Below, in pieces: positions 1 to 64,000 of a DNA stretch of 64,000 nt; position 1 is the first letter of the stretch, and each line of letters begins with the position of its first letter. The position numbers and the translations under genes were made by a program. The stretch is from Acetobacteraceae bacterium B3987 (GTDB lineage Bacteria; Pseudomonadota; Alphaproteobacteria; Acetobacterales; Acetobacteraceae). The notes beneath the pieces are model-generated. The model saw only the letters and a program-made list of their open reading frames with translations, did no database searches and had not been told where the DNA came from. The DNA is taken from contig JAFNMF010000001.1 in NCBI GenBank assembly GCA_026537415.1, positions 606,712 through 670,711 on the forward strand, given 5' to 3'.

Positions 1-978
1 GTTATTCCTGCTCTCATCATGCCCACAAAACGGGGACAAACCTTCATTCTCGACCGCCGGACAGGTAAGCCACTGCCAGATTTCCCGGTCGTGGAAAAAC
101 CCGCTCCAACCGAAGGTGGCGTAAAGGATGACCAGCGGACACCAACGCAGCCATGGTCGGTTAATGTACCACGTCTTGGCTTCCCGAATCTGACAGAAGC
201 CGACATGTGGGGCATGTCGCCACTGGATCAGCTAGCCTGCCGCATCAAGTTCCGGCGTGCCCATTATGTTGGCGAGTTCACGCCGCCCTCCCTCAGCCAC
301 CCGTGGATTGAAGCACCGGGCTATAATGGTGGCAGTGACTGGGGCAGTATCTCCTACAATCCGCAGACAGGCATCATGCTGGCAAATTGGAACAATGTTC
401 CCATGTATAACCAGCTTGTAACCCGGGAAACAGCAGACCAGCTACGTCTTATTCCAGTAGATGTTCCCCAATACGTACCACGCCACGGCATGACAGCCGG
501 TAATGCAGCACAGGCCGAAACGCCCTACGGGACTCTGGTTGGGCCCTTCTGGAATGAATTCACGAGGGTGATGTGCAACGCCCCGCCCTATGGCATGGTC
601 ACCGCCATTGACCTGAAAGCCCATAAAGTTCTCTGGCAGCGTCCTTTTGGTTCGGCTCGCGCTAATGGACCGTGGGGCATACCGACGGGCCTGCCGCTCA
701 CAATCGGGACACCGAACAATGGCGGATCTGTCATGACGGCTGGTGGACTCGCCTTCATCGGGGCTTCAAGTGACAATCAGATTCATGCCATTGACCTGAA
801 AACAGGCAAAACACTCTGGACTGATGTGCTGCCCGGCGGAGGACAGGCCAATGTTATGACCTATGCTGTCAATGGTCGGCAGTATGTCGCCATCATGGCG
901 GGAGGACATCACCTCATGGGGACGCCTGTCTCCGATCAGCTGGTCGTCTATACCCTGCCAGAACAGGATGCAAAATGA
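1..978 (+). CDS. Membrane-bound PQQ-dependent dehydrogenase, glucose/quinate/shikimate family (C-terminal part)
   Basis: Partial gene: the reading frame is open from base 1, and the codons before the first ATG (base 19) continue the protein, so the true start lies outside the window. The visible ~325 residues are the end of a quinoprotein beta-propeller. Propeller-type repeats are visible (FILDRRTGKPL; AIDLKTGKTLW near the end), together with the family-typical SPLDQL and FTPPS motifs and an AGG near the C-terminus. These enzymes oxidise sugars or cyclic polyols in the periplasm and pass electrons to ubiquinone, a hallmark of acetic acid bacteria. The membrane anchor is not visible, and the substrate (glucose, quinate or another polyol) cannot be decided. 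A strong hairpin follows the stop codon. Confidence 0.9.
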   Translation, partial: VIPALIMPTKRGQTFILDRRTGKPLPDFPVVEKPAPTEGGVKDDQRTPTQPWSVNVPRLGFPNLTEADMWGMSPLDQLACRIKFRRAHYVGEFTPPSLSHPWIEAPGYNGGSDWGSISYNPQTGIMLANWNNVPMYNQLVTRETADQLRLIPVDVPQYVPRHGMTAGNAAQAETPYGTLVGPFWNEFTRVMCNAPPYGMVTAIDLKAHKVLWQRPFGSARANGPWGIPTGLPLTIGTPNNGGSVMTAGGLAFIGASSDNQIHAIDLKTGKTLWTDVLPGGGQANVMTYAVNGRQYVAIMAGGHHLMGTPVSDQLVVYTLPEQDAK

Positions 979-984
979 CCTTTC

Positions 985-1018
985 CTTCTGGCTGTCTGAT
1001 TTTCCAGACAGCCAGAAG
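985..1018 (+). terminator. Perfect 14-bp stem hairpin after the PQQ dehydrogenase
   Basis: CTTCTGGCTGTCTG (985-998) pairs perfectly with CAGACAGCCAGAAG (1005-1018) around a 6-nt loop, starting seven bases after the stop codon. There is no T-run on the plus strand, so it may be a terminator or an mRNA 3'-stabilising hairpin. Confidence 0.6.
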
Positions 1019-1045
1019 ACCTAAGAACGTTCGGTAGAATAGCAG

Positions 1046-1081
1046 AAACAAAAAAGCGGAGACCCAATCGGTACTCCGCTT
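1046..1081 (-). terminator. Rho-independent terminator of the small minus-strand gene
   Basis: AAGCGGAG (1054-1061) pairs with CTCCGCTT (1074-1081). Read on the minus strand the stem is followed by a run of T (complement of 1047-1055). It lies about 50 bases downstream of the small minus-strand gene and supports that gene being transcribed. Confidence 0.7.
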
Positions 1082-1128
1082 CATCAATATTTATCCAGCC
1101 CGAAACTGCGTCAGACCATGCCGTGTTT

Positions 1129-1383
1129 TCAGCGTGGATTGGTTGGCGGGCAATTACAACCACGCGTCGGAGCGGCAGAACGCCGAACGATGTGATGATC
1201 TATCCACTCCGAGACCAGAAGCCGTGCTTCCGGCAAAGACGATTCTGGATGATGTATCCGATATAGGGTGGTGCAAGCAGCAAAAATGCTCATCTCGCTC
1301 TGCCCCATATCATGCAGCTCCTGATAAGCTGTGATTACGGCGCGTTCGCATTTACGACCGATATGACCGGTTGCAACTTTCAT
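1129..1383 (-). CDS. Small conserved-looking hypothetical protein (84 aa)
   Basis: I do not recognise a named domain. The protein looks like a genuine small soluble protein: balanced composition, a predicted helical core (ITAYQELHDMGQSE, FAACTTLYRIHHPE) and a basic, proline-rich tail. The start is placed at the second ATG (MKVATGH) because an AGGGG ribosome-binding site lies 8 bases upstream of it but only 2 bases from the first ATG at 1389. A terminator hairpin with a T-run follows on the same strand. It lies alone between convergent and divergent neighbours. Its function is unknown. Confidence 0.6.
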   Translation of the reverse strand: MKVATGHIGRKCERAVITAYQELHDMGQSEMSIFAACTTLYRIHHPESSLPEARLLVSEWIDHHIVRRSAAPTRGCNCPPTNPR

Positions 1384-1587
1384 ATCCATAACCCCTACAA
1401 TACCCTGTTCCCCTAAGGAAAAACCTTCATCGGGAAAGGCAAGGCCTCCTCATCGCTCCTGCCTATGACAGAATAAAGCGTCATCAATAAGAGAATAGGC
1501 AAAAAAGGCATCTTTGCCCTACCCCTCTCCCCTTCTAACGGGTAGATGTCTTCAAAGGAACCATTTTTCGAGATTACGGAGAGAATA

Positions 1588-2331
1588 ATGCCTGCATCTG
1601 GCACAGCATCAAATCTGGGCATCCGCCCCACACAGTGGGACCGTGATGCTGCGCTGACAACGGCGCGCATTCTTCTGGAAATCAAAGCCATCAACTTCCG
1701 CCCCAGCGAGCCTTACACACTGACCTCTGGCTGGAAGTCCCCGGTCTATATCGACTGCCGCAAAATCATTTTCTTTCCCCGTGCCCGTAAGAAACTGATG
1801 GAACTGGCTGTTGAGAAAATCGGCCGTCACATCGGCTATGAGAGCATTGATGCTGTTGTAGGTGGTGAGACCGCAGGTATTCCCTTCTCCGCATGGATCG
1901 CCGACCGTCTGATGACACCGATGGCCTATGTCCGCAAAAAGCCCAAAGGTTTCGGTCGTAATGCGCAGATTGAAGGTGATGTGCCGGAAGGTATGCGTAC
2001 CCTGCTGGTAGAAGACCTGACAACGGATGGTGCCTCCAAGATCCGCTTCGCCAACGCCCTGCGTGAGGCTGGTGCCATTGTGGATCATACATTTGTGGTC
2101 TTTTTCTATGGCGTCTTCCCCGGGGCGCAGAAAACCCTTCAGGAAATGGGCATCAGCCTACACGCTCTCTGCACATGGTGGGACGTGCTGGAAGCTTGCG
2201 CCGATGGCCAGTATTTCTCCGCTGAGGATAGCGCAGAGGTTCGCCGCTTCCTTGAAGACCCATGCAGCTGGTCCAAAGCTCATGGTGGCGTTGGTAGTGC
2301 AGAAGAAGCACTCGCCTTCAAGCGGGGCTGA
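1588..2331 (+). CDS. pyrE: Orotate phosphoribosyltransferase
   Basis: Joins orotate to PRPP to form orotidine 5'-monophosphate, the fifth step of de novo pyrimidine synthesis, in the cytoplasm. The 247-aa protein carries the PRPP-binding loop LLVEDLTTDGASK (about residues 139-151), the VYIDCRK segment and the AVVGGETAGIPFSAW region. It is slightly longer than many PyrE proteins because of an alphaproteobacterial C-terminal extension. An upstream in-frame ATG (1546) exists, but GGAGAG just before the ATG at 1588 favours the shorter start. murI follows after about 100 bases on the same strand. pyrC, the third-step gene, is elsewhere in the window at about 31 kb. Confidence 0.93.
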   Translation: MPASGTASNLGIRPTQWDRDAALTTARILLEIKAINFRPSEPYTLTSGWKSPVYIDCRKIIFFPRARKKLMELAVEKIGRHIGYESIDAVVGGETAGIPFSAWIADRLMTPMAYVRKKPKGFGRNAQIEGDVPEGMRTLLVEDLTTDGASKIRFANALREAGAIVDHTFVVFFYGVFPGAQKTLQEMGISLHALCTWWDVLEACADGQYFSAEDSAEVRRFLEDPCSWSKAHGGVGSAEEALAFKRG

Positions 2332-2429
2332 TCCATTCCCGCCACGCTCTCCAGAGGGAGGTGAAAGACAACAATCTTTCACCTCCTTCACTGGTTCCGC
2401 TTTTCTCCATCATAGTCAGAGGCATGACC

Positions 2430-3254
2430 ATGCCAACACCCTCCTCTCCCCGTATTCTGGTATTTGATTCCGGTATTGGGGGGCTGGGTGTTGTTCAGGC
2501 CTTGCGGAGTCTGGCCCCATCCCTAACGATAGACTATCTCGCCGATACGGCCTTATTCCCCTATGGCGAACAGCCAGATGACCTTTTGCGGGACCGCATT
2601 GCTGGACTGATTTGCAAAGCAGCCGATACCCTAAAACCGGCTCTCATTATCATTGCCTGCAACACGGCCAGCACTCTGGCTCTCCCCATATTACGGGAAC
2701 GCCTGACACTCCCTATTGTAGGTTGCGTTCCTCCCATCCGCTGGGCTGGGCGGGTATCCATCAGTCGAACTATCGGCCTACTGGCCACCAGTGCCACGGC
2801 ACGCCGCCCTTATCTGAAACAACTACACGAAGATTTCGCTGCTGACTGCCGTTTGCTCATTCACGGCTCCCGTCATCTGGCCAACATGGCAGAGCGGGCT
2901 TTTCGGGGGGAACAGCTTGAACCTGCCGAAGTTCAGCAGGAACTGACATATCTTTTCCAGCAGCCCGGTGGAAGCGACATCGACACTGTCGGGCTAGGCT
3001 GCACGCACTACACTTTTCTGCTGCCTTACTTCCAGCGGCTCGGTCCGACCGGCATCATGTGGTTGGACCCCGCCCCAGCCGTTGCACAACAGGCCCTCCG
3101 GCGATTGGGCGATACAACAGAAGCCCCTCCGCCATCCGGTCTGGCAGCACTACCCGACCGCTTCTTCCTGACAGCCCCTCCGCAGAACGGCCAAGACCTC
3201 GCCAGCCATATAGCTTGGCTGGGCTTCACCAATGGCTGGGAGATATTTTCTTAA
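2430..3254 (+). CDS. murI: Glutamate racemase
   Basis: Interconverts L- and D-glutamate, supplying D-Glu for peptidoglycan stem peptides. The N-terminal FDSGIGGLGV motif and both catalytic-cysteine motifs, ACNTAS and GCTHY, are present, so the protein should be active. Length (about 274 aa) is normal for the family. Two in-frame ATGs lie two codons apart (2424 and 2430); the AGAGG at 2418-2422 is too close to the first, so the second is preferred. Its 3' end overlaps the end of the convergent ispB gene by four bases. Confidence 0.93.
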   Translation: MPTPSSPRILVFDSGIGGLGVVQALRSLAPSLTIDYLADTALFPYGEQPDDLLRDRIAGLICKAADTLKPALIIIACNTASTLALPILRERLTLPIVGCVPPIRWAGRVSISRTIGLLATSATARRPYLKQLHEDFAADCRLLIHGSRHLANMAERAFRGEQLEPAEVQQELTYLFQQPGGSDIDTVGLGCTHYTFLLPYFQRLGPTGIMWLDPAPAVAQQALRRLGDTTEAPPPSGLAALPDRFFLTAPPQNGQDLASHIAWLGFTNGWEIFS

Positions 3255-4342
3255 CGGGCCCGCTCAACCGTATAAAGCACCGTCTCACGCAGCAGATTTT
3301 TCAACCCACTTTCCGGGAAGCACGACAGAGCTTCCACGGCTTGCCCGGCATATTCACGGGCTTTCTCAATCGTTATACGGATAGCGTCTCTCCGGGCGAT
3401 GATCTCCAGAGCATGGGGCAAATCTGCCTCGGTCTGCTCATTATCTTCGATCACACGCTTCCAGAACTGACGTTCCTCCTCTGTGCCTTGCTCATAAGCT
3501 GCCAGCACCGGAAGTGTGATTTTCCCTTCACGGAAATCATCCCCGACCGTTTTACCCAGCACCTGCTGATCCGCCGCATAATCCAGCGCATCGTCCACAA
3601 GTTGAAAGGCCATGCCAAGATTGGTGCCATACTGCTCCAACGCCAACTCGGCCTTGCGGTCACGCCCCGCCACCACGGCACCAACCCGACAGGCCGCTGC
3701 AAACAGGGCAGCCGTCTTGCCATGAATGACCTCCAAATAACGCTCTATAGGCGTGGAAAGATCATTCTGAGTGGACATCTGAAGGACTTCGCCTTCCGCA
3801 ATCGTTGCGGAAGCTGCCGACAGAATTGCCATAACCTCAAGCGAGCCATCCGCCGTCATCAGCTGAAAAGAACGTGCAAAGAGGAAGTCACCCACAAGCA
3901 CGGACGCTTTATTACCAAAAAGCGCATTGGCAGAGGCCATCCCCCGCCGCAGAGTGCTTTCATCTACCACATCATCATGCAGCAACGTTGCTGTATGGAT
4001 AAACTCCACACAGGCCGCCAGACCGACATGACGTGTTTCTCCCTCCTTCTCCCCATATCCGCAAAGACGGGCCGAAGCGAGCGTGAGCAGAGGACGCAGC
4101 CGCTTCCCCCCGGCCGCAACAAGATGCGCACCAAGCTGGGGAATAAGCGGCACAGAGCTCTGCATCCTGTCGATGATAGCCTGATTACAGGCTGTCATAT
4201 CATCGGCAAGGTAGGCTGAAAGGGCCTTCAGGGCATCTTCCCCTTTGACCTCTCTACCCACAGCCTCACCGCCAGATACAACGTAGGGCTCTGATGAGGA
4301 AGAAACCAAAACGCACAACTCCAGTTCTACCCATTCCAACAT
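3251..4342 (-). CDS. ispB: Trans-polyprenyl diphosphate synthase (ubiquinone side chain)
   Basis: All-trans long-chain prenyl diphosphate synthase, elongating farnesyl/geranylgeranyl diphosphate with isopentenyl diphosphate to make the ubiquinone tail. The two aspartate-rich motifs are visible: LLHDDVVDES (first) and LVDDALDY (second), plus GGKRLRP in the substrate-binding N-terminal half. The chain length made (C45-C50) cannot be read from sequence. UbiA and UbiG, which use or modify the product, are encoded elsewhere in the window. The start is uncertain: no good ribosome-binding site precedes the first ATG, and a large inverted repeat lies just upstream. Confidence 0.9.
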   Translation of the reverse strand: MLEWVELELCVLVSSSSEPYVVSGGEAVGREVKGEDALKALSAYLADDMTACNQAIIDRMQSSVPLIPQLGAHLVAAGGKRLRPLLTLASARLCGYGEKEGETRHVGLAACVEFIHTATLLHDDVVDESTLRRGMASANALFGNKASVLVGDFLFARSFQLMTADGSLEVMAILSAASATIAEGEVLQMSTQNDLSTPIERYLEVIHGKTAALFAAACRVGAVVAGRDRKAELALEQYGTNLGMAFQLVDDALDYAADQQVLGKTVGDDFREGKITLPVLAAYEQGTEEERQFWKRVIEDNEQTEADLPHALEIIARRDAIRITIEKAREYAGQAVEALSCFPESGLKNLLRETVLYTVERAR

Positions 4343-4366
4343 ACAGAACGGACAGTCTCGGGCGAC

Positions 4367-4421
4367 CGCCTCCCTGCCTTAGTCCACATTCTTTTCAGAG
4401 CGGACTATCAAGTGGGAGGCG
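4367..4421. repeat. Nested inverted repeat between nrdB and ispB
   Basis: CGCCTCCC (4367-4374) pairs perfectly with GGGAGGCG (4414-4421), and inside it AGTCC (4381-4385) pairs with GGACT (4402-4406). In the minus-strand transcript this two-tier stem lies about 25 to 80 bases upstream of the ispB start and downstream of nrdB. There is no T-run, so a structured 5' leader or factor-dependent terminator is more likely than a simple terminator. Confidence 0.5.
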
Positions 4422-4532
4422 ACCTTTCCCCTTTAGAAAATACTTCCGTCCATATGAGCAGCAAACCGAGTACGGTCAAGACAGCCCCAGCATAAACCAC
4501 TCAGAGGACGGGTAATTTCTTCGCTTTTTCTT

Positions 4533-5555
4533 TCAGGAAAACACACCGCTTTCGAAGGCATCTTCCCATGTTCCCTGAGTGGATGCACGGGAATATTCCG
4601 TCGCACGATTCTCAAAGAAATTAGTATGCTCAACAGCATTAAGCATGTCATCCACCCATGGCAGCGGATTTTCCTCAATGCCGTAAATCGGGTCCAGCCC
4701 CAGCTGAATCAGGCGGCGATCTGCGATGAAGCGGATATACCGCTCCACTTCCTCCGCGGAGAGGCCTTCCACCGGTCCCATCTCAAAGGCCAGCTCGATG
4801 AACGCATCTTCATGGGACACCGTCTGACGGCAGATTTCCACCAGCTCGGCCCGGAATTCTTCCGTCCAAATCTCCGGATTTTCCCGGATGAAGGTACGGA
4901 ACAGCCGAATCATAGAAAGACAATGCAGCGTTTCATCACGCACGGACCATGAAACGATCTGCCCCATCCCCTTCAATTTGTTGAAGCGTGGGAAGTTCAG
5001 CAGAATCGCAAAAGAGGCAAACAGCTGAAGCCCTTCCATGAAGGCCCCAAACGCCGCCATGGTCTTGGCGATTTCCCGCTTGCTGTTGATGTTGAAGGAC
5101 TGCATGAAATCATACTTGTCCTTCATCTCCTTATATTTCAGGAAGGCGGAATATTCCGTTTCCGGCATACCGATCGTATCTAGCAGGTGCGAATAAGCTG
5201 CAATATGGATCGTCTCGATATTCGAGAAGCAGGAGAGCATCATCAGGACTTCAGTCGGTTTGAAGACCTGACTGTAATATTTCATGTAGGCAGAATTCAC
5301 CTCCACGTCAGCCTGCGTGAAGAAGCGGAAGATCTGCGTGACAAGGTTCTGTTCAGCGTCAGACAGCTTGCGGTGCCAGTCCTTCACATCCTCAGCCAGC
5401 GGTACCTCTTCAGGCAACCAGTGCAGACGCTGCTGAGTGAGCCATGCATCATAGGCCCACGGGTAACGGAATGGCTTATAAACCGGATTTTCAACCAGAA
5501 GATTGGCCTGTTCAGCCGCTTCAGGGGCTGGCGGCAATGGGGTGCCTTCTGTCAT
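4533..5555 (-). CDS. nrdB: Ribonucleoside-diphosphate reductase, beta (radical) subunit
   Basis: Small subunit of a class I ribonucleotide reductase; it holds the dimetal site and radical used by NrdA to make deoxyribonucleotides. The ligand set is complete: D83, E114, H117 (in ETIH), E174, E208 and H211 (in RDETLH). Y121 sits four residues after H117, as expected for the radical tyrosine of class Ia. The start is placed at MTEGTP, because the upstream extension is not NrdB-like; an AGG-containing site precedes it. No ATP-cone domain is visible at either end. It lies 134 bases downstream of nrdA in the same direction. Confidence 0.93.
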   Translation of the reverse strand: MTEGTPLPPAPEAAEQANLLVENPVYKPFRYPWAYDAWLTQQRLHWLPEEVPLAEDVKDWHRKLSDAEQNLVTQIFRFFTQADVEVNSAYMKYYSQVFKPTEVLMMLSCFSNIETIHIAAYSHLLDTIGMPETEYSAFLKYKEMKDKYDFMQSFNINSKREIAKTMAAFGAFMEGLQLFASFAILLNFPRFNKLKGMGQIVSWSVRDETLHCLSMIRLFRTFIRENPEIWTEEFRAELVEICRQTVSHEDAFIELAFEMGPVEGLSAEEVERYIRFIADRRLIQLGLDPIYGIEENPLPWVDDMLNAVEHTNFFENRATEYSRASTQGTWEDAFESGVFS

Positions 5556-5689
5556 CTCACAAAACCTTTTTATTCTGAACCCAGCCTCGTGCCCGTCCCC
5601 TATCCGGGCGTCCCACAGGCTACGGGACTGCATCATTCCTCTTCAACGGGCACCGGGGCCAGAGAGCCCCGCCCATTCTGCTTCCTGCC

Positions 5690-7603
5690 TTATTGACAGG
5701 AGAGACATTCCTCATAACTCCCAGCACCACTCTCCGCATGGCGTGGCGTGGCCTGCGGGAGATGATCATCATCTCCCTCCATAATATCACGCTTCACAGC
5801 TATGTTGGAGACCGTATCAGCCCGCTGGATGGAAAGGGAGCGACAATAATAGAGCGATTTAACGCCCTTCTTCCACGCCTCATAATGGATGCGCACAAGG
5901 TCCCGCTTATGCACGTCAGCCGGCAAGAACAGATTGACCGACTGCGACTGACAGATGAACGGGGCACGATCGGCGGCATGTTCAATCACCCAACGCTGAT
6001 CAATCTCGAAAGCAGTCTTAAAGACATCCTTCTCATCCTGTGTCAGGAAGTCCAAATGCTGCACGGACCCCTTAGTCAGCGTGATGGACGACCAGACATC
6101 ATCTGTATCCCGTCCATATTTCTGAAGCAGCTTGGCCAGATGACGGTTCCGCACCGTAAAGGAACCAGACAGTGTTTTCTGAAGAAACACATTGGCACTG
6201 ATGGGGTCGATCCCTGGGCTGGCATTACCCGCAATGATGGAGATGGATGCCGTTGGGGCAACCGCCATCTTGTTGGAAAAACGCTCCTGAAAACCATATT
6301 CCTCGGCATCCGGGCACGGACCACGTGTCTTTGCCAGCTCACGGGAGGCTTCAGCTGTCTGCTTTGCGATATGCTCAAAGAACTTCTTGTTCCACACCTT
6401 GGCCATGACACTACCAAACGGCACCATCTTGGACTGGAGGAACGAATGGAAGCCCATCACACCCAACCCGACTGATCGCTCCCGCATGGCAGCATAACGG
6501 GCATGGGCCATATCATCGGGTGCATTATCGATGAAGTCCTGCAACACGTTATCAAGGAACAGCATTACGTCCTTGATGAACTGCGGATCATCCTTCCATT
6601 CATCCCAATATTCCAGATTCAGGGAGGAAAGACAGCAGACCGCCGTACGGGTCTTACCATGATGGTCAATCCCGGTCGGCAGGGTAATTTCTGCGCACAG
6701 ATTGGAGGTTTTCACCTCCAGCCCTGCCAGACGGTGATGTTCCGGACGGGCCCGATTCACCGTATCCGAGAACACAATATAGGGTTCACCCTGCTCCATA
6801 CGTGCCGTCAACAGACGGATCCACAAGGCACGGGCGGATACCTTACGGATGACGCTGTGATCCTTGGGGGAAATTAGCGGCCATTCCTCATCACCTGCCA
6901 CGGCCCGCATGAAATCATCTGTCAGCAGAACACCGTGATGCAGGTTGAGTGCCTTACGGTTCGGGTCACCACCCGTGGGGCGGCGCATCTCGATGAATTC
7001 TTCAATCTCGGGATGCCAGATTGGCAGATAAACCGCCGCAGACCCACGCCGCAAACTGCCCTGACTGATGGCCAACGTCAGGCTGTCCATCACCCGGATG
7101 AAGGGAATCACACCGGATGTCTTACCATTGCGGCCAATATTCTCACCAATGGACCGCAGATTTCCCCAATAAGAGCCAATGCCGCCCCCTTTGGCGGCCA
7201 ACCAGACATTCTCATTCCAAAGGCCGACAATGCCTTCCAGACTGTCTTCCGACTCATTGAGAAAACAGGAAATCGGCAAGCCACGACTCGTCCCACCGTT
7301 TGAAAGAACCGGCGTTGCGGGCATGAACCAATGCCGGGACATATACTCATAAATCCGCTGCGCATGGCCCTCATCAGCCCCATAGTGAGACGCCACACGG
7401 GCAAATAGCCCCTGATATGTCTCACCTTCCAACAGGTAACGGTCATCCAGAGTGGCACGACCAAAATCCGTCAGACGTTCATCACGCTCCGGTGATGTCC
7501 GTACTGGAGGACGCCCCGGCAGCTGAACGACATTAGGGAAGAGCTCAGGTTCTTCAGGCACACCCGCTGGGTGAGCGAACGTCTGCGCATCATGCATGGT
7601 CAT
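5690..7603 (-). CDS. nrdA: Ribonucleoside-diphosphate reductase, alpha (catalytic) subunit
   Basis: Catalytic subunit of class I ribonucleotide reductase. Active-site elements are all visible: the redox cysteines in LPISCF and VCCLSSLN, the N/C/E triad in SNLCAEI, the radical-relay tyrosine pair in SLYYC, and a C-terminal CLSC dithiol for reduction by thioredoxin or glutaredoxin. At 637 aa it is well over 100 residues shorter than E. coli NrdA. The N-terminus goes directly into the catalytic ten-helix region, so the usual regulatory ATP-cone appears absent. GAGGGG, 8 bases before the ATG, supports the start. Possible NrdR boxes lie 110-160 bases upstream. Confidence 0.94.
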   Translation of the reverse strand: MTMHDAQTFAHPAGVPEEPELFPNVVQLPGRPPVRTSPERDERLTDFGRATLDDRYLLEGETYQGLFARVASHYGADEGHAQRIYEYMSRHWFMPATPVLSNGGTSRGLPISCFLNESEDSLEGIVGLWNENVWLAAKGGGIGSYWGNLRSIGENIGRNGKTSGVIPFIRVMDSLTLAISQGSLRRGSAAVYLPIWHPEIEEFIEMRRPTGGDPNRKALNLHHGVLLTDDFMRAVAGDEEWPLISPKDHSVIRKVSARALWIRLLTARMEQGEPYIVFSDTVNRARPEHHRLAGLEVKTSNLCAEITLPTGIDHHGKTRTAVCCLSSLNLEYWDEWKDDPQFIKDVMLFLDNVLQDFIDNAPDDMAHARYAAMRERSVGLGVMGFHSFLQSKMVPFGSVMAKVWNKKFFEHIAKQTAEASRELAKTRGPCPDAEEYGFQERFSNKMAVAPTASISIIAGNASPGIDPISANVFLQKTLSGSFTVRNRHLAKLLQKYGRDTDDVWSSITLTKGSVQHLDFLTQDEKDVFKTAFEIDQRWVIEHAADRAPFICQSQSVNLFLPADVHKRDLVRIHYEAWKKGVKSLYYCRSLSIQRADTVSNIAVKRDIMEGDDDHLPQATPRHAESGAGSYEECLSCQ

Positions 7604-7714
7604 GAATCGAGCCCCTCATTTCGGCGTCATTTTTAGCTTAAATTAGTCCTCTCATCTCCCACGGATGGAGGACTTATTTCAAGGCTTGTTTTTCGTGAGG
7701 AAGTGTGCCTCATC

Positions 7715-7761
7715 GCCACATATAGGGCATACCCACGGGAGAGAGGCACTATATATTGTTA
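7715..7761 (-). promoter_or_regulatory. Candidate tandem NrdR boxes upstream of nrdA
   Basis: Two AT-rich elements, GCCACATATAGGGCAT (7715-7730) and GCACTATATATTGTTA (7746-7761), start 31 bases apart, about three helical turns, the spacing known for NrdR operators. Read on the minus strand, the second matches the NrdR consensus ACACWAKATVYNGTGT at 13 of 16 positions; the first matches less well. They lie upstream of nrdA and suggest repression by NrdR when dNTPs are high. Confidence 0.45.
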
Positions 7762-7797
7762 CTGTCGATTAGCCTTCCGGCTGAATAACAATGATTC

Positions 7798-8892
7798 TCA
7801 AAGCCATCCGCACTGAGCATGATTACGCAGAAGCTGGTCCGCTAAAATACAGGCCATCATGGCCTCAGCTACCGGCACGGCTCGGATACCGATGCAGGGG
7901 TCATGTCGCCCTTTGGTCTGAACCTCTACGGCTTCACCATCCCGTGTGATGCTTGGAACAGGCAGAAGAATAGAGCTGGTCGGCTTGATAGCCATCCGCG
8001 CCACAATGGGTTGTCCTGTGGAAATACCCCCCAGAATCCCCCCAGCATGGTTGCTCAGAAAGACAGGTTCCATCGGATTACCCGAAGGACGGATAGGATC
8101 AGCGTTCTCTTCCCCATGCAAGGAAGCAACACCCATACCATCACCAATCTCAACGGCTTTCACACCATTGATGCCCATCAGGCCACCAGCCAACTCGGCA
8201 TCCAGCTTGCCATAGACAGGGGCCCCCAGACCGGCAGGCACGCCCTCTGCCACGACTTCCAGTGTTGCACCGATGGATGAGCCGGACTTCCGCACCGCCT
8301 CCAGCTGTTCGCTCCATGACGAAACAATTTCAGCATCTGGTGAGAAGAACGGATTCCGCTCCACCTCTGCCCAGTCCCAACGGTCCCGATCCACAGACTG
8401 TCCACCGATGCCCGTAAGGGCCCCACGAATGAGCAGCTGCGGTCCTATCAATTCTCGCAGGATGACCCGAGCCACAGCTCCCGCTGCAACACGCATGGCC
8501 GTTTCCCGAGCGGAAGACCGGCCACCACCACGATAATCACGGATGCCATACTTCAGATCATAGGCAATATCCGCATGACCGGGGCGATACTGTTGAGCAA
8601 TCTCCCCATAGTCACGGGAGCGTTGATCCGTATTCTCAATCATCAGAGAAATAGGCGTCCCTGTCGTCTGCCCCTCGAAGACACCCGACAAAATCCGAAC
8701 CTGATCCGGCTCACGACGCTGTGTCGTATAGCGGGACTGCCCCGGCCGCCTTTTATCCAGCCAAGGCTGGATGTCGTCCTCCGACAGTTTCAGGCGTGGG
8801 GGACAGCCATCAATGACACAGCCTATGGCTGGGCCATGACTTTCCCCCCATGTTGTAACACGCAGAAGGTGCCCAAAACTGTTTTCAGACAT
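7798..8892 (-). CDS. aroC: Chorismate synthase
   Basis: Converts 5-enolpyruvylshikimate-3-phosphate to chorismate, the last common step to aromatic amino acids and the ubiquinone ring precursor; uses reduced FMN. Family signatures visible: [14 protein letters not shown] at the N-terminus, [16 protein letters not shown] (about residue 122) and the basic [15 protein letters not shown] near the C-terminus. 364 aa is full length. GGGGAG 9 bases upstream supports the start. It follows fabI by six bases, so the two are probably co-transcribed. Confidence 0.95.
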
Positions 8893-8898
8893 TGATTC

Positions 8899-9750
8899 TT
8901 ACTCCCCTGATGAGAGGCTCATATCGGGAGCATCCGGGTTCTTCATACCGATGATGTTGTACCCACAATCAACGTGGTGAACCTCACCTGTCACACCGCT
9001 TGAAAGGTCAGACAACAGATACAGGCCAGACCCGCCAACATCCTTCAGGGACACGTTCCGTTCCATCGGAGCATTGACCTGATTCCAGCGCAGAATGTAA
9101 CGGAAGTCACCAATGCCGTTAGCTGCCAATGTCATAATCGGACCGGCCGAAATACCATTCACACGGATATCATCACGCCCCAGATCAACCGCCATGTAGC
9201 GAACGGAAGCCTCCAACGCTGCCTTGGCCACGCCCATCACGTTATAATGGGGCATGACACGTTCAGCCCCCAGATAGGTCAGGGTCAGCAGGGAGCCACC
9301 AGCATTCATCATGGCCGAAGCCCGGCGAGCCACGGCAGTGAAAGAAAAGCAGGAAATATCCAATGCCTGCAAGAAAGCCTCACGAGGCGTATCTACATAA
9401 CGCCCACGCAGATACTGCTTATCGGCCCAGCCAATAGCATGCACGACAAAGTCAATCTTGCCCCACGCCTTCTCAACCTCATCAAACGTGGCATTGATGG
9501 CAGCATCATCGCTCACATCGCAAGGCAACACCATGGAAGAGCCAACACTCTCCGCCAATGGGCGAACACGTTTGCCCAGGGCCTCACCCTGATATGTAAA
9601 GGCGATCTCCGCCCCCTGATCGGCACAAGCTTTAGCAATAGCCCAGGCGATGGAATTCTTATTCGCCACCCCCATGACAACGCCGCGCTTACCGGCCATA
9701 AGCCTGCCCTTGGCCGTTTCCTGCTGCGTGTGCGCTTCCGTTTCTGACAT
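8899..9750 (-). CDS. fabI: Enoyl-[acyl-carrier-protein] reductase (NADH)
   Basis: Reduces trans-2-enoyl-ACP in the final step of each fatty-acid elongation cycle. It is a short-chain dehydrogenase-type protein of 283 aa with the FabI-specific nucleotide-binding start (GVANKNSIAWAIA) and the Y-x6-K catalytic arrangement (residues around YNVMGVAKAAL). The N-terminal ~18 residues are a short extension. GGGAG six bases before ATG supports the start. First gene of a probable fabI-aroC transcript, divergent from waaA. Confidence 0.94.
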   Translation of the reverse strand: MSETEAHTQQETAKGRLMAGKRGVVMGVANKNSIAWAIAKACADQGAEIAFTYQGEALGKRVRPLAESVGSSMVLPCDVSDDAAINATFDEVEKAWGKIDFVVHAIGWADKQYLRGRYVDTPREAFLQALDISCFSFTAVARRASAMMNAGGSLLTLTYLGAERVMPHYNVMGVAKAALEASVRYMAVDLGRDDIRVNGISAGPIMTLAANGIGDFRYILRWNQVNAPMERNVSLKDVGGSGLYLLSDLSSGVTGEVHHVDCGYNIIGMKNPDAPDMSLSSGE

Positions 9751-9831
9751 GGTCAGCTCCCTTGAGGATAATCCTACGTCTATAAGATAAGTGGGTCATC
9801 TCGTCGCACAAGGATGGCCACTTCGGCAAGG

Positions 9832-9858
9832 CCCTCCTGTCATGAGGGAAAATTTTTT
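9832..9858 (+). terminator. Orphan terminator-like hairpin in the fabI/waaA divergent region
   Basis: CCCTC (9832-9836) pairs with GAGGG (9844-9848), followed by AAAA and a T6 run (9853-9858) on the plus strand. No plus-strand gene ends here. It may be an attenuator in the waaA leader, the end of a short RNA, or chance. Confidence 0.35.
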
Positions 9859-9897
9859 ATCCTCTCTCCTATATTGTAAAGAGAAGATGATGCGAAA

Positions 9898-11202
9898 ATG
9901 CACCACCTGCGCCGTGTGAGACGTTCAATGCGCTGTTGTCCGACTTCAATCTCTCCGTCCGATCCCTTCCTCCAGCTATGGTCCCTAATCGGCCATATGG
10001 CCATGCCGTGGCTCCGCCGCCATGCACTCACAAGGCTGAATCAGGGCAAAGAGGATGGCACGCGCCTTCCTGAACGCTTCGCAAAACCGGGAGCGGCAAG
10101 ACCGTCCCATGCCCGCCCTCTCCTCTGGATACATGCTGCAAGCGTAGGAGAAAGCCGCTGCGTTCTACCTGTCGCCAACCAGCTTCTGACAGACTGCCCA
10201 GATCTCACTATCCTCATGACGACTGCCACCCTGACCGGAGGGAAAACGGTGGCAGCTCATCCAGCCACTCATACAGGACGGCTAATCCATCAACTCATCC
10301 CTTATGATGCACCACATCTTCTTGAACGTTTCATAACCTATTGGCAGCCTGTCGGGCTGGTTCTCACGGAAAGTGAACTCTGGCCGGGCCTTCTTTGTCT
10401 GTGCCAAAAAAGACAACTTCCCGTCATGCTGCTCAATGGGCGACTTTCACTGCAATCTGCTGCACGTTGGCGATGGGCGGCCCCTCTACTGCGGTATCTT
10501 ATGAGACCCTGCCGCTGGATCATACCCCGAAGTCCGGAAGATCAGCAGGCCTTTGCCCGATTCGGTATCAAATCACTACTTCCCCCGGCCGACCTGAAAG
10601 AGGACACACCGCCTCTGCCCTTTGATGAAACCGAAGCCTCTATCCTTCGCAGGCAGTTCGGGCAGCGACCCATTTTTGTGGCGGCCTCAACACACCCGGG
10701 CGAGGAAGAGATCATCGTAGAAGCAACACGAAAAGCCCAACAAAAACAGCCTGACCTGCTTACCATCATTATTCCTCGTCATCCTGAACGAGGGCAAGAA
10801 CTAGCACAACACCATCAGGCCCCGTGTCGTTCTAAAAAACAGTTCCCTCACCCACAGGATGATTTATGGATTGTGGATACACTAGGAGAGGTTGGTCTTT
10901 TCTTTCAACTGGCCGACCGTGTCTTTATCGGCAACTCCCTCATCCCCCCTGGCGGAGGGCATAATCCCTTGGAATCCCTTCATTTCCAACGCCCTACAGC
11001 TATCGGTCCCTATATGCAGAACTGGACCGACCTTTGTAGCCGCTATGCAACCTCACTTCACCGCATCAAAGATACAGATGCCCTCGCACACTGGCTAACG
11101 GTCCAGCACCTATCCATTCCACGCCCCCCCAAAAGGAATCAAGCATGCTTATGTGCAGTTCGCCTTATTAAGGACACAGTTTTGCCTAATAAGGCATTTT
11201 GA
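9898..11202 (+). CDS. waaA: 3-deoxy-D-manno-octulosonic acid transferase
   Basis: Transfers Kdo from CMP-Kdo to lipid IVA at the inner membrane, linking lipid A to the core. The N-terminal Kdo-transferase fold is recognisable by IHAASVGE (about residue 79) with the conserved acidic residue, the ESELWPG motif, and the C-terminal GNSLIPPGGGHNPLE nucleotide-sugar region. 434 aa is normal. Upstream extension before WSLIGH is short and poorly conserved, so the exact start is uncertain; an AGAGAAGA-like site precedes the chosen ATG. The stop overlaps the lpxK start (ATGA), implying coupled translation. Confidence 0.92.
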   Translation: MHHLRRVRRSMRCCPTSISPSDPFLQLWSLIGHMAMPWLRRHALTRLNQGKEDGTRLPERFAKPGAARPSHARPLLWIHAASVGESRCVLPVANQLLTDCPDLTILMTTATLTGGKTVAAHPATHTGRLIHQLIPYDAPHLLERFITYWQPVGLVLTESELWPGLLCLCQKRQLPVMLLNGRLSLQSAARWRWAAPLLRYLMRPCRWIIPRSPEDQQAFARFGIKSLLPPADLKEDTPPLPFDETEASILRRQFGQRPIFVAASTHPGEEEIIVEATRKAQQKQPDLLTIIIPRHPERGQELAQHHQAPCRSKKQFPHPQDDLWIVDTLGEVGLFFQLADRVFIGNSLIPPGGGHNPLESLHFQRPTAIGPYMQNWTDLCSRYATSLHRIKDTDALAHWLTVQHLSIPRPPKRNQACLCAVRLIKDTVLPNKAF

Positions 11203-12182
11203 TGAGACTGATGGCCCCCTCCTTCTGGCAGAACCCTGCCCCGACCACGCTATCCAACCTCCTGCTGCCCTTCAGCAAAGTAACGGGATTCCTGACACGG
11301 CGACGGCAGCACCAACCCTCGCTCAAACTACCGGTCCCCGTTCTCTGCTGCGGCAACATCACCGTGGGAGGGACTGGCAAGACGCCCATGGTCCTGCATC
11401 TGCTCCAACAGCTAATGCGGAGAGGTCGCACCCCTCATGCCATCACGCGTGGTTATGGTGGACGCTCCGGAAAAACGGGGCTGATTAATCCCGAGCTAGA
11501 CAATGCCATTGACGTCGGAGATGAAACCATATTGCTTGCCCGCCTGGCTCCCACATGGAGAGGGCCAGACCGGCAGGCGAGTGCCCTACAGGCCATCGCT
11601 GCGGGAGCGGACTGTCTGGTAATGGATGACGGGTTGCAGGACCCTTCTCTCCATAAGGATATGTCCATACTGATTGTGGATGGCCCGGCTGGGCTGGGCA
11701 ACCAACGACTGCTTCCCGCCGGACCATTACGGGAGTCCCTCTCCGACATTCTGCCACGGCTACAAGCAATGGTGATTTTCGGCGAAGACCGCCAACACAT
11801 TGCCAACCAAATTCCCCAGTCTCTCCCTGTCCTGAAAGGGATACTCTCCCCCAGCACGGGCATCCATAAACTACGGGGATTTCAGATTATCGCCTTTGCT
11901 GGGATTGGCCGCCCACAAAAATTCTTTTCCACCCTTCAGGATGCCGGCCTCACCCTACTTCGGACACTCACGTTCCCTGATCATCACATTTATTCAGATC
12001 GTGAACTACAGCAGCTAGCCCAGCTGGCACATGCGCCGGATACCATCCTGGTAACGACCGAGAAGGACTACGTTAAGCTCCCCTCTCTTTTCCAAAATTT
12101 CGTCATCAGCCTCGACGTGGAACCTCGCTGGACCAACCCTGCTATCGCTGATGAACTTATTGACCATTTTCTGGCGAACTAG
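11199..12182 (+). CDS. lpxK: Tetraacyldisaccharide 4'-kinase
   Basis: Phosphorylates the 4' position of the lipid A disaccharide to form lipid IVA, the acceptor for WaaA. The P-loop-like VGGTGKTP motif (about residue 57), TRGYGG, and the VMDDGLQ/DPSLHKD segment characteristic of LpxK are present; 327 aa is full length. It overlaps waaA by four bases. The next gene of the expected lipid A cluster, lpxL, is in the same orientation but 2.7 kb away, separated by an AT-rich cassette on the other strand. A weak hairpin (12205-12220) follows. Confidence 0.93.
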   Translation: MMRLMAPSFWQNPAPTTLSNLLLPFSKVTGFLTRRRQHQPSLKLPVPVLCCGNITVGGTGKTPMVLHLLQQLMRRGRTPHAITRGYGGRSGKTGLINPELDNAIDVGDETILLARLAPTWRGPDRQASALQAIAAGADCLVMDDGLQDPSLHKDMSILIVDGPAGLGNQRLLPAGPLRESLSDILPRLQAMVIFGEDRQHIANQIPQSLPVLKGILSPSTGIHKLRGFQIIAFAGIGRPQKFFSTLQDAGLTLLRTLTFPDHHIYSDRELQQLAQLAHAPDTILVTTEKDYVKLPSLFQNFVISLDVEPRWTNPAIADELIDHFLAN

Positions 12183-12204
12183 GAACTCTAAATCCAGATG
12201 TAAC

Positions 12205-12220
12205 GCCCTGCCAGAAGGGC
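12205..12220. terminator. Weak hairpin between convergent lpxK and the APC transporter
   Basis: GCCCT (12205-12209) and AGGGC (12216-12220) form a five-base-pair stem followed by ATCACTTTTC on the plus strand. Short stem and broken T-run make this a tentative terminator for lpxK. Confidence 0.35.
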
Positions 12221-12221
12221 A

Positions 12222-13490
12222 TCACTTTTCTTGTCCCGTCACTTTGCCTCGATCAGGAACCTTTCTGGAAAGAAGCAGCCCTACCCCGGCAAGACAGGAG
12301 CAATAAATCACCCCATACATATTAAAAAGTAACAGCATCATAAGAACGCTGATTATAGCCACCACACCGACAATAAGGCGATGGGGATTTCTATAATTCA
12401 CCCTGACAAACCCGAATGAACACAATAGATAGAGAACAAAAAAATTCTGCCCGGCCAGCTGAAGCAGCATCTTTTCACCAACACCCAGTTCATACGTTAT
12501 AAAAATTATCATGGAAAATAGAAGCCATGTTACGGTCATAGCCACTAGTGGTTTATGATCTGCATTTGTTCTTCCAATAAAATTTGGAAGAAAACCGTCG
12601 CGACCGGCAGAATAAATAGCACGAGAAGCCGACATGAAGGCCGCCACAACATTGGCTATGCTTATGAAGGCAGCAAGAACACCAACCAGCACACCGCCAT
12701 ATTCTCCAAAACTGAGATGTGCCAACTCAATAAACGGAGTTAATTTCCAACTTGCAGTATTCTCTCCGAAATACGCAACTGTCCACGCAATGAATATATA
12801 TACAGCCACAACGATAGCAAAACTGATCCAAATGGATCTAGGCATATCCCTTTTGGGGTTCTTCATGTCCTCGGCCAAAAAGGCCGTCATTTCCCAACCA
12901 GTAAAGGCAAAAAGAACGATGGGAATGGCTGATGCAATCCCCTTATAAGGTATCCCGTTACTAGGGATACCGCTCGGAACGCTCTGCCAATCCACTTCAA
13001 AAAGGTAAACAACTGCGACAGCCGATAGCCCTAGAATGATACAAGCAGCAATAGCCGTCTGTATGGCTCCGGAAATTCTCAGCCCAATAACACCTGCACC
13101 GTAGGCCAGACACATAATGAAAAATGCACCCGGTACGACAGCGATACCAGGGACGGCCTGTTTTAAATACTCTGCCCCTATGAAAGAAATAGCAGGGATA
13201 CCAAGTGTAAACGTCCCCAGAACAATCATCTCGGCCATAGAAGCAAATCTCTGACCTAATGAAGACCTGATATACCCTGTCACGCCACCTGCGCTTGGGT
13301 TATGCGCTGCAAAATATGAAAAGACATAAAGCAATGGCAGCATCAACACAGCAACTATTAGCCATGGCACATATCCCTCCTTCCCCGCTAGACTAAAACT
13401 AAGACCAGGAAGGGTTAACAGGCCTGCGCCAACAACTATTGTCACAGACAAGGCAGTCGCTACAACGACACCAATTCGATTATCGTGCAT
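12222..13490 (-). CDS. APC-superfamily amino-acid transporter, YjeH-exporter-like
   Basis: A 422-aa integral membrane protein with about twelve hydrophobic segments spread over its length. The first helix carries the unwound-helix glycine motif of the APC fold (VVGAGLLTLPG) and the third segment begins with NPSAGGV. Size and this pattern resemble the E. coli YjeH amino-acid exporter group more than importers. It begins seven bases after the YqcI-cupin gene stop, so both are one transcript. Its base composition is AT-richer than flanking lipid A genes. Inference: it exports (less likely imports) the substrate or product of the enzyme encoded upstream. Substrate unknown. Confidence 0.82.
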   Translation of the reverse strand: MHDNRIGVVVATALSVTIVVGAGLLTLPGLSFSLAGKEGYVPWLIVAVLMLPLLYVFSYFAAHNPSAGGVTGYIRSSLGQRFASMAEMIVLGTFTLGIPAISFIGAEYLKQAVPGIAVVPGAFFIMCLAYGAGVIGLRISGAIQTAIAACIILGLSAVAVVYLFEVDWQSVPSGIPSNGIPYKGIASAIPIVLFAFTGWEMTAFLAEDMKNPKRDMPRSIWISFAIVVAVYIFIAWTVAYFGENTASWKLTPFIELAHLSFGEYGGVLVGVLAAFISIANVVAAFMSASRAIYSAGRDGFLPNFIGRTNADHKPLVAMTVTWLLFSMIIFITYELGVGEKMLLQLAGQNFFVLYLLCSFGFVRVNYRNPHRLIVGVVAIISVLMMLLLFNMYGVIYCSCLAGVGLLLSRKVPDRGKVTGQEK

Positions 13491-13497
13491 TCTGCCC

Positions 13498-14544
13498 TTA
13501 CCCGCCGATTTCTGGCCTAATAATTCTGGTGGCTATTACATACAAGCAACCATGATCTCCCGCCCGTGATTTATGAAGCGTCATTGCAGGTAAAAGAAGC
13601 CTATCTCCTGCTCTACAGGTAACGTTATGTTCACCATAATAGAATGTAATTTCGCCACAAATAATGTGAAGAGTCTCATCCACATTATGATGGTGTTGTT
13701 CATGTACTCTGAATGGCGAATCATACTGTACTTCAACCGAACCAGTAGGAGGCAAAAGCTGAGAAACAACATCATCCAACACTGTCAGATCTGTTGAAAT
13801 AACCTCTACAAGATTATTCCTACCTTTATAAGTGAAAGGACATTTTTCAGATCTTGGATCATTATTTTCCTTAAGAAAATACTGCTTCCATTCAAAGTTA
13901 GATTTATCCCCATAAGCACCAAGGTCAGGAGAAGGTAATACTCCATCGAATAAAACCAGTTTTCTTCTGATTTCACGCTTAATTTTCTCAGAATTCGGTG
14001 CCCCTTCTCCTATAATGCCCTCGAATACCCAGCGAGGTTGGAATGTAATCATAAAATTCTTAGAGTATCTGCTACGCCTGACCCTATGAGAGGGCGTATT
14101 ACACACAACAAAAACAGGTTCCCCAGCAAATGAGAACTCCCACAAGTGATCATCTGGAGTTTTTGGAACATTTTCGGGCCATGCTTTTACATCAAAAAAC
14201 GATATTCTTTTAAGAAGATCCCAAAATATCCTTTCATAATTTTCAATGCCTAACTCACGCTCTTCATTAAAAAAGACAACAAGGGAGGTATTTTTTCCAA
14301 ACTTACGGGCATAGGGAAGATAACTTTGCAACATTGCCGCAAGGTTCTCTCCCGCTTTAACTGAGTCAATATCGTCCGAAATAAATCCAAATCGAATTTG
14401 ATTATTGTTAAATCCAGCCACGCCCAATGTACACGGGAAAATACGTTCTCTCTCCATGAATACCTTACTAAATTCATCATAAGATACTCTCTCCCATGAA
14501 CTCGCTAAACAGTCCTGAATTTCATTTTTATCCCAGATACGCAC
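13498..14544 (-). CDS. YqcI/YcgG-family domain fused to a C-terminal cupin (putative heme N-hydroxylase-cupin)
   Basis: A 348-aa two-domain protein starting with GTG, with GGAG 8 bases upstream. Residues ~10-240 match the YqcI/YcgG family: FPCTLG (36-41), GKNTSLVVFF (83-92), LWEFSFAGEPVFVVCNTPSH (134-153), FQPRWVFE (168-175) and YGDKSNFEWKQYFL (211-224). Family members include GntA, linked to heme-dependent N-hydroxylation of a guanidine in guanitoxin synthesis. Residues ~268-345 form a cupin with motif 1 complete (H284, H286, E290, G297) and motif 2 G313-P319-H324, giving a full His/His/Glu/His metal site. I infer oxidation of a guanidine or amine by the first domain and processing of the product by the cupin. 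The gene is strongly AT-rich against its neighbours, which suggests horizontal origin. It heads a two-gene operon with the APC transporter. Confidence 0.8.
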   Translation of the reverse strand: MRIWDKNEIQDCLASSWERVSYDEFSKVFMERERIFPCTLGVAGFNNNQIRFGFISDDIDSVKAGENLAAMLQSYLPYARKFGKNTSLVVFFNEERELGIENYERIFWDLLKRISFFDVKAWPENVPKTPDDHLWEFSFAGEPVFVVCNTPSHRVRRSRYSKNFMITFQPRWVFEGIIGEGAPNSEKIKREIRRKLVLFDGVLPSPDLGAYGDKSNFEWKQYFLKENNDPRSEKCPFTYKGRNNLVEVISTDLTVLDDVVSQLLPPTGSVEVQYDSPFRVHEQHHHNVDETLHIICGEITFYYGEHNVTCRAGDRLLLPAMTLHKSRAGDHGCLYVIATRIIRPEIGG

Positions 14545-14608
14545 AATGAATACTCCACAAATATGGGATGAATAATCTTAGATATTTCATCGTATTGTTA
14601 AAATTTAT

Positions 14609-14637
14609 ATAATACATACTTGAGATGATGAGGTAAA
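14609..14637 (-). promoter_or_regulatory. Sigma70-like promoter of the YqcI-cupin/transporter operon
   Basis: On the minus strand a -35 element TTTACC (complement of 14632-14637) and a -10 element TATTAT (complement of 14609-14614) are separated by exactly 17 bases. Transcription would start near 14602, about 58 bases before the GTG start codon. Confidence 0.5.
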
Positions 14638-14645
14638 AATTGATT

Positions 14646-14664
14646 GATAATGATAATTATTAAA
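14646..14664. promoter_or_regulatory. Near-consensus Fur box
   Basis: GATAATGATAATTATTAAA matches the classical 19-bp Fur box GATAATGATAATCATTATC at 16 of 19 positions, with the first twelve identical. It ends about nine bases upstream of the predicted -35 element of the YqcI-cupin operon. The surrounding sequence is very AT-rich (7 G/C in 60 bases at 14641-14700), so chance resemblance must be weighed. If real, it indicates iron control. Confidence 0.5.
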
Positions 14665-14804
14665 ATATAGATTGATATGTAATTTAAAATATCAAATTTT
14701 ATATGAAACTATCTTTTGTTTTACTCATATTCAATAGGGTAAGCATATAAGATATATTCATACGATAAAATTTACATGTGTAATATTTTCGAATGTACGA
14801 CTCT

Positions 14805-14826
14805 CTTATTCTGCCCGCAGAATAAG
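14805..14826. repeat. Perfect 9-bp inverted repeat at the edge of the AT-rich region
   Basis: CTTATTCTG (14805-14813) pairs with CAGAATAAG (14818-14826) around a CCCG tetraloop. No T-run follows on either strand. It sits where AT-rich sequence gives way to normal composition, about 75 bases before the lpxL start. It could be an operator, an RNA hairpin, or a relic of insertion. Confidence 0.45.
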
Positions 14827-14902
14827 CTGCAAAACGATTCGTATATCCACACACTGATCGCTCTGCCTTGACGTCTCTCTGCCAAACAGACCAAAAAGGC
14901 AC

Positions 14903-15814
14903 ATGCAGCATCATCTGGAAGCATGGGGCCTCAAGGGAATTCTCTGGTCTGCCGGGAAATTACCCGCTAGCTTCTCCTCCCGTCTGGGGGGCTTCATTGC
15001 CCGTCATATTGGCCCGCTTCTCCCCTCATCCCACATTGCAGACCTTAATCTGCAACGAGCTTTCCCAACGCTGGGAAAACAAAGCCGCTGGAAAATCATC
15101 CAAAACTGCTGGGAAAATATCGGCTCCACACTGGCTGAGCTGCCACACCTGCCGACCCTTCCTACAAACTCAGAAAGCGGTCCCGGTTGGCGTGTCTTGA
15201 ACGACCATCTGCTGCATCAAGCTCACCGAAGCGAGCGACCCGTCATTTTCTTTTCAGGCCATCTCGGTAACTGGGAACTCATGCCCCTGATCGTTGCCCG
15301 TTATGGGATGGGATTCTCACCTTTCTATCGGGCTCCCAATAACCCCTTAGTAGATCAACTCATCTGTCAGCTCCGACGTCGCATTGCCGGTGTGCCAATT
15401 TCATTCTTCCCTAAGGGGAAACAAGGCGCACGGGAAGCCGTCCGTCATCTTGCCAAAGGCGGATATCTCGGGGTTCTGGGCGACCAGAAAATGAACGATG
15501 GAATCGAAGTCTCTTTCTTCGGCCATCCCACCATGACCGCTCCAGCCGCTGCAACTCTGGCACTTCGATTCAACGCTTTAATCATTACAGGCCATGTCTG
15601 GCGAGAGGGACCGGCCCGTCTGATACTGGAAGTCACCTCCTCTCTTGATCCCCAGACTCTCATCAAACCATCCCTCTCTCGGCATGAAATGATTCGTCAT
15701 TTGACCCAATGCCTGAATGATGAACTCGAGCAATGGATCATAAAACGCCCGGAAAACTGGCTCTGGCTGCATAGGAGATGGGAGAAGTCCTATTACCAGA
15801 ATAAGAAAAAGTAA
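14903..15814 (+). CDS. lpxL: Lipid A late acyltransferase (LpxL/HtrB family)
   Basis: Adds a secondary acyl chain to Kdo-lipid IVA at the cytoplasmic face of the inner membrane. The catalytic H-x4-E motif is seen in FSGHLGNWE (about residue 119), followed by FYRAPNNP and the LGDQKMNDG segment, as in the lysophospholipid/lipid A acyltransferase family. 303 aa is normal. A weak AAGG precedes the ATG. It points the same way as waaA-lpxK and probably belonged to one operon before the AT-rich cassette separated them. The particular acyl chain and position cannot be read. Confidence 0.88.
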   Translation: MQHHLEAWGLKGILWSAGKLPASFSSRLGGFIARHIGPLLPSSHIADLNLQRAFPTLGKQSRWKIIQNCWENIGSTLAELPHLPTLPTNSESGPGWRVLNDHLLHQAHRSERPVIFFSGHLGNWELMPLIVARYGMGFSPFYRAPNNPLVDQLICQLRRRIAGVPISFFPKGKQGAREAVRHLAKGGYLGVLGDQKMNDGIEVSFFGHPTMTAPAAATLALRFNALIITGHVWREGPARLILEVTSSLDPQTLIKPSLSRHEMIRHLTQCLNDELEQWIIKRPENWLWLHRRWEKSYYQNKKK

Positions 15815-15985
15815 ATTTTTCTTCTAGCCATGCATCTAAAACATGGTAGGATTGCAAAATGAGAACAAGATCATAGCAGCCAAGCCTTCCTGTTCACTTT
15901 TTCAGATAGCGCGCTTCGGCACTCGTGGGTTGTTCTGATGGTAATGCGACAGGGATTCCCCTGTTCCCATGAAGGAGATGCTGAC

Positions 15986-16384
15986 ATGGCTCAGAAAGCG
16001 TTTTGCGTGGCAGAGCACGCCACGGCCCCCTCCTCCAACACCCGGGATCATGCCGCCGGTATTGTTGTCCCATTCCGCCAGAAACTCCTCCCTCATCATC
16101 GCCACTATCTTGCCAAATGGCTCGCCGCTAGCGAAAGAATGGGCATTCTTGATGCCTCCATCGAGGCCGCACCGGAACAGCGAACAGGCGATGCCAGTCT
16201 GGTGGTTGTCTGGGTGCGGGAAAATGCTGATCCTGCCTACATCATCAGCCTGAGCGGCCCTGAATGGATCCTGACGGACTGCTTACGGGACAATGAACTC
16301 GGGCGGTATCGGAATCTTTCTGAAGCCCTACATACCATCCGGCCTGTCCTTCCCTTGCACCAAACCGAGACAGCCGCCTGCTAA
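15986..16384 (+). CDS. Conserved-looking hypothetical protein (132 aa)
   Basis: No domain recognised. An AAGGAG site precedes the ATG chosen here, so the longer open frame beginning at 15938 is less likely. The protein has an N-terminal variable region, a basic middle (VPFRQKLLPHHRHYLAKWLAA) and a beta-rich C-terminal half (SLVVVWVREN, AYIISLSGPEW). No signal peptide or membrane segment is visible, so it is probably cytoplasmic. It follows lpxL in the same direction after 170 bases and is closed by a strong terminator, so it is likely expressed. Function unknown. Confidence 0.65.
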   Translation: MAQKAFCVAEHATAPSSNTRDHAAGIVVPFRQKLLPHHRHYLAKWLAASERMGILDASIEAAPEQRTGDASLVVVWVRENADPAYIISLSGPEWILTDCLRDNELGRYRNLSEALHTIRPVLPLHQTETAAC

Positions 16385-16388
16385 AGAA

Positions 16389-16424
16389 AAAACCCCGCCA
16401 TCTCTTCGAGCGGGGTTTTCTTTT
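16389..16424. terminator. Strong bidirectional rho-independent terminator
   Basis: AAAACCCCGC (16389-16398) pairs with GCGGGGTTTT (16410-16419), followed by CTTTT on the plus strand; on the minus strand T-rich sequence also follows. It serves the hypothetical gene on the left and probably the convergent LppC-type gene on the right. Confidence 0.9.
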
Positions 16425-16450
16425 AGCTCACTCCAATATTTCACCCTCCA

Positions 16451-17980
16451 TCAGGGAGTTGATGGAGCCCTACTTCCAACCGTCGCCTGACGGGATGGAG
16501 ACCAAACAGCAATATCGGGAGCTGCTGCCGGAGACGTCTGCACAGCTTTGGCCTGTGCTGGCGTCACTCTCGATGGCACCGTACCCTGCTGCCTCGGCGC
16601 GCCAGCCCCAGCGGGCAGACCGGATGCTGATGCCAGATCACGAGATGCTGGAACAATCAATTGGCTCCCCCCACCCGGGGCGATCTGATAGATACCTAAG
16701 GCACGAGTCATCCGGCCATCCGGGCGTAAATGGAAAAGGCCATTCACCCCAAGATACCCTTCACGCTGAGTTAATGTCGCTACATTCAATTTATTCTGGC
16801 GAATTAAAGCACCAGCAAGAGCGGCTGCATCGTAAGCAAAATCAGCGACCGGGGACGGTTTCTGTTGATAGGCATTCTGATAACTCTGCACATAGCCACT
16901 GCGCTGCTTCTCATCAAACGCCACATACCAAGCACCCCGCAAATCTCCTAACTTGGCATCAAAAGAACGCCAAAGCATGGGGCCAAGAATACGCACCTGC
17001 GGGACGAGAAGCTGATTATTCTTCAGCGCATCAATCACACGCGCCAAATCAAGCCCCGTATCACCCAGCAACAGGGCATCAAAAGGCGAAGGGCTGACTT
17101 CGGAGGTCACCGTACCGGTTGGCCGATCCGTATGCTCTGGCTTGGCTGAGGATGATTCAATTTCATCACCATCATTCAACGGATCAACAGCCGAAGGGCC
17201 GCTCTCCGCTGCCTGAGATGCCTGCGCAGAACTTGTCCCGTCAATTGACGGACGATGGCTCAGCTGTGCCATTTTCTGCGTAATATCGTTAATATCACTG
17301 CTATGGAACACAATCTGCGGTGTCTCAAGACCCGCTTCCTGACAAACGAGCGTCAGCCCCTCTCCCATGGAATGACCCAGGGCCGTATCTGGCAGAAAAG
17401 CCGCAAAGCGTTTCCGCCCATCCAGTCGGGCCGCATCAACAAGACGGCGCACCTGCTGTTCTGGCGTTAGCCCCATAACCCAGACGCCCGGTTTGGCCTG
17501 TGCCACATCACTAGTAAAGGCAAGCTCTGGCACATTGGCCGGCTGCAGAACAGATGCCACGGCCTGTGTATCCCCTGCCGTAAGTGGCCCCAGCACAATC
17601 TTGTCACCAGCGGCTAAAGCCTGCTGCGCCGCATGAGCCGGACCTTCCGGCTGAGCGCTATCAAACACATCCATCGGAGGAGTCTGATTTTCCGGTACTG
17701 CCAGTCGGGCAGCATCCCGCATACGCTGGCCAATAGCTGCGTGAGGACCACTCAGCGGAACAATCAAGCCAATACGGGCCGGTTTTTCCACTGAGACTGG
17801 TACAGCCGCTACCGGGGTTGTCACCCTTTCAGGGCCATTTTCTCCGGAGCAGGCCCCCAAAAACATGAAAATACCAACAGCCACAGCGGCCCGGCTGTTT
17901 CCTCTCTTGCCGTGCCCCTGCCCATCACGGCTATAAGGGCCAGAGCGGCTCATTGAGGATAACGATGTCTGAGAAACCAT
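16451..17980 (-). CDS. LppC-type lipoprotein, penicillin-binding-protein activator family
   Basis: Predicted outer-membrane lipoprotein with a periplasmic-binding-protein-like fold, related to LpoA/LppC proteins that stimulate peptidoglycan synthases. The signal peptide ends in a lipobox (FLGAC) about 45 residues in. The fold starts at IGLIVPLSGPHAAIGQRM, with FDALLLGDTG and LGPMLWR later. An acidic, Ser/Pro-rich stretch of roughly 50 residues (about 245-295) interrupts the fold and looks like a lineage-specific linker; the C-terminal ~50 residues are also low complexity. The start is placed at MVSQ because GGGGAAG lies five bases upstream. It then overlaps the 5' end of divergent rsmI. Divergence from rsmI is the usual arrangement. 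Confidence 0.85.
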   Translation of the reverse strand: MVSQTSLSSMSRSGPYSRDGQGHGKRGNSRAAVAVGIFMFLGACSGENGPERVTTPVAAVPVSVEKPARIGLIVPLSGPHAAIGQRMRDAARLAVPENQTPPMDVFDSAQPEGPAHAAQQALAAGDKIVLGPLTAGDTQAVASVLQPANVPELAFTSDVAQAKPGVWVMGLTPEQQVRRLVDAARLDGRKRFAAFLPDTALGHSMGEGLTLVCQEAGLETPQIVFHSSDINDITQKMAQLSHRPSIDGTSSAQASQAAESGPSAVDPLNDGDEIESSSAKPEHTDRPTGTVTSEVSPSPFDALLLGDTGLDLARVIDALKNNQLLVPQVRILGPMLWRSFDAKLGDLRGAWYVAFDEKQRSGYVQSYQNAYQQKPSPVADFAYDAAALAGALIRQNKLNVATLTQREGYLGVNGLFHLRPDGRMTRALGIYQIAPGGGSQLIVPASRDLASASGLPAGAGAPRQQGTVPSRVTPAQAKAVQTSPAAAPDIAVWSPSRQATVGSRAPSTP

Positions 17981-18864
17981 ATACTTCCCCCGATCACGGA
18001 TCATTCTCTTCTTCTACCGGGCAGCTCATGCTGGTGGCAACGCCTGTCGGTAACCTTGCCGATATCAGCCAGCGTGCCCTTGATGCCTTAAAAAGGGCTG
18101 ATGCCATCCTATGCGAAGACACACGCGTTACCACAAAGCTGTTACGGCATTATGGCATAAGCAATCAGCTTTTCCCCTTACATGACCATAATGAACAGGA
18201 CCGTACCCCGGCCCTCATAGAACGCCTCCTTCAGGGGCAATGTCTAGCTCTGGTATCGGATGCAGGGACGCCCATCGTTTCGGACCCCGGTTATCGTCTC
18301 GTCCGGGCGGCACAGGAAGCCGATATCGCCATCACATCCCTACCAGGTGCCAACGCCGCCATCACGGCCCTAACACTCTCCGGTCTGCCACCCATTCCCT
18401 TCATGTTTCTGGGATTCCCACCGCGGGGCGAAGCCCGTCGGCACAGTTTTGCAGCCCTGCGTGCTGCCGAGCAGGCCGGTCTTGCCGCCACACTCGTCTG
18501 GTATGAATCACCTCATCGGCTTCTGGAGACGCTAAAAACCCAGCAGCAGGTGTTCGGTGCCGACCGTCCCGCCGCTGTGGGCCGTGAGCTGACAAAACAT
18601 TTTGAAGAAATGATTCGAGGCAGCCTCGCAGACCTCATCGCCCATTTTGAGGAAACCGCTCCTCGGGGAGAAATCACCCTGCTCCTCGGCCCACCGGCCG
18701 CAGAAGATACCGGGGCTCAGGAACTCGACCAGACCTTACTGGATGCCCTGAAGACTCATTCCGTCAAAGACGCCGCTGCTCTCGTGGCAGGAATTGTCAA
18801 CCTGCCCAAGCGTACCGTCTATAATCGGGCACTTGAGCTGGCCAAACAGAAGAAGGGCAACTAA
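17965..18864 (+). CDS. rsmI: 16S rRNA (cytidine-1402-2'-O)-methyltransferase
   Basis: Methylates the ribose of C1402 in the ribosomal P-site decoding region. The SAM-dependent tetrapyrrole-methylase fold is marked by LVATPVGNLADISQRAL, CEDTRVTTKLL, ALVSDAGTPIVSDPG and LPGANA, all classic for this family. About 299 aa. GAGG ten bases upstream of the chosen ATG supports the start. The 5' end overlaps that of the divergent LppC-type gene, and the 3' end overlaps the convergent lolA by four bases, leaving no intergenic space on either side. Confidence 0.94.
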   Translation: MSEKPYTSPDHGSFSSSTGQLMLVATPVGNLADISQRALDALKRADAILCEDTRVTTKLLRHYGISNQLFPLHDHNEQDRTPALIERLLQGQCLALVSDAGTPIVSDPGYRLVRAAQEADIAITSLPGANAAITALTLSGLPPIPFMFLGFPPRGEARRHSFAALRAAEQAGLAATLVWYESPHRLLETLKTQQQVFGADRPAAVGRELTKHFEEMIRGSLADLIAHFEETAPRGEITLLLGPPAAEDTGAQELDQTLLDALKTHSVKDAAALVAGIVNLPKRTVYNRALELAKQKKGN

Positions 18865-19487
18865 TCCTCATCCTTCGGTAGAACAAAGCTTGAGGGTGGA
18901 ATGCTGACGCCAGTCTGCGCACCAGAGAAATGAACCACTGTTCTGTGTCCCTGTGCATCCAGCACAGTCCAACCCTTCAGGCTGAGCGGATGAGTGGCAA
19001 AAAATAATGTCATCTCACCTTCGCCTGGATTTTCTGTCTTAGTTACCCGAATCTGTATCTCATCATTCTGCTGCTCATAACCCAGAATGGAGACATCTCC
19101 TGAAAAACGGGGATCAGGCCGCAAAAGAAGGCCAAGGGGCGTATGGTCTAAAGGAATCGTGGTAACCTGGCCAATACTGTGGTCTTGAAACACGACCTTT
19201 CCATCATTGGCGACAAGCAGAAGCGGGCTGGGTGGATCATACGAGAACCGCATCTTTCCCGGCCGCTCCAGAAGAACCGCCCCGGTGGATGTTCCGTCCT
19301 GTTCGGTCACCTGCTCAAAGCGGGCCTGAAAGGTCTTTGTGGCGGCAAGGCTGGCCTCGATCTTATGCACCCATCCTTGCTGAGATGATGTCAGACTGAC
19401 ACCAGCTACAGCCTGACGCACTGGTAAAGCGGCTCCCCCAAGAGCAAAAGCCACCCCCCAAGCCATGACAATACGCCGTACGATCAT
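18861..19487 (-). CDS. lolA: Outer-membrane lipoprotein carrier protein LolA
   Basis: Periplasmic chaperone that ferries lipoproteins from LolCDE to the outer membrane. A signal peptide spans the first ~28 residues (VRQAVAG cleavage region). The mature part has the LolA pattern: FQARFEQ, the RPGKMRFSYDPP strand and a beta-rich C-terminal half. 208 aa is normal. It follows gshA by a short gap on the same strand, and its 3' end overlaps rsmI. Likely clients in this window are the lipoproteins BamB, LptM-like and LppC-type. Confidence 0.9.
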   Translation of the reverse strand: MIVRRIVMAWGVAFALGGAALPVRQAVAGVSLTSSQQGWVHKIEASLAATKTFQARFEQVTEQDGTSTGAVLLERPGKMRFSYDPPSPLLLVANDGKVVFQDHSIGQVTTIPLDHTPLGLLLRPDPRFSGDVSILGYEQQNDEIQIRVTKTENPGEGEMTLFFATHPLSLKGWTVLDAQGHRTVVHFSGAQTGVSIPPSSFVLPKDED

Positions 19488-19500
19488 CTACTTCTTCTCC

Positions 19501-20886
19501 TTACAGAGAAATATCCGCTTCCCGGAAAATATGCCGAACATCGCCCTGCCAGACCCCATGATAACGCTCTAGCCACTGCTCTGCCTGTGTCTTGGCCCCA
19601 TCAGCAATCTCATAGAACCGGGCAAGGTAATATTCTTCCCCATAACCACGCTTCTGAAGCCCTTGCTCGGCCAGTTCCAGAATCCGCTTTGCCAGCGCAC
19701 GAAGCCCCCCGGGGAATGGCGCATCCATGGCCTGCTCAACCACCAGTTCCGCCAGAGACTGATAGGTCAGCCAAGGCTGTTCCTTCACCACCCGTTCCAC
19801 CTCGGCCAACACATCGGGGTCATATAACAAGCCAACCCAGAATGCAGACTGAGCGACCATCATGTCCGGACGACCAGCATCCGCACCACGCATCTCAAGG
19901 AACTGCTTGAGCCGGACATCCGGGAACAGGGTCGTCAGATGATCTTCAAAATCACCAACTGTTGGCCGCAGCCCTGCTAGTGGCTCCTGTTCGACGCCAT
20001 CCAGCCATTTACGGAACGAGCATCCCGCTGCATCAATATTTCGTCCATCCCGATTGACGAAATACATCGGAACATCCAGTGCCCAATCCACATAACGCTC
20101 AAATCCGAACCCTTCCTCAAAGAAGAATGTCGGCTGACCGCTACGCTGATTATCTGTATCCAGCCAGATATAAGCACGGTTAGAAAGACGCCCCGTCGGC
20201 TTACCATCAGCAAAGGGCGAATTGGCCATCAGAGCCGTGATGAGAGGCTGAAGCGCAAGAGAGACCCGCATTTTACGGGCCATATCTGCCTCACTGGAGA
20301 AATCCAGATTCACCTGCACGGTGCAGGTGCGTGTCATCATATCCAGCCCACGACGCCCCACTGTAGGCATATAACGACGCATGATGGCATAGCGGCTCTT
20401 GGGCATCCACGGCATGGCCTCACGAGGCCAAAGTGGCTGGAAACCAAGTGGAGCAAACCCTAGACCAAGCTCCTGTGCTGGCCCCGTAATCTGCTGAAAA
20501 TGAGCAATCATTTCCTGCTCAGTTTCCTGAAGGGTCTTAACCGGTGCCCCGGAAAGCTCGAACTGCCCAGCTGGCTCCAGAGAGATGGACCGCCCCTTAT
20601 GCGAACCTGCGCCTTTCAGGCCAATCAGATGCCCGTCATCACGGATGGCCTGCCAGTCCGGCCCTTCCAATGTTGCAAGCAAAGCACCAATACCCTCCGG
20701 CTCATAAGCGGGTGGGGCAAAGGGCTTCAGTTCTCCTCTTGCACGCTCTGGGAGGCGAAAACCAAATTTCTCATGTTCCGTGCCGATGCGCCATTCTTCC
20801 TGCGGCTTGCAGCCGCGTGCCAGCACCTCAACAAGCTGCGCCTTGTTCTCAATCAGTGTTGTATTGCTCTCACCTGGATTGGACAT
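19501..20886 (-). CDS. gshA: Glutamate-cysteine ligase (proteobacterial/plant type)
   Basis: Makes gamma-glutamylcysteine, the first and limiting step of glutathione synthesis. The 461-aa protein has GTEHEKFGF near the N-terminus (metal and substrate-binding glutamates), GRSISLEPAGQFELSGAP, and CTVQVNLDFSSE, matching the plant/alphaproteobacterial GshA class rather than the E. coli class. AAGG eight bases before ATG supports the start; an in-frame TTG lies two codons upstream. It sits downstream of rsmE in the same direction, an adjacency common in Alphaproteobacteria. gshB is not in the window. Confidence 0.93.
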   Translation of the reverse strand: MSNPGESNTTLIENKAQLVEVLARGCKPQEEWRIGTEHEKFGFRLPERARGELKPFAPPAYEPEGIGALLATLEGPDWQAIRDDGHLIGLKGAGSHKGRSISLEPAGQFELSGAPVKTLQETEQEMIAHFQQITGPAQELGLGFAPLGFQPLWPREAMPWMPKSRYAIMRRYMPTVGRRGLDMMTRTCTVQVNLDFSSEADMARKMRVSLALQPLITALMANSPFADGKPTGRLSNRAYIWLDTDNQRSGQPTFFFEEGFGFERYVDWALDVPMYFVNRDGRNIDAAGCSFRKWLDGVEQEPLAGLRPTVGDFEDHLTTLFPDVRLKQFLEMRGADAGRPDMMVAQSAFWVGLLYDPDVLAEVERVVKEQPWLTYQSLAELVVEQAMDAPFPGGLRALAKRILELAEQGLQKRGYGEEYYLARFYEIADGAKTQAEQWLERYHGVWQGDVRHIFREADISL

Positions 20887-20955
20887 GTACAAAACCTTAC
20901 CGGCTAAAATTCACCACGATATGCCGCAGGACGTTCAGACTGTCCGTAAGCCAGA

Positions 20956-20975
20956 TGCCCCTATACTAGGGGGCA
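20956..20975. repeat. Inverted repeat upstream of gshA
   Basis: TGCCCC (20956-20961) pairs with GGGGCA (20970-20975) around eight bases. It lies about 70 bases upstream of gshA and 50 bases downstream of rsmE on the minus strand. No T-run follows. It may be an operator for gshA or a weak terminator for rsmE. Confidence 0.35.
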
Positions 20976-21027
20976 AATTTACTTTCATTCAAGAGAACCG
21001 GCTCATATTCAAGCGTTTACCGATTAT

Positions 21028-21744
21028 TCACGCTTGCCTGTCAACAGCACTGATTTGAGCCAAGGCCGCACAAGCTGCCGTATCCGCCCGCAAAATCCTT
21101 GGTCCGAGAGAAAAAGACTGCACAGCCTCGTGCCGAGATAGCCGCAGCACCTCTTCCTCAGCAAAGCCCCCTTCCGGACCAATCAACAGGGCATCACAGC
21201 CTCTAGGAGGTCCGCCCTTTCCCTGACGCTCCAACGCCACCGCCATCTTCCGTCGGGCAGGCCAGCGAGCCAGGACAGCGGCCAAAGGCTCCAGCGGCAT
21301 AAGGTCTGGAACATCCAACCTCTCACACTGCTCTGCCGCTTCCTGCGCAATCAGGCTCAACCGTTCATAATTCAAACGATGCGTATTCGTCCGGGCTGTC
21401 AGGACCGGGCGGAAACGGGTCACACCAAGCTCTGTGCCCATACGAATGAGCAACTCGGTGGCGTCCCTCTTGAGCGGCGCAAAAAGCAGCTCTACCCCCT
21501 CTGTGTCCTGTTGGGGGCGCAGGCAGGATAACAGGCGTACTGTGGCCTGTTTCTTTTGCAGGCCTTCCATGACAGCCTGCCATTCCCCATCCCGTCCATT
21601 GAACAATACAACGCCATCCCCCGGCTGAAGACGCATGACCTTGCCCAGATAATGGGCCTGACCAGCAGACAGAGGCAACAGCTCCCCTTCCTTCCAGAGA
21701 GATGAATCATCAGCGATAAACAGGCGTGGATCGGTACGGCTCAT
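21028..21744 (-). CDS. rsmE: 16S rRNA (uracil-1498-N3)-methyltransferase
   Basis: Methylates U1498 of 16S rRNA. A SPOUT-type methyltransferase with the family's C-terminal knot region visible: LLIGPEGGFAEEE and FSLGPRILRADTA, plus the N-terminal PUA-like part starting HYLGKVMRL. About 238 aa from the chosen ATG (MSRTDPR); the upstream 27 codons do not look like RsmE. No convincing ribosome-binding site is seen, so the start is provisional. gshA and lolA follow on the same strand. ubiA is transcribed away from it, with under 100 bases between the starts. Confidence 0.9.
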   Translation of the reverse strand: MSRTDPRLFIADDSSLWKEGELLPLSAGQAHYLGKVMRLQPGDGVVLFNGRDGEWQAVMEGLQKKQATVRLLSCLRPQQDTEGVELLFAPLKRDATELLIRMGTELGVTRFRPVLTARTNTHRLNYERLSLIAQEAAEQCERLDVPDLMPLEPLAAVLARWPARRKMAVALERQGKGGPPRGCDALLIGPEGGFAEEEVLRLSRHEAVQSFSLGPRILRADTAACAALAQISAVDRQA

Positions 21745-21831
21745 GCTTCGGGCATACCGCTTTCCCCGCTCACTTTCCAGCGTGTGCGATAAAATATTGA
21801 CCTCTTCCCATTTCTGTCCAATCACTCATCC

Positions 21832-22764
21832 ATGTCTCAAAAACACCCTCATACCGACATCCGTAGCAACGGCCTTATCGGTCGCCTACCAGAGCCGTGG
21901 CACTCCTATGCTCTTCTTGCCCGGCTGGACCGCCCTGTAGGAACATGGCTATTGCTGCTCCCCGGTGTATTCGGCATTTTTCTGGCTCCCAATGGTCCGC
22001 CTCTGAAGCAAAGACTGTTCTACACGGCCCTATTTGCCATTGGGTCACTTCTTATGCGGTCGGCAGGATGTGTCATTAACGACATCTGGGATCGCAAAAT
22101 TGATGCTCAGGTTGCCCGCACGGCGGGACGTCCCCTTGCCAGCGGGGCACTCAGCCTGAAACAGGGGCTAGGGCTGTTGGCACTTCTGCTTCTTGGAGGG
22201 CTGGCCGTTCTACTGGCTCTGCCGCCAATCTGCTGGGCTCTTGCCCCTCTGGCTATGGTTCTCGTTGCCCTCTACCCAGCCGCAAAAAGGCTGACATGGT
22301 GGCCCCAACTTGTCATGGGATTTACGTTCGGGTTTGGAGCCCCTATGGGCTATGCAGCCAGCCAGAATGCTCTAGACCTACCGGGACTTCTTCTCTACGG
22401 CGGTGTCATTATCTGGCAGCTTGGATTTGATACCATCTACGGCTTTCAGGACATGGAAGATGATGCCCGCATAGGTGTAAAATCCACGTCTCGACGCATG
22501 CTGAAACATGCCCGCCTCTTCATAGGCAGCTGCTATGGGGGAGCCTTACTTCTCTTTGCTCTCGCAGCTATAAAGGCCGCCGATCAACTCTCCCTCTTCT
22601 GGCCCCCTTTCCTGCTGGCTTCTTTCCTCCTAGCCCGTCAGACAGTCCGCCTTTCCCCACATAATGCGCCACTTTGCCTACATTTCTTTCGACAAAATGT
22701 CATAGTGGGGCTTGCTCTGGCAGCCGCCTTTATTCTGGGAACGATCCCCGTTCTTCGATTCTAA
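21832..22764 (+). CDS. ubiA: 4-hydroxybenzoate polyprenyltransferase
   Basis: Joins the long prenyl chain (from IspB) to 4-hydroxybenzoate in the inner membrane, committing carbon to ubiquinone. The first Asp-rich motif is NDIWDRKID (about residue 82-90) and the second region is YGFQDMEDDARIGVKS; both bind prenyl diphosphate-magnesium. Eight or nine hydrophobic segments follow the family's layout, and 310 aa is full length. Acetic acid bacteria depend on ubiquinone to accept electrons from their periplasmic dehydrogenases, which fits the gene at the window's left end. Confidence 0.93.
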   Translation: MSQKHPHTDIRSNGLIGRLPEPWHSYALLARLDRPVGTWLLLLPGVFGIFLAPNGPPLKQRLFYTALFAIGSLLMRSAGCVINDIWDRKIDAQVARTAGRPLASGALSLKQGLGLLALLLLGGLAVLLALPPICWALAPLAMVLVALYPAAKRLTWWPQLVMGFTFGFGAPMGYAASQNALDLPGLLLYGGVIIWQLGFDTIYGFQDMEDDARIGVKSTSRRMLKHARLFIGSCYGGALLLFALAAIKAADQLSLFWPPFLLASFLLARQTVRLSPHNAPLCLHFFRQNVIVGLALAAAFILGTIPVLRF

Positions 22765-22804
22765 GATTAAGGTGCCTAAAGCCGCCTCCACTCAGCCATA
22801 GAAA

Positions 22805-22821
22805 AGCCCTCTTAAAGGGCT
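22805..22821. terminator. Terminator hairpin between ubiA and the DHA2-type MFS gene
   Basis: AGCCCT (22805-22810) pairs with AGGGCT (22816-22821). On the minus strand the stem is followed by TTTTC; on the plus strand by CTTCTAT. It probably serves both convergent genes. Confidence 0.6.
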
Positions 22822-22840
22822 CTTCTATAAGAACGTTATA

Positions 22841-24250
22841 TTATGCTGCTTTAGTAGAGCGAGGCTTGAAGAGTGTCCGGCCTGCGCTCAGAGCTGCACC
22901 ACAGAAGGCCACAGCAGCAGCAGCCCCAAGGCAGATAAAGGCCGGATGGGGGAACAGGGTGAACAACCCAGCCACCAACAAAGCACCTGTCGTCTGACCA
23001 GACAGACGGGCAACGGAGAGCATCCCGCTTGCCCCACCTTCCCGGCCGGGAGGGGCTGTCACCATGATGGCCCGGTTGTTCGGGGGCTGGAAGAAACCAA
23101 AGCCCATACCCGCCACAAGGGTCCGCCAAGCAATTGCTGTGTTATCAGCATCCAACGGTAGAATACAAAGAAGAACAAAGCCGAGCCCCGTCACCATCAA
23201 CCCGATGGATGATAGTAGAGCCGCCGGGAACCGATCAGCAATCTTGCCAACGGTGAAGGACATGACGGCGACACCAACAGCCCACGGCGCAATCAGCAAC
23301 CCGACTGTTGCGGGATTTTTATGAAATGCAACCGTCAGCGTGAAGGGCATGGCAACGATATAAAGGTTCGAAGCCACAAAACCACAGAAACTAATCAGAC
23401 ACGCCAGCAAGAACGGCACACGCTTCAGCAGATCCAGCGGCACGATAGGCTCTGGCCTTTTCTTCTGCCAACGCAGAAGAAGCCACCAGCTAACGAGACT
23501 CCATCCCGTCAGTCCGGCTCCCCAGCCCAGATCACCATGCATGAAGCTGTCCAGCCCAATCCCCAGTAGGGCAAAAGATGCCACCGTAAGAACTGAACCA
23601 AAGACATCGATCTTCACTTCACTCCGTGGTGTTTTGGGCAGTGCTTTGCTGGCCAGCAGAATGGCAATCCCACCCAATGGCAGGTTGATCCAGAAAATCC
23701 ATGGCCAAGATGCCACTGACAAGATGAAGGAACCAATAGTCGGCCCCAGTGCCACACCCAGCCCGATAAACAGCCCATTAAGGGCAATCCCCTTACCTAT
23801 GAGCTTATGCGGGTAGATAAAGCGGACAAGCGCAATATTCACACTCATGATGCAGGAGCTGCCAACACCTTGCAGGGCACGGGCCAATGTCAGCTCCAGC
23901 ATATTCTGCGACACGGCACAGGCCACGGACGCAATAAGGAACAGAATAATTCCCAGCTGGCTCATCCGCCCGAACCCAACCCGGGCTCCGATAGCAGCCA
24001 GAGGCAGGAGGCAGGCCAGATTGGCCAACTGGTAGGCATTGATAACCCAAATCGCCTGTGATGCAGAAGAATGGAGATCTGTTGCGATTGTGGGCAGAGC
24101 TACATTCGCAACAGAATAATCCAGGATTGAGAGCATCAATGCCAAAATGACAGACGACATCGCCTTGAAACGCTGCATTCCATATAGGCCTGCATGCCGT
24201 TCTGGGTCGTATTCTCCCTCAAGGCTAGGATCCGCCATCTTACTGCCCAT
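22841..24250 (-). CDS. MFS transporter, 14-TM drug-efflux (EmrB/QacA, DHA2-like) family
   Basis: Proton-driven efflux pump of the inner membrane by family. About 469 aa with roughly fourteen hydrophobic segments. Motif ILDYSVANVALPTIATDL in helix 1 is the DHA2 D1 signature, followed by WVINAYQLANLACLLPL and the motif C region LNGLFIGLGVALGPTIG. The open frame extends further upstream, but the start is set at MGSKMADPS; MADPS at 24238 is an equal alternative. Either way it is translationally adjacent to or overlapping the upstream sugar-porter gene. Substrate unknown. No regulator gene is adjacent. Confidence 0.85.
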   Translation of the reverse strand: MGSKMADPSLEGEYDPERHAGLYGMQRFKAMSSVILALMLSILDYSVANVALPTIATDLHSSASQAIWVINAYQLANLACLLPLAAIGARVGFGRMSQLGIILFLIASVACAVSQNMLELTLARALQGVGSSCIMSVNIALVRFIYPHKLIGKGIALNGLFIGLGVALGPTIGSFILSVASWPWIFWINLPLGGIAILLASKALPKTPRSEVKIDVFGSVLTVASFALLGIGLDSFMHGDLGWGAGLTGWSLVSWWLLLRWQKKRPEPIVPLDLLKRVPFLLACLISFCGFVASNLYIVAMPFTLTVAFHKNPATVGLLIAPWAVGVAVMSFTVGKIADRFPAALLSSIGLMVTGLGFVLLCILPLDADNTAIAWRTLVAGMGFGFFQPPNNRAIMVTAPPGREGGASGMLSVARLSGQTTGALLVAGLFTLFPHPAFICLGAAAAVAFCGAALSAGRTLFKPRSTKAA

Positions 24251-25673
24251 TATTCTCTGGTTCTCCCAGTTTACGCAGGGGCACCCCTGCAAAAAGATTT
24301 GCCTCAATCCGCTCCAGCGAAGCACCCTTCGTCTCCGGGACGAACCCAAGAGTAATGAGTACGAACAGACCGTTAAATGCCGCAAACAGAATGAAGGTCC
24401 AAGACGCTCCCATAGCCAACATCATCAATGGGAATATGCTGGATACAACCCAGTTGGCCACCCAGTTGGTCACCGTAGAGCAGCCAATACCAAAATCACG
24501 CCCACGTGTCGGCTGAACTTCTGAACATAGTGCCCAGACAAGCGGCCCCTCACCAATGGCAAAGCCAGCAACAAAGAGCAGGATCAGAGCGCACAGCAGA
24601 ATGGCCGCTACCAGACTGTCGCCACCAAGAGCCAGCACGGCACCAACACCAAGAAGCGAGACCCCGACAATGATACAGCTCGTCAGCAACAGCGGACGAC
24701 GCCCCCACCTGTCAGCATAGCGAATAGCCACGCCCGTAAAGACCATGTTTGTCAGCCCAACAAGTGTCGTGGCCCATACGGCAGCATTGGTCCCAAAATG
24801 GGCTGCCTCGAACACACGCGGCGCATAATAGAGCAGTGCATTGATTCCGCTCAGCTGCTGCATGATCTGAAGAACAATACCTAGAAACACAGACCGCCTG
24901 AAATTAGGGTTACTGCGGAACAGACCGTATCCGGCATCACTACTTCTGGAGAGACGGTCATGAATATCAGCAAGCTCTGCCTCTGCCACTTCCTCATCAG
25001 AACGCAGAATCCGCAGAACCTTACGGGCACGTTCCTTGTCGCCACGCATCATCAGCCAGCGGGGACTATGCGGAAGAATCAGCACCACAATCAGGAACAG
25101 CACAGCCGGAACAGCCATGATCCCGAGCATCCACCGCCAATGTCCTCCCGAAGACAGGAAACTGTCCGACACAAAGGCCAGAAAGATCCCGAGAGATACC
25201 ATCAGCTGATAAAAGGAAATCATAGCACCACGGGCTGATTCCACCGTGATTTCGGAAATATACAGAGGAGCCGCAAAAGCAGCGACACCCACGGCCAGCC
25301 CCAGCAGCACACGGCCAACAATAAGCAGAGCCACGCCCGGAGCGAAGGCACAAAAGAACGTGCCTACTAGGAACAGGATTCCGGCCCCCAGCATAGCTCC
25401 CGGACGCCCGAATGAAACGGAAATGCGCCCAGCAAACATGGCCCCGAAAGCGGCACCAGCCATCATAGAAGAAACGATCCAGCCCTGCATGGCAGCACTG
25501 GCATGGAAATCACCCGCAATAAAAGGCAAGGCACCGGCGACAACACCTGTATCCAGCCCAAACATCAGCCCTGAAAGAGCTGCAAGAATCCCCAGAACAG
25601 TGGCACGCCCTGTCGCCTTCTGCGACGAAAAAGCCCCACCCTCACTTCTGGCAGCCGGCGTTACTCCTACCAT
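24240..25673 (-). CDS. MFS sugar porter
   Basis: Twelve-helix sugar/proton symporter of the GalP/XylE/AraE class by sequence. Signatures: GLDTGVVAGALPFI in helix 1, GRVLLGLAVGVAAFAAPLYISE in helix 4-5, the PHSPRWL motif before the central loop, QQLSGINALLYYAP in helix 7, RWGRRPLLL and a C-terminal VPETKG. 477 aa is normal. The substrate (glucose, galactose, xylose or other) cannot be assigned. The DHA2-type efflux gene begins at or over its stop codon, so the two are likely co-transcribed. Confidence 0.88.
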   Translation of the reverse strand: MVGVTPAARSEGGAFSSQKATGRATVLGILAALSGLMFGLDTGVVAGALPFIAGDFHASAAMQGWIVSSMMAGAAFGAMFAGRISVSFGRPGAMLGAGILFLVGTFFCAFAPGVALLIVGRVLLGLAVGVAAFAAPLYISEITVESARGAMISFYQLMVSLGIFLAFVSDSFLSSGGHWRWMLGIMAVPAVLFLIVVLILPHSPRWLMMRGDKERARKVLRILRSDEEVAEAELADIHDRLSRSSDAGYGLFRSNPNFRRSVFLGIVLQIMQQLSGINALLYYAPRVFEAAHFGTNAAVWATTLVGLTNMVFTGVAIRYADRWGRRPLLLTSCIIVGVSLLGVGAVLALGGDSLVAAILLCALILLFVAGFAIGEGPLVWALCSEVQPTRGRDFGIGCSTVTNWVANWVVSSIFPLMMLAMGASWTFILFAAFNGLFVLITLGFVPETKGASLERIEANLFAGVPLRKLGEPENNGQ

Positions 25674-25761
25674 GATGACTCCTTATCCATGATCTCTAAA
25701 AGCCCCTTCCGGCACGGGACTGGCGGGAGATTATGGACTTTATTATTCCAATTTCAATCCA

Positions 25762-27129
25762 TTAACGTTCGTCTTGCTTCACAAATGGGTTCCTGCTTCC
25801 CCGCAGCAACAACCGGATCGGTGTACCAGGTAGATGGAAGGTCTCCCGCAACCCATTTATGAGGTATCTCTTGTAGCTATCGGGCAGCTGTTCCGCCCTT
25901 GTTCCAAACAGAACAAAAGTCGGTGGACGACTCTTGGCCTGCGTCATATAGCGCAGTTTCAACCGACGCCCATCAACCAACGGAGGCTGATGACGCTCTA
26001 TAGCTTCCTCAAACCAGCGATTCAGATCGCTTGTGCCCACACGTGCGTTCCAAACCTCGCTAGCCCGCCGGACCGCTGGCAGAAAACGATGCAGCCCCTC
26101 GCCAGTCAGAGCCGAGAATGTCACGACCTCAATGCCACGCATCTGAGCCAGAGAAATCTCAATCCGGTCAGAAATCGCCTTACGGGTCGCCTGACGCTCT
26201 TTGACAGCATCCCATTTATTAAGAGCCAGAACGCAGGCCCGCCCTTCCCGCTCAATCAGACGGGCAATCTGGAGGTCCTGCTCATCCACACCACGAGCCG
26301 CATCCAGTACCAGCACAACCACTTCAGCCATCTTCATGGCCTCAATGGAAGCAGAAACGGAAACACGCTCCAGCCCTTCCTGAACACGGGCACGTTTGCG
26401 CATTCCAGCCGTATCGACAATCTCGATTGGCCCGGCCTCATCTTCCAGCATGACACTGACAGCATCCCGTGTCAGGCCTGCTTCTGGACCGGTAATCATC
26501 CGCTCCTCACCCAGAAGGCTATTCAGAAGCGTGGACTTCCCGGCATTTGGTCGGCCGATAATGGCAATGCGCAATGGCTTTTCGCCATCCTTCTCGGCCA
26601 GTGTCTCCTCATCTGGCAACAGACTGACGATCTCACTCATCAAGTCGGCCAAGCCCTCGCCATGCTCAGCCGACATGGCAAGGGGGGTCCCCAGTCCCAG
26701 AGAATAAGCCTCCATAGCGGCCTCGGCCCCGGCACGCCCCTCCGCCTTATTGGCTACCAAAAGAACGGGCCGATCCTGACGACGCAACCAGTTGGCAAAA
26801 TGCGCATCTGCCGGTGTTATGCCTGCCCGTGCATCCACACAAAAGACCACCAGATCAGCCTGAGCAATGCCCTGCTCTGACGACGCGCGCATACGGCCAA
26901 ACAATGTCTCCGGCGCAGCCTCTTCCAGACCCGCCGTATCCACAAGGCGCACACGGCGGCCACGCAGCAGGGCCACACCGTCTTTACGGTCCCTCGTGAC
27001 ACCGGGTTCATCCGACACGATGGCCTGCCGTCGTCCGACAAGCCTATTGAAAATAGTGGACTTCCCTACATTGGGACGCCCCGCAATCACGACAACGGGC
27101 AATCTACCCGTCTGAGCAGCGTTAACCAT
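25762..27129 (-). CDS. der: Ribosome-assembly GTPase Der (EngA)
   Basis: Tandem-domain GTPase required for 50S subunit maturation. Two complete G domains are visible: first P-loop GRPNVGKST with DTAGLEE, second GRPNAGKST with DTAGMRK, and NKWD in the second domain; the first has NKAE. A C-terminal KH-like domain ends with a basic tail (LLLRGSRNPF). About 455 aa from the ATG at MVNAAQ, which overlaps the last eight bases of bamB; a longer start six codons upstream is possible. Follows bamB, an order also found in E. coli (yfgM-bamB-der). Confidence 0.95.
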   Translation of the reverse strand: MVNAAQTGRLPVVVIAGRPNVGKSTIFNRLVGRRQAIVSDEPGVTRDRKDGVALLRGRRVRLVDTAGLEEAAPETLFGRMRASSEQGIAQADLVVFCVDARAGITPADAHFANWLRRQDRPVLLVANKAEGRAGAEAAMEAYSLGLGTPLAMSAEHGEGLADLMSEIVSLLPDEETLAEKDGEKPLRIAIIGRPNAGKSTLLNSLLGEERMITGPEAGLTRDAVSVMLEDEAGPIEIVDTAGMRKRARVQEGLERVSVSASIEAMKMAEVVVLVLDAARGVDEQDLQIARLIEREGRACVLALNKWDAVKERQATRKAISDRIEISLAQMRGIEVVTFSALTGEGLHRFLPAVRRASEVWNARVGTSDLNRWFEEAIERHQPPLVDGRRLKLRYMTQAKSRPPTFVLFGTRAEQLPDSYKRYLINGLRETFHLPGTPIRLLLRGSRNPFVKQDER

Positions 27130-28531
27130 AAGCGCGCAAGACACCATCCTCGCTCAGGACGAGCAGCTGACCGTCACAGACAATCGGCTGTACCTGACAA
27201 GATGATGGCGTCTCTATCTTTCCTTCTTCCTGCCCCGTCTGGGCATTGACGATCACCATACCGCCACGGTCCATGCTGGAGAGACAGACCAGCTTGTTAT
27301 TCAGCATGATGGGGCCAATCCACTGGATGGGGCCCTTCTCCTGCTCCGGTTTTCTATACCGTGCCAGCTGCTTAACCCAACGTACCTGACCCGTCACACG
27401 GTCCAGACAGGCCAGCTGCTGGTCCAGAGAAATGAGATACAGCCATTCCCCGCAGACACAGAGCGGCGACTGACCACTGACCTCACGCTCCCACAGGCGA
27501 CGCCCAGAACGCATGTCGATCGCCACCAACACACGGGAGAGGGAAACAGCATAAGCCGTACCACCAACGACTACCGGACCACCACGCACGCAGGCAAAGT
27601 CTAGCATGGCACCCAGCCCGTTACCGCCACCAAGACTATCACTCCAGACAACCTCACCCGAGGCTGCACGCAGTGCCACCAGATCACCACTGCCAAAGCC
27701 CGCAACCACGATGTCATTGACGATGGCAGGAGCCCCCGCACCAAACATCGTTGTACTGACATCGGTCGCCTGATAGGTCCAACGCTGCTGACCGGTTGCG
27801 GCATCCAGAGCATATAGGCGGGCATCAATGGTCGTGAAAACCATCAGCCCATCAACGATGGTCGGTGCAGAACGGCCTGGCGTACCGATATCCACGGCCC
27901 ATTTCTGCCGCCCTGTTGCGGCATCGAGAGCGAGTGCCTGTGCCACACCATCGACAACATAAAGCGTCCCGCCCACCAGAGCGATGCCACCGCCAATATT
28001 GGTGGAACGTGTCTTGCGGGCCGGCTGAAGACGCCAAAGCTGTTGGCGTTCCGGCCAACTCCACGCCCGGATAACGCCCTGAGCATCAACCGTGAACATG
28101 CGTCCGTTGCCAATGACAGGCGGAGACTGCAAAGCCCCTTTACGGTTGGGGACAAAGGCCACCATGGAAAGCCAACCCACCCGGTTAACGCCGGACCCGA
28201 CTGATTCGCTCCAAAGCAGGCGCGTTCCATTCCATGCTGCATTAACGGCCTCATGCGAGGCTACACGCCCCTCCTGCTCCCACGCTGTGACAGGCTGCAC
28301 AGCAGGCAACGTGATGGGGGTTTTATCACGGGGGTCCACGGCGAGACCTGCCCCAGTTGACAGCACATCAATCCGCCGCCCCGGCAGGACGGTTTTTTTA
28401 GGATCATCCGAAAAAGCACCGCACCCCGCCAGCCCTGTCATGGCGGCAAAGGAACAAGCACCTTTAAGAAGAGACCGACGGGAGGCCTTTGCAGCCCCAT
28501 CCCCCAACAATGAAGAAAAACGATGGTTCAT
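27122..28531 (-). CDS. bamB: Outer-membrane assembly lipoprotein BamB
   Basis: Beta-propeller subunit of the Bam complex that inserts beta-barrel proteins in the outer membrane. PQQ-like repeats recur through the protein (ALDAATGRQKW, ALDAATGQQRW, AIDMRSGRRLW, CLDRVTGQVRW), giving an eight-bladed propeller, with no catalytic residues expected. The N-terminus is unusual: twin arginines (RRSLLKG) precede a hydrophobic stretch and a lipobox (LAGC, about residues 34-37), suggesting export as a Tat-type lipoprotein. 469 aa is longer than E. coli BamB. It overlaps yfgM by four bases and der by eight. Confidence 0.9.
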   Translation of the reverse strand: MNHRFSSLLGDGAAKASRRSLLKGACSFAAMTGLAGCGAFSDDPKKTVLPGRRIDVLSTGAGLAVDPRDKTPITLPAVQPVTAWEQEGRVASHEAVNAAWNGTRLLWSESVGSGVNRVGWLSMVAFVPNRKGALQSPPVIGNGRMFTVDAQGVIRAWSWPERQQLWRLQPARKTRSTNIGGGIALVGGTLYVVDGVAQALALDAATGRQKWAVDIGTPGRSAPTIVDGLMVFTTIDARLYALDAATGQQRWTYQATDVSTTMFGAGAPAIVNDIVVAGFGSGDLVALRAASGEVVWSDSLGGGNGLGAMLDFACVRGGPVVVGGTAYAVSLSRVLVAIDMRSGRRLWEREVSGQSPLCVCGEWLYLISLDQQLACLDRVTGQVRWVKQLARYRKPEQEKGPIQWIGPIMLNNKLVCLSSMDRGGMVIVNAQTGQEEGKIETPSSCQVQPIVCDGQLLVLSEDGVLRAYG

Positions 28532-29220
28532 CCGGCCTCTCCCAAAGTCTGCAACAATATCCCGGCCCGCTGCCGTAGATCATCCGTACTATCCGGTGAC
28601 GCCTGAACCTCCAAAAGAAGGCGTCGTGCCTCTGCACGTTCTTCCGGCTTGGCATCTTCCCGCAGGTCCAACACGGCCAACCCTTCCTTAGCCAGCGGAG
28701 CCCAGCTACCCCCTGTCTGCACAAGAGCCTGATAGCCACGCCGCAGCTCATCCCTCGGAGCTGTCGCCATCCGGGCATTCAGAACACGATATTGCGCCAT
28801 CATCCGCAGGGACGCATCAGAGGTCCCATCATCAGCAACCTTCTGCCATAAAGTCAGAGCAGCCTGATGATCGTGGTCCTGCTCCTTCAGTTCAGCGAGA
28901 TACATGGCGGCATAGCTCCGCACGCCCTGCGGTGCTGACTGAGCCAAATCCGAGAAGATGCCCTCGGCCTTCTGGCGCGCGTCACTAGCGGCAGAAGGCG
29001 GACTATTCAGGTCGCCAAGAATCTGCATAGCCTCGAAATAACGATCCGAAGCTGCAGCCTGCGCCGTATGCAGTCGGTGCTGCTGCCATCCCCATATGCC
29101 ACCGGCAATACCCGCCAGAACCAGAAGAAGCACAAGCACGCCACCCACACGGAGGGCGATGGAACGAAGCCGCAACAAACGCTGCTCTTCTTCCACTTCC
29201 TTAATCAAATCGTCTGACAC
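28528..29220 (-). CDS. YfgM-like tetratricopeptide membrane protein
   Basis: About 230 aa. A short cytoplasmic N-terminus (DDLIKEVEEEQRLLRLRS) is followed by one membrane helix (VLVLLLVLAGIAGGIWGW) and a periplasmic helical domain with degenerate TPR-like pairs. YfgM proteins associate with the SecYEG-PpiD chaperone network. The start is taken as GTG because AAGGA lies six bases upstream; a TTG seven codons earlier is the alternative. First gene of a yfgM-bamB-der transcript with overlapping stops and starts. Divergent from the glycosyltransferase gene. Confidence 0.85.
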   Translation of the reverse strand: MSDDLIKEVEEEQRLLRLRSIALRVGGVLVLLLVLAGIAGGIWGWQQHRLHTAQAAASDRYFEAMQILGDLNSPPSAASDARQKAEGIFSDLAQSAPQGVRSYAAMYLAELKEQDHDHQAALTLWQKVADDGTSDASLRMMAQYRVLNARMATAPRDELRRGYQALVQTGGSWAPLAKEGLAVLDLREDAKPEERAEARRLLLEVQASPDSTDDLRQRAGILLQTLGEAG

Positions 29221-29268
29221 GCCATATCCTTGCTGGACCAATCACGATAATTCTGACACCCCTATAGC

Positions 29269-30264
29269 ATGACGGACGGGCAGCAAACATCCTCCTTGGC
29301 AAAAATTACCGCTTTGAGCCACCTTCCCATCATCAAGGTCATGATGATGCAAAAAAACGAAGGGCCGCGCTTGGCACGGTGGTTGACGTACTATGCCGCC
29401 CTTTTTGGCATGGAAAATCTACTCATCTTCGATAATGGATCAGAAGACCCCTATAGTCTGGCCTTACTGGATGAAGCAGAACGGTGTGGTGCCCATGTCC
29501 GCCGAGACCTCGTCACAGCTTTCGACTTTCAGAACAAGGGAGGCCACTTCACCAACGTCATTCGCTCCCTCAACCACGATATGAACTACGATTTCGCCCT
29601 ACCGGTGGATTGTGACGAGCTGCTCTGCGTCTTCACAGAAGAAGGCCTCTCATCGAAAAAAGAGGACATTTTCGCCGAGTTCGTACGCCTCAAGCCTTTT
29701 GATTACCCTTTCCGCATTGAGCTGAGCCTGTTCAATTTACCCGGGCATGAACACGAAGGCTGGTATGCGCCCAACCGCCATTTTCATAAGGGATTCGTAC
29801 CCGCCTATTACGACACCATGATTGATAACGGCCACCATGCCCCTGCTCTGGCGCACACCACAGAGGTGAAAACAACACGTTTCGTCTATCTCCACAGCCA
29901 TCACCGACCTTATCAGGAGATGATTGACCTCTCCCGTGCAAAACTGATGCCTGAAATGGCAAACCCTGACGATGTGTTCGACAAACAAAAAATACTCGAC
30001 TATCTCGCCAGACCGCACTGCCCGGGTAGTCATCTTGGATACATGCTGCTCCGTTCCCAAGATGAGTATGAAAATCTCTATCAAGACGAAGTGCAGATCT
30101 ACTTCCGGGAAGGCCTAACCATGATCCGCCCCCGTGGCGGAGGGCTTCATATCTGGAACAGTGCGGCCTATCTGGCCCGGCATCCAGATGTAGTGCACTA
30201 TGAAGCAGGTCCATTAGCCCACTACCTGATGCATGGCTGCCTAGAAGGACGCAGCCTCCGTTAA
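29269..30264 (+). CDS. Glycosyltransferase family 2/92-like protein
   Basis: 331 aa. The N-terminal half matches the GT2-like 'Glyco_tranf_2_4' type: KVMMMQKNEGPRLARWL, FDNGSEDP and a DxD-like DCDELL that would bind the nucleotide-sugar metal. Beyond residue ~295 there is a short module, YLARHPDVVHYEAGPLAHYL then EGR, that resembles repeats seen at the ends of capsule or surface-polysaccharide proteins. No signal peptide or membrane segment. It is alone on its strand between two minus-strand operons. Acceptor and sugar unknown; surface polysaccharide synthesis is an inference. Confidence 0.75.
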   Translation: MTDGQQTSSLAKITALSHLPIIKVMMMQKNEGPRLARWLTYYAALFGMENLLIFDNGSEDPYSLALLDEAERCGAHVRRDLVTAFDFQNKGGHFTNVIRSLNHDMNYDFALPVDCDELLCVFTEEGLSSKKEDIFAEFVRLKPFDYPFRIELSLFNLPGHEHEGWYAPNRHFHKGFVPAYYDTMIDNGHHAPALAHTTEVKTTRFVYLHSHHRPYQEMIDLSRAKLMPEMANPDDVFDKQKILDYLARPHCPGSHLGYMLLRSQDEYENLYQDEVQIYFREGLTMIRPRGGGLHIWNSAAYLARHPDVVHYEAGPLAHYLMHGCLEGRSLR

Positions 30265-30294
30265 AAGAAAAGGCTCTCCCACTCAGGAGAGCCT
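30261..30294 (-). terminator. Terminator of the pyrC operon, shared with the glycosyltransferase gene
   Basis: AGGCTCTCC (30271-30279) pairs with GGAGAGCCT (30286-30294). On the minus strand TTTTCTTTTAA follows the stem, so it is a good intrinsic terminator for the operon ending with pyrC; the same hairpin may stop plus-strand transcripts. Confidence 0.8.
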
Positions 30295-30304
30295 CCGCTC
30301 ATCT

Positions 30305-31627
30305 TCAGGGCTGAAAGCTGATAGGCCGCCCCACATTGCGGGTAACGATTTCATCATCCTGCATCACGACCTGCCCCCGGACGATAGTCCCCACAGGCCA
30401 ACCTGTAACGGTCCTTCCATCATACGGTGTCCAGCCTGCTGGAGAGGCAATCCAGTCATTCGTGATGGTCTGCTGCTTCTTCATATCCACAAGGGTGATA
30501 TCGGCATCAAACCCAACAGCCAGACGCCCCTTATTGGGCAGCCCATAAACACGGGCAGGACCAGCGGCCATCACATCCACCAGACGTGTCAGGCTCAAAC
30601 GCCCTGCATTGACGTGATCCAGCATCAACGGAACGATCGTCTGCACACCCGTTAGACCGGACGGACATTCCAGCCACGGCAGTTCCTTGGCATCCTTAGG
30701 ATGAGGCGCATGGTCGGATGATACAACATCGACACGCCCATCACGCAGAGCGGCCCAACCTGCTTCAAAATGGCGGCGTTCATTCCGCAGCGGGGGATTC
30801 ATCACAGCCTTGCCCCCTAGACGTTCGTAACATTCCGGCCCTTCATTGGTCAGGTGATTGACCAGAACCTCTACCGTGGCATGACGCCGGTTTTCGCCCA
30901 GGAGAATGAACTCTTCTTCCGTCGAGACATGCAGAATGTTGATGGGACGTCCCGTCTTGCGGGACAGAGCCAGAATACGTTGTGTCCCCCGAATAGCACA
31001 TTCCGCATCACGCCATTCTGCGTGGCAATGGTAAGGCTGCCCCGGCTCAAACAGCTTCCGCCGCTCCCGCAGACGGTATTCATCTTCCGAATGGAAGGAT
31101 ACACGACGATGACCGGAGCGCAGAACAGCCTCAATCCCCTCATCATCCTCGATCATGAGGTCACCGGTAGAGGAACCAGCAAACACCTTGACGCCGCACA
31201 CGCCTTCTTCCTGCTCGAACTCAGCCAAAAGCGGCGTATTTTCACGAGTTGCGCCAATATACATGGCGACATCAATATTCGCTGTATCGACGATATGCTG
31301 ACGCTTCCAGTCCAACATCTTCTTGTCCGTGATGGTCGGGTTGGTGTTCGGCATGTCGAAAACAGCCGTAATACCCCCCAAAGCCGCCGCACGGGTGCCA
31401 GTCTCCAGCGTTTCCGCCTCCGGCTTTCCGGGATCACGCAAATGTACGTGAGAATCGATCAGACCGGGCAGAACATGCAGCCCGGTAGCGTCAATGACAC
31501 GCTCTGCCTCATCATGAGCAGAGACAGACAAGGAGGCAATCCGCTGGTCCCGGATACCAATATCGGCCTGCGCTTCCCCCCACGGAAATATGCAACGTCC
31601 GTTACGGATTATGAGATCAAAATGCAT
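30305..31627 (-). CDS. pyrC: Dihydroorotase (type I)
   Basis: Cyclises carbamoyl-aspartate to dihydroorotate in pyrimidine synthesis. Amidohydrolase-fold signatures: GLIDSHVHLRDPG (metal-binding His pair), VKVFAGSSTG (the metal-bridging lysine), H residues in FHSEDE and ILHVSTEEE, and SSDHAPH (catalytic Asp). 440 aa places it with the longer class I enzymes. GGGAGG five bases before ATG fixes the start at MHFDLI. Last gene of the operon, about 50 bases after the GT9 gene, and followed by a terminator. Hydantoinase/allantoinase relatives are a less likely alternative. Confidence 0.92.
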   Translation of the reverse strand: MHFDLIIRNGRCIFPWGEAQADIGIRDQRIASLSVSAHDEAERVIDATGLHVLPGLIDSHVHLRDPGKPEAETLETGTRAAALGGITAVFDMPNTNPTITDKKMLDWKRQHIVDTANIDVAMYIGATRENTPLLAEFEQEEGVCGVKVFAGSSTGDLMIEDDEGIEAVLRSGHRRVSFHSEDEYRLRERRKLFEPGQPYHCHAEWRDAECAIRGTQRILALSRKTGRPINILHVSTEEEFILLGENRRHATVEVLVNHLTNEGPECYERLGGKAVMNPPLRNERRHFEAGWAALRDGRVDVVSSDHAPHPKDAKELPWLECPSGLTGVQTIVPLMLDHVNAGRLSLTRLVDVMAAGPARVYGLPNKGRLAVGFDADITLVDMKKQQTITNDWIASPAGWTPYDGRTVTGWPVGTIVRGQVVMQDDEIVTRNVGRPISFQP

Positions 31628-31678
31628 GATGCCTCCCTGAAAAATCTGCCATCGTTTCATCACAGTGGTAAATGGTTC

Positions 31679-32584
31679 TTACCGCTCTCTGGAACGTTCA
31701 TAAAGGCCCATGACTGCTTGATGGACGTCTTCGACACGCAGACAGGTCATATCCCCCTCTCCCGGCGGGCCGGGAGCCTCAATCGCCTCAGCCCAGCGAC
31801 CTGAAGGAGCATATTGTGTCGCATGGCTGGGGCCGAACAGCCCCAATGTTGGCACATCCAATGCCGCAGATAGATGCATCAGCCCCGAATCACTCCCCAC
31901 AAACAGGGAGCATCGAGCCAGCAGAGCCGCTACCTGCGCTAGCGTGTACCTTCCCCCCATATCCAGAGCATCCGGCATGGCCGCCCGTGCGGGAGCGGCC
32001 AATCTGTCTTCACGTTCACCCGGCCCATAGAACAAGACCGGGCGCAGCCCATGCGTCTTCAGCCGCTCAGCAAGAGCCGCAAAAGCCGTAGCTGGCCAGA
32101 GTTTCGTTTCTGTTCCCGCTGTCGGGGCCAGAGCCACCCAGCGAACATCACCGGGCAGAAGCCGGGCAGCTTCCTCCTGCTCCTCCCGCCCCAGCCAGAC
32201 ATGCGGGCGGCAGGGCTGTTCGAACCCCAGAGAGCGGGCCTGCTGCTCCAGCTTCAATCCCGCCTGCCTGCCTCCTCTGACAACATGCCGGGAACGGCTC
32301 CAGACCGCATAAGCCAGAGGTGATGACCGTAGATCAACCACCGCCTCCCAGCGATGCCGCACAACCTGCCGCCATAAAGCCAACCAGTGCCGGTTATGAG
32401 ATTTTTTCTCCACCACGATGATGCGTTCACATCGTAGCATATAGCGGAACAGGTCCTGCACAGCCGGACCGCAGGCGATGGTGAACCGGGCCTGTGGGTA
32501 ACGTTCCATCATCCCAGCCAGTGCCCCCAAGGCAATCACGGCATCTCCGAGACGATGCGCCGTGATGAAGAGGACCCGCTTCAC
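31679..32584 (-). CDS. Glycosyltransferase family 9 (heptosyltransferase-like)
   Basis: 301 aa, two-domain GT-B fold of the LPS heptosyltransferase family. Seen: VLFITAHRLGDAVIALGAL at the N-terminus (acceptor domain), LAPTAGTETKLWP and the nucleotide-sugar-binding FVGSDSGLMHLSAALDVPTLGLFGPS. By family it adds heptose to LPS inner core in the cytoplasm, but the sugar and position (WaaC, WaaF or other) are unresolved. It starts with GTG that overlaps the dnaQ stop (GTGA), so it is translationally coupled to a replication gene, which is an odd but real-looking context. Confidence 0.87.
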   Translation of the reverse strand: MKRVLFITAHRLGDAVIALGALAGMMERYPQARFTIACGPAVQDLFRYMLRCERIIVVEKKSHNRHWLALWRQVVRHRWEAVVDLRSSPLAYAVWSRSRHVVRGGRQAGLKLEQQARSLGFEQPCRPHVWLGREEQEEAARLLPGDVRWVALAPTAGTETKLWPATAFAALAERLKTHGLRPVLFYGPGEREDRLAAPARAAMPDALDMGGRYTLAQVAALLARCSLFVGSDSGLMHLSAALDVPTLGLFGPSHATQYAPSGRWAEAIEAPGPPGEGDMTCLRVEDVHQAVMGLYERSRER

Positions 32585-33276
32585 TCCTTCAACCAGATCG
32601 GATCGGACAGACTTTTCAGAAATTCGGCATGACGGGCCAGAGTGGCATCATCTGGTGGCGGCATGGGCCGTGCCTTACGACCTGTCACGGCCTTACGTTT
32701 CCTTGCCCCCCCGGAGGCAGATGCCTGCTGCCGATCGCTACCCAGCCCAAGGCCACGCTGCCGCCCACCAATCAGCTCCACATACACATCGGCCAAAAGA
32801 CGGCAATCCAACAAAGCGTTGTGGGTGCCTCGTTCGGAAAGGTCGATCCCGAAACGGCGGCAGAGGGCATCCAGATTGGCAGGCATGCCGGGAAATTTCT
32901 TCCGGGCCATGATGACGGTATCAATGGCACGGCTCTCATAATCGAGTGGTTCCCGCCCGGCCCGCTTCAACTCTGCATTGATGAATTTAAAGTCGAACGG
33001 CGCATTATGAGCGATCATTTTCCCATCACCGATGAAGGCCAGAAACTCATCGGCGATGTCAGCAAAAAGAGGTTTCCCCTCAAGGTCTGCCAGCGTGAAA
33101 CCGTGTACCTTTGTAGCCTCTGGAGGAATATCCCGTTCGGGATTCACCAGCACATGGAAATAATTTCCCGTCCGCAGGTCATTCACCAGCTCCAAAGCGG
33201 CAATCTCAATCACCCTATCCCCAGTATCTGGGTCCAGTCCTGTGGTTTCGGTATCAAAGAGAATGGAGCGGGTCAT
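32581..33276 (-). CDS. dnaQ: DNA polymerase III epsilon subunit (3'-5' proofreading exonuclease)
   Basis: DEDDh exonuclease that proofreads for the replicative polymerase. Exo I is FDTETTGLDP (D and E), Exo II is IAHNAPFDFKF, Exo III is GTHNALLDCRLLADVY with the catalytic His and Asp. C-terminal to ~residue 180 a basic Gly/Arg/Lys-rich stretch precedes a short helical tail that would contact the alpha subunit. About 231 aa. The start lies one base after the coaE stop; an earlier in-frame start inside coaE would add a Cys-rich stretch unlike DnaQ and is not used. Confidence 0.94.
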   Translation of the reverse strand: MTRSILFDTETTGLDPDTGDRVIEIAALELVNDLRTGNYFHVLVNPERDIPPEATKVHGFTLADLEGKPLFADIADEFLAFIGDGKMIAHNAPFDFKFINAELKRAGREPLDYESRAIDTVIMARKKFPGMPANLDALCRRFGIDLSERGTHNALLDCRLLADVYVELIGGRQRGLGLGSDRQQASASGGARKRKAVTGRKARPMPPPDDATLARHAEFLKSLSDPIWLKE

Positions 33277-33277
33277 G

Positions 33278-33886
33278 TCATTGTCTTTCACGCAGCAGAG
33301 AAGCCAGAAGGGCACGCACCTGACGGGCCGCATGGGCACGGGAGAGACCCGTTTTTATCACGATATCCGCCCGACGTCGCCTTTCCCGGTCCGACATCTG
33401 CCGGGCCAGAAGAGCCTTCGCATCCGCCTCGCTCATCCGCCCTCCCTTCCTGTAACGCTGCCTGATGCGGGACAGACGGACAGACAGCGGTGCCATCGCC
33501 ACCATAACAAGCGTACAGTCCCGGTCCGCCCCCGTCTCCCACAGAAGGGGAATATCCAGAACGCAGAATGGTATCTGACGGGACCGGCAGCGTCTCAAGA
33601 AAGCTCGTCTTGCCTGCCGGACCATCGGATGAATGATGGCCTCCAGCCGGGGCAGAACTGTTGAATCAACCGCTATCAGACGGCGCAGAGCCGCTCTGTC
33701 CAACACACCACCATGCACGATGCTGGGAAAAGCCCTCTGCACAGCCGGGATAGCCCGCCCATGAGGGGCCTGAAGCTGCCGCACGCAGGCATCCGCATCG
33801 AAAACGGGCACACCAGCCTTACGGAACAGAGACGCCACCGTACTCTTTCCCGCCGCCATACCACCCGTCAGCCCCAGAACCTTCAC
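33278..33886 (-). CDS. coaE: Dephospho-CoA kinase
   Basis: Phosphorylates the 3'-hydroxyl of dephospho-CoA, the last step of coenzyme A synthesis. P-loop GLTGGMAAGKST at the N-terminus, VFDADACVRQL (Asp of the DAD motif) and the DIPLLWETG segment are all family-typical. 202 aa is normal. GTG start codon. Between aroE and dnaQ on the same strand, an order common in Alphaproteobacteria. Confidence 0.94.
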   Translation of the reverse strand: MKVLGLTGGMAAGKSTVASLFRKAGVPVFDADACVRQLQAPHGRAIPAVQRAFPSIVHGGVLDRAALRRLIAVDSTVLPRLEAIIHPMVRQARRAFLRRCRSRQIPFCVLDIPLLWETGADRDCTLVMVAMAPLSVRLSRIRQRYRKGGRMSEADAKALLARQMSDRERRRRADIVIKTGLSRAHAARQVRALLASLLRERQ

Positions 33887-33910
33887 AAACAGGCCCCGAT
33901 CATCACCATG

Positions 33911-34759
33911 TCAGGAAAGACCATGCCGGACGAGGTCCTGCGCCAAAAGGTCAAAACTGGCTTCATCAGCCTCTGGCAACACACCAAACCATTCCTGAAA
34001 CCCGGCCCGAGCCTGACAGATCAGCATCCCCAGCCCGTCCACGGTACGGAATCCACGCTGCTGTGCGGCCTTCAAAAGAGGTGTCTGCCGTGGCGTATAG
34101 ACGATGTCCGCCACGCTCAGCTCAGGCTTCCCTGCTTGCAACAGGGCAGGCCAGTCCATATCTCCACGACCTCCCATGCCCAGCGATGTTGCATTGACAA
34201 GCAGGCTCATCTCTCCCAGCCGGTCCGACCACTCTGCCCAGTCCAGAACGGTCCCAGCCCCCAATGCCTGCACTAGAGCCTCGGCCCGTTCTGCCGTACG
34301 GTTAGAAATAAAGACCTCGCAGCCACGATCCTGCAACGCAGCGGCTACGGCCCGAGCCGCTCCCCCCGCACCAAGAATGAGAGCACACCCCTTCAGCGTC
34401 ACGCCATGCGCCTGAAGATTATCGCAGAAGCCGGTTCCATCCGTGCAGTCACCAATGAGCCGCCCTTCTGCAAAACGCAGCGTATTGGCCGCCCCAGCCC
34501 GACGGGCTGTCTCCGTCAATTCGTCACAAAGACGGAAGGCCTCTTCCTTATGTGGAATCGTGACATTCACACCCCGAAAACCTGCCGCTGCCAGCCCTCT
34601 CAGGGCCATTTCCAGCTGTCCCGGCTTGACCGGCAAAGGGACATAAGCCCCATTGACCTGATGCACCCGACACCAGTGATTATGCAGCATGGGAGAGCGG
34701 GAATGTTCAACCGGCCAGCCAATCACACCCGCCAGCTTAGTTTTTCCATCTATCGTCAC
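33911..34759 (-). CDS. aroE: Shikimate dehydrogenase
   Basis: Reduces 3-dehydroshikimate to shikimate with NADPH. N-terminal substrate site: GVIGWPVEHSRSPMLHNHW; catalytic Lys in NVTIPHKE; NADP-binding LILGAGGAARAVAAAL and NRTAERAE; C-terminal DIVYTPRQTPLLKAAQQRG. 282 aa, full length. GTG start overlapping the upstream gene's TGA (GTGA). aroC, later in the same pathway, is about 26 kb to the left. Confidence 0.94.
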   Translation of the reverse strand: MTIDGKTKLAGVIGWPVEHSRSPMLHNHWCRVHQVNGAYVPLPVKPGQLEMALRGLAAAGFRGVNVTIPHKEEAFRLCDELTETARRAGAANTLRFAEGRLIGDCTDGTGFCDNLQAHGVTLKGCALILGAGGAARAVAAALQDRGCEVFISNRTAERAEALVQALGAGTVLDWAEWSDRLGEMSLLVNATSLGMGGRGDMDWPALLQAGKPELSVADIVYTPRQTPLLKAAQQRGFRTVDGLGMLICQARAGFQEWFGVLPEADEASFDLLAQDLVRHGLS

Positions 34760-35544
34760 GCCATGTCCTTCCGTCTTTCCCAGAGGCGGGGCAGCAGACG
34801 GGCCAGACGCTCCGCCCAGAGACGTTGCCCTGCTTCATCACTGATGAGGTCCTGCCTTATCTCAATCTCAAGAGCCGGCAAATTGCGCCGCCCAGCATGA
34901 TACGGCACGCTATATTCATTATGAACATTCAGGACATAAGGCTGGTTATCCCCCACACAGAGATCCCCCTCATCCTCCAGCAATTCCCGCATCAACCGGG
35001 CTGAATGAGGGTCATGATCGTGCAGAAGGCCAATATGCCAGGGGCGTGCTTCTCCATTCTGCATGGCAGGTGTAAAACTGTGTAAAGAGACGAACAGGGT
35101 TTCATCCAGATTTCTCCGGCTCAGATGGCGTTCTATCTCATCATGATAGGCATGGAGGATGGCGTCCTCCCGCCGCTTCCTTTCTGCGGCTGAAAGGCCC
35201 TGATTACCCTGCACCGGCGCACCGTCGCTCACGGGTGGTATGGAGGTCGGGTGCCCTGCGGCCCTGTTACAGTCAATCACAAGACGGGAATAGACCTGCT
35301 CCACAAGCAGGCAGCCAAGAGCCTGCTGGAGATGTCTGCCGACACCCCGGATGCCAATATCATAGGCAATATGCCGGTCCCATTCATCCCGGGGCAGACC
35401 CAGATCACCCAGCCTCTCTGGCACCATACGGCCAGCATGGTCACTAATCATAACAAAGGGACTATCCGTTACCGCTGGATGCACATGATAGGGACGAGTC
35501 TCATCTTCGTTCAAAAGAAGGTCTGTCTCAGTCTGCGGACTCAT
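34756..35544 (-). CDS. N-formylglutamate amidohydrolase family protein
   Basis: 262 aa of the HutG/N-formylglutamate deformylase family: ISDHAGRMVPE (zinc-binding region), SRLVIDCNR, SLHSFTPAM and LEIEIRQDLI are the recognisable blocks. By family it hydrolyses N-formyl-L-glutamate, the end of one histidine degradation route. No other hut genes are near, and the gene leads a housekeeping operon (aroE, coaE, dnaQ), so its real substrate may be different. Start codon is ATG; the stop overlaps aroE. Confidence 0.82.
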   Translation of the reverse strand: MSPQTETDLLLNEDETRPYHVHPAVTDSPFVMISDHAGRMVPERLGDLGLPRDEWDRHIAYDIGIRGVGRHLQQALGCLLVEQVYSRLVIDCNRAAGHPTSIPPVSDGAPVQGNQGLSAAERKRREDAILHAYHDEIERHLSRRNLDETLFVSLHSFTPAMQNGEARPWHIGLLHDHDPHSARLMRELLEDEGDLCVGDNQPYVLNVHNEYSVPYHAGRRNLPALEIEIRQDLISDEAGQRLWAERLARLLPRLWERRKDMA

Positions 35545-35556
35545 CGTACCATTCCC

Positions 35557-36129
35557 TTATTCAACCTGATGAAGAAGAGACCGGACCATGCTGGCTGCAC
35601 CTGCCTCTTGCCAATCCACACCACCATCGGAAATGGCACGCACCTGTCCCTGCGCATCAATCAGCAATGTCATGGGCAACCCCGGTTCCTTAAGACTTTT
35701 CAGAAACGGCTCCACATTCTGATGGTCCGCTGTCCAGACCGAAAGACCTTCAGCATGGAGGCGAGGTAATGCTGCCTGCACTTTCTCAGGCGAACCGCTA
35801 TCCAGTGCCACAGGAATAATCGGTAGATCAGGATTTTTATCCAGAAATGCTACCAACTTGGGCAACTCTTCCCGACAGGGTATGCACCATGTGGCCCAGA
35901 GATGCAGCATGTACGGCTTGCCTGCCCGCAGGGGCAGAGTCGCCTTCGTTCCCCCTACGCCTGTTACCGGTAGCATGGCAGGAGCGGACAAAGCCGGTTC
36001 TGGTTCCAGCTCTTGAAGACTCTGCAAAGCCTCTGCCTGTGCAGAATTGTGCCACAGCCCTACAGCCGCTACACTTAGCCAGCCCGCCAGAACGGCGCAC
36101 ATACGAATCTTTTTCCAGTTTCTGATCAT
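35557..36129 (-). CDS. TlpA-like periplasmic thiol-disulfide oxidoreductase
   Basis: About 190 aa. A signal peptide or anchor helix covers the first ~30 residues ([17 protein letters not shown], then SAQA). A thioredoxin-fold domain follows with the active-site WCIPC and the cis-proline loop GLPMTLLID. TlpA/ResA-like proteins keep cysteines reduced in the periplasm, for example for cytochrome c or oxidase assembly. AGGA six bases before ATG sets the start at MIRNWKK; the track of codons upstream is antisense to argH. The start is only 10 bases from the divergent argH start. Confidence 0.87.
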
Positions 36130-36139
36130 ATCGGTCCTC

Positions 36140-37597
36140 ATGACACACAATAATACCAGCAACGCCTCCCCTGCAAACCAGCCAGCCAAGGCTGAAGCCG
36201 CCAACCCCCAGTGGGGTGGGCGTTTTGCCAGCGGTCCGGCAGCCATCATGGAAGAGATCAACGCTTCCATCGGGTTCGACCAGATTCTCTGGCGGCAGGA
36301 CATCCGAGGCTCCCTCGCTCATGCCGCCATGCTCCGCAAGGTTGGCCTGCTGACAGAACAGGAAGAAGCTGAAATCCAGCAGGGTCTGGCAGATATTGCC
36401 AAGGAAATTGAAGAAGGCCGCTTTGCCTTCTCCCCGGCACTGGAAGATATTCACATGAATATCGAATCCCGCCTGTCCGAGCGGATTGGTGAGGCTGGGA
36501 AACGCCTACACACGGCCCGTTCCCGCAATGACCAGATCGCCACTGATTTCCGCCTCTGGGTGCGTGATTCCATTGATGGCATCGTGGAGCAGACCGAGGC
36601 TCTGATGCGGACCCTCGCCCGCCGTGCGCTGGAATATCATGACACCCCCATGCCGGGCTTTACCCATCTTCAGGTGGCGCAGCCTGTCACCTTCGGGCAC
36701 CATCTGCTGGCCTATGTGGAAATGCTGGCCCGGGATGCCTCCCGCCTGCGTGATGCCCGCCGCCGGATGAATGAGTGCCCGCTAGGCTCCGCTGCCCTTG
36801 CTGGCACGTCCTTCCCCATCGACCGGGACATGACAGCACAGGCCCTCGGCTTCGACCGCCCGACTGCAAACTCACTGGACGCCGTGTCTGACCGTGATTT
36901 TGCGCTGGAATATCTGTCTGTCCTCTCCATGGAGGCCATGCATCTTTCCCGCCTGTCCGAAGAGATCGTGCAATGGGCCTCTGCGGCCTTCAATTTCGTG
37001 CATCTGTCCGATGCCTTTACCACCGGCTCCTCCATCATGCCGCAGAAACGCAACCCGGATGCCGCCGAGCTGGTCCGTGCCAAGGTTGGCCGCATCACCG
37101 GTGACCTCATCGGGCTTCTGACCGTCATGAAGGGGCTGCCGCTGGCCTACGCAAAAGACACGCAAGAAGACAAAGAACCTGTCTTTGACGCCACAACAGC
37201 CATCACCCTCTCTCTGGCTGCCATGGAAGGCATGATCCGGGACCTCAAGCCCAATAAAGAACGGATGCGGGAACTGGCCGGAGCTGGTTTCTCCACCGCT
37301 ACGGACCTTGCCGACTGGCTGGTACGGGAACTCCGCCTGCCCTTCCGCACGGCCCATCATGTCACGGGGCGTCTGGTCAGTCTGGCAGAGCAGAAAGGCT
37401 GCGATCTGGCCGACCTGTCCCTTGAGGAAATGCAGGCTGTGGAATCCGGCATCAATGAGTCCCTCTATGATGTTCTGACCGTGGAATCCTCCCTTGCCTC
37501 CCGCACCAGCCACGGCGGTACGGCCCCGGCCAATGTTCAGGCTCAGGCTAAAGCATGGCTGGAACGTCTCGACCGCCGCCCCGCAACGGAGAAATAA
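36140..37597 (+). CDS. argH: Argininosuccinate lyase
   Basis: Splits argininosuccinate to arginine and fumarate, the last step of arginine synthesis. The fumarase/aspartase superfamily signature [16 protein letters not shown] is complete, with [17 protein letters not shown] and [14 protein letters not shown] for substrate binding. 485 aa, slightly long owing to an Ala/Asn-rich N-terminal extension before WGGRFA. The start ATG is taken just downstream of the divergent TlpA gene. Followed after two bases by a small LptM-like lipoprotein gene, which is a conserved pairing. Confidence 0.95.
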
Positions 37598-37599
37598 GA

Positions 37600-37758
37600 A
37601 TGCGTTTTCTGCAATCATCTATCATGACGAGAGCCATGATGCTTCTCATGGGGGGTGTTTTTCTGCTGGGGCTAAGTGCCTGTGGGCGGCCTGGCAGTCC
37701 CAAGCCACCCGGCCCCTCTGAAAAAGTGACCTATCCGCAGATTTATCCGCCAGAGTAA
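37600..37758 (+). CDS. lptM: Small LptM-like lipoprotein (52 aa)
   Basis: A short lipoprotein with a signal peptide and lipobox LSAC (about residues 25-28), followed by a G-R/K-P-G-rich mature end (CGRPGSPKPPG) and a proline-tyrosine tail. This matches the LptM/YifL type, which in E. coli binds the LptDE translocon and helps LptD disulphide maturation. It starts two bases after the argH stop with GGAG upstream, and a strong terminator follows. Transfer of function from E. coli is inference. Confidence 0.8.
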   Translation: MRFLQSSIMTRAMMLLMGGVFLLGLSACGRPGSPKPPGPSEKVTYPQIYPPE

Positions 37759-37785
37759 GATCCCCTTTCCATCCGTGTTATTAAA

Positions 37786-37824
37786 AAAGGTGGGAGCGTG
37801 TCATCAACGCTTCCACCTTTTTTT
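37786..37824 (+). terminator. Rho-independent terminator after argH-lptM
   Basis: GGTGGGAGCGT (37789-37799) pairs with ACGCTTCCACC (37807-37817, one G-U pair), flanked by an A-run and followed by T7. Strong intrinsic terminator. Confidence 0.92.
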
Positions 37825-37843
37825 GTATGAATTCGCATCATGA

Positions 37844-37859
37844 GGCTGAATATTCAGCC
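37844..37859. promoter_or_regulatory. Perfect 16-bp palindrome upstream of a hypothetical gene
   Basis: GGCTGAATATTCAGCC reads identically on both strands without a spacer, the form expected for a dimeric regulator's operator. It lies between the argH-lptM terminator and a hypothetical gene starting about 105 bases later. No regulator gene is adjacent. Confidence 0.45.
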
Positions 37860-37965
37860 ATAAAATTTTCCGATAACAGTCAAAATAATTTCCGCCATTC
37901 ATGTTTTCTACAGAATCTCTCCCTAGACTGACACCGATGATCCATATTGTTGGAATTAAAATGGC

Positions 37966-38406
37966 ATGATGGCACCGTCGACAGATACCATTCTGCAAGA
38001 TCCATCTCATCACGGAGATGTGCAGACTGGCAAAAACACTCATTACTGGATGCGTTCAGCCGTCAGAACTGAATTGCGCCTCACCGTACCCTCTGGTGAA
38101 TCCGTTCCCTGCCAGCGTCAGAATGGAGGGTGGTTCAATTTTTTCCTGCCTCCTGAAACGCCGCATGTTTACTTGGATATGACAGCTCCGGGCCTGTGTG
38201 ATCAATCCATCAAAGAACTGACCCTCTTTATAGGGGCGCAGGAATGGTCCCTGCCAATCCCTCCGTCTCTTTCTTCTACTCAGCAGGACAATCAAACAAG
38301 AACAGCCCTTTTGACTCTCCCACCTATCCCGAACTGGGTCCAAGGACTATTGTGCATTCATGTAAGGCCGGCAGAGCAGGCGCAAATCTGGCAGAGCGTC
38401 GCCTAG
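37966..38406 (+). CDS. Hypothetical protein (146 aa)
   Basis: No domain recognised and no signal peptide. The sequence has a beta-strand-like pattern (AVRTELRLTVPSGE, HVYLDMTAPG, LLCIHVRP) with several Trp and Pro residues. It is preceded by an AT-rich stretch and a perfect palindrome and has no good ribosome-binding site. A minus-strand open frame overlaps part of it but has a less protein-like composition. Moderate confidence that it is real. Confidence 0.5.
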   Translation: MMAPSTDTILQDPSHHGDVQTGKNTHYWMRSAVRTELRLTVPSGESVPCQRQNGGWFNFFLPPETPHVYLDMTAPGLCDQSIKELTLFIGAQEWSLPIPPSLSSTQQDNQTRTALLTLPPIPNWVQGLLCIHVRPAEQAQIWQSVA

Positions 38407-38419
38407 AAGCAGTTCTCTT

Positions 38420-39208
38420 CTAGGCCGTCAGAGTCATGCCATCCCATGCGGGCCGGACATCTACGGGCAGGTCTTCGCAGAGTGAAGCATAGTCCATGTC
38501 CGGCCCCATGTGGGTCAGAATTGTACGCTCTGGCTGAAGGCGTTCCCGCCATTCCATCACACGCCCAAGCCAGCCATGAGATGGGTGTGCCTCACGCTGG
38601 AAACACCCCACAACCCAAAGAGGCACCTTCTGAAGAATAGCCTCTGATTCTTTGGGGAAGCTCTCCACGTCCGTGCAATAAGCAAACGGCCCCAAGCGTA
38701 AGCCGAGGCTCGTAGTCCAGCCGTGCTTCTGCGGGAAAACATGCCCTTCCAAAGGGCCAATCTTTAGTGACCCGTAACTCGGAACTTCCTGCACATCAAA
38801 GGAAGGTCGATAAAAAGTCCCCCCTTCCCACGGGCGGAAAGCATAGTCGAAACGCTGCCGCAATTCCGCCAACACATCCGCACTGGCCAGAAGTGAAAGC
38901 GGACGGCCAATCACACGATTAACCGCCCTCAGCTCATCAAGCCCAGCGATATGGTCGCTATGCGCATGCGTATAAAACACGGCATCAATATGGGTCAGTC
39001 CATTCGCTAACATTTGCTGTCGCAGGTCTGGCCCACTATCCACCAGAAGACGGAACCCTTCATGTTCAATCACGATGGAAGAACGCAAACGGTGATTGCG
39101 CCGCTCTGTGGGATCACATACCCCCCAGATGCCCGTCTCTGCCCCTTCCTGCCCCCCGATCATGGGGACACCGGCAGAGCCTCCACAACCGAGAATCGTG
39201 ATTTTCAT
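38420..39208 (-). CDS. Metallo-beta-lactamase-fold hydrolase (PhnP-like)
   Basis: 262 aa with the zinc-binding THAHSDHIAGLDELR motif, upstream LLVDSGPDLRQQM, and a C-terminal ILTHMGPDMDY segment supplying another ligand. The N-terminal ILGCGGSAGVP resembles PhnP and related cyclic-phosphate phosphodiesterases. Last gene of the dacC-tmk-holB-metG-tatD chain, overlapping tatD by four bases. Reaction in this organism unknown; a nucleic acid or cyclic phosphate substrate is plausible from the family. Confidence 0.87.
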   Translation of the reverse strand: MKITILGCGGSAGVPMIGGQEGAETGIWGVCDPTERRNHRLRSSIVIEHEGFRLLVDSGPDLRQQMLANGLTHIDAVFYTHAHSDHIAGLDELRAVNRVIGRPLSLLASADVLAELRQRFDYAFRPWEGGTFYRPSFDVQEVPSYGSLKIGPLEGHVFPQKHGWTTSLGLRLGPFAYCTDVESFPKESEAILQKVPLWVVGCFQREAHPSHGWLGRVMEWRERLQPERTILTHMGPDMDYASLCEDLPVDVRPAWDGMTLTA

Positions 39209-39990
39209 ACAGTCACTCTTGCGAAAAGACGCCGTGTATTGGCCTGTGTGACCTCCACCAGACGCTCTTCCGTCAGGCCACGTTCCTCAGCCAGACGAGC
39301 CGCCGTGTGAACGACGTAACCCGGCGTGTTCGGCTTTCCCCTTTTAGGTACGGGAGCCAGAAACGGACTGTCCGTTTCCACCAGAATACGATCTTCCGGC
39401 GCATGACGGGCCACGTCCCGGATTTCCTCACATTTCTTGAAGGTCAGAAGCCCAGAAAAACTCAGATACCCCCCCAATTCCAACGCAGCCTCAGCCAGCT
39501 TGGGACCAGAAGCGAAACAATGGATCAGAAAAGGAAAGGCCCCCTTTTCATGCTCATCCCGCAGAATGGCGATAGTGTCATCATCAGCCTGCCTCGTATG
39601 GATGACCAATGGCAGGCCAGTCACACGGGCGGCCTCAATATGACGGCGAAAAGACACATGCTGAGCCGGTTTCACGTCATCCGTGCCATGAAAATAATCA
39701 AGACCCGATTCACCGATAGCGGCCACACAAGGAGATTCAAGCTCTGCCAGCATGTCATCAAGGCTGGGTAGAGTTTCTTCATGAGCGTGATCAGGATGCG
39801 TACCCAACGCACACCAGATACGAAGCTCTGGGCTATCATGCTCCGTCAAAGCCTTCTGCCTGGCTCGTTCTGACCAACGTGTGCCAATGGTGATCATCCC
39901 GGCCAGACCAGCCTGCCGGGCAAAATCCAGCCCAGCGGGCAGGTCTTCCAGCCTGTCCAGATGGCAATGTGTGTCGATCAGCCCTCTCAT
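39205..39990 (-). CDS. TatD-family metal-dependent hydrolase (YcfH-like)
   Basis: 261 aa TIM-barrel amidohydrolase: GLIDTHCHLDRLE (first metal His pair), ALGTHPDHAHEE, AIGESGLDY, PLVIHTRQADDD, HCFASGP and ILVETDSPFLAPVP. Such proteins have 3'-5' DNA exonuclease or deacylase activity; TatD/YcfH subgroup cannot be settled. Position after metG and before the MBL protein is conserved in many Proteobacteria. Overlaps metG by four bases. Confidence 0.91.
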   Translation of the reverse strand: MRGLIDTHCHLDRLEDLPAGLDFARQAGLAGMITIGTRWSERARQKALTEHDSPELRIWCALGTHPDHAHEETLPSLDDMLAELESPCVAAIGESGLDYFHGTDDVKPAQHVSFRRHIEAARVTGLPLVIHTRQADDDTIAILRDEHEKGAFPFLIHCFASGPKLAEAALELGGYLSFSGLLTFKKCEEIRDVARHAPEDRILVETDSPFLAPVPKRGKPNTPGYVVHTAARLAEERGLTEERLVEVTQANTRRLFARVTV

Positions 39991-41528
39991 GCCTGTTTTT
40001 CTTCCTCTACGAAGCGAGGGAACAGGCCCTGCGGCTTAGGCAGGGTACGACCACCGGGCAGCGGCGTTTCCAGAGCCGCGAGATGACGCTCACCCTCTTC
40101 CACACCCAGCTGATCCAGCATCTTCGCCATCGTATCCGGCATGTAAGGCTGGAGCAACGTGGCCACAGCGCGGATAACATCTACCAGAACACGCAGAACA
40201 TCGGCCATACGGGCCGGGTTTTCTTTCTTCAGAACCCACGGAGCCTGACGGTCGATATAGGCATTCGCTTCCCGGATGAGTTTCCAAATATCTTCCAGCG
40301 CATCGCTGATAGCCAGCCGTTCGATATGATTACGGGTCAGATCAGGCAGCAATGTTGCCTGAGCCAGAATCTTCTCATCATCTTCGGTCAGCGTACCACG
40401 TTCCGGCAGGACGCCTTCCAGATTGCGGGCCACCTGACTGAGCGTCCGCTGGGCAAGATTGCCTAGGTCATTAGCCAACTCGACATTCATGCGGGTGATG
40501 AGCGAACGGCGGCTGAAATTGGAATCACCACCGAAGGGCACTTCCCGCATCAGGAAGAAGCGCAGCTGATCCAACCCGAACTCATCGGCCAGTGCCTTGG
40601 GGTCCAGCACATTGCCGAGTGACTTGCTCATCTTCTCGCCTTCGACTGTCCACCAACCGTGAGCAAAAACCCGCTTCGGCAGAGGCAGACCAGCAGCCAT
40701 CAGGAAGGCAGGCCAGTAAATGCAATGAAAGCGGATAATTTCCTTACCCACAACATGCACGTCAGCAGGCCAATGAACATGTCGAGGGTCTTTCATGTCA
40801 GGATAGCCAACGGCTGTCAGGTAATTTGCCAGCGCATCGAACCAGACATACATGACATGGTCCGGGTCGCCCGGTACTTCCACGCCCCAACGAAAACTGG
40901 TCCGGCTGATGGAAAGATCCCGCAGCCCCTGCTTCACAAAGCTGATGATTTCCCGCTTCGGACCATGAGGGCCAATGAAGTCGGGATTTTCCTCATACAG
41001 CTTCAGAAGCCGGTCCTGAAACTCGGAAAGACGGAAGAAGTAGGAAGGCTCCCGCACCCATTCCAGCGGCGCACCGGAAGGGGCTGTCCGGCTGCCATCC
41101 GGATGTGTGGTGATTTCATCCTCACCGACAAACATCTCATCACGTGTGGAGTACCAGCCCTCATAGGCATCAAGATAGATATGGCCGCTTTCAGCAACCT
41201 TTTCCCAAAGGGTCTGGGCAGCCTTCTTATGGCGGGCTTCCGTTGTGCGGATGAACTCATCCGTCTGAACGGCCATGTCCTTCTGCATCTGACGGAAGCT
41301 CTGGGAGATTCGGTCGGCAAACTCCTGTGGGGGCATGTTCTGCGCTTTTGCGCTCTGCTCCACCTTCTGGCCATGTTCATCCGTCCCGCTGACGAACAAT
41401 ACGTCATTACCATCCAACCGGTGGAAACGAGCAATCACATCGCAAGCGATGGACGTGTAGGCGTGGCCGATATGCGGCGCACCATTCACATAGAAAATAG
41501 GGGTCGTGATGGTGAAACGCCGTGTCAT
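39987..41528 (-). CDS. metG: Methionyl-tRNA synthetase
   Basis: Charges tRNA-Met. Class I features: TPIFYVNGAPHIGHAYT (HIGH) and GEKMSKSLGN (KMSKS). 513 aa, without the zinc cysteine cluster of the long form and without the C-terminal tRNA-binding domain, i.e. the short MetG type common in Alphaproteobacteria. AGGA seven bases upstream of the ATG at MTRRFT; the extra upstream codons are not family-like. A tRNA-Met gene, its substrate, is also in the window at 53.6 kb. Confidence 0.95.
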   Translation of the reverse strand: MTRRFTITTPIFYVNGAPHIGHAYTSIACDVIARFHRLDGNDVLFVSGTDEHGQKVEQSAKAQNMPPQEFADRISQSFRQMQKDMAVQTDEFIRTTEARHKKAAQTLWEKVAESGHIYLDAYEGWYSTRDEMFVGEDEITTHPDGSRTAPSGAPLEWVREPSYFFRLSEFQDRLLKLYEENPDFIGPHGPKREIISFVKQGLRDLSISRTSFRWGVEVPGDPDHVMYVWFDALANYLTAVGYPDMKDPRHVHWPADVHVVGKEIIRFHCIYWPAFLMAAGLPLPKRVFAHGWWTVEGEKMSKSLGNVLDPKALADEFGLDQLRFFLMREVPFGGDSNFSRRSLITRMNVELANDLGNLAQRTLSQVARNLEGVLPERGTLTEDDEKILAQATLLPDLTRNHIERLAISDALEDIWKLIREANAYIDRQAPWVLKKENPARMADVLRVLVDVIRAVATLLQPYMPDTMAKMLDQLGVEEGERHLAALETPLPGGRTLPKPQGLFPRFVEEEKQA

Positions 41529-41572
41529 ACTCTGTCCTGTCGTCCAAGTTTTTCCAAAATACATATTCAGGC

Positions 41573-42502
41573 CTACCGGGCCAGTGCAAGGGCTTCCCGG
41601 ATAGCCTCCGCCTTGTCAAGGTTGAAGCGTTCACTCTGCACCCTGATCTGCCCCAGCTGGACCGTGCGCTCCGCCATGATGGCAGCCCGGGCCAAATCCC
41701 CTGCAAAAGCGGCATCCCGTGCCTGATCAGCCAGTGCTTCGCCCAGCAGATCGCATAATAGCGCAAAACCGTCTGCTTCACGAGCGAGCTGATTAATGAT
41801 CATCCAATTTTCATGATCCAGCTCCTCCCCTGCCATGGCCCTGGCCACAAGCCCCGCACAGACGCCATCCCTATCCTGCGCCAGAAACAGCGCACGGCCC
41901 GGAGAACCATGAGCCCGACGCAAGAGGTCATCGGACAATTCTGGCAGAACGGCCTTCATCTCCTCATCCTTCAACCCGGATAAAGCTAGTGAACGGCAAC
42001 GGCTCCGCAATGTTGGCAACAACCCACCCGGTGCTGAACTCGTCAGCAACAGGACTGCTTTAGGCGGTGGCTCCTCAAGAATCTTTAACAAGGCATTGGC
42101 TGCGGAACGGTTCAGGGTTTCCAATCCATCCACAATTACAACCCGCCAACCACCTTCCGTAGCCGTGTGATGTAGAAAGCTCTGAACAGGCTGCACATCG
42201 GAAACTGTAATCTCGCCTTTCAACTGCCCTTTTCGTGGGTCCAATTTACGGGTGATTGTCAGCAAATCACCATGTGTGCCGGCAGAAATACGCCGCCCAG
42301 CCGGACTATTGAGGTCGCTGCCTCCCAGTAATTTTCGTGCCAGATGAAAAGCCAGCGTCGCTTTGCCCACACCGGACGGACCAGAAATCAGCCATGCATG
42401 ATGCAGACGCCCAGAAGAAAGAGACTCTTCAAACTGCCTTATCGCCGCCTGATGCCCATAGACATGAGAGGCCAGACGGGGTTCCGGGAGGTTCCCGTTC
42501 AC
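41573..42502 (-). CDS. holB: DNA polymerase III delta' subunit
   Basis: Clamp-loader subunit. AAA+-type N-terminal region with GPSGVGKATLAFHLA (Walker A) and VVIVDGLETLNRSAANALLKILEEPP (Walker B and sensor region), then SAPGGLLPTLRSRC, the arginine-finger-bearing SRC motif. 309 aa; starts with GTG overlapping the tmk stop (GTGA). Between tmk and metG, a conserved order. Confidence 0.91.
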   Translation of the reverse strand: MNGNLPEPRLASHVYGHQAAIRQFEESLSSGRLHHAWLISGPSGVGKATLAFHLARKLLGGSDLNSPAGRRISAGTHGDLLTITRKLDPRKGQLKGEITVSDVQPVQSFLHHTATEGGWRVVIVDGLETLNRSAANALLKILEEPPPKAVLLLTSSAPGGLLPTLRSRCRSLALSGLKDEEMKAVLPELSDDLLRRAHGSPGRALFLAQDRDGVCAGLVARAMAGEELDHENWMIINQLAREADGFALLCDLLGEALADQARDAAFAGDLARAAIMAERTVQLGQIRVQSERFNLDKAEAIREALALAR

Positions 42503-43152
42503 GCAGCCCTACCTGCAAGATGCTGCTGCACAAGGTCATACAGACAGTCCTGCACATCCTCTACAGACTGGCTGGCATCAACCCGTATGATGCGGGCCGG
42601 GTCCTTCTCAGCCATACCCTGAAATCCAGCCCTTACACGTTCATGGAACTGCCTATGCTGTCCCTCATACCGATCCAACTTTCCACCCCGTTGAGCCATG
42701 CGCTGATGGGCCAAGTCGCAAGGTAGGTCCAGCCAAAATGTCACATCCGGCTCACCCCCGACAAGCTGACGCAGCGTACTGATATAGTTCAGAACCTCAA
42801 CGCGGCCTTCCCCGATTCCATAACCCTGATAGGCCCATGTGGAATCATGGAAACGATCACAAATGACAATCTTCCCTTCTGCCAGAGCGGGACGGATTGC
42901 TCTGCTCAGGTGATCGGCTCTGGCAGCCATATGAAGCATGATTTCAGCCTGCCAGCAGAAATTCTCTTCCCCAAAAAGCAGAAAGTTCCGCAGAGCCTCA
43001 GCCGCTGGCGTCCCCCCCGGCTCCCTCGTCTGATACACCGAGAAACCAGCATCTTTCAGCCGTTCGGAAAGGCGGGCGACTTGTGTAGTCTTGCCGCCGC
43101 CTTCTCCTCCCTCCAGCGTAATGAACACCCCGTTATGCTTATTGCGGGGCAT
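42499..43152 (-). CDS. tmk: Thymidylate kinase
   Basis: Phosphorylates dTMP to dTDP. Walker A FITLEGGEGGGKTTQ, TREPGGTPAAEALR, the DRFHDSTWAYQGYG motif and the lid region are visible. About 217 aa. ATG at MPRNKHN; a TTG two codons earlier is possible. It overlaps the end of dacC. Works downstream of ribonucleotide reductase encoded at 5-7 kb. Confidence 0.93.
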   Translation of the reverse strand: MPRNKHNGVFITLEGGEGGGKTTQVARLSERLKDAGFSVYQTREPGGTPAAEALRNFLLFGEENFCWQAEIMLHMAARADHLSRAIRPALAEGKIVICDRFHDSTWAYQGYGIGEGRVEVLNYISTLRQLVGGEPDVTFWLDLPCDLAHQRMAQRGGKLDRYEGQHRQFHERVRAGFQGMAEKDPARIIRVDASQSVEDVQDCLYDLVQQHLAGRAA

Positions 43153-44380
43153 GGCCAAACCGTGCCATGAGCCGCCCTACAAATCCGAGTTCTGCAACCG
43201 GCGATACCGTATAAAGTGGCGCATAAACCCGTGGCTGCCCCGGCAGGCCAACAGAAACATGGCCAGATTTCTGCCCAGCTACCACCGGTGCCGGAATAGG
43301 CGACGGATAATCTACACTAATCTGCACTTTAGAAGACCAACCAATGGGAATGGTCAGACTTACATCATTTGCAACTGCCAGACTGACACTCCGATGTTCA
43401 CCATTCCACACGGCGGCATTCGGCTCCACAACCTGCCCCTTATGCAGAAGCTGAACCGTCTCAAAGCTGGAAAAAGCCCAACTCATCAACCGTTCGCCTT
43501 CATGGGCACGTTCATTCGTGGAGGACGTCCCATTGATGACAACAATAATACGGTTGCCATTCCGCTCGGAACTGGCACACAGACCAAAACCACCGGCATC
43601 GGTATGACCGGTCTTTAATCCATCAGCCAGCCCCTTATCCACCAGCACATTCCGGTTTCCCTGACGGATATGGTTGAAGGTGAATTCCTTCTCTCCAAAG
43701 AAGCCGTAATAATGCGGGAAGTCCCGGATAATATGCTGCGCCAACATGGCCACGTCCAAAGCACACATATAGTGCCCTTCGGCAGGCAGGCCGGTCACAT
43801 TCATGAAGTGAGAATTATGCAGACCGATGCGATGAGCAGCCTCATTCATCAAGGCAACGAAACGTTCCTCAGACCCGGCAATACCTTCGGCCAATACCAC
43901 GCAGGCATCATTACCAGACTGGATGAGCATCCCACGAATCAGATTTTCCACGCTGACAGAACTGCCCAGCGGGACAAACATGCGGGAGCCTTCCATCTTC
44001 CATGCCTTAGAACTGACAGGAAATTCCTGCTCCAGCCGAATACGGCCAGATGCCAGAAAGGCAAAGACAACATAGGCTGTCATCATCTTGGTCAAAGATG
44101 ACGGGGGCATCCGCTCTTCTGCATTACGGCTGAGCAACACAGTCCCGGTCGTGCTGTCCAGAATATAGGCCCAGCGGGCAGAAGTCGGCATGGGGCCCAT
44201 TGGGGTTACAGCATCACCAACCACCGAATCGACTGCGGAACTGGTTGGCTTTGCATGCTCTGCCGGGCTGACGCGCGTCTGCCTGTGCAGTCCGGCCGCC
44301 CGCCCGACCCGTGATGATGCCAGCAGGGACAATGCCGAAAAACCGGCAGCCCCCCCCATGAGAGAACGTCTTGTCTGCAC
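43139..44380 (-). CDS. dacC: D-alanyl-D-alanine carboxypeptidase (PBP5/6-like)
   Basis: Trims the terminal D-Ala of peptidoglycan stem peptides in the periplasm. Serine-peptidase S11 motifs complete: SSLTKMM (S-x-x-K), SGNDACV (S-x-N) and KTGHTDAGG (K-T-G). A C-terminal beta-sandwich domain follows from about residue 320. The N-terminus has a Tat-like RRSLMGGAAGFSALSLLASS signal if translation starts at the GTG chosen here (GGGGA upstream); a TTG 11 codons earlier is the alternative. About 413 aa. Gene symbol is by family, dacA/dacF being equally used names. Confidence 0.9.
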   Translation of the reverse strand: MQTRRSLMGGAAGFSALSLLASSRVGRAAGLHRQTRVSPAEHAKPTSSAVDSVVGDAVTPMGPMPTSARWAYILDSTTGTVLLSRNAEERMPPSSLTKMMTAYVVFAFLASGRIRLEQEFPVSSKAWKMEGSRMFVPLGSSVSVENLIRGMLIQSGNDACVVLAEGIAGSEERFVALMNEAAHRIGLHNSHFMNVTGLPAEGHYMCALDVAMLAQHIIRDFPHYYGFFGEKEFTFNHIRQGNRNVLVDKGLADGLKTGHTDAGGFGLCASSERNGNRIIVVINGTSSTNERAHEGERLMSWAFSSFETVQLLHKGQVVEPNAAVWNGEHRSVSLAVANDVSLTIPIGWSSKVQISVDYPSPIPAPVVAGQKSGHVSVGLPGQPRVYAPLYTVSPVAELGFVGRLMARFGHAPQ

Positions 44381-44484
44381 GTCAATCCCCGCACTGCACG
44401 CCCCGCCCCACAAGAACGGAACCTTATGAAAAAACTGCGATACCCGGCATCAGGCATCCCGACGTTTAACGCCGACTATTATGA

Positions 44485-45528
44485 TTACCGAGCTATCCTA
44501 TCGCCCAGAATCCCGACCGCCAATGCATAATAGTCGGAAGGGTTATAAGCCCGTATGACACGGAAATTATGATAAACAAGGAAGGCCTGTCCACCGGGTC
44601 CGTCTGGCTGGATGAGACTACCCGATGCCTGCGGTGCCTGAAAACCGGAAGACTGGACAGGCCTGACACCTAAAGCCTGCCATGTACTGATAGGACGAAC
44701 CGGAGCATGTTTGGAGCTTGGCGCAGCAATAGACATGAATTTGCCATTACTACCCAGAGGGACCGTCACCTCCTCACCCCACGGCTCCCCACGCTGCCAG
44801 CCTGACCGTCCCAGATAATTGGCAATGGACGCAAAAACGTCCGCCTCGGAACTCCAGATGTTACATTTACCATCACCGTCACCATCTGCGGCAAAACGTA
44901 GATAAGCACTCGGCATGAACTGAGGCTGCCCCATGGCCCCGGCGTAACTGCCCAGCATATTGGCCGGGCTGATGGCCCCCCGTGCCAGAATCTGCATGGC
45001 TTTGATCAGCTCGCTCCGGAAAAAAGCAGCTCGTCGACCATCAAAGGCCAAGGTCGCCAATGCGTCTATGACGTTGAACCGCCCCTGATGTTCTCCGAAG
45101 CCGGATTCCAACCCCCATATGCCCATGATGGCATTATCATCACACCCAAACCGCTGCCCTAGAGGCGAAAGCGTGCCCCTCACCCTCTGATAAGACTGCT
45201 GACCTTTAGTCTCTCGGGCAGAAGAAATGACACGGGCCCGGTACTGTGCCCATGTAAGGGTAAATTCCGGCTGGTGCCGGTCCAACCTCAGAACGTCCTG
45301 ATTAGGTACCTGCGCCAGAGCTAGAGACTGCTCCACGATGGATGACGGTACACCTGCCGTTAATGCCTGCTGCCGCAGACCGCTCAAAAACGCCGCGTAA
45401 CCGGCAGAAGATTGCCGAGCCGTAGCACGACTGCCAGCCCAAGCAAGGTCCGGCAGACCGGTCATCGCCACCCCGCCTGCGGCGGTAGCCAGAAAATTGC
45501 GTCTCTTCATCATTTTATTTTCCGTCAT
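44485..45528 (-). CDS. Lytic murein transglycosylase (MltB family)
   Basis: Cleaves the MurNAc-GlcNAc bond with anhydro-sugar formation. Catalytic Glu in GIWGLESGFGEHQG, with ATLAFDGRRAAFFRSEL, SYAGAMGQPQFMPSAYLRFAADGDGD and NYLGRSGW, the full MltB signature. A C-terminal peptidoglycan-binding tail is not recognisable. Tat-like signal KRRNFLATAAGGVAM near the N-terminus suggests export folded. About 347 aa from MTENKM, with GGGAG upstream. No MltB lipobox, so it may be soluble in the periplasm. Divergent from the DedA gene. Confidence 0.88.
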   Translation of the reverse strand: MTENKMMKRRNFLATAAGGVAMTGLPDLAWAGSRATARQSSAGYAAFLSGLRQQALTAGVPSSIVEQSLALAQVPNQDVLRLDRHQPEFTLTWAQYRARVISSARETKGQQSYQRVRGTLSPLGQRFGCDDNAIMGIWGLESGFGEHQGRFNVIDALATLAFDGRRAAFFRSELIKAMQILARGAISPANMLGSYAGAMGQPQFMPSAYLRFAADGDGDGKCNIWSSEADVFASIANYLGRSGWQRGEPWGEEVTVPLGSNGKFMSIAAPSSKHAPVRPISTWQALGVRPVQSSGFQAPQASGSLIQPDGPGGQAFLVYHNFRVIRAYNPSDYYALAVGILGDRIAR

Positions 45529-45663
45529 GACCGCTCTCCCTCCATCGCAACAAGGAGCATCCTGTATATCCGGTGTCGCCGATTGCAGACAGGGCCATTT
45601 CATGGCACATTCCCACCCAACCACAGCCAGGACCGTGTATTTGTGATCCGTATAAGTGCTATC

Positions 45664-46209
45664 ATGGCGTCTCAGCCTGCTTGGCTGAAAGCCTTCTCTG
45701 TCATCCTTGGTACATTTATCCTCGAAGATGTTGCAACCGTTCTGGCAGCGATTGCCTCCAAAGGAGACCAGCTTTCTATCCCTCTGGCACTAGGTAGCCT
45801 TTATGCTGGGGTGGCCTTGGGTGATATGGGCCTCTACGCCCTTGGGTTGGCGGGCAGCCGATGGACGTTTCTACGTCGTTTTCTCACCCTTCCCAGCGAG
45901 GAACAGACCCAGAAATGGTTCTCCCGCAACATCATAGGGGTTGTAGCTATTTCCCGCTTTGTTCCGGGTAGCCGCCTGCCGCTCTATACAGCCTGCGGTT
46001 TCTTTCGTGCGCCCTTTCTAGCCTTCGCCCTGACAGCCATCGGGGCAACTCTGGTCTGGACGAGCCTGCTCTTTCTACTCGCCCTGCATATTGGCGGGTG
46101 GCTTCTAGCGCATCAGGGTGGCTGGCGCTGGGCGGGGATTATCGGCTTCATCCTGTGTATCTTCGTGATGGGTCGTTTCATCAGCCACCTACAGCGCAGG
46201 AATACGTAA
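45664..46209 (+). CDS. DedA-family membrane protein
   Basis: 181 aa with about five hydrophobic segments. Family marks: an acidic residue in the first membrane segment (ILEDVATVLAA) and the RFVPGSRLPLYTACGFF motif (R-F-x-P-G-x-R) of DedA proteins. Several DedA members translocate undecaprenyl phosphate or other lipids across the inner membrane. The start is uncertain (GTG at 45643 or the ATG used here, both with weak ribosome sites). The ATP-grasp gene begins three bases after its stop, and uppP is 1.7 kb away. Confidence 0.85.
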   Translation: MASQPAWLKAFSVILGTFILEDVATVLAAIASKGDQLSIPLALGSLYAGVALGDMGLYALGLAGSRWTFLRRFLTLPSEEQTQKWFSRNIIGVVAISRFVPGSRLPLYTACGFFRAPFLAFALTAIGATLVWTSLLFLLALHIGGWLLAHQGGWRWAGIIGFILCIFVMGRFISHLQRRNT

Positions 46210-46212
46210 TTC

Positions 46213-47277
46213 ATGACAGCACCTTCGGCCCATCATAAGACGCTGTCTCTCTTTGAGTTCTGGCCCGACAGCATTTTCTATACCCCCATCGTCATCTACT
46301 GGATCCTGATGGGATTACGTCACGGTGATCTCAGTATCTCTACAGCCGCCAACCCCCGTATTGAAACAGGGGGGCTCTGCGGAGAAAGCAAAAGCTCCAT
46401 CCTAAATATGGCCGGACCAACAGCTCAGAAGGCCATTGCCCCGTACCGGATCATCCATAATGGCCCTAATGCCGTACAGGACGTACAGGCAGCCATGAAG
46501 GAGATGGACCTTGATTTCCCGTTCGTACTCAAGCCTGATATTGGTTGTAATGGTACAGGGGTCCGTCTGATCTCATCGCTGGATATGCTTCATGATGTGC
46601 TGCCCCTTTTCCCAGAGGGTATCGCCCTGATGGTACAGCAGCTCATCACCTATCCGATGGAAGCCGGTATTTTCTATATCCGCCACCCTGATGAACAGAC
46701 AGGTCACATTACATCCCTGACCTATAAGGAAGCCCCTATTCTGATCGGTAATGGCCGTTCCACATTGAAGGAACTTGTCATGACCGATCCCCGTATGAGC
46801 CAGGTACCACAGCTTTACCTGCCCCGAATCAATGGGCGTGAGAATGAGATTCTCCCTGCTGGAGAGACATTATCGCTGGTTTTTGCAGGGAATCACTGTA
46901 AAGGCTCTATCTTCCGGGACGGACGGCCTGACATCACACCAGCCCTAACAGAGCGCATCAACGCCATCATGCTGGATATTCCCGACTTCCATTTCGGGCG
47001 GATCGACCTCAAAATGGCGTCCCCGGACGCACTGAAACGTGGGGAAGATTTCCAGATCATCGAAATCAATGGTGTCGGCTCGGAGGCCATCCATATCTGG
47101 GATCGGCGCACAACGCTGCTCGACGCCTACCGGACCCAGTTCTACCATTACCGGCAGACATTCCTCATTGGAGCTGCCAAGAAAAAAGAAGGCTGGAAAA
47201 GCTCCGGTATCCTCGGGATGCTTCGCTCATGGCTCAAGCAGCGGCGGCTTCTGGCTTCCTACCCGACAAACGACTGA
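46213..47277 (+). CDS. ATP-grasp domain protein (D-Ala-D-Ala-ligase-like), partner of DedA
   Basis: 354 aa. N-terminus has a hydrophobic stretch (SIFYTPIVIYWILMGL) and a GGLCGESKSSIL motif unlike standard D-Ala ligases. The ATP-grasp core is visible: FPFVLKPDIGCNGTGVRLI (ATP-binding lysine and glycine loop) and FQIIEINGVGSEA with the E-x-N metal ligands. ATP-grasp enzymes join a carboxylate to an amine or thiol through an acyl phosphate. Substrates unknown. The three-base gap to dedA implies a shared job, perhaps modifying a lipid-linked or peptidoglycan precursor. The GC-rich inverted repeat after the stop may end transcription. Confidence 0.78.
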   Translation: MTAPSAHHKTLSLFEFWPDSIFYTPIVIYWILMGLRHGDLSISTAANPRIETGGLCGESKSSILNMAGPTAQKAIAPYRIIHNGPNAVQDVQAAMKEMDLDFPFVLKPDIGCNGTGVRLISSLDMLHDVLPLFPEGIALMVQQLITYPMEAGIFYIRHPDEQTGHITSLTYKEAPILIGNGRSTLKELVMTDPRMSQVPQLYLPRINGRENEILPAGETLSLVFAGNHCKGSIFRDGRPDITPALTERINAIMLDIPDFHFGRIDLKMASPDALKRGEDFQIIEINGVGSEAIHIWDRRTTLLDAYRTQFYHYRQTFLIGAAKKKEGWKSSGILGMLRSWLKQRRLLASYPTND

Positions 47278-47286
47278 CCCACACAC

Positions 47287-47319
47287 CCCGCCGCAAGCAC
47301 CGCCCGGCGGCGCGGCGGG
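47287..47319. terminator. GC-rich inverted repeat between convergent genes
   Basis: CCCGCCGC (47287-47294) pairs with GCGGCGGG (47312-47319). It lies between the convergent ATP-grasp and MlaD-like genes. There is no T-run, so termination is only probable. Confidence 0.4.
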
Positions 47320-47328
47320 ACAGGCCCG

Positions 47329-47787
47329 TTACAACTTGCCTGCACCGAAAATATAATTACTGATTTGCTGCTCCAGCGAAAGCAGAGGATGGGCATCCAG
47401 AATGGTCGCACCAGCGGCCAGCGATCGCCCTGCCTTACCCGGAAGCAACTGGAGGGCATTATCCCCGCCGATAGTTGGGGCAGCAATGGCGACAGCTGTA
47501 TCCTCTGGCAGCTTCAAATCATCCTGCACGGCAAACAATACATCTACAACGGCAGTTTCTGAATTCAGCGTGATAGAACGTACACGCCCTACCGTCACGC
47601 CACCGAGGTCAACATCAGCCCCATCATTCAGGCCATTCGCAGAGCTAAAAATGGCATGATAGCCTGTCATGTGCCGGTCCGGCCCTTCCAGCAAACCCAA
47701 CCCATAGGCAACGAATCCACCGGCGGCCAGAAGAACACAGCTACTGGCAACAAATGCTCCGCCACGTCCTTTAAGGATCGCCCACAT
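47329..47787 (-). CDS. mlaD: MlaD-family (MCE-domain) lipid transport protein
   Basis: 152 aa: one N-terminal membrane helix (FVASSCVLLAAGGFVAYGLGL) then an MCE domain (YHAIFSSANGLNDGADVDLGGVTVGRV) typical of MlaD, which binds phospholipids and forms a hexameric channel with MlaEF to keep outer-membrane lipid asymmetry. GAGG five bases before the ATG sets the start at MWAILKG. No mlaE, mlaF, mlaB or mlaC gene is next to it, so partners must be elsewhere or it acts differently. Confidence 0.85.
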   Translation of the reverse strand: MWAILKGRGGAFVASSCVLLAAGGFVAYGLGLLEGPDRHMTGYHAIFSSANGLNDGADVDLGGVTVGRVRSITLNSETAVVDVLFAVQDDLKLPEDTAVAIAAPTIGGDNALQLLPGKAGRSLAAGATILDAHPLLSLEQQISNYIFGAGKL

Positions 47788-47952
47788 AGACACCTCGAAA
47801 TTCACGCCCTTCTCTGCTAAGCTGCCGACCGGATACGATGATTTCATGAAAAGCAACAGAATGTTACTGATAACATATGTAAAGCTTTCTCACCAGCATA
47901 AGCCCACCCTTTTCCGCCAGCTCCTTCACCTCAAGACAGACTGTGGTTCCGC

Positions 47953-48813
47953 ATGACATATTTACAGGCCCTTATTCTTGCCGTGGTTCAGGGTATTACG
48001 GAACCTTTCCCTGTCAGCAGCCTTGGTCATGCGGTTCTTCTTCCCGGGATTCTGCACTGGTCGCTGGATGAACATAGCCCGACCTTTCTCCCCTTCCTGA
48101 CCATGCTGCATGTAGGGACACTGGTCGCTCTGGCCAATGTCTTCTGGTCAGACTGGCGGGCCATCCTGCTTGGCCTCTTCTCCCCTCGTAGAACTGCCAG
48201 AACACGCAGTAAGGCAATCCATCTGTGCAGTCTGCTCGTTATCGCCACCATACCGGCTGTCATCATAGGCGGGCTGTTTGAACATCATCTGCGGCTTGTC
48301 TTTGCCAATCCTTTCATGGTGGCAGGTTTTCTGGCCCTCAACGGGCTGTTGCTGATCCTGACCGAAATCATGCGTCGTCGGGCCCTTCGACATGACCAGC
48401 AAACCACCTACCAGACACAGGAACTCAGCTGGAAAGACGCCTTCATTATCGGCCTCTGGCAGTGTCTGGCCCTCCTTCCCGGGCTTTCACGCTCCGGTGC
48501 TACCATCAATGGCGGGCTGATGCGGGGGCTGGACCACCTGACAGCCACACGTTTCTCCCTACTCATGGCGCAACCCATCATTCTGGCCGCAACGGTAAAA
48601 GAAGCGTGGCAACTCCGTCACGTTCATCTTTCCAATACCATGATTAATCAATCCCTCCTTGGGGCTGTCGTCGCCGGGGTAACCGCCTTTATCTGCTCTC
48701 GTCTCCTGTTACGTTTCTTCCATGATGATAACAGAAACACCCTGACAGGCTTTGGCATTTACTGCTTCCTGGCGGGTATCGGCAGTGCCTGTCTTCTTCA
48801 TTTCCACCTCTAA
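47953..48813 (+). CDS. uppP: Undecaprenyl-diphosphatase (BacA/UppP)
   Basis: Removes the terminal phosphate of undecaprenyl pyrophosphate to recycle the peptidoglycan lipid carrier. Eight or so membrane segments. Motif 1 reads AVVQGITEPFPVSSLGHAVLLP, close to the usual form; motif 2 LLPGLSRSGATINGGL contains the catalytic PGxSRSGAT. 286 aa is normal. Near DedA, MltB and DacC, giving a local cell-wall theme. A bacitracin-resistance role is known for the family. Confidence 0.93.
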   Translation: MTYLQALILAVVQGITEPFPVSSLGHAVLLPGILHWSLDEHSPTFLPFLTMLHVGTLVALANVFWSDWRAILLGLFSPRRTARTRSKAIHLCSLLVIATIPAVIIGGLFEHHLRLVFANPFMVAGFLALNGLLLILTEIMRRRALRHDQQTTYQTQELSWKDAFIIGLWQCLALLPGLSRSGATINGGLMRGLDHLTATRFSLLMAQPIILAATVKEAWQLRHVHLSNTMINQSLLGAVVAGVTAFICSRLLLRFFHDDNRNTLTGFGIYCFLAGIGSACLLHFHL

Positions 48814-48943
48814 AGACAGAAAACCACTATCAGCATAATTTACAAATCCCCCCTGAACCGCCATGAAAGAAAACATTCCGGTATCATACCGTTTCAGGCC
48901 CGTTATGCAGGAATCGTGACCCCATGCCCCAGCTAGAAACGCC

Positions 48944-50446
48944 ATGAACAAGGCACGCCGCAAAACTCTCTCCCAGATTCAGTCCGCTGGGGAGCAGCAC
49001 AATTTCAAACGCAGCCTCGGTGCTACGCAACTTCTACTCATGGGGGTAGGAACGGCCATCGGGGCGGGTGTGTATGTCATCACGGGGACAGCAGCCGCAG
49101 AATATGCAGGCCCTTCCGTTCTTCTCTCCTTCCTAATTGCAGCGGCAGCCTGTCTGTTCACGGCATTCTGTTATGGTGAGCTAGCCTCCACCTTTCCTGT
49201 CTCTGGGTCGGCTTATGCCTATGCTTATCTCTCCATGGGGGAAAAAATGGCATGGGTTACCGGCTGGCTTCTCCTGCTGGAATATGGTGTTGCCGGAACA
49301 GCCGTAGCAGCGGGTTTCTCCGGTTATCTGACCTCATTGCTCGGGGGATTTGGCATCCATCTGCCAGATGTCATTACGCAGACCACCTTCCAATCCATGC
49401 CCCGCTCAAGCAGCGGATTACTTGTCTTCCATCCGAGCATCAATCTGGTCGGGCTGGTTGTCATGCTCTTCATCAGTCTGGTCCTTACCCGTGGTATTGA
49501 TGCAGCAGCCCGGTTCAATACAGCTTTTGTCAGCATAAAAATCGGTGTTCTGGCACTCTTTGTCGGGGTTGGGGTGTTCTATCTCCATCCCGCTAACTGG
49601 CATCCTTTCATCCCACCCTCACAAGGTAACTTCCATTTCGGGGTGGCAGGTATTTTCCGAGCAGCCTCAATCATCTTCTTTGCTTATGGCGGGTTTGAGA
49701 CTGTATCCACAGCAGCAGCGGAAGCACGCAATCCGACAAGAGATGTGCCCATCGGCATCATCGGCAGTCTCGTCATCTGTACGTTGGTTTATGTCATCGT
49801 AGCGGCTGTTCTGCTGGGGATTGCTCCTTACCAGATGCTGGATGTAGCCGATCCGCTGGCCGTTGCTACGGGGCTGATCCATAAGCCATGGCTTGCTTTC
49901 TTCATCAATGCCGGTGCGACAGTTGGGCTCTTCTCCGTACTTATCGGCCTTCTTTATGCTATTTCCCGCATGGTCCATGCCATCAGTCATGATGGACTCC
50001 TGCCCCGCATCTTCAGTGTCGTGCATCCACGCTTCAGGACGCCCTGGCTGGCCACGCTGATTCTTGGCCTTATCATGGGGCTGATGAGTGCAACCATGCC
50101 GATTGCCCTTCTGGGAGACCTGCTCTGCATCGGAACAACACTGGCTTTTGCCATTGTCTGCTTTACCGTCATCTGGCAGCGCAACAAGGCACCAGACGCA
50201 TCACGCCCTTTTCAGGTACCACTTGGTGGTATCCGCATCCGAGGTGTCTGGCTGGGGATTACGCCCATGCTTGGGATTTTCTTCTGCCTTTGCATGTTGG
50301 TGCCGTTGGGGCTGAACATGCTGCACGTCACACTGCACGGAAATATCATCCCACTGGTGTTTTTCATTCTCTATACAGGGTTAGGTTTTGCAACCTACCT
50401 ATTCTATGGGCGGCATAACTCCACCATGAAGCAGCCACCTTCTTGA
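48944..50446 (+). CDS. Cationic-type amino-acid permease (APC family), copy 1
   Basis: 500 aa, 12-14 hydrophobic segments. Helix 1 has the APC motif GVGTAIGAGVYVITGTAA, followed by GPSVLLSFLIAAAACLFTAFCYGELAS and FFAYGGFETVSTAAAEARNPTRD, diagnostic of the CAT (YhdG/YfnA-type) amino-acid permeases. Substrate unknown. The next gene is a closely similar paralog in the same direction, so the pair arose by tandem duplication. The short region to copy 2 holds a small hairpin (AGCCG/CGGCT) followed by T6 that may terminate copy 1. Confidence 0.86.
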   Translation: MNKARRKTLSQIQSAGEQHNFKRSLGATQLLLMGVGTAIGAGVYVITGTAAAEYAGPSVLLSFLIAAAACLFTAFCYGELASTFPVSGSAYAYAYLSMGEKMAWVTGWLLLLEYGVAGTAVAAGFSGYLTSLLGGFGIHLPDVITQTTFQSMPRSSSGLLVFHPSINLVGLVVMLFISLVLTRGIDAAARFNTAFVSIKIGVLALFVGVGVFYLHPANWHPFIPPSQGNFHFGVAGIFRAASIIFFAYGGFETVSTAAAEARNPTRDVPIGIIGSLVICTLVYVIVAAVLLGIAPYQMLDVADPLAVATGLIHKPWLAFFINAGATVGLFSVLIGLLYAISRMVHAISHDGLLPRIFSVVHPRFRTPWLATLILGLIMGLMSATMPIALLGDLLCIGTTLAFAIVCFTVIWQRNKAPDASRPFQVPLGGIRIRGVWLGITPMLGIFFCLCMLVPLGLNMLHVTLHGNIIPLVFFILYTGLGFATYLFYGRHNSTMKQPPS

Positions 50447-50615
50447 GCCGTACTCCGGCTACGTTATGGCTGTTTTTTCAGGTCATACGTTGTCGGATAC
50501 GCTACAAAGCCTTCTATATCGCCGACTGTTTCCATTTTCTGGATGATCTACCTCTTTTATGCGTAAACATTCCTCCCCCTCTACCAGACGGCGTCGTGAT
50601 CCACGACGCAAGACC

Positions 50616-52103
50616 ATGCATCAGATCACGGCAGAGAATGACTCCGTCACGCTCAAGAGAAGTCTGACAGCCACACAGCTACTACTTATGGGGGTTGGGA
50701 CGACTGTCGGTGCGGGGGTCTATGTCATGACCGGAACAGCCGCTGCCGAATATGCCGGTCCCGCTGTGCTTCTTTCATTTCTGGTTGCAGCGGCGGCGTG
50801 TCTCTTCACAGCTTTCTGTTATGGGGAGTTGGCCTCCACATTTCCGGTTTCCGGCTCTTCCTATTCCTACGCCTATATCTCCATGGGAGAACGGGCCGCT
50901 TGGCATGTAAGCTGGCTGATGCTGCTGGAATATGGCATTTCCTGTACTGCCGTGGCCGCTGGCCTTTCGGGCTACATGAATTCCCTTCTGGGCATCTTCA
51001 ACATACATCTGCCCATTTGGCTGACCCAGACAAGCCTTCAGCCTGTCCCCGGCTCTGAAGGAACAGCTCTAACAGCAGGCTTCCGACTGGACCTGATCGG
51101 CTTCATCTCTGTTTTGCTCGTTACGGCCCTTCTGGCCCGTGGCGTGGAAGAATCAGCCCGTTTCAACTCGCTTGTGGTGGCCCTGAAAATTGGTGTTCTC
51201 TTCCTGTTTCTAATCATTGGCGTCAGCTATATCACACCGGCAAACTGGCATCCTTTCATCCCACCAGCTCAGGCGCATTTCCACTTCGGTGTGGCAGGTA
51301 TCTTCCGTGCAGCCTCCATCATTTTCTTTGCCTATGGTGGGTTTGAAGCCGTCTCTACGGCATCCTCAGAGGCTCGCAATCCGACCCGTGACATCCCAAT
51401 CGGCATTATCGGCAGCCTGCTCATCTGCACATTAATTTACGTTGCCGTGGCGGCCGTCCTGTTAGGGATTGTTCCCTACAATAAACTGAACGTAGCTGAT
51501 CCACTTGCCGTTGCTACGGAGGCCATGGGCAAGCCGTGGCTGGCCCTGCTCGTCAATGGAGGGGCTACCATTGGTCTATCCTCTGTTCTGCTGGGCCTGA
51601 TGTACGGGCAGTCCCGCATTCTTCTGACCACCGGGCGGGATGGCCTCATTCCGGCTGTCTTCAGCAAGATTCACAAACGCTATCGCACGCCTGCCCGGGG
51701 CACATTCATCATGGGAGCTATCATTGCCCTGATGACGGCTACCCTCCCCATCGACATCATTAGTGATCTCGTCTCACTGGGCACCGCTCTGGCCTTTGCT
51801 ATGGTCTGCTTTACCGTCATCTGGCAGCGGAATTACGCCGCTGACACCCGGCGTCCCTTCAGTGTGCCGCTGGGAGGAATCCGCATCCGAGGCTTCTGGA
51901 TTGGCGTTACGCCTGTTCTAGGAATCATTTTCTGCCTGATTATGATTCTGCCGCTACTCTTCAACATGATTCACGCCCTGCTGGGTGGTAATCCTGTACC
52001 TATCATCTTGCTGGTGACATACTTCCTGATCGGGGCGTTGACCTACCGCTTCTACGGCTATCACAACTCTCGCATGGCCAATCCATCGGCATCAGCAAAG
52101 TAG
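50616..52103 (+). CDS. Cationic-type amino-acid permease (APC family), copy 2
   Basis: About 495 aa, paralog of copy 1: GVGTTVGAGVYVMTGTAA, GPAVLLSFLVAAAACLFTAFCYGELAS and FFAYGGFEAVSTASSEARNPTRD align block by block. Differences cluster in the periplasmic loop near residue 150 and in the C-terminal third, suggesting altered substrate range. The start is taken at MHQITAEN; an Arg-rich in-frame extension from 50559 is less likely. An inverted repeat on the far side is a terminator for the convergent mscS-type gene and may also stop this one. Confidence 0.86.
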   Translation: MHQITAENDSVTLKRSLTATQLLLMGVGTTVGAGVYVMTGTAAAEYAGPAVLLSFLVAAAACLFTAFCYGELASTFPVSGSSYSYAYISMGERAAWHVSWLMLLEYGISCTAVAAGLSGYMNSLLGIFNIHLPIWLTQTSLQPVPGSEGTALTAGFRLDLIGFISVLLVTALLARGVEESARFNSLVVALKIGVLFLFLIIGVSYITPANWHPFIPPAQAHFHFGVAGIFRAASIIFFAYGGFEAVSTASSEARNPTRDIPIGIIGSLLICTLIYVAVAAVLLGIVPYNKLNVADPLAVATEAMGKPWLALLVNGGATIGLSSVLLGLMYGQSRILLTTGRDGLIPAVFSKIHKRYRTPARGTFIMGAIIALMTATLPIDIISDLVSLGTALAFAMVCFTVIWQRNYAADTRRPFSVPLGGIRIRGFWIGVTPVLGIIFCLIMILPLLFNMIHALLGGNPVPIILLVTYFLIGALTYRFYGYHNSRMANPSASAK

Positions 52104-52104
52104 C

Positions 52105-52153
52105 AAAAAAAACAGGCCCGTCAGTTCTAATGGAAAACAACACTGACGGGCCT
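52105..52153 (-). terminator. Rho-independent terminator of the MscS-like gene
   Basis: AGGCCCGTCAGT (52114-52125) pairs with ACTGACGGGCCT (52142-52153). On the minus strand the stem is followed by G and T8 (complement of 52105-52112). It ends the mscS-like transcript and may also stop the convergent permease. Confidence 0.88.
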
Positions 52154-52184
52154 ACACTTCATCTTTAATAGAGATGACTACCGC

Positions 52185-53390
52185 TCATCCCCTCTCTGTG
52201 CGGCTACTCCCCGGCCCCATGTAACTGCCCGGCGGAGGACGATGAACCGGTGGAGAGAGCAGCGTATCAGGGTCGGTTATATCCAGCCTTGCCCCTGTCT
52301 CTGGTGAGACAAAGGCCACACGCCGCCGCGGTAGAGCCTGAGGAAATTTCTCCCGAATACAGGCTATGGCCTTCTCTCGAATATCGCAGCGCAAGTCCCA
52401 ACTCTGCATAGCATTGCGGGCACTGGCAATAACACGGACGGACATGGCCTGATCGGTACAGTCCGATACCTGAGCATCAAACACCTTGCCATCCCAAAGC
52501 GGGCAATTCCGCACGATCTCCCGCAGCATGTCGCGGATTTCATCCATTGGGGCATCATAATCGAGCCACAAGAATACAACGCCCGTTATGGCGGCGGAAT
52601 TATGTGTCCAGTTTTCAAACCGGTTTTCCAGAAAGTAGGAAATAGGCACGATATGCCGCCGCCAGTCCCAGACACGCAGCACGACATAAGTTGCCGTAAT
52701 TTCTTCCACCCAGCACCAATCACCATTAATGACAACCAAATCCTCCATACGGATAGGCTGGGTAATAGCAATCTGCACACCGGCAATCAGATTTGTAAGC
52801 AACCCACGGGCCGACAGACCAACAATCAGCGAGGCCGCCCCCGCAGAGGCAAAGAGCGAAACACCATATTGTTTGACCGATGGAAACAGCATCAGGGCTG
52901 AGGCAACCGTTATCAGGCCGATCAGGATTTCCCCCAATCGCCGCAGAACCTTAATCTGCGTCTGATGGGCACGGGCCATGATGTCATCAGCATAATCAAG
53001 CCGAGCCAAACGGTTCAGGTAAGCCTCTGACAGCAGACGAAACATGCTGATGAGTGAAAAACCGAAAACCAGAATCAGCAGGAAGAAAAAGAACAGCCGA
53101 AGATTCTGCTCCTCCTCGTACGAAAAGCCTGTTGCTGCTGGTAAGGCCGCCAAAAGGGTCAGCAATGTGACCATAATCTGCATGGGCCGCCGTAACGCAC
53201 TGACGGTATTACGGATCATAGCCCCACTGCGTGTACCGGGGATGCGTAGAATCAGCGCACTAGCCCCATGCCCCGCATAGAACGCTGTCAGACCAACGAT
53301 AACGAGCATCAGAACTGACACAAGCGCAGGCGGTAGCCAGGAAAGCGCATTGCTGAATGCAAAGAGAATATTTGTAAAATGCTGGGACAA
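52185..53390 (-). CDS. MscS-type mechanosensitive ion channel
   Basis: 401 aa. Four membrane segments in the N-terminal ~200 residues; the pore-lining helix contains GAASLIVGLSARGLLTNLIAGVQIAITQPIRMEDLV, the conserved MscS block, followed by the beta domain (DWCWVEEITATYVVLRVWDWRRHIVPISYFLE). Opens on membrane tension to release solutes in hypo-osmotic shock. The only available start is TTG; the first downstream ATG would cut into the first helix. C-terminal 30 residues are Pro-rich and disordered. Confidence 0.87.
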   Translation of the reverse strand: MSQHFTNILFAFSNALSWLPPALVSVLMLVIVGLTAFYAGHGASALILRIPGTRSGAMIRNTVSALRRPMQIMVTLLTLLAALPAATGFSYEEEQNLRLFFFFLLILVFGFSLISMFRLLSEAYLNRLARLDYADDIMARAHQTQIKVLRRLGEILIGLITVASALMLFPSVKQYGVSLFASAGAASLIVGLSARGLLTNLIAGVQIAITQPIRMEDLVVINGDWCWVEEITATYVVLRVWDWRRHIVPISYFLENRFENWTHNSAAITGVVFLWLDYDAPMDEIRDMLREIVRNCPLWDGKVFDAQVSDCTDQAMSVRVIASARNAMQSWDLRCDIREKAIACIREKFPQALPRRRVAFVSPETGARLDITDPDTLLSPPVHRPPPGSYMGPGSSRTERG

Positions 53391-53504
53391 AAGGAAACGG
53401 CCTCTGACTGAAGGTTCAACACGCCATCAGTGGAAAATGACAGCCCCACCACAGGAAGTGAATAGAAAAGAACAAAAAAACATGAAGATATTCCCCTCCC
53501 CCTG

Positions 53505-53533
53505 TTGACTTCCGCCCTCGCCTGCCATAAAAG
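53505..53533 (+). promoter_or_regulatory. Sigma70-like promoter of tRNA-Met
   Basis: TTGACT (53505-53510) and TAAAAG (53528-53533) are separated by exactly 17 bases. Transcription would start near 53540, about 34 bases before the tRNA. Confidence 0.6.
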
Positions 53534-53573
53534 CACCCTCATCGGAAGGCAGATGCCTTCTAGAGGACATGAT

Positions 53574-53648
53574 GGCGGCGTAGCTCAGTGGTAGAGCAGG
53601 GGAATCATAATCCCTTGGTCGGCGGTTCAAATCCGTCCGCCGCTACCA
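53574..53648 (+). tRNA. tRNA-Met (CAT), elongator
   Basis: Cloverleaf checked by hand: acceptor GGCGGCG with CGCCGCT (G1-U72 wobble), D-arm GCTC/GAGC, anticodon stem GGGGA/TCCCT with loop ATCATAA giving CAT at 34-36, T-arm GGCGG/CCGTC with loop TTCAAAT. CCA is encoded. The acceptor and D-arm lack the initiator features and the sequence resembles alphaproteobacterial elongator tRNA-Met; tRNA-Ile(CAT) is less likely. Confidence 0.93.
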
Positions 53649-53751
53649 TCTTTCCTCATACCCTCCCCTAAAAAAATAATATGAAACATCAACCGTCGTT
53701 AGATGGTGCGTGTCATGTTCAATTCCATATGACGAAGAACAGACACAAAAA

Positions 53752-53779
53752 AAGCAGGCCAGTATAGACCAGCCTGCTT
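53752..53779 (-). terminator. Rho-independent terminator of the DUF4167 gene
   Basis: AAGCAGGC (53752-53759) pairs with GCCTGCTT (53772-53779). On the minus strand a T-run follows (complement of 53746-53753). A second short palindrome, CCTGCTAGCAGG, lies between it and the gene's stop. Confidence 0.85.
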
Positions 53780-53811
53780 TCCTGATAGCCTGCCTGCTAG
53801 CAGGAACAACA

Positions 53812-54267
53812 TTAGTCCTCGTCGTCCTGTTCAACCTCTTCTTCACGTTTCTCAACCCGCCGACGCCGTTCCGGTGTACGACGCTCACTTGTGGGGGCTG
53901 GAGCTTCCTCTTCATCCTGCTCCTGCCGTTCCCGGCGTTCCTGCCGTGCCTGCTCGTAATTACGCTGCCGCTCGGCACGCTCCTGCTGGGCAGCCTGAGC
54001 AGCCTGATTCATGGCATTAAGCACACGGAAATAATGTTCGGCATGCTGAAAATAAGCCTCTGCTTGCACACGGTCGCCAGTGCCGGTCGCATCACGGCCA
54101 AGCTGGAGATATTTTTCAAACAGCTGCTGGGCAGTACCACGAATGCGCAGATCAGGCCCGTTGCTCTCAAAGACATGGTTCCGGTTCAGCGGAATCTGAC
54201 CGTTATTGCCACGGGATGCTCCTCCACCGCCGCCTGAACGATGATGACGGTTCCTCATTCGCTTCAT
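53812..54267 (-). CDS. DUF4167-domain protein
   Basis: 151 aa. The conserved helical core RGTAQQLFEKYLQLGRDATGTGDRVQAEAYFQHAEHYFRVLN (in parts) is typical of DUF4167, found in Alphaproteobacteria downstream of prmC. N-terminus is a Arg/His/Gly-rich basic stretch, C-terminus a long Arg/Glu-rich charged, probably disordered tail. RNA-binding is often guessed from the basic ends; function is not known. It is 175 bases from prmC on the same strand, with its own terminator. Confidence 0.88.
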   Translation of the reverse strand: MKRMRNRHHRSGGGGGASRGNNGQIPLNRNHVFESNGPDLRIRGTAQQLFEKYLQLGRDATGTGDRVQAEAYFQHAEHYFRVLNAMNQAAQAAQQERAERQRNYEQARQERRERQEQDEEEAPAPTSERRTPERRRRVEKREEEVEQDDED

Positions 54268-54442
54268 ATTTTCAAACCCGCAATCTTGTCACAATGGCAC
54301 TCTCAGCGGCCAATCTGCCGTTTCTTCCCATATTGTTCGAAGAAACACCACTCTCAGAGGAAACGACTCTGCACCGTTTGCTGACAGCCATCACTGTAAT
54401 GCTGCCTATCCTCTGTATTTTCCTCTAGCAATCTATCAGGCA

Positions 54443-55306
54443 TCAGCCCATAAGCCAACTGCTTTCCTTAGAAAAGGCAAGAACCAAGGCACGCTCCACA
54501 CCGCCTAGATCCTTCCGACATTCCAGCACCGTTAGGCCTTCTGCTTCTGCCAGCTCACTAACCGCCTGTGCCTGCCCTATACCCAATTCCAACACAGCAC
54601 AGCCATCTTCTGAAAGCAGATGAGGCAGGCTTCTGCACAGTGTCCGATAAGCCGTCAGCCCATCAGCCCCACCATCCAAAGCACGATGTGGTTCATAGGC
54701 CGCTACATCCGGCATCAGACGGGCCATATCTGCATGTTCAATATAAGGCGGGTTAGAGAGAACGACATCAAACCGTCCCCTCACCGCAGCATTCCAATCC
54801 CCCGCTATAAAGGCTGCCCGGTCTGAGAGACCGTTACGGCGTGCATTCCGTCGTGCCAGAGCCGCAGCAGCGGGTGCAATATCCACCCCCAATCCCCATG
54901 CCTGCGGATACTCGCTCAATGCGGCCAGTAACAGGCATCCCGTTCCAGTGCCGAGGTCCAAAACAGAGCGAACAGCCTGCCGGTCCTGCCTATGGTCCAG
55001 CAGTGCCTCTAGCAATGTCTCACTATCCCCTCGGGGAATGAGGGTTTCCGGCGATACATGTAGATCCAACGTCCAGAAGCCCTGCTCCCCGATGATGAAG
55101 GCAACCGGCTCCCGTTGGCTGCGTCGCTGAATGGCAGCCTGAAATTTTTCCGCAGCGTTACTCGGAATTTCATCACGCTGCATCAGCTCCATCCGGGTCC
55201 AGCCACAGGCCCAGCACAGCAGCAAACGAGCCTCGGAGGCTGCATCTTCTATCCCAGCCTGAAAAAGTCTTTCCCCAGCCTGTTTCAAAAGATTTATTTT
55301 ACGCAT
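54443..55306 (-). CDS. prmC: Release factor glutamine methyltransferase
   Basis: Methylates the Gln of the GGQ motif in release factors RF1/RF2. SAM-binding VLDLGTGTGCLLLAAL and the catalytic SNPPYIE (N-P-P-Y) are visible; the N-terminal helical release-factor-binding domain precedes. 287 aa. Its substrate PrfA is encoded just upstream (about 600 bases), but here a plus-strand secreted hypothetical gene lies between the two, so prmC must have its own promoter or rely on long readthrough. Confidence 0.93.
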   Translation of the reverse strand: MRKINLLKQAGERLFQAGIEDAASEARLLLCWACGWTRMELMQRDEIPSNAAEKFQAAIQRRSQREPVAFIIGEQGFWTLDLHVSPETLIPRGDSETLLEALLDHRQDRQAVRSVLDLGTGTGCLLLAALSEYPQAWGLGVDIAPAAAALARRNARRNGLSDRAAFIAGDWNAAVRGRFDVVLSNPPYIEHADMARLMPDVAAYEPHRALDGGADGLTAYRTLCRSLPHLLSEDGCAVLELGIGQAQAVSELAEAEGLTVLECRKDLGGVERALVLAFSKESSWLMG

Positions 55307-55353
55307 AGACGCTATCCCTGATCGACCGCTTTCTCATTCCAAGAAGACCAGAC

Positions 55354-55842
55354 ATGACCACATCCCGTTTCCTGCATTCTCTGCTCTTTCTTCTCGGTCT
55401 CAGCACCCTGCTGATTCCCGCTGCAAAAAGTGAAACCATAAATCCCATGCCAGATGGACCAACGGGAGGAAGTTTTACCGTCCATGATGGCCGCGCCCCT
55501 GATGAAGTATCAGAATCCACCCGGCTCTATCTCAACGGCCATCTGGCAGCAACATTCCGTCTTGATCTAGCCCATGCCGATGATACAGCCACAATTCCCT
55601 TACCTTTGGGCCGTGTTGATATTCCCTATACACTCTGTGGTACTGTAACCGTCATGCATGATGGCCATGCTGAAACACGGGATGTTAGCGGAGAAGGTGT
55701 TCTCCACAATCCGGACGGCCATTATTTTGAGGCTGTCGGCAGCGAGAACTTCAAAGACTTCTTCCTGATGGATGAAACTGATCTGTCCGCCTCTGACCAT
55801 CGCAATGGTGCATCATCTCGCTGCCTATCTTCCACCAGCTAA
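55354..55842 (+). CDS. Secreted hypothetical protein (162 aa)
   Basis: A clear signal peptide (LLFLLGLSTLLIPAAKS, cleavage near residue 26) is followed by a beta-rich mature domain of about 135 residues with two cysteines (one in PYTLCGTVTV, one near the C-terminus). I do not recognise the family. It reads opposite to its neighbours, inserted between prmC and prfA, which are usually adjacent. The C-terminal ~15 residues are Ser-rich. It is likely a periplasmic or secreted protein with its own promoter in the gap after prmC. Confidence 0.65.
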   Translation: MTTSRFLHSLLFLLGLSTLLIPAAKSETINPMPDGPTGGSFTVHDGRAPDEVSESTRLYLNGHLAATFRLDLAHADDTATIPLPLGRVDIPYTLCGTVTVMHDGHAETRDVSGEGVLHNPDGHYFEAVGSENFKDFFLMDETDLSASDHRNGASSRCLSSTS

Positions 55843-55867
55843 GAGATGGCGGAATAGACCTATCCCC

Positions 55868-56941
55868 TCAAGGGCTGCCAATTTCCTCTGCCAGCAAGGC
55901 CATCTGCTCATGATGAGTCAGGGCATTGACGATCTCGTCGAACTCACCACCCATAACTTGATCTATCTTATAGAGCGTCAGATTAATGCGATGATCGGTC
56001 ACTCGGCCCTGAGGGAAATTATAAGTCCGTATTCGCTCGGAACGGTCCCCCGTGCCAACCTGCGACTTTCTGTCTGCTGCCCGGTTATCGTGTACCTTTT
56101 GACGCTCTGCCTCATAAAGACGGGCACGTAGAATCTGCATGGCTTTCGCCTTGTTGCGATGCTGGCTTTTTTCTTCCTGCATAGCCACGACGACACCCGT
56201 TGGCAGATGTGTGATGCGGACAGCACTTTCCGTCTTATTCACATGCTGTCCCCCCGCACCAGAGGCCCGGAAGACATCAATCCGCAGGTCTTCTTCATTC
56301 ACCTGCACGTCAACCTCTTCAGCTTCCGGCAAGACAGCCACTGTTACCGTGGAGGTATGAATCCGCCCTTGATTTTCCGTGGCGGGAACACGCTGGACAC
56401 GATGCACACCGGACTCATATTTGAAACGGGCAAACACCCCCCGTCCGGTAATAGTGGCCATACCCTCCCGAATGCCGGAAAGATCGCTTTCCGTCAGGGA
56501 CATGACCTCAAAACGCCATCCATTAGCCTCGGCAAAGCGGCGATAGGCTTCAAAGAGTTCCGCAGCGAAAAGGGCTGCCTCATCTCCACCGGCAGCGGGA
56601 CGAACCTCCAGAATGGCACTACGCTCATCAGCATCATCCCGAGGCAGAAGTGCCAGCTGCATCGCCTGCTCCAGAGCTGGCATGTCAGCTTCGACCTCGT
56701 CCAGCTCCATCCGAGCCAATTCCCGCATCTCCGGGTCCTGCATCAGAGCCTGCGCCTCTTTCTGACGCTTCTGCGCTGCCTGCCAAGCCCGAATAGCCTC
56801 CACGGGTTTTTCCATGGCGGCATAATCCCGGGAAAGACGAACGAACTCCTCTCCGCTCGCCTCCCCGGAAGCCATCATTGCCTGCATTTCTTCAAAGCGG
56901 GCAATGATCTGCTCCAATTTATGCTCCATAGCCGCACTCAT
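55868..56941 (-). CDS. prfA: Peptide chain release factor 1
   Basis: Recognises UAA and UAG and triggers peptide release. [12 protein letters not shown] is the universal GGQ catalytic motif and PAT (RVPATE) appears as the anticodon-like tripeptide region; N- and C-terminal helical regions complete 357 aa. Starts with ATGA overlapping the hisS stop. prmC, its modifying enzyme, lies downstream beyond the plus-strand hypothetical gene. Confidence 0.95.
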
Positions 56942-58188
56942 GAGGCTCGGGCACGCTCCAGAACAGAAACGATATCCGCCACAGGCACTTCTTCCTGCTC
57001 CCGTGAGGCCAGATGACGCAGCTGCACGACATCCCGTGCCAGATCATCATCCCCAAGGAAGAGAGCATGAGACGCACCAGACTGCACGATGCGGTCCATG
57101 CGCTTCTTCATGTTTCCCCGTGTCTCGATCGAAACGGAAAGGCCACTATCCCGCAGGGCACGAGAGACAGACGCTGCCTTGAGCAGAGCCGCATCCCCCA
57201 TAGGCAGAATAGCCACATCGCTGACTTCAGCTTCTGGGGCCTCAATCAATGCGGCAAGCCGTTCAACCCCGGCAGCCCACCCAATACAGGGCACGGCGGG
57301 ACCGCCCATTTCTTCAACAAGCCCCTCATACCGGCCACCGGCCAGAACAGTACCCTGCGAACCCAGCTTGTCCGTGACAAACTCGAACACGGTATGACTG
57401 TAATAATCCAGCCCACGAACGATCCGAGGATTTTCCACAAACGCAACACCGAACGCCTCCAGAGCCGCTTTCAGCTCATTCCAGAAGGTACGGGATTCGT
57501 CATTGAGGTAATCATCAAAAGCCGGAGCATCAGCCAGAAGTGCCCTGTCCTGCTCTGCCTTGCTGTCCAGAATCCTCAAAGGGTTGAGTTCCAGCCGTGA
57601 GCGGCTGTCTTCGGAGAGACGATCCTCATGCTGGCGAAAATAGGCCACCAGAGCCTCACGCCATGCCATGCGGCTCGCCTTATCGCCCAGCGTGTTCAGC
57701 TCAAGCCGCAGGTCATCCCCTAGACCAAGCTCTACGAGAAAGTCTCGGGCCATAGCGATGATCTCAGCATCACGGAAGGGACTTTCCGCACCGATCAGCT
57801 CCGCACCGATCTGATGAAACTGACGGAAACGCCCCTTCTGTGGTCGTTCATACCGAAACATCGGACCAGTGTAGAAAATCTTCTGTGGCAGAGCCTGCGT
57901 CAAGGAATTGGAGACCAGCGCACGGGCCACGCCTGCCGTCCCTTCCGGGCGGAGAGTCAAGCTCTCCCCGCCACGGTCCTCAAAGGTGTACATTTCCTTC
58001 GAGACAACGTCTGAACTTTCCCCCAAAGACCGGGCAAAGACATGCGTGTCCTCAAAAATAGGCGTTGCCCACTGGCTGAAGCCATAGCGATGGAAAATCG
58101 TCTTTCCCGTACCCGTGACCTTCTGATGGCGGCGCATATCCTCGCCCAAAAGGTCTTTCGTACCCCGTGGCGACTGGAAGCGTGCCAT
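56938..58188 (-). CDS. hisS: Histidyl-tRNA synthetase
   Basis: Charges tRNA-His. Class II motifs: motif 1 region in the N-terminal 80 residues, motif 2 [19 protein letters not shown], the histidine-A motif [12 protein letters not shown], and motif 3 [11 protein letters not shown] (here [11 protein letters not shown]). The C-terminal anticodon domain is shorter than average but present. 416 aa. Its start overlaps the ispG stop by one base (TGATG), and prfA overlaps its end. Confidence 0.95.
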
Positions 58189-59309
58189 CAGTGCGCTGCC
58201 TTCTCGGCGGTTCCTGCCTCAATGGCTGCCACACGCGCTTCCACCAGCTCCACGATATGCTCAATCATATTCTCAGCAGGCATAGTGTGGTCCTGCTTAC
58301 CGGCTGCATAAACCATGTGCCGACCAGAGCCACCACCTGTCACGCCAATATCGGTCATCAGTGCTTCACCCGGACCATTGACCACACAGCCAATGATGGA
58401 GAGCGTCAACGGTGTCTTGATATGCTGGAGGCGATCTTCCAGCGTCTGCACCGTATCCACCACATTGAATCCCTGACGGGCACAAGATGGGCAGGAAATG
58501 ATCTTCACACCACGGTGCCGCAGGCCAAGAGACTTGAGGATATCCCAACCCACCAGCACCTCTTCCTCCGGAGGGGCAGAAAGAGAGACACGCATCGTAT
58601 CACCCACGCCGGCCCAGAGGAGGTTACCAAGGCCAAGAGCGGACTTCACTGTCCCCGCCCGCTTGGAGCCTGCTTCTGTAATACCGATATGCAGCGGATG
58701 GTCACAGCAAGCGGCCAGCTGTTTATAGGCTTCCACCGCCATGAAAACATCGGAAGCCTTCACGCTGATTTTGAATTCATGAAAGTCATGATCCTCAAGA
58801 ATCTTTGCGTGTTCCAGTGCGCTCTCCACAAGAGCTTCCGGCTTCGGCTCGCCATACTTCTCCAACAGGTGACGTTCCAGCGACCCGGCATTCACACCGA
58901 TACGAATGGAACAGCCGTGGTCACGAGCAGCCTTGACGACCTCACGCACACGGTCAGCACTGCCGATATTGCCCGGATTGATACGCAGGCAAGCCGCACC
59001 GGCTGCCGCAGCCTCAATAGCCCGCTTATAGTGAAAGTGAATATCCGCCACGATCGGCGCATTAACTTCCTCTACGATAGTTTTCAGTGCCTTGGTGCTG
59101 CCTTCATCAGGACAGGATACACGGACGATATCAACGCCAGCCATTTCGGCCTTGCGGATCTGAGCAATCGTTCCTTCAATATCCGTTGTCAGCGTGTTGG
59201 TCATGGTCTGCACCGAAACAGGTGCATCGCCACCAACGGCAACATTACCAACATAGATCTTCCGTGATTTACGGCGTTCAATATGCTGATAGGGACGTAA
59301 ACTGCTCAT
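58188..59309 (-). CDS. ispG: 4-hydroxy-3-methylbut-2-en-1-yl diphosphate synthase
   Basis: Iron-sulfur enzyme converting MEcPP to HMBPP in the MEP isoprenoid pathway, feeding IspB/UbiA. The [4Fe-4S] ligands are in [11 protein letters not shown] (two cysteines) and [13 protein letters not shown] (third), the N-terminal [13 protein letters not shown] is characteristic. About 373 aa from MSSLRPYQ, where GGAGAGG lies six bases upstream; an upstream MGQSS start is rejected. Order rodZ-ispG-hisS is conserved in Proteobacteria. Confidence 0.95.
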
Positions 59310-59382
59310 CAATAACCTCTCCGGGTCCTGACTGGACTGACCCATGATTAACGTGACCGCCTCCATGAACGGTCACAGAACT

Positions 59383-60546
59383 TTACTGGCTGCGTTTATC
59401 TGCCGCTTCCGGTGCTGCGGTCACTCCGGTGGCCAAAGAGCCATATCCGTAATGCCCCTGCTCCACAGATGCCGCATCGACCGTCACATTGCGAACAACC
59501 CTGCCACGCAGCCCTAGGGGAGCGCTTACAACATTCCCGGCCTGAAAAACAACACCCCCGGCATTACCACTGGTGATGCGATATGTTTCCCCAACATTTC
59601 CCTGCCAGCTCTCTCCCTTCTTCAGGACCCGAGCCAACAAAGATTTTCCGGAAGCATCAGTAATCTGCACCCAGCTATCTTCACGAGCCAAAAGCTCGAC
59701 CCGATCACCTGCATCCTGATTCGAGGCCGCCTGTACCGGGGCAGGCTGCGAAACTGAAGGCTTAGGAACCTCTGGTACGGATTGCACAGCAGGAGCAGCT
59801 GCTCCAGCAGGAACATCAGCCGGATGGTCACTCACGCTATGAGAGACCTCATTTCCTGCGGCATCAACAGTAGAAGGCATCGCCGTAGCTGACGGAGAAA
59901 CGACTTCCGGTGCTGGTGGCAGGTCAGGGGTATCTTTCAGACCATCATCAGGCTTAGCGGTTCCTTCCTGCGTTTCAACAGGGGCAGACGGTGTTCCTGT
60001 CTGTGCCGTTACAAGCTGATTGGCCGGAGCTTGGGGAGTAGCCTGCTGAGGGGCCGCTGGTGCGACCGCAGCGGGCGGAGGCTCGGCATTATCGGCCAGA
60101 TGGGACGGCAAAACGGATGAAGCAAGCTGCCCGTGGGAGGAGAAATGATACCACCCCGCATAGCCCCCGGCGATCACAATCAACCCAATACCCAGCAACA
60201 CCCAAAGCCCTGCTGAACGCCCTTCCTGCGGACCAGGAAGAGTCAGATGAACGGTCTGACGCTTTGGCGTAAGAGTGGACAACTCACGCTTAGCCTGCTG
60301 TATAAGCTCCTCGCTCTCTATCCCCAGGAGATGGGCGTAGCTCTTGATAAATCCAAGAGCATAAACACTGTCTGGCAGTTCGGAATAACGACCGCTCTCG
60401 ATAGCCTGAAGCGTTGCAAGCCTTACCTTCAGATAGGCTTCAACGTCCTCCAACTTCCAGCCCAGCTCTTTACGCCGAGCCATCAAGCGGCCCCCAAGAG
60501 TGGCAGATGACTGACCGGCCATATCCTGCCTCGTTTTATCGTCCAT
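59383..60546 (-). CDS. rodZ: RodZ-like cell-shape protein
   Basis: 387 aa. N-terminal helix-turn-helix of the RodZ type (RLMARRKELGWKLEDVEAYLKVRLATLQAIE), one membrane segment about residue 115-135 (LWVLLGIGLIVIAGGYAGWY), a long Pro/Ala/Gln-rich linker to ~residue 280, and a C-terminal DUF4115 beta domain. RodZ binds MreB and links it to wall synthesis. ATG is preceded by GAGGGG; a GTG lies one codon upstream. First gene upstream of ispG, 73 bases apart. Confidence 0.9.
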   Translation of the reverse strand: MDDKTRQDMAGQSSATLGGRLMARRKELGWKLEDVEAYLKVRLATLQAIESGRYSELPDSVYALGFIKSYAHLLGIESEELIQQAKRELSTLTPKRQTVHLTLPGPQEGRSAGLWVLLGIGLIVIAGGYAGWYHFSSHGQLASSVLPSHLADNAEPPPAAVAPAAPQQATPQAPANQLVTAQTGTPSAPVETQEGTAKPDDGLKDTPDLPPAPEVVSPSATAMPSTVDAAGNEVSHSVSDHPADVPAGAAAPAVQSVPEVPKPSVSQPAPVQAASNQDAGDRVELLAREDSWVQITDASGKSLLARVLKKGESWQGNVGETYRITSGNAGGVVFQAGNVVSAPLGLRGRVVRNVTVDAASVEQGHYGYGSLATGVTAAPEAADKRSQ

Positions 60547-60593
60547 CACGTCACCCCTCTTCCTTATCTGACCAGACCTTCAGTTCGAAGGCA

Positions 60594-61643
60594 TTACTGC
60601 GCAGGCTCCGCATGAATACGCCGCTCACGCTTCTGAAGAGCTTCCACGGCCTGCTCCACCAGAGTATTGATAATATCCGCCACTGGCCGGATTTCCTTGA
60701 CCATCCCGACAGACTGACCGGCCATCATGGAACCGTTCTCCACGTCGCCTTCAATAACAGCACGCCGTAGGGCTCCGGCCCAGAAATGTTCGATTTCCAG
60801 CTGGGCCGCTTCACGCTCGAGCTCTCCCTTCCGGAAACGCTCAATCACATCAGCCTGATGGGTCATGAAGTGACGCGTCGCAGCGTTGGAAAGGCCACGC
60901 ACCGGGATGACCGGGAAACGCTCATCCAGCTGTACGGACATCACGGCATCACGAGCATTCCCCCGGCGGAAGGCCTCCTTGAAACGCTCATGAGCAATAC
61001 TTTCCTTGGAAGCCGCAAAGACCGTTCCGAACTGCCCACCAGCAGCACCCTGCTCAAGATAGGACAGGACAGCATCACCACGACCAAGGCCACCCGCCAC
61101 GAAAACGGGAACCTCCGTGATATTGGGAAGAATCTCCTGCGCCAGAACGTTCAGGGATACCGGCCCAACATGCCCACCAGCCTCGGAACCTTCGATAACC
61201 AGAGCCTCAATCCCCAGCTTCACAAGACGTTTGCCTAGAGCTAATGCAGGCGCAAACCCCATGACCCGTGCCCCACCATCACGCACCCGGCGGATAGTAG
61301 CACCAGTCGGTACGCCACCGGCCAGCACAACATGCGTCACCTTATGAGCAAGGCAGACATCCACGAGCGCATCCAACTTCGGGTGCATGGTGATGAGGTT
61401 GACGCCGAAGGGCTTATCCGTAAGTGCCTGAGTGGCGACAATCTCTTCCTCAAGACGTTCCGGCTCCATCGCCCCACAGGCAATCACACCAAAACCGCCC
61501 GCATTGGAAATAGCCGAAACCAGATTACGTTCGCTCACCCATGACATGGCACCGCCAAGAAGAGCGTAACGGCTACCCAGAAAATCACATCCCGGTTTCC
61601 AAAGCTGATCCAGCGTTTTACGTGCGTTCATTGCCTCACTCAT
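60594..61643 (-). CDS. Nitronate monooxygenase (2-nitropropane dioxygenase family)
   Basis: 349 aa FMN-dependent TIM-barrel protein. Seen: RYALLGGAMSWVSERNLVSAISNAGGFGVI, HVVLAGGVPTG, EGSEAGGHVG and PVFVAGGLGRGDAVLSYLEQGAAGGQFGT, all typical of the NMO/FabK-like superfamily. Members oxidise propionate-3-nitronate and similar toxins; some are enoyl-ACP reductases (FabK), but FabI is already present. Overlaps the lysC stop (ATGA) and so is translated from the same message. Substrate unproven. Confidence 0.85.
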   Translation of the reverse strand: MSEAMNARKTLDQLWKPGCDFLGSRYALLGGAMSWVSERNLVSAISNAGGFGVIACGAMEPERLEEEIVATQALTDKPFGVNLITMHPKLDALVDVCLAHKVTHVVLAGGVPTGATIRRVRDGGARVMGFAPALALGKRLVKLGIEALVIEGSEAGGHVGPVSLNVLAQEILPNITEVPVFVAGGLGRGDAVLSYLEQGAAGGQFGTVFAASKESIAHERFKEAFRRGNARDAVMSVQLDERFPVIPVRGLSNAATRHFMTHQADVIERFRKGELEREAAQLEIEHFWAGALRRAVIEGDVENGSMMAGQSVGMVKEIRPVADIINTLVEQAVEALQKRERRIHAEPAQ

Positions 61644-62950
61644 GCCTGCGCTCCCTCGGACGCATCCAGCCCGTAAGCCGTATGTAGTGCCCGCATGGCC
61701 AGCTCCATATATTCTGCATCAATCAAAACAGAAATCTTAATCTCGCTCGTAGAAATCACCTGAAGGTTGATCCCTTTTTCCGCAAGTGTCCGGAACATGG
61801 TGGTCGCTACCCCTGTATTGGAGCGCATACCCACACCGACCACGCTTATCTTCGCAACATTCTTGGAGGTGTTCAGGTCCCCATAACCAATCTCGGGGCG
61901 CATTTCTTCCAAAATCTGGCAGGCCCGGTCTTCATCGCCCTTACTGACAGTAAAGGTCATGTTCGTGCTACGATCTGCACCGATGCTCTGGACAATCATG
62001 TCCACATTCAGTCCCGCAGCGGAGAGAGGCTCGAATATTCTTGCTGCAATGCCCGGCTCATCAGGCACCTGCCGGATGGTGATCTTCGCATCATCCATAG
62101 AATACGCAATACCGGTCACCAGCTTCTTTTCCACGCTTTCGTCCTCATCCACTACAATGGTTCCGCTGTTCTCATCCGTCTCCACGAAAGAGGATAGAAC
62201 ACGCACATGCACCTTTTCCCGCATGGCCAGCCCCACGCTGCGGGTCTGAAGAACCTTGGCACCGACAGAAGCCAGCTCCAGCATTTCTTCATAAGTAATC
62301 TGCTCAAGACGACGCGCCTGCTTCACAATGCGCGGGTCGGTCGTATAGATGCCATCTACATCCGTATAAATATCGCACTGGTCAGCTTTTATGGCAGCAG
62401 CCAATGCCACAGCCGACGTATCGGAACCACCCCGCCCCAATGTGGCGATGCGTCCCTTGGCATCTACGCCCTGAAAGCCTGCAATCACTGGCACGATGCC
62501 CTGATCCAGACAATGGCGCAGGGCCGTTCCATCCACATCCTCAATAGCAGCGCAGCCGTGCATCTCATCGGTCAACAAGGGAATCTGCCATCCCTGGAAT
62601 GAACGAGCCGGCACACCTATTGCGCCCAGCGCAATGGCAAGCAGACCACTGGTCACCTGCTCACCTGAAGCCACGACCGCATCATATTCTGCCGGGTCTG
62701 CCTGTGCATTCAGCTCACGACAATAATCTACCATCTGGTTGGTCACGCCAGACATAGCGGAAACAACCACCGCTATGCGCTGCCCCTTGGCTCTTTCCTT
62801 CCGAACCTTCTCCGCCACAATGCGAATACGTTCAAGGTCCTTGACGGAGGTCCCGCCAAATTTCATCACGACCGTACGGGGGGCCGACCGACCTGAGAAA
62901 GCACCATCAGCAGATCGTGCTGCATCATCCGAACAGTCGTGCATAGACAT
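61640..62950 (-). CDS. lysC: Aspartate kinase
   Basis: First enzyme of the lysine, threonine, methionine and diaminopimelate pathway. Kinase domain: VVMKFGGTSVKDL, FQGVDAKGRIATLGRGGSDTSAVALA, YTDVDGIYTTDPRIV. Two ACT domains follow at about residues 270-430 (PDEPGIAARIFEPLSAAGLNVDM, GVGMRSNTGVATTMFRTLAEKGINLQ), implying feedback by lysine and/or threonine. About 436 aa with an unusual Ala/Ser-rich N-terminal extension of about 28 residues before VVMKFGG; the true start may be later than the ATG used. Divergent from ubiG, a common pairing. Confidence 0.93.
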   Translation of the reverse strand: MSMHDCSDDAARSADGAFSGRSAPRTVVMKFGGTSVKDLERIRIVAEKVRKERAKGQRIAVVVSAMSGVTNQMVDYCRELNAQADPAEYDAVVASGEQVTSGLLAIALGAIGVPARSFQGWQIPLLTDEMHGCAAIEDVDGTALRHCLDQGIVPVIAGFQGVDAKGRIATLGRGGSDTSAVALAAAIKADQCDIYTDVDGIYTTDPRIVKQARRLEQITYEEMLELASVGAKVLQTRSVGLAMREKVHVRVLSSFVETDENSGTIVVDEDESVEKKLVTGIAYSMDDAKITIRQVPDEPGIAARIFEPLSAAGLNVDMIVQSIGADRSTNMTFTVSKGDEDRACQILEEMRPEIGYGDLNTSKNVAKISVVGVGMRSNTGVATTMFRTLAEKGINLQVISTSEIKISVLIDAEYMELAMRALHTAYGLDASEGAQA

Positions 62951-63076
62951 CGGGCAGAAAGCTCCAAGAATAAGGCTATCATTACATAAATATCCGTTCC
63001 ACATAGCTCTCCTGCCCTTTCACGTCTAGCCACAACATGGCAGAAAAGCACCATGAAAGCCGGGAGGAGCGTCAGA

Positions 63077-63841
63077 ATGCCTGTTTCATCACCTTCACCA
63101 TCCAGCGAGCCGCCAAAAGAAACATCATCTGTTATCGATGATGAAATCAATCAATTCAGTGCGCTTGCAAAAGACTGGTGGAATCCAAAGGGGCCCATGG
63201 CACCGCTCCATGCCATGAACCCCCTGCGAACCTCTTGGATTGTTCAACATCTTCCCCCTTCACTGTTTCAGCAGTCCGAGCTGCCAACCCTACTGGACAT
63301 CGGCTGCGGGGCTGGGCTGGCAAGTGAGCGTTTTGCGTCTCTGGGGTTTGATACTCTCGGTGTTGATGCCAGCGAAGATGGCATACAGGCCGCTAAAGCA
63401 CACAAGACCCTGCATCCTCTCCCGCCTCAGGCGGCCCCATTACGTTATCTATGCGGCAATGCGGAAACCCTTCTTGATGAGGGCCGGCAATTTGATGTGG
63501 TCTCGGCACTAGAGGTCATCGAGCATGTAAGAGACCCGCAGGTCTTTCTTTCCCTACTGGCGGGCCTGACCAAACAAGGCGGCTATGTTGCCGTCTCCAC
63601 CATGGACCGCAGCCTGCGTTCTTTCCTGATGGCCAAGCTGGGAGCAGAATATGTGCTGCGCCTCCTCCCCGTTGGCACCCATGACTGGAAAAAATTCATC
63701 CGCCCGGAAGAGCTGGACAGCATGGCCCGACAAGCGGGCCTCCGGCTGCTGGACCTAAAAGGCCTCTCCTATCGCCCGCCACACTGGCGGGAGAGCCACG
63801 ATACCAGCATCAATTACATCGCCCTCTTCCGGAAAGACTGA
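63077..63841 (+). CDS. ubiG: Ubiquinone O-methyltransferase
   Basis: Performs both O-methylations in ubiquinone synthesis. SAM-dependent methyltransferase: LLDIGCGAGLASE (motif I), VDASEDGIQAAKAH, FDVVSALEVIEHV and the C-terminal YRPPHWRES block match UbiG; FSALAKDWWNPKGPMAPLHAMNPLR is the family's N-terminal signature. About 254 aa. GGAGGAG seven bases before ATG sets the start at MPVSSP. Complements ispB and ubiA in the same window. Terminator follows. Confidence 0.93.
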   Translation: MPVSSPSPSSEPPKETSSVIDDEINQFSALAKDWWNPKGPMAPLHAMNPLRTSWIVQHLPPSLFQQSELPTLLDIGCGAGLASERFASLGFDTLGVDASEDGIQAAKAHKTLHPLPPQAAPLRYLCGNAETLLDEGRQFDVVSALEVIEHVRDPQVFLSLLAGLTKQGGYVAVSTMDRSLRSFLMAKLGAEYVLRLLPVGTHDWKKFIRPEELDSMARQAGLRLLDLKGLSYRPPHWRESHDTSINYIALFRKD

Positions 63842-63848
63842 CCAAAAA

Positions 63849-63876
63849 GAAAGGCACCACAAACGGGTGCCTTTCT
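63849..63876. terminator. Rho-independent terminator after ubiG
   Basis: GAAAGGCACC (63849-63858) pairs with GGTGCCTTTC (63866-63875), followed by TTCATTCTC. It stops ubiG and may also serve the minus-strand gene whose end lies just to the right. Confidence 0.8.
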
Positions 63877-63908
63877 TCATTCTCATCAACCTCTGGGACT
63901 GATACGGA

Positions 63909-64000
63909 TCAGGAATCAGCCACCATGAAAGCAAAGGTCGTCGGGCTACCAACAGCCGTAAAGTGGTTGGTAAAGACCGGCTTGCCTGTCTCACGATCCA
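63909..64000 (-). CDS. Unidentified protein, C-terminal fragment
   Basis: The last 30 codons of a minus-strand gene that runs off the window, ending with TGA. Readable end: DRETGKPVFTNHFTAVG then SPTTFAFMVADS. Composition is protein-like and codon use fits the neighbours, and the ubiG terminator lies just beyond the stop. The family cannot be identified from this fragment. Another minus-strand frame over the same bases is open but looks less natural. Confidence 0.55.
   Translation of the reverse strand, partial: DRETGKPVFTNHFTAVGSPTTFAFMVADS

Follow-up and report, generated by a model that had tools for sequence, protein, structure and literature searches.

A YqcI/YcgG–cupin fusion protein encoded beside a transporter gene: a candidate compact route to an exported N–N-bonded amino acid

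A two-gene cassette, made up of the gene for a YqcI/YcgG–cupin fusion protein (13498..14544, reverse strand, GTG start, 348 amino acids) and the gene for an APC-family amino-acid transporter (12222..13490, reverse strand), lies between two lipid A genes of Acetobacteraceae bacterium B3987, in the 64,000 nucleotides analysed here and called the window below. That this is a horizontally acquired minimal biosynthesis-and-export cassette, which would turn free arginine or an analogue into an exported N–N-bonded amino acid, comes close to an even chance without quite reaching it. The domain make-up, the conserved ligands, the recurrent pairing of the two domains and the transporter are established here. 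An initial annotation of the same DNA had proposed a new N-oxygenase–cupin enzyme; the YqcI/YcgG part, the complete cupin and the comparison with SznF stand, the supposed independence had to be given up, AglA and ChmN take the place of GntA as relatives, and the fusion turned out not to be unique.

The single frame of 348 residues does contain the YqcI/YcgG part and the full cupin ligand set which had been noticed in it, and two of the checks that had been proposed, a profile search and a structure prediction, agree. Residues 31–238 match PF08892 with 220.3 bits (E 3e-65) against a curated cut-off of 27, which makes the protein a member of the family. The fold, predicted by AlphaFold2 with a mean pLDDT of 93.5, consists of an AglA-type domain with a cysteine at the heme ligand position (residues 1–238, 13831..14544, reverse strand; a predicted heme N-oxygenase) and a cupin (residues 243–340, 13525..13818, reverse strand), which shows the barrel and the HxH...E...H pattern of the superfamily and a cupin profile match (281–327) under the Pfam cut-off. 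AglA was the only solved relative of the heme domain found by sequence search (E 4e-29), and among the 50 structure matches listed the AglA entries alone were limited to the N-terminal domain, a result that leaves room for other folds. GntA, which had been named as a relative, is one at the level of the YqcI/YcgG family; membership of GntA itself is rejected on a score of 64.6 bits against the cut-off of 145 bits of the NCBIfam equivalog NF041366, and AglA and ChmN are the relevant relatives. No heme-oxygenase-like diiron domain, the trait of SznF/StzF, was found next to the AglA-type domain and the cupin, and a chain of only 348 amino acids leaves no space for one. A defence system was considered and rejected, as PADLOC had no match to the fusion and matched the APC protein once, weakly, as a transporter; likewise a phage origin of the fusion, for which PHROGs gave no match.

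Cys38 (14431..14433, reverse strand), the predicted heme thiolate ligand, aligns with AglA Cys44 and is a cysteine in all 116 aligned rows, AglA included. Together with F145, R159, Q169, R171, F174 and Q221, which align with AglA Phe152, Arg166, Gln177, Arg179, Phe182 and Gln228, it is kept in every one of the 68 rows with a cupin partner (18 fused and 50 split, the locus L032 being left out), and R193 (AglA Arg200) in 66 of them. In AglA, Phe152 and Phe182 sandwich the arginine chain and Gln177 orients the guanidine. According to excerpts of PMC12866846, AglA K225E and K196R lead to hydroxylation of free arginine at Nδ, with the new glutamate gripping the amino group. In the alignment the position of Lys225 is taken by Glu218 of the fusion (13891..13893, reverse strand), a glutamate found in 68/68 cupin-partner, 10/10 SznF-partner, 8/8 Paenibacillus cupin-less, 4/4 other near and 22/25 distant rows. 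In the light of the K225E behaviour a free amino acid is therefore predicted as substrate, and the analogy suggests attack at Nδ; a simple transfer from the AglA mutants is weakened by the position of Lys196, which is Lys in the window, Gln or Lys in fused rows, mostly Phe or Leu in split rows, and Arg in SznF-partner rows. By homology, heme binding, a guanidine substrate and Nδ selectivity would be expected of the fusion. Its heme domain has 38–41% identity to nine actinobacterial SznF-partnered members (228–246 columns) and 29% both to the Tistrella protein of locus L033 and to AglA; identity and tree alike place it close to the SznF-partnered YqcI/YcgG proteins.

In the cupin the metal-ligand set H284, H286, E290 and H324 (13573..13695, reverse strand), which had been listed correctly in the initial annotation, is kept in 69, 69, 69 and 68 of the 69 partner cupins, the last with one gap. 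P265, G268, E271, Q273, D275, H281, G297 and L318 are likewise invariant (69/69), and S326, Y335 and I337 occur, like H324, in 68 of 69 with the remaining one gapped. The comparison with SznF was well chosen: in the match to 6vzy (E 0.06) H284, H286 and H324 fall on SznF H407, H409 and H448 (after subtracting 20 from the chain numbers to fit 6m9r), the glutamate after them aligns too, and Tyr335 (13540..13542, reverse strand) falls on Tyr459, so that the three histidine ligands and the tyrosine of the SznF/StzF cupin are all present. Tyr459 has been assigned by computation to proton transfer in the rearrangement, as stated in part of a review (PMC11705231). Quercetin dioxygenases and the cupin 3d82 outscore SznF somewhat as matches. 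Serine at H+2 is found in 68/69 partner cupins (one gap), in 9/10 weak cupin matches elsewhere and in 0/20 control segments, and tyrosine at H+11 in 68/69 (one gap), 9/10 and 5/20, where six of the 20 controls are gapped at the tyrosine column and all come from 16 loci pulled from family genomes by the window protein itself rather than from random cupins. The nine weak matches with both residues are the SznF-like ones. Profile comparison of partner cupins with SznF-like cupins gave a probability of 95%; the latter have arginine where the former have the ligand glutamate.

The inserted stretch (12183..14902) is flanked by lpxK (11199-12182, forward strand) and an lpxL-type acyltransferase gene (14903-15814, forward strand), and ends in an AT-rich part (14545..14902, GC 0.29) that runs from the cassette to the latter. 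The GC content is 0.39 for the fusion and 0.46 for the transporter (0.32 and 0.41 at third positions). The flanking genes have 0.53 and 0.56, and the window as a whole has 0.55. As lpxK and lpxL are adjacent in 10/10 congeners, with 2–47 nucleotides between match ends, and the fusion is absent from all ten, the cassette got between them by insertion; its loss from every congener would explain the pattern less simply. The two-gene cassette is probably a recent horizontal acquisition; its insertion site is established here. The transporter gene starts 7 nucleotides past the stop codon of the fusion, and the two are probably one operon. Its product matches PF13520 (E 1e-32), and its best of 21 families is the YjeH-type methionine/branched-chain amino-acid model NF008245, with 145.1 bits against an equivalog cut-off of 284. 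YjeH is an exporter, and this YjeH-like protein is a probable one, the direction of transport being suggested by homology. Among the neighbouring frames there was no Lrp/AsnC-type regulator, no SznF-like partner and no NRPS/PKS surroundings, the neighbours being lpxK, the transporter and the lpxL-type gene; a MetRS-like domain was found neither within the fusion nor beside it, and the cassette has no activating ligase of any kind.

The fusion is not the sole one of its kind. Plasmid and genome searches found it whole in Rhodoferax antarcticus (54–55% identity), a betaproteobacterial MAG, a Variovorax MAG, Paenibacillus, Sutcliffiella and Geomicrobium. Its two domains are encoded by adjacent genes in Rhodobacterales, Bradyrhizobium, Halomonas, Xenorhabdus, Priestia and others, including Acidiphilium sp. 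PA and Gluconacetobacter asukensis from the family of the window; the same cupin is thus fused or encoded next door in many Proteobacteria and Bacilli. The survey of genomes that the initial annotation had recommended yielded 87 loci (the window and L028–L113), with 18 fused, 51 split and 18 without such a cupin. The proportion of 69/87 with a cupin is not a frequency, since the relatives were the best 80 of 163 ranked against the fusion, a ranking which favours cupin-bearing loci. In less biased samples most YqcI/YcgG genes are without such a cupin: PF08892 occurred in 22/398 genomes of the phylum sample (23 places) with a cupin within the 1.5 kb flanks only at the window's own place, the YqcI/YcgG part was matched in 8 of 299 genomes of the family (three with an adjoining cupin), and in 75 of 299 genomes of the Sutcliffiella class, about 15 of which also have a piece of cupin there, in some cases broken by internal stops. 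In 35/51 split loci the stop codon of one gene and the start codon of the other share a four-nucleotide overlap, and in 48/51 the genes are at most 30 nucleotides apart, as judged with mechanically chosen start codons. Ten of the cupin-less loci, nine of them actinobacterial and the tenth the tistrellabactin cluster of Tistrella, are near a SznF-like gene, and the other eight come from Paenibacillus; neighbourhoods were read by eye for part of the loci.

Some single loci deserve mention. On the Acetobacter pasteurianus plasmid pAP1342-3 (L032:6150-8828) the YqcI/YcgG gene is broken by an IS1380-type element and followed by the cupin. In Paenibacillus a cupin-less YqcI/YcgG gene adjoins a DUF1989 gene (L077:1578-2978), and on the Rhodoferax antarcticus plasmid the cassette (L028:10402-11942) precedes a 2OG-Fe(II) oxygenase-like gene, under the Pfam cut-off, and a LysE exporter. 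L033, on the Tistrella plasmid pTM2, had been taken for a distant fusion and proved to be the tistrellabactin cluster, a SznF-like gene followed by YqcI/YcgG joined to an NRPS start. Tistrella mobilis KA081020-065 has two systems, this GrbD/GrbE-type pair and, on NC_017956.1 (L050), a split YqcI–cupin–APC cassette with a divergent Lrp-type regulator.

In the main tree, calculated by a quick method with long branches flagged from 92 of 116 rows (24 near-duplicates and L032 dropped), the window groups with the other three proteobacterial fusions (SH-aLRT 99), and all four belong to a proteobacterial cupin clade of 30 rows (support 95). The larger set around this clade also contains the nine actinobacterial rows with an SznF partner, as a clade of their own (97). 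The fusion state needs three changes on the trees, and a single origin is not rejected in a second tree of 60 rows (p-AU 0.197); repeated independent fusion was accordingly not adopted.

A likely exporter was found in 67/69 cupin loci when the ORFs called mechanically in the surrounding 6 kb were clustered: 25 have an APC protein, one an APC protein and a LysE (4 kb off), 20 an MFS protein, 16 a divergent LysE, and the remaining five combine ATP-grasp genes with an MFS-type transporter of a second set. The two without one are L032 and L068. A recount showed that the exporters adjoin the YqcI–cupin pair, except for the second, distant LysE of L061; the MFS-type genes of L052, which has no Pfam match, and L036, under the MFS_1 cut-off, were counted by clustering. 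These exporter clusters are absent from all 18 cupin-less loci. Two other cupin-less YqcI/YcgG genes (L005, L006) adjoin an APC or LysE-like gene, so that export probably extends more widely through the family. Genes for Lrp/AsnC-type regulators accompany 21 loci: in 17 the gene is upstream and divergent, in L028 and L034 it is upstream in the same orientation, and in L067 and L098 it comes past the transporter. In 20 MFS-type loci, from Bradyrhizobium and Gluconacetobacter asukensis, a 251-aa protein (L093:3898-4650) accompanies the MFS–YqcI–cupin genes; at the limits applied it matched nothing in Pfam, NCBIfam, PHROGs or the PDB. The pair occurs with ATP-grasp genes and an MFS-type transporter in L036:4734-9541 (Paenibacillus), L052:554-4003 and L070:7122-10850 (Xenorhabdus and a Rhodobacter MAG), which suggests a peptide assembled with the modified amino acid. 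Three Paenibacillus loci have two ATP-grasp genes apiece; L070 and L052, the latter a short contig, have a single one each, identified by clustering. For both ATP-grasp genes of L036 the best NCBIfam match is PRK02186, with dapdiamide A synthase second for the first and alanine-anticapsin ligase second and dapdiamide A synthase third for the other, all under the cut-offs.

According to the preferred reading the heme domain, with Cys38 as ligand, would act on free L-arginine or a near analogue and hydroxylate its guanidine once or perhaps twice, with Nδ as the likeliest site. The attached cupin would bind a metal, iron by analogy to SznF, and rearrange the unstable hydroxyguanidine to an N–N-bonded amino acid of the graminine-like diazeniumdiolate or N-nitroso type, which the transporter would pump out; N–N bond formation and product identity, a matter of reasoning, are inferred more weakly than heme and substrate. 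A bolder version, put forward tentatively and with somewhat less confidence, is a one-polypeptide N–N-bond synthase in which a thiolate-heme N-oxygenase and a bare cupin turn free L-arginine into a free diazeniumdiolate or N-nitroso amino acid without an assembly line, and a dedicated pump releases this diffusible product, which would serve as antimetabolite, NO donor or metal ligand; the system would be mobile across Proteobacteria and Bacilli, and in some lineages its product would enter small peptides through ATP-grasp ligases.

Other functions have to be weighed against this. N-hydroxylation alone might matter, with hydroxyarginine exported, for example as antimetabolite or arginase inhibitor, and the cupin merely stabilising or channelling; the exporter-type neighbours of L005 and L006 would fit, but a passive domain needs neither the metal ligands nor E271, Q273, D275 and H281, all kept as described above, which leaves this an unlikely explanation. 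The cupin might instead, much as nitric oxide synthase does, cleave the hydroxyguanidine oxidatively to give a citrulline-like amino acid together with nitrite or nitric oxide. Quercetin dioxygenases, O2-using cupins, are indeed its best matches among solved structures, yet the conserved Ser326 and Tyr335 fit SznF-like and not control cupins, and a dedicated transporter suggests a product worth exporting; such cleavage appears equally improbable. The same low probability is given to a substrate not resembling arginine, such as lysine or another amine, subjected to some other N-oxidation before the cupin step: the variable Lys196 position and transporters from four different sets speak for it, and the universal retention in the 68 cupin-partner rows of F145 and F174, counterparts of the arginine-chain sandwich, and of Q169, that of the guanidine-orienting glutamine, speaks against it. 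Least probable, by a little, is a zinc enzyme of the PyrN/RHS1 kind which joins an N-hydroxy amino acid to a second amine with no redox change. The ligand spacing shared with these enzymes is common among cupins, RHS1 is missing from the best 60 of 68 sequence matches of the fusion cupin, and the window cassette lacks an activating ligase, though five relatives have ATP-grasp genes.

If the preferred reading, arginine hydroxylation followed by rearrangement in the cupin, is right, the short fusion would place both steps from arginine to an N–N-bonded amino acid in one testable protein, and together with its pump it suggests that very few components may suffice to produce and secrete an unusual amino acid. 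The pair recurs across Proteobacteria and Bacilli in the company of a transporter belonging to one of four sets, which points to a secreted, as yet uncharacterised metabolite, and the YqcI/YcgG–cupin–transporter pattern offers a simple genome-mining rule for finding more.

Searches of open-access papers listed none that deals with a YqcI/YcgG protein and a bare cupin, fused or paired, beside an exporter. The initial annotation had supposed an independent solution; a heme YqcI/YcgG protein acting with an N–N-forming cupin in trans has already been proposed in the parts consulted of PMC10849742, PMC10391617 and PMC9679993. As excerpts of PMC10849742 have it, ChmN of chalkophomycin binds heme, mono- and dihydroxylates L-arginine and is proposed to feed ChmM, a SznF homologue without the diiron-binding residues and with the cupin kept; purified ChmM had shown no activity, and 107 genes for ChmN homologues lie near SznF homologues of the ChmM kind. 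GrbE/GrbD of gramibactin and their Tistrella homologues are tied to L-graminine, made from arginine (parts of PMC9679993, PMC10391617), and a 2010 survey had noted YqcI/YcgG genes in diiron-cupin NRPS operons (excerpt of PMC2922099). Since these combinations of a heme arginine N-oxygenase and a SznF-type cupin protein are in print, the fusion is a stripped-down form of a known idea. The SznF-partner loci examined share its heme-domain residues, Glu218 included. PyrN and RHS1, zinc hydrazine synthetases, have the same cupin ligand set and spacing and are paired with N-hydroxylases (part of PMC8664883). Those N-hydroxylases are flavin enzymes (part of PMC11705231), and a MetRS-like ligase, which the cassette does not have, is required. 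AglA and AlpD of argolaphos (AlpD being a YqcI/YcgG protein according to an excerpt of PMC8976061), DcsA, GntA and Mhr24 belong to the same family as the fusion; AglA shares fold, cysteine ligand and pocket residues, but covers residues 1–238 only and acts on a phosphonate-linked arginine with Lys in place of Glu218. SznF/StzF, the N-nitrosourea synthase of streptozotocin, likewise joins an N-oxygenase and a C-terminal cupin in one protein, with a diiron heme-oxygenase-like domain where the fusion has the heme YqcI/YcgG domain. In ChmM and GrbD the cupin sits inside a large SznF homologue accompanied by NRPS/PKS genes, whereas here a bare cupin of about 100 amino acids, fused or encoded by the next gene, has the glutamate ligand that SznF-like partners do not have and comes with a transporter and no adjoining assembly line.
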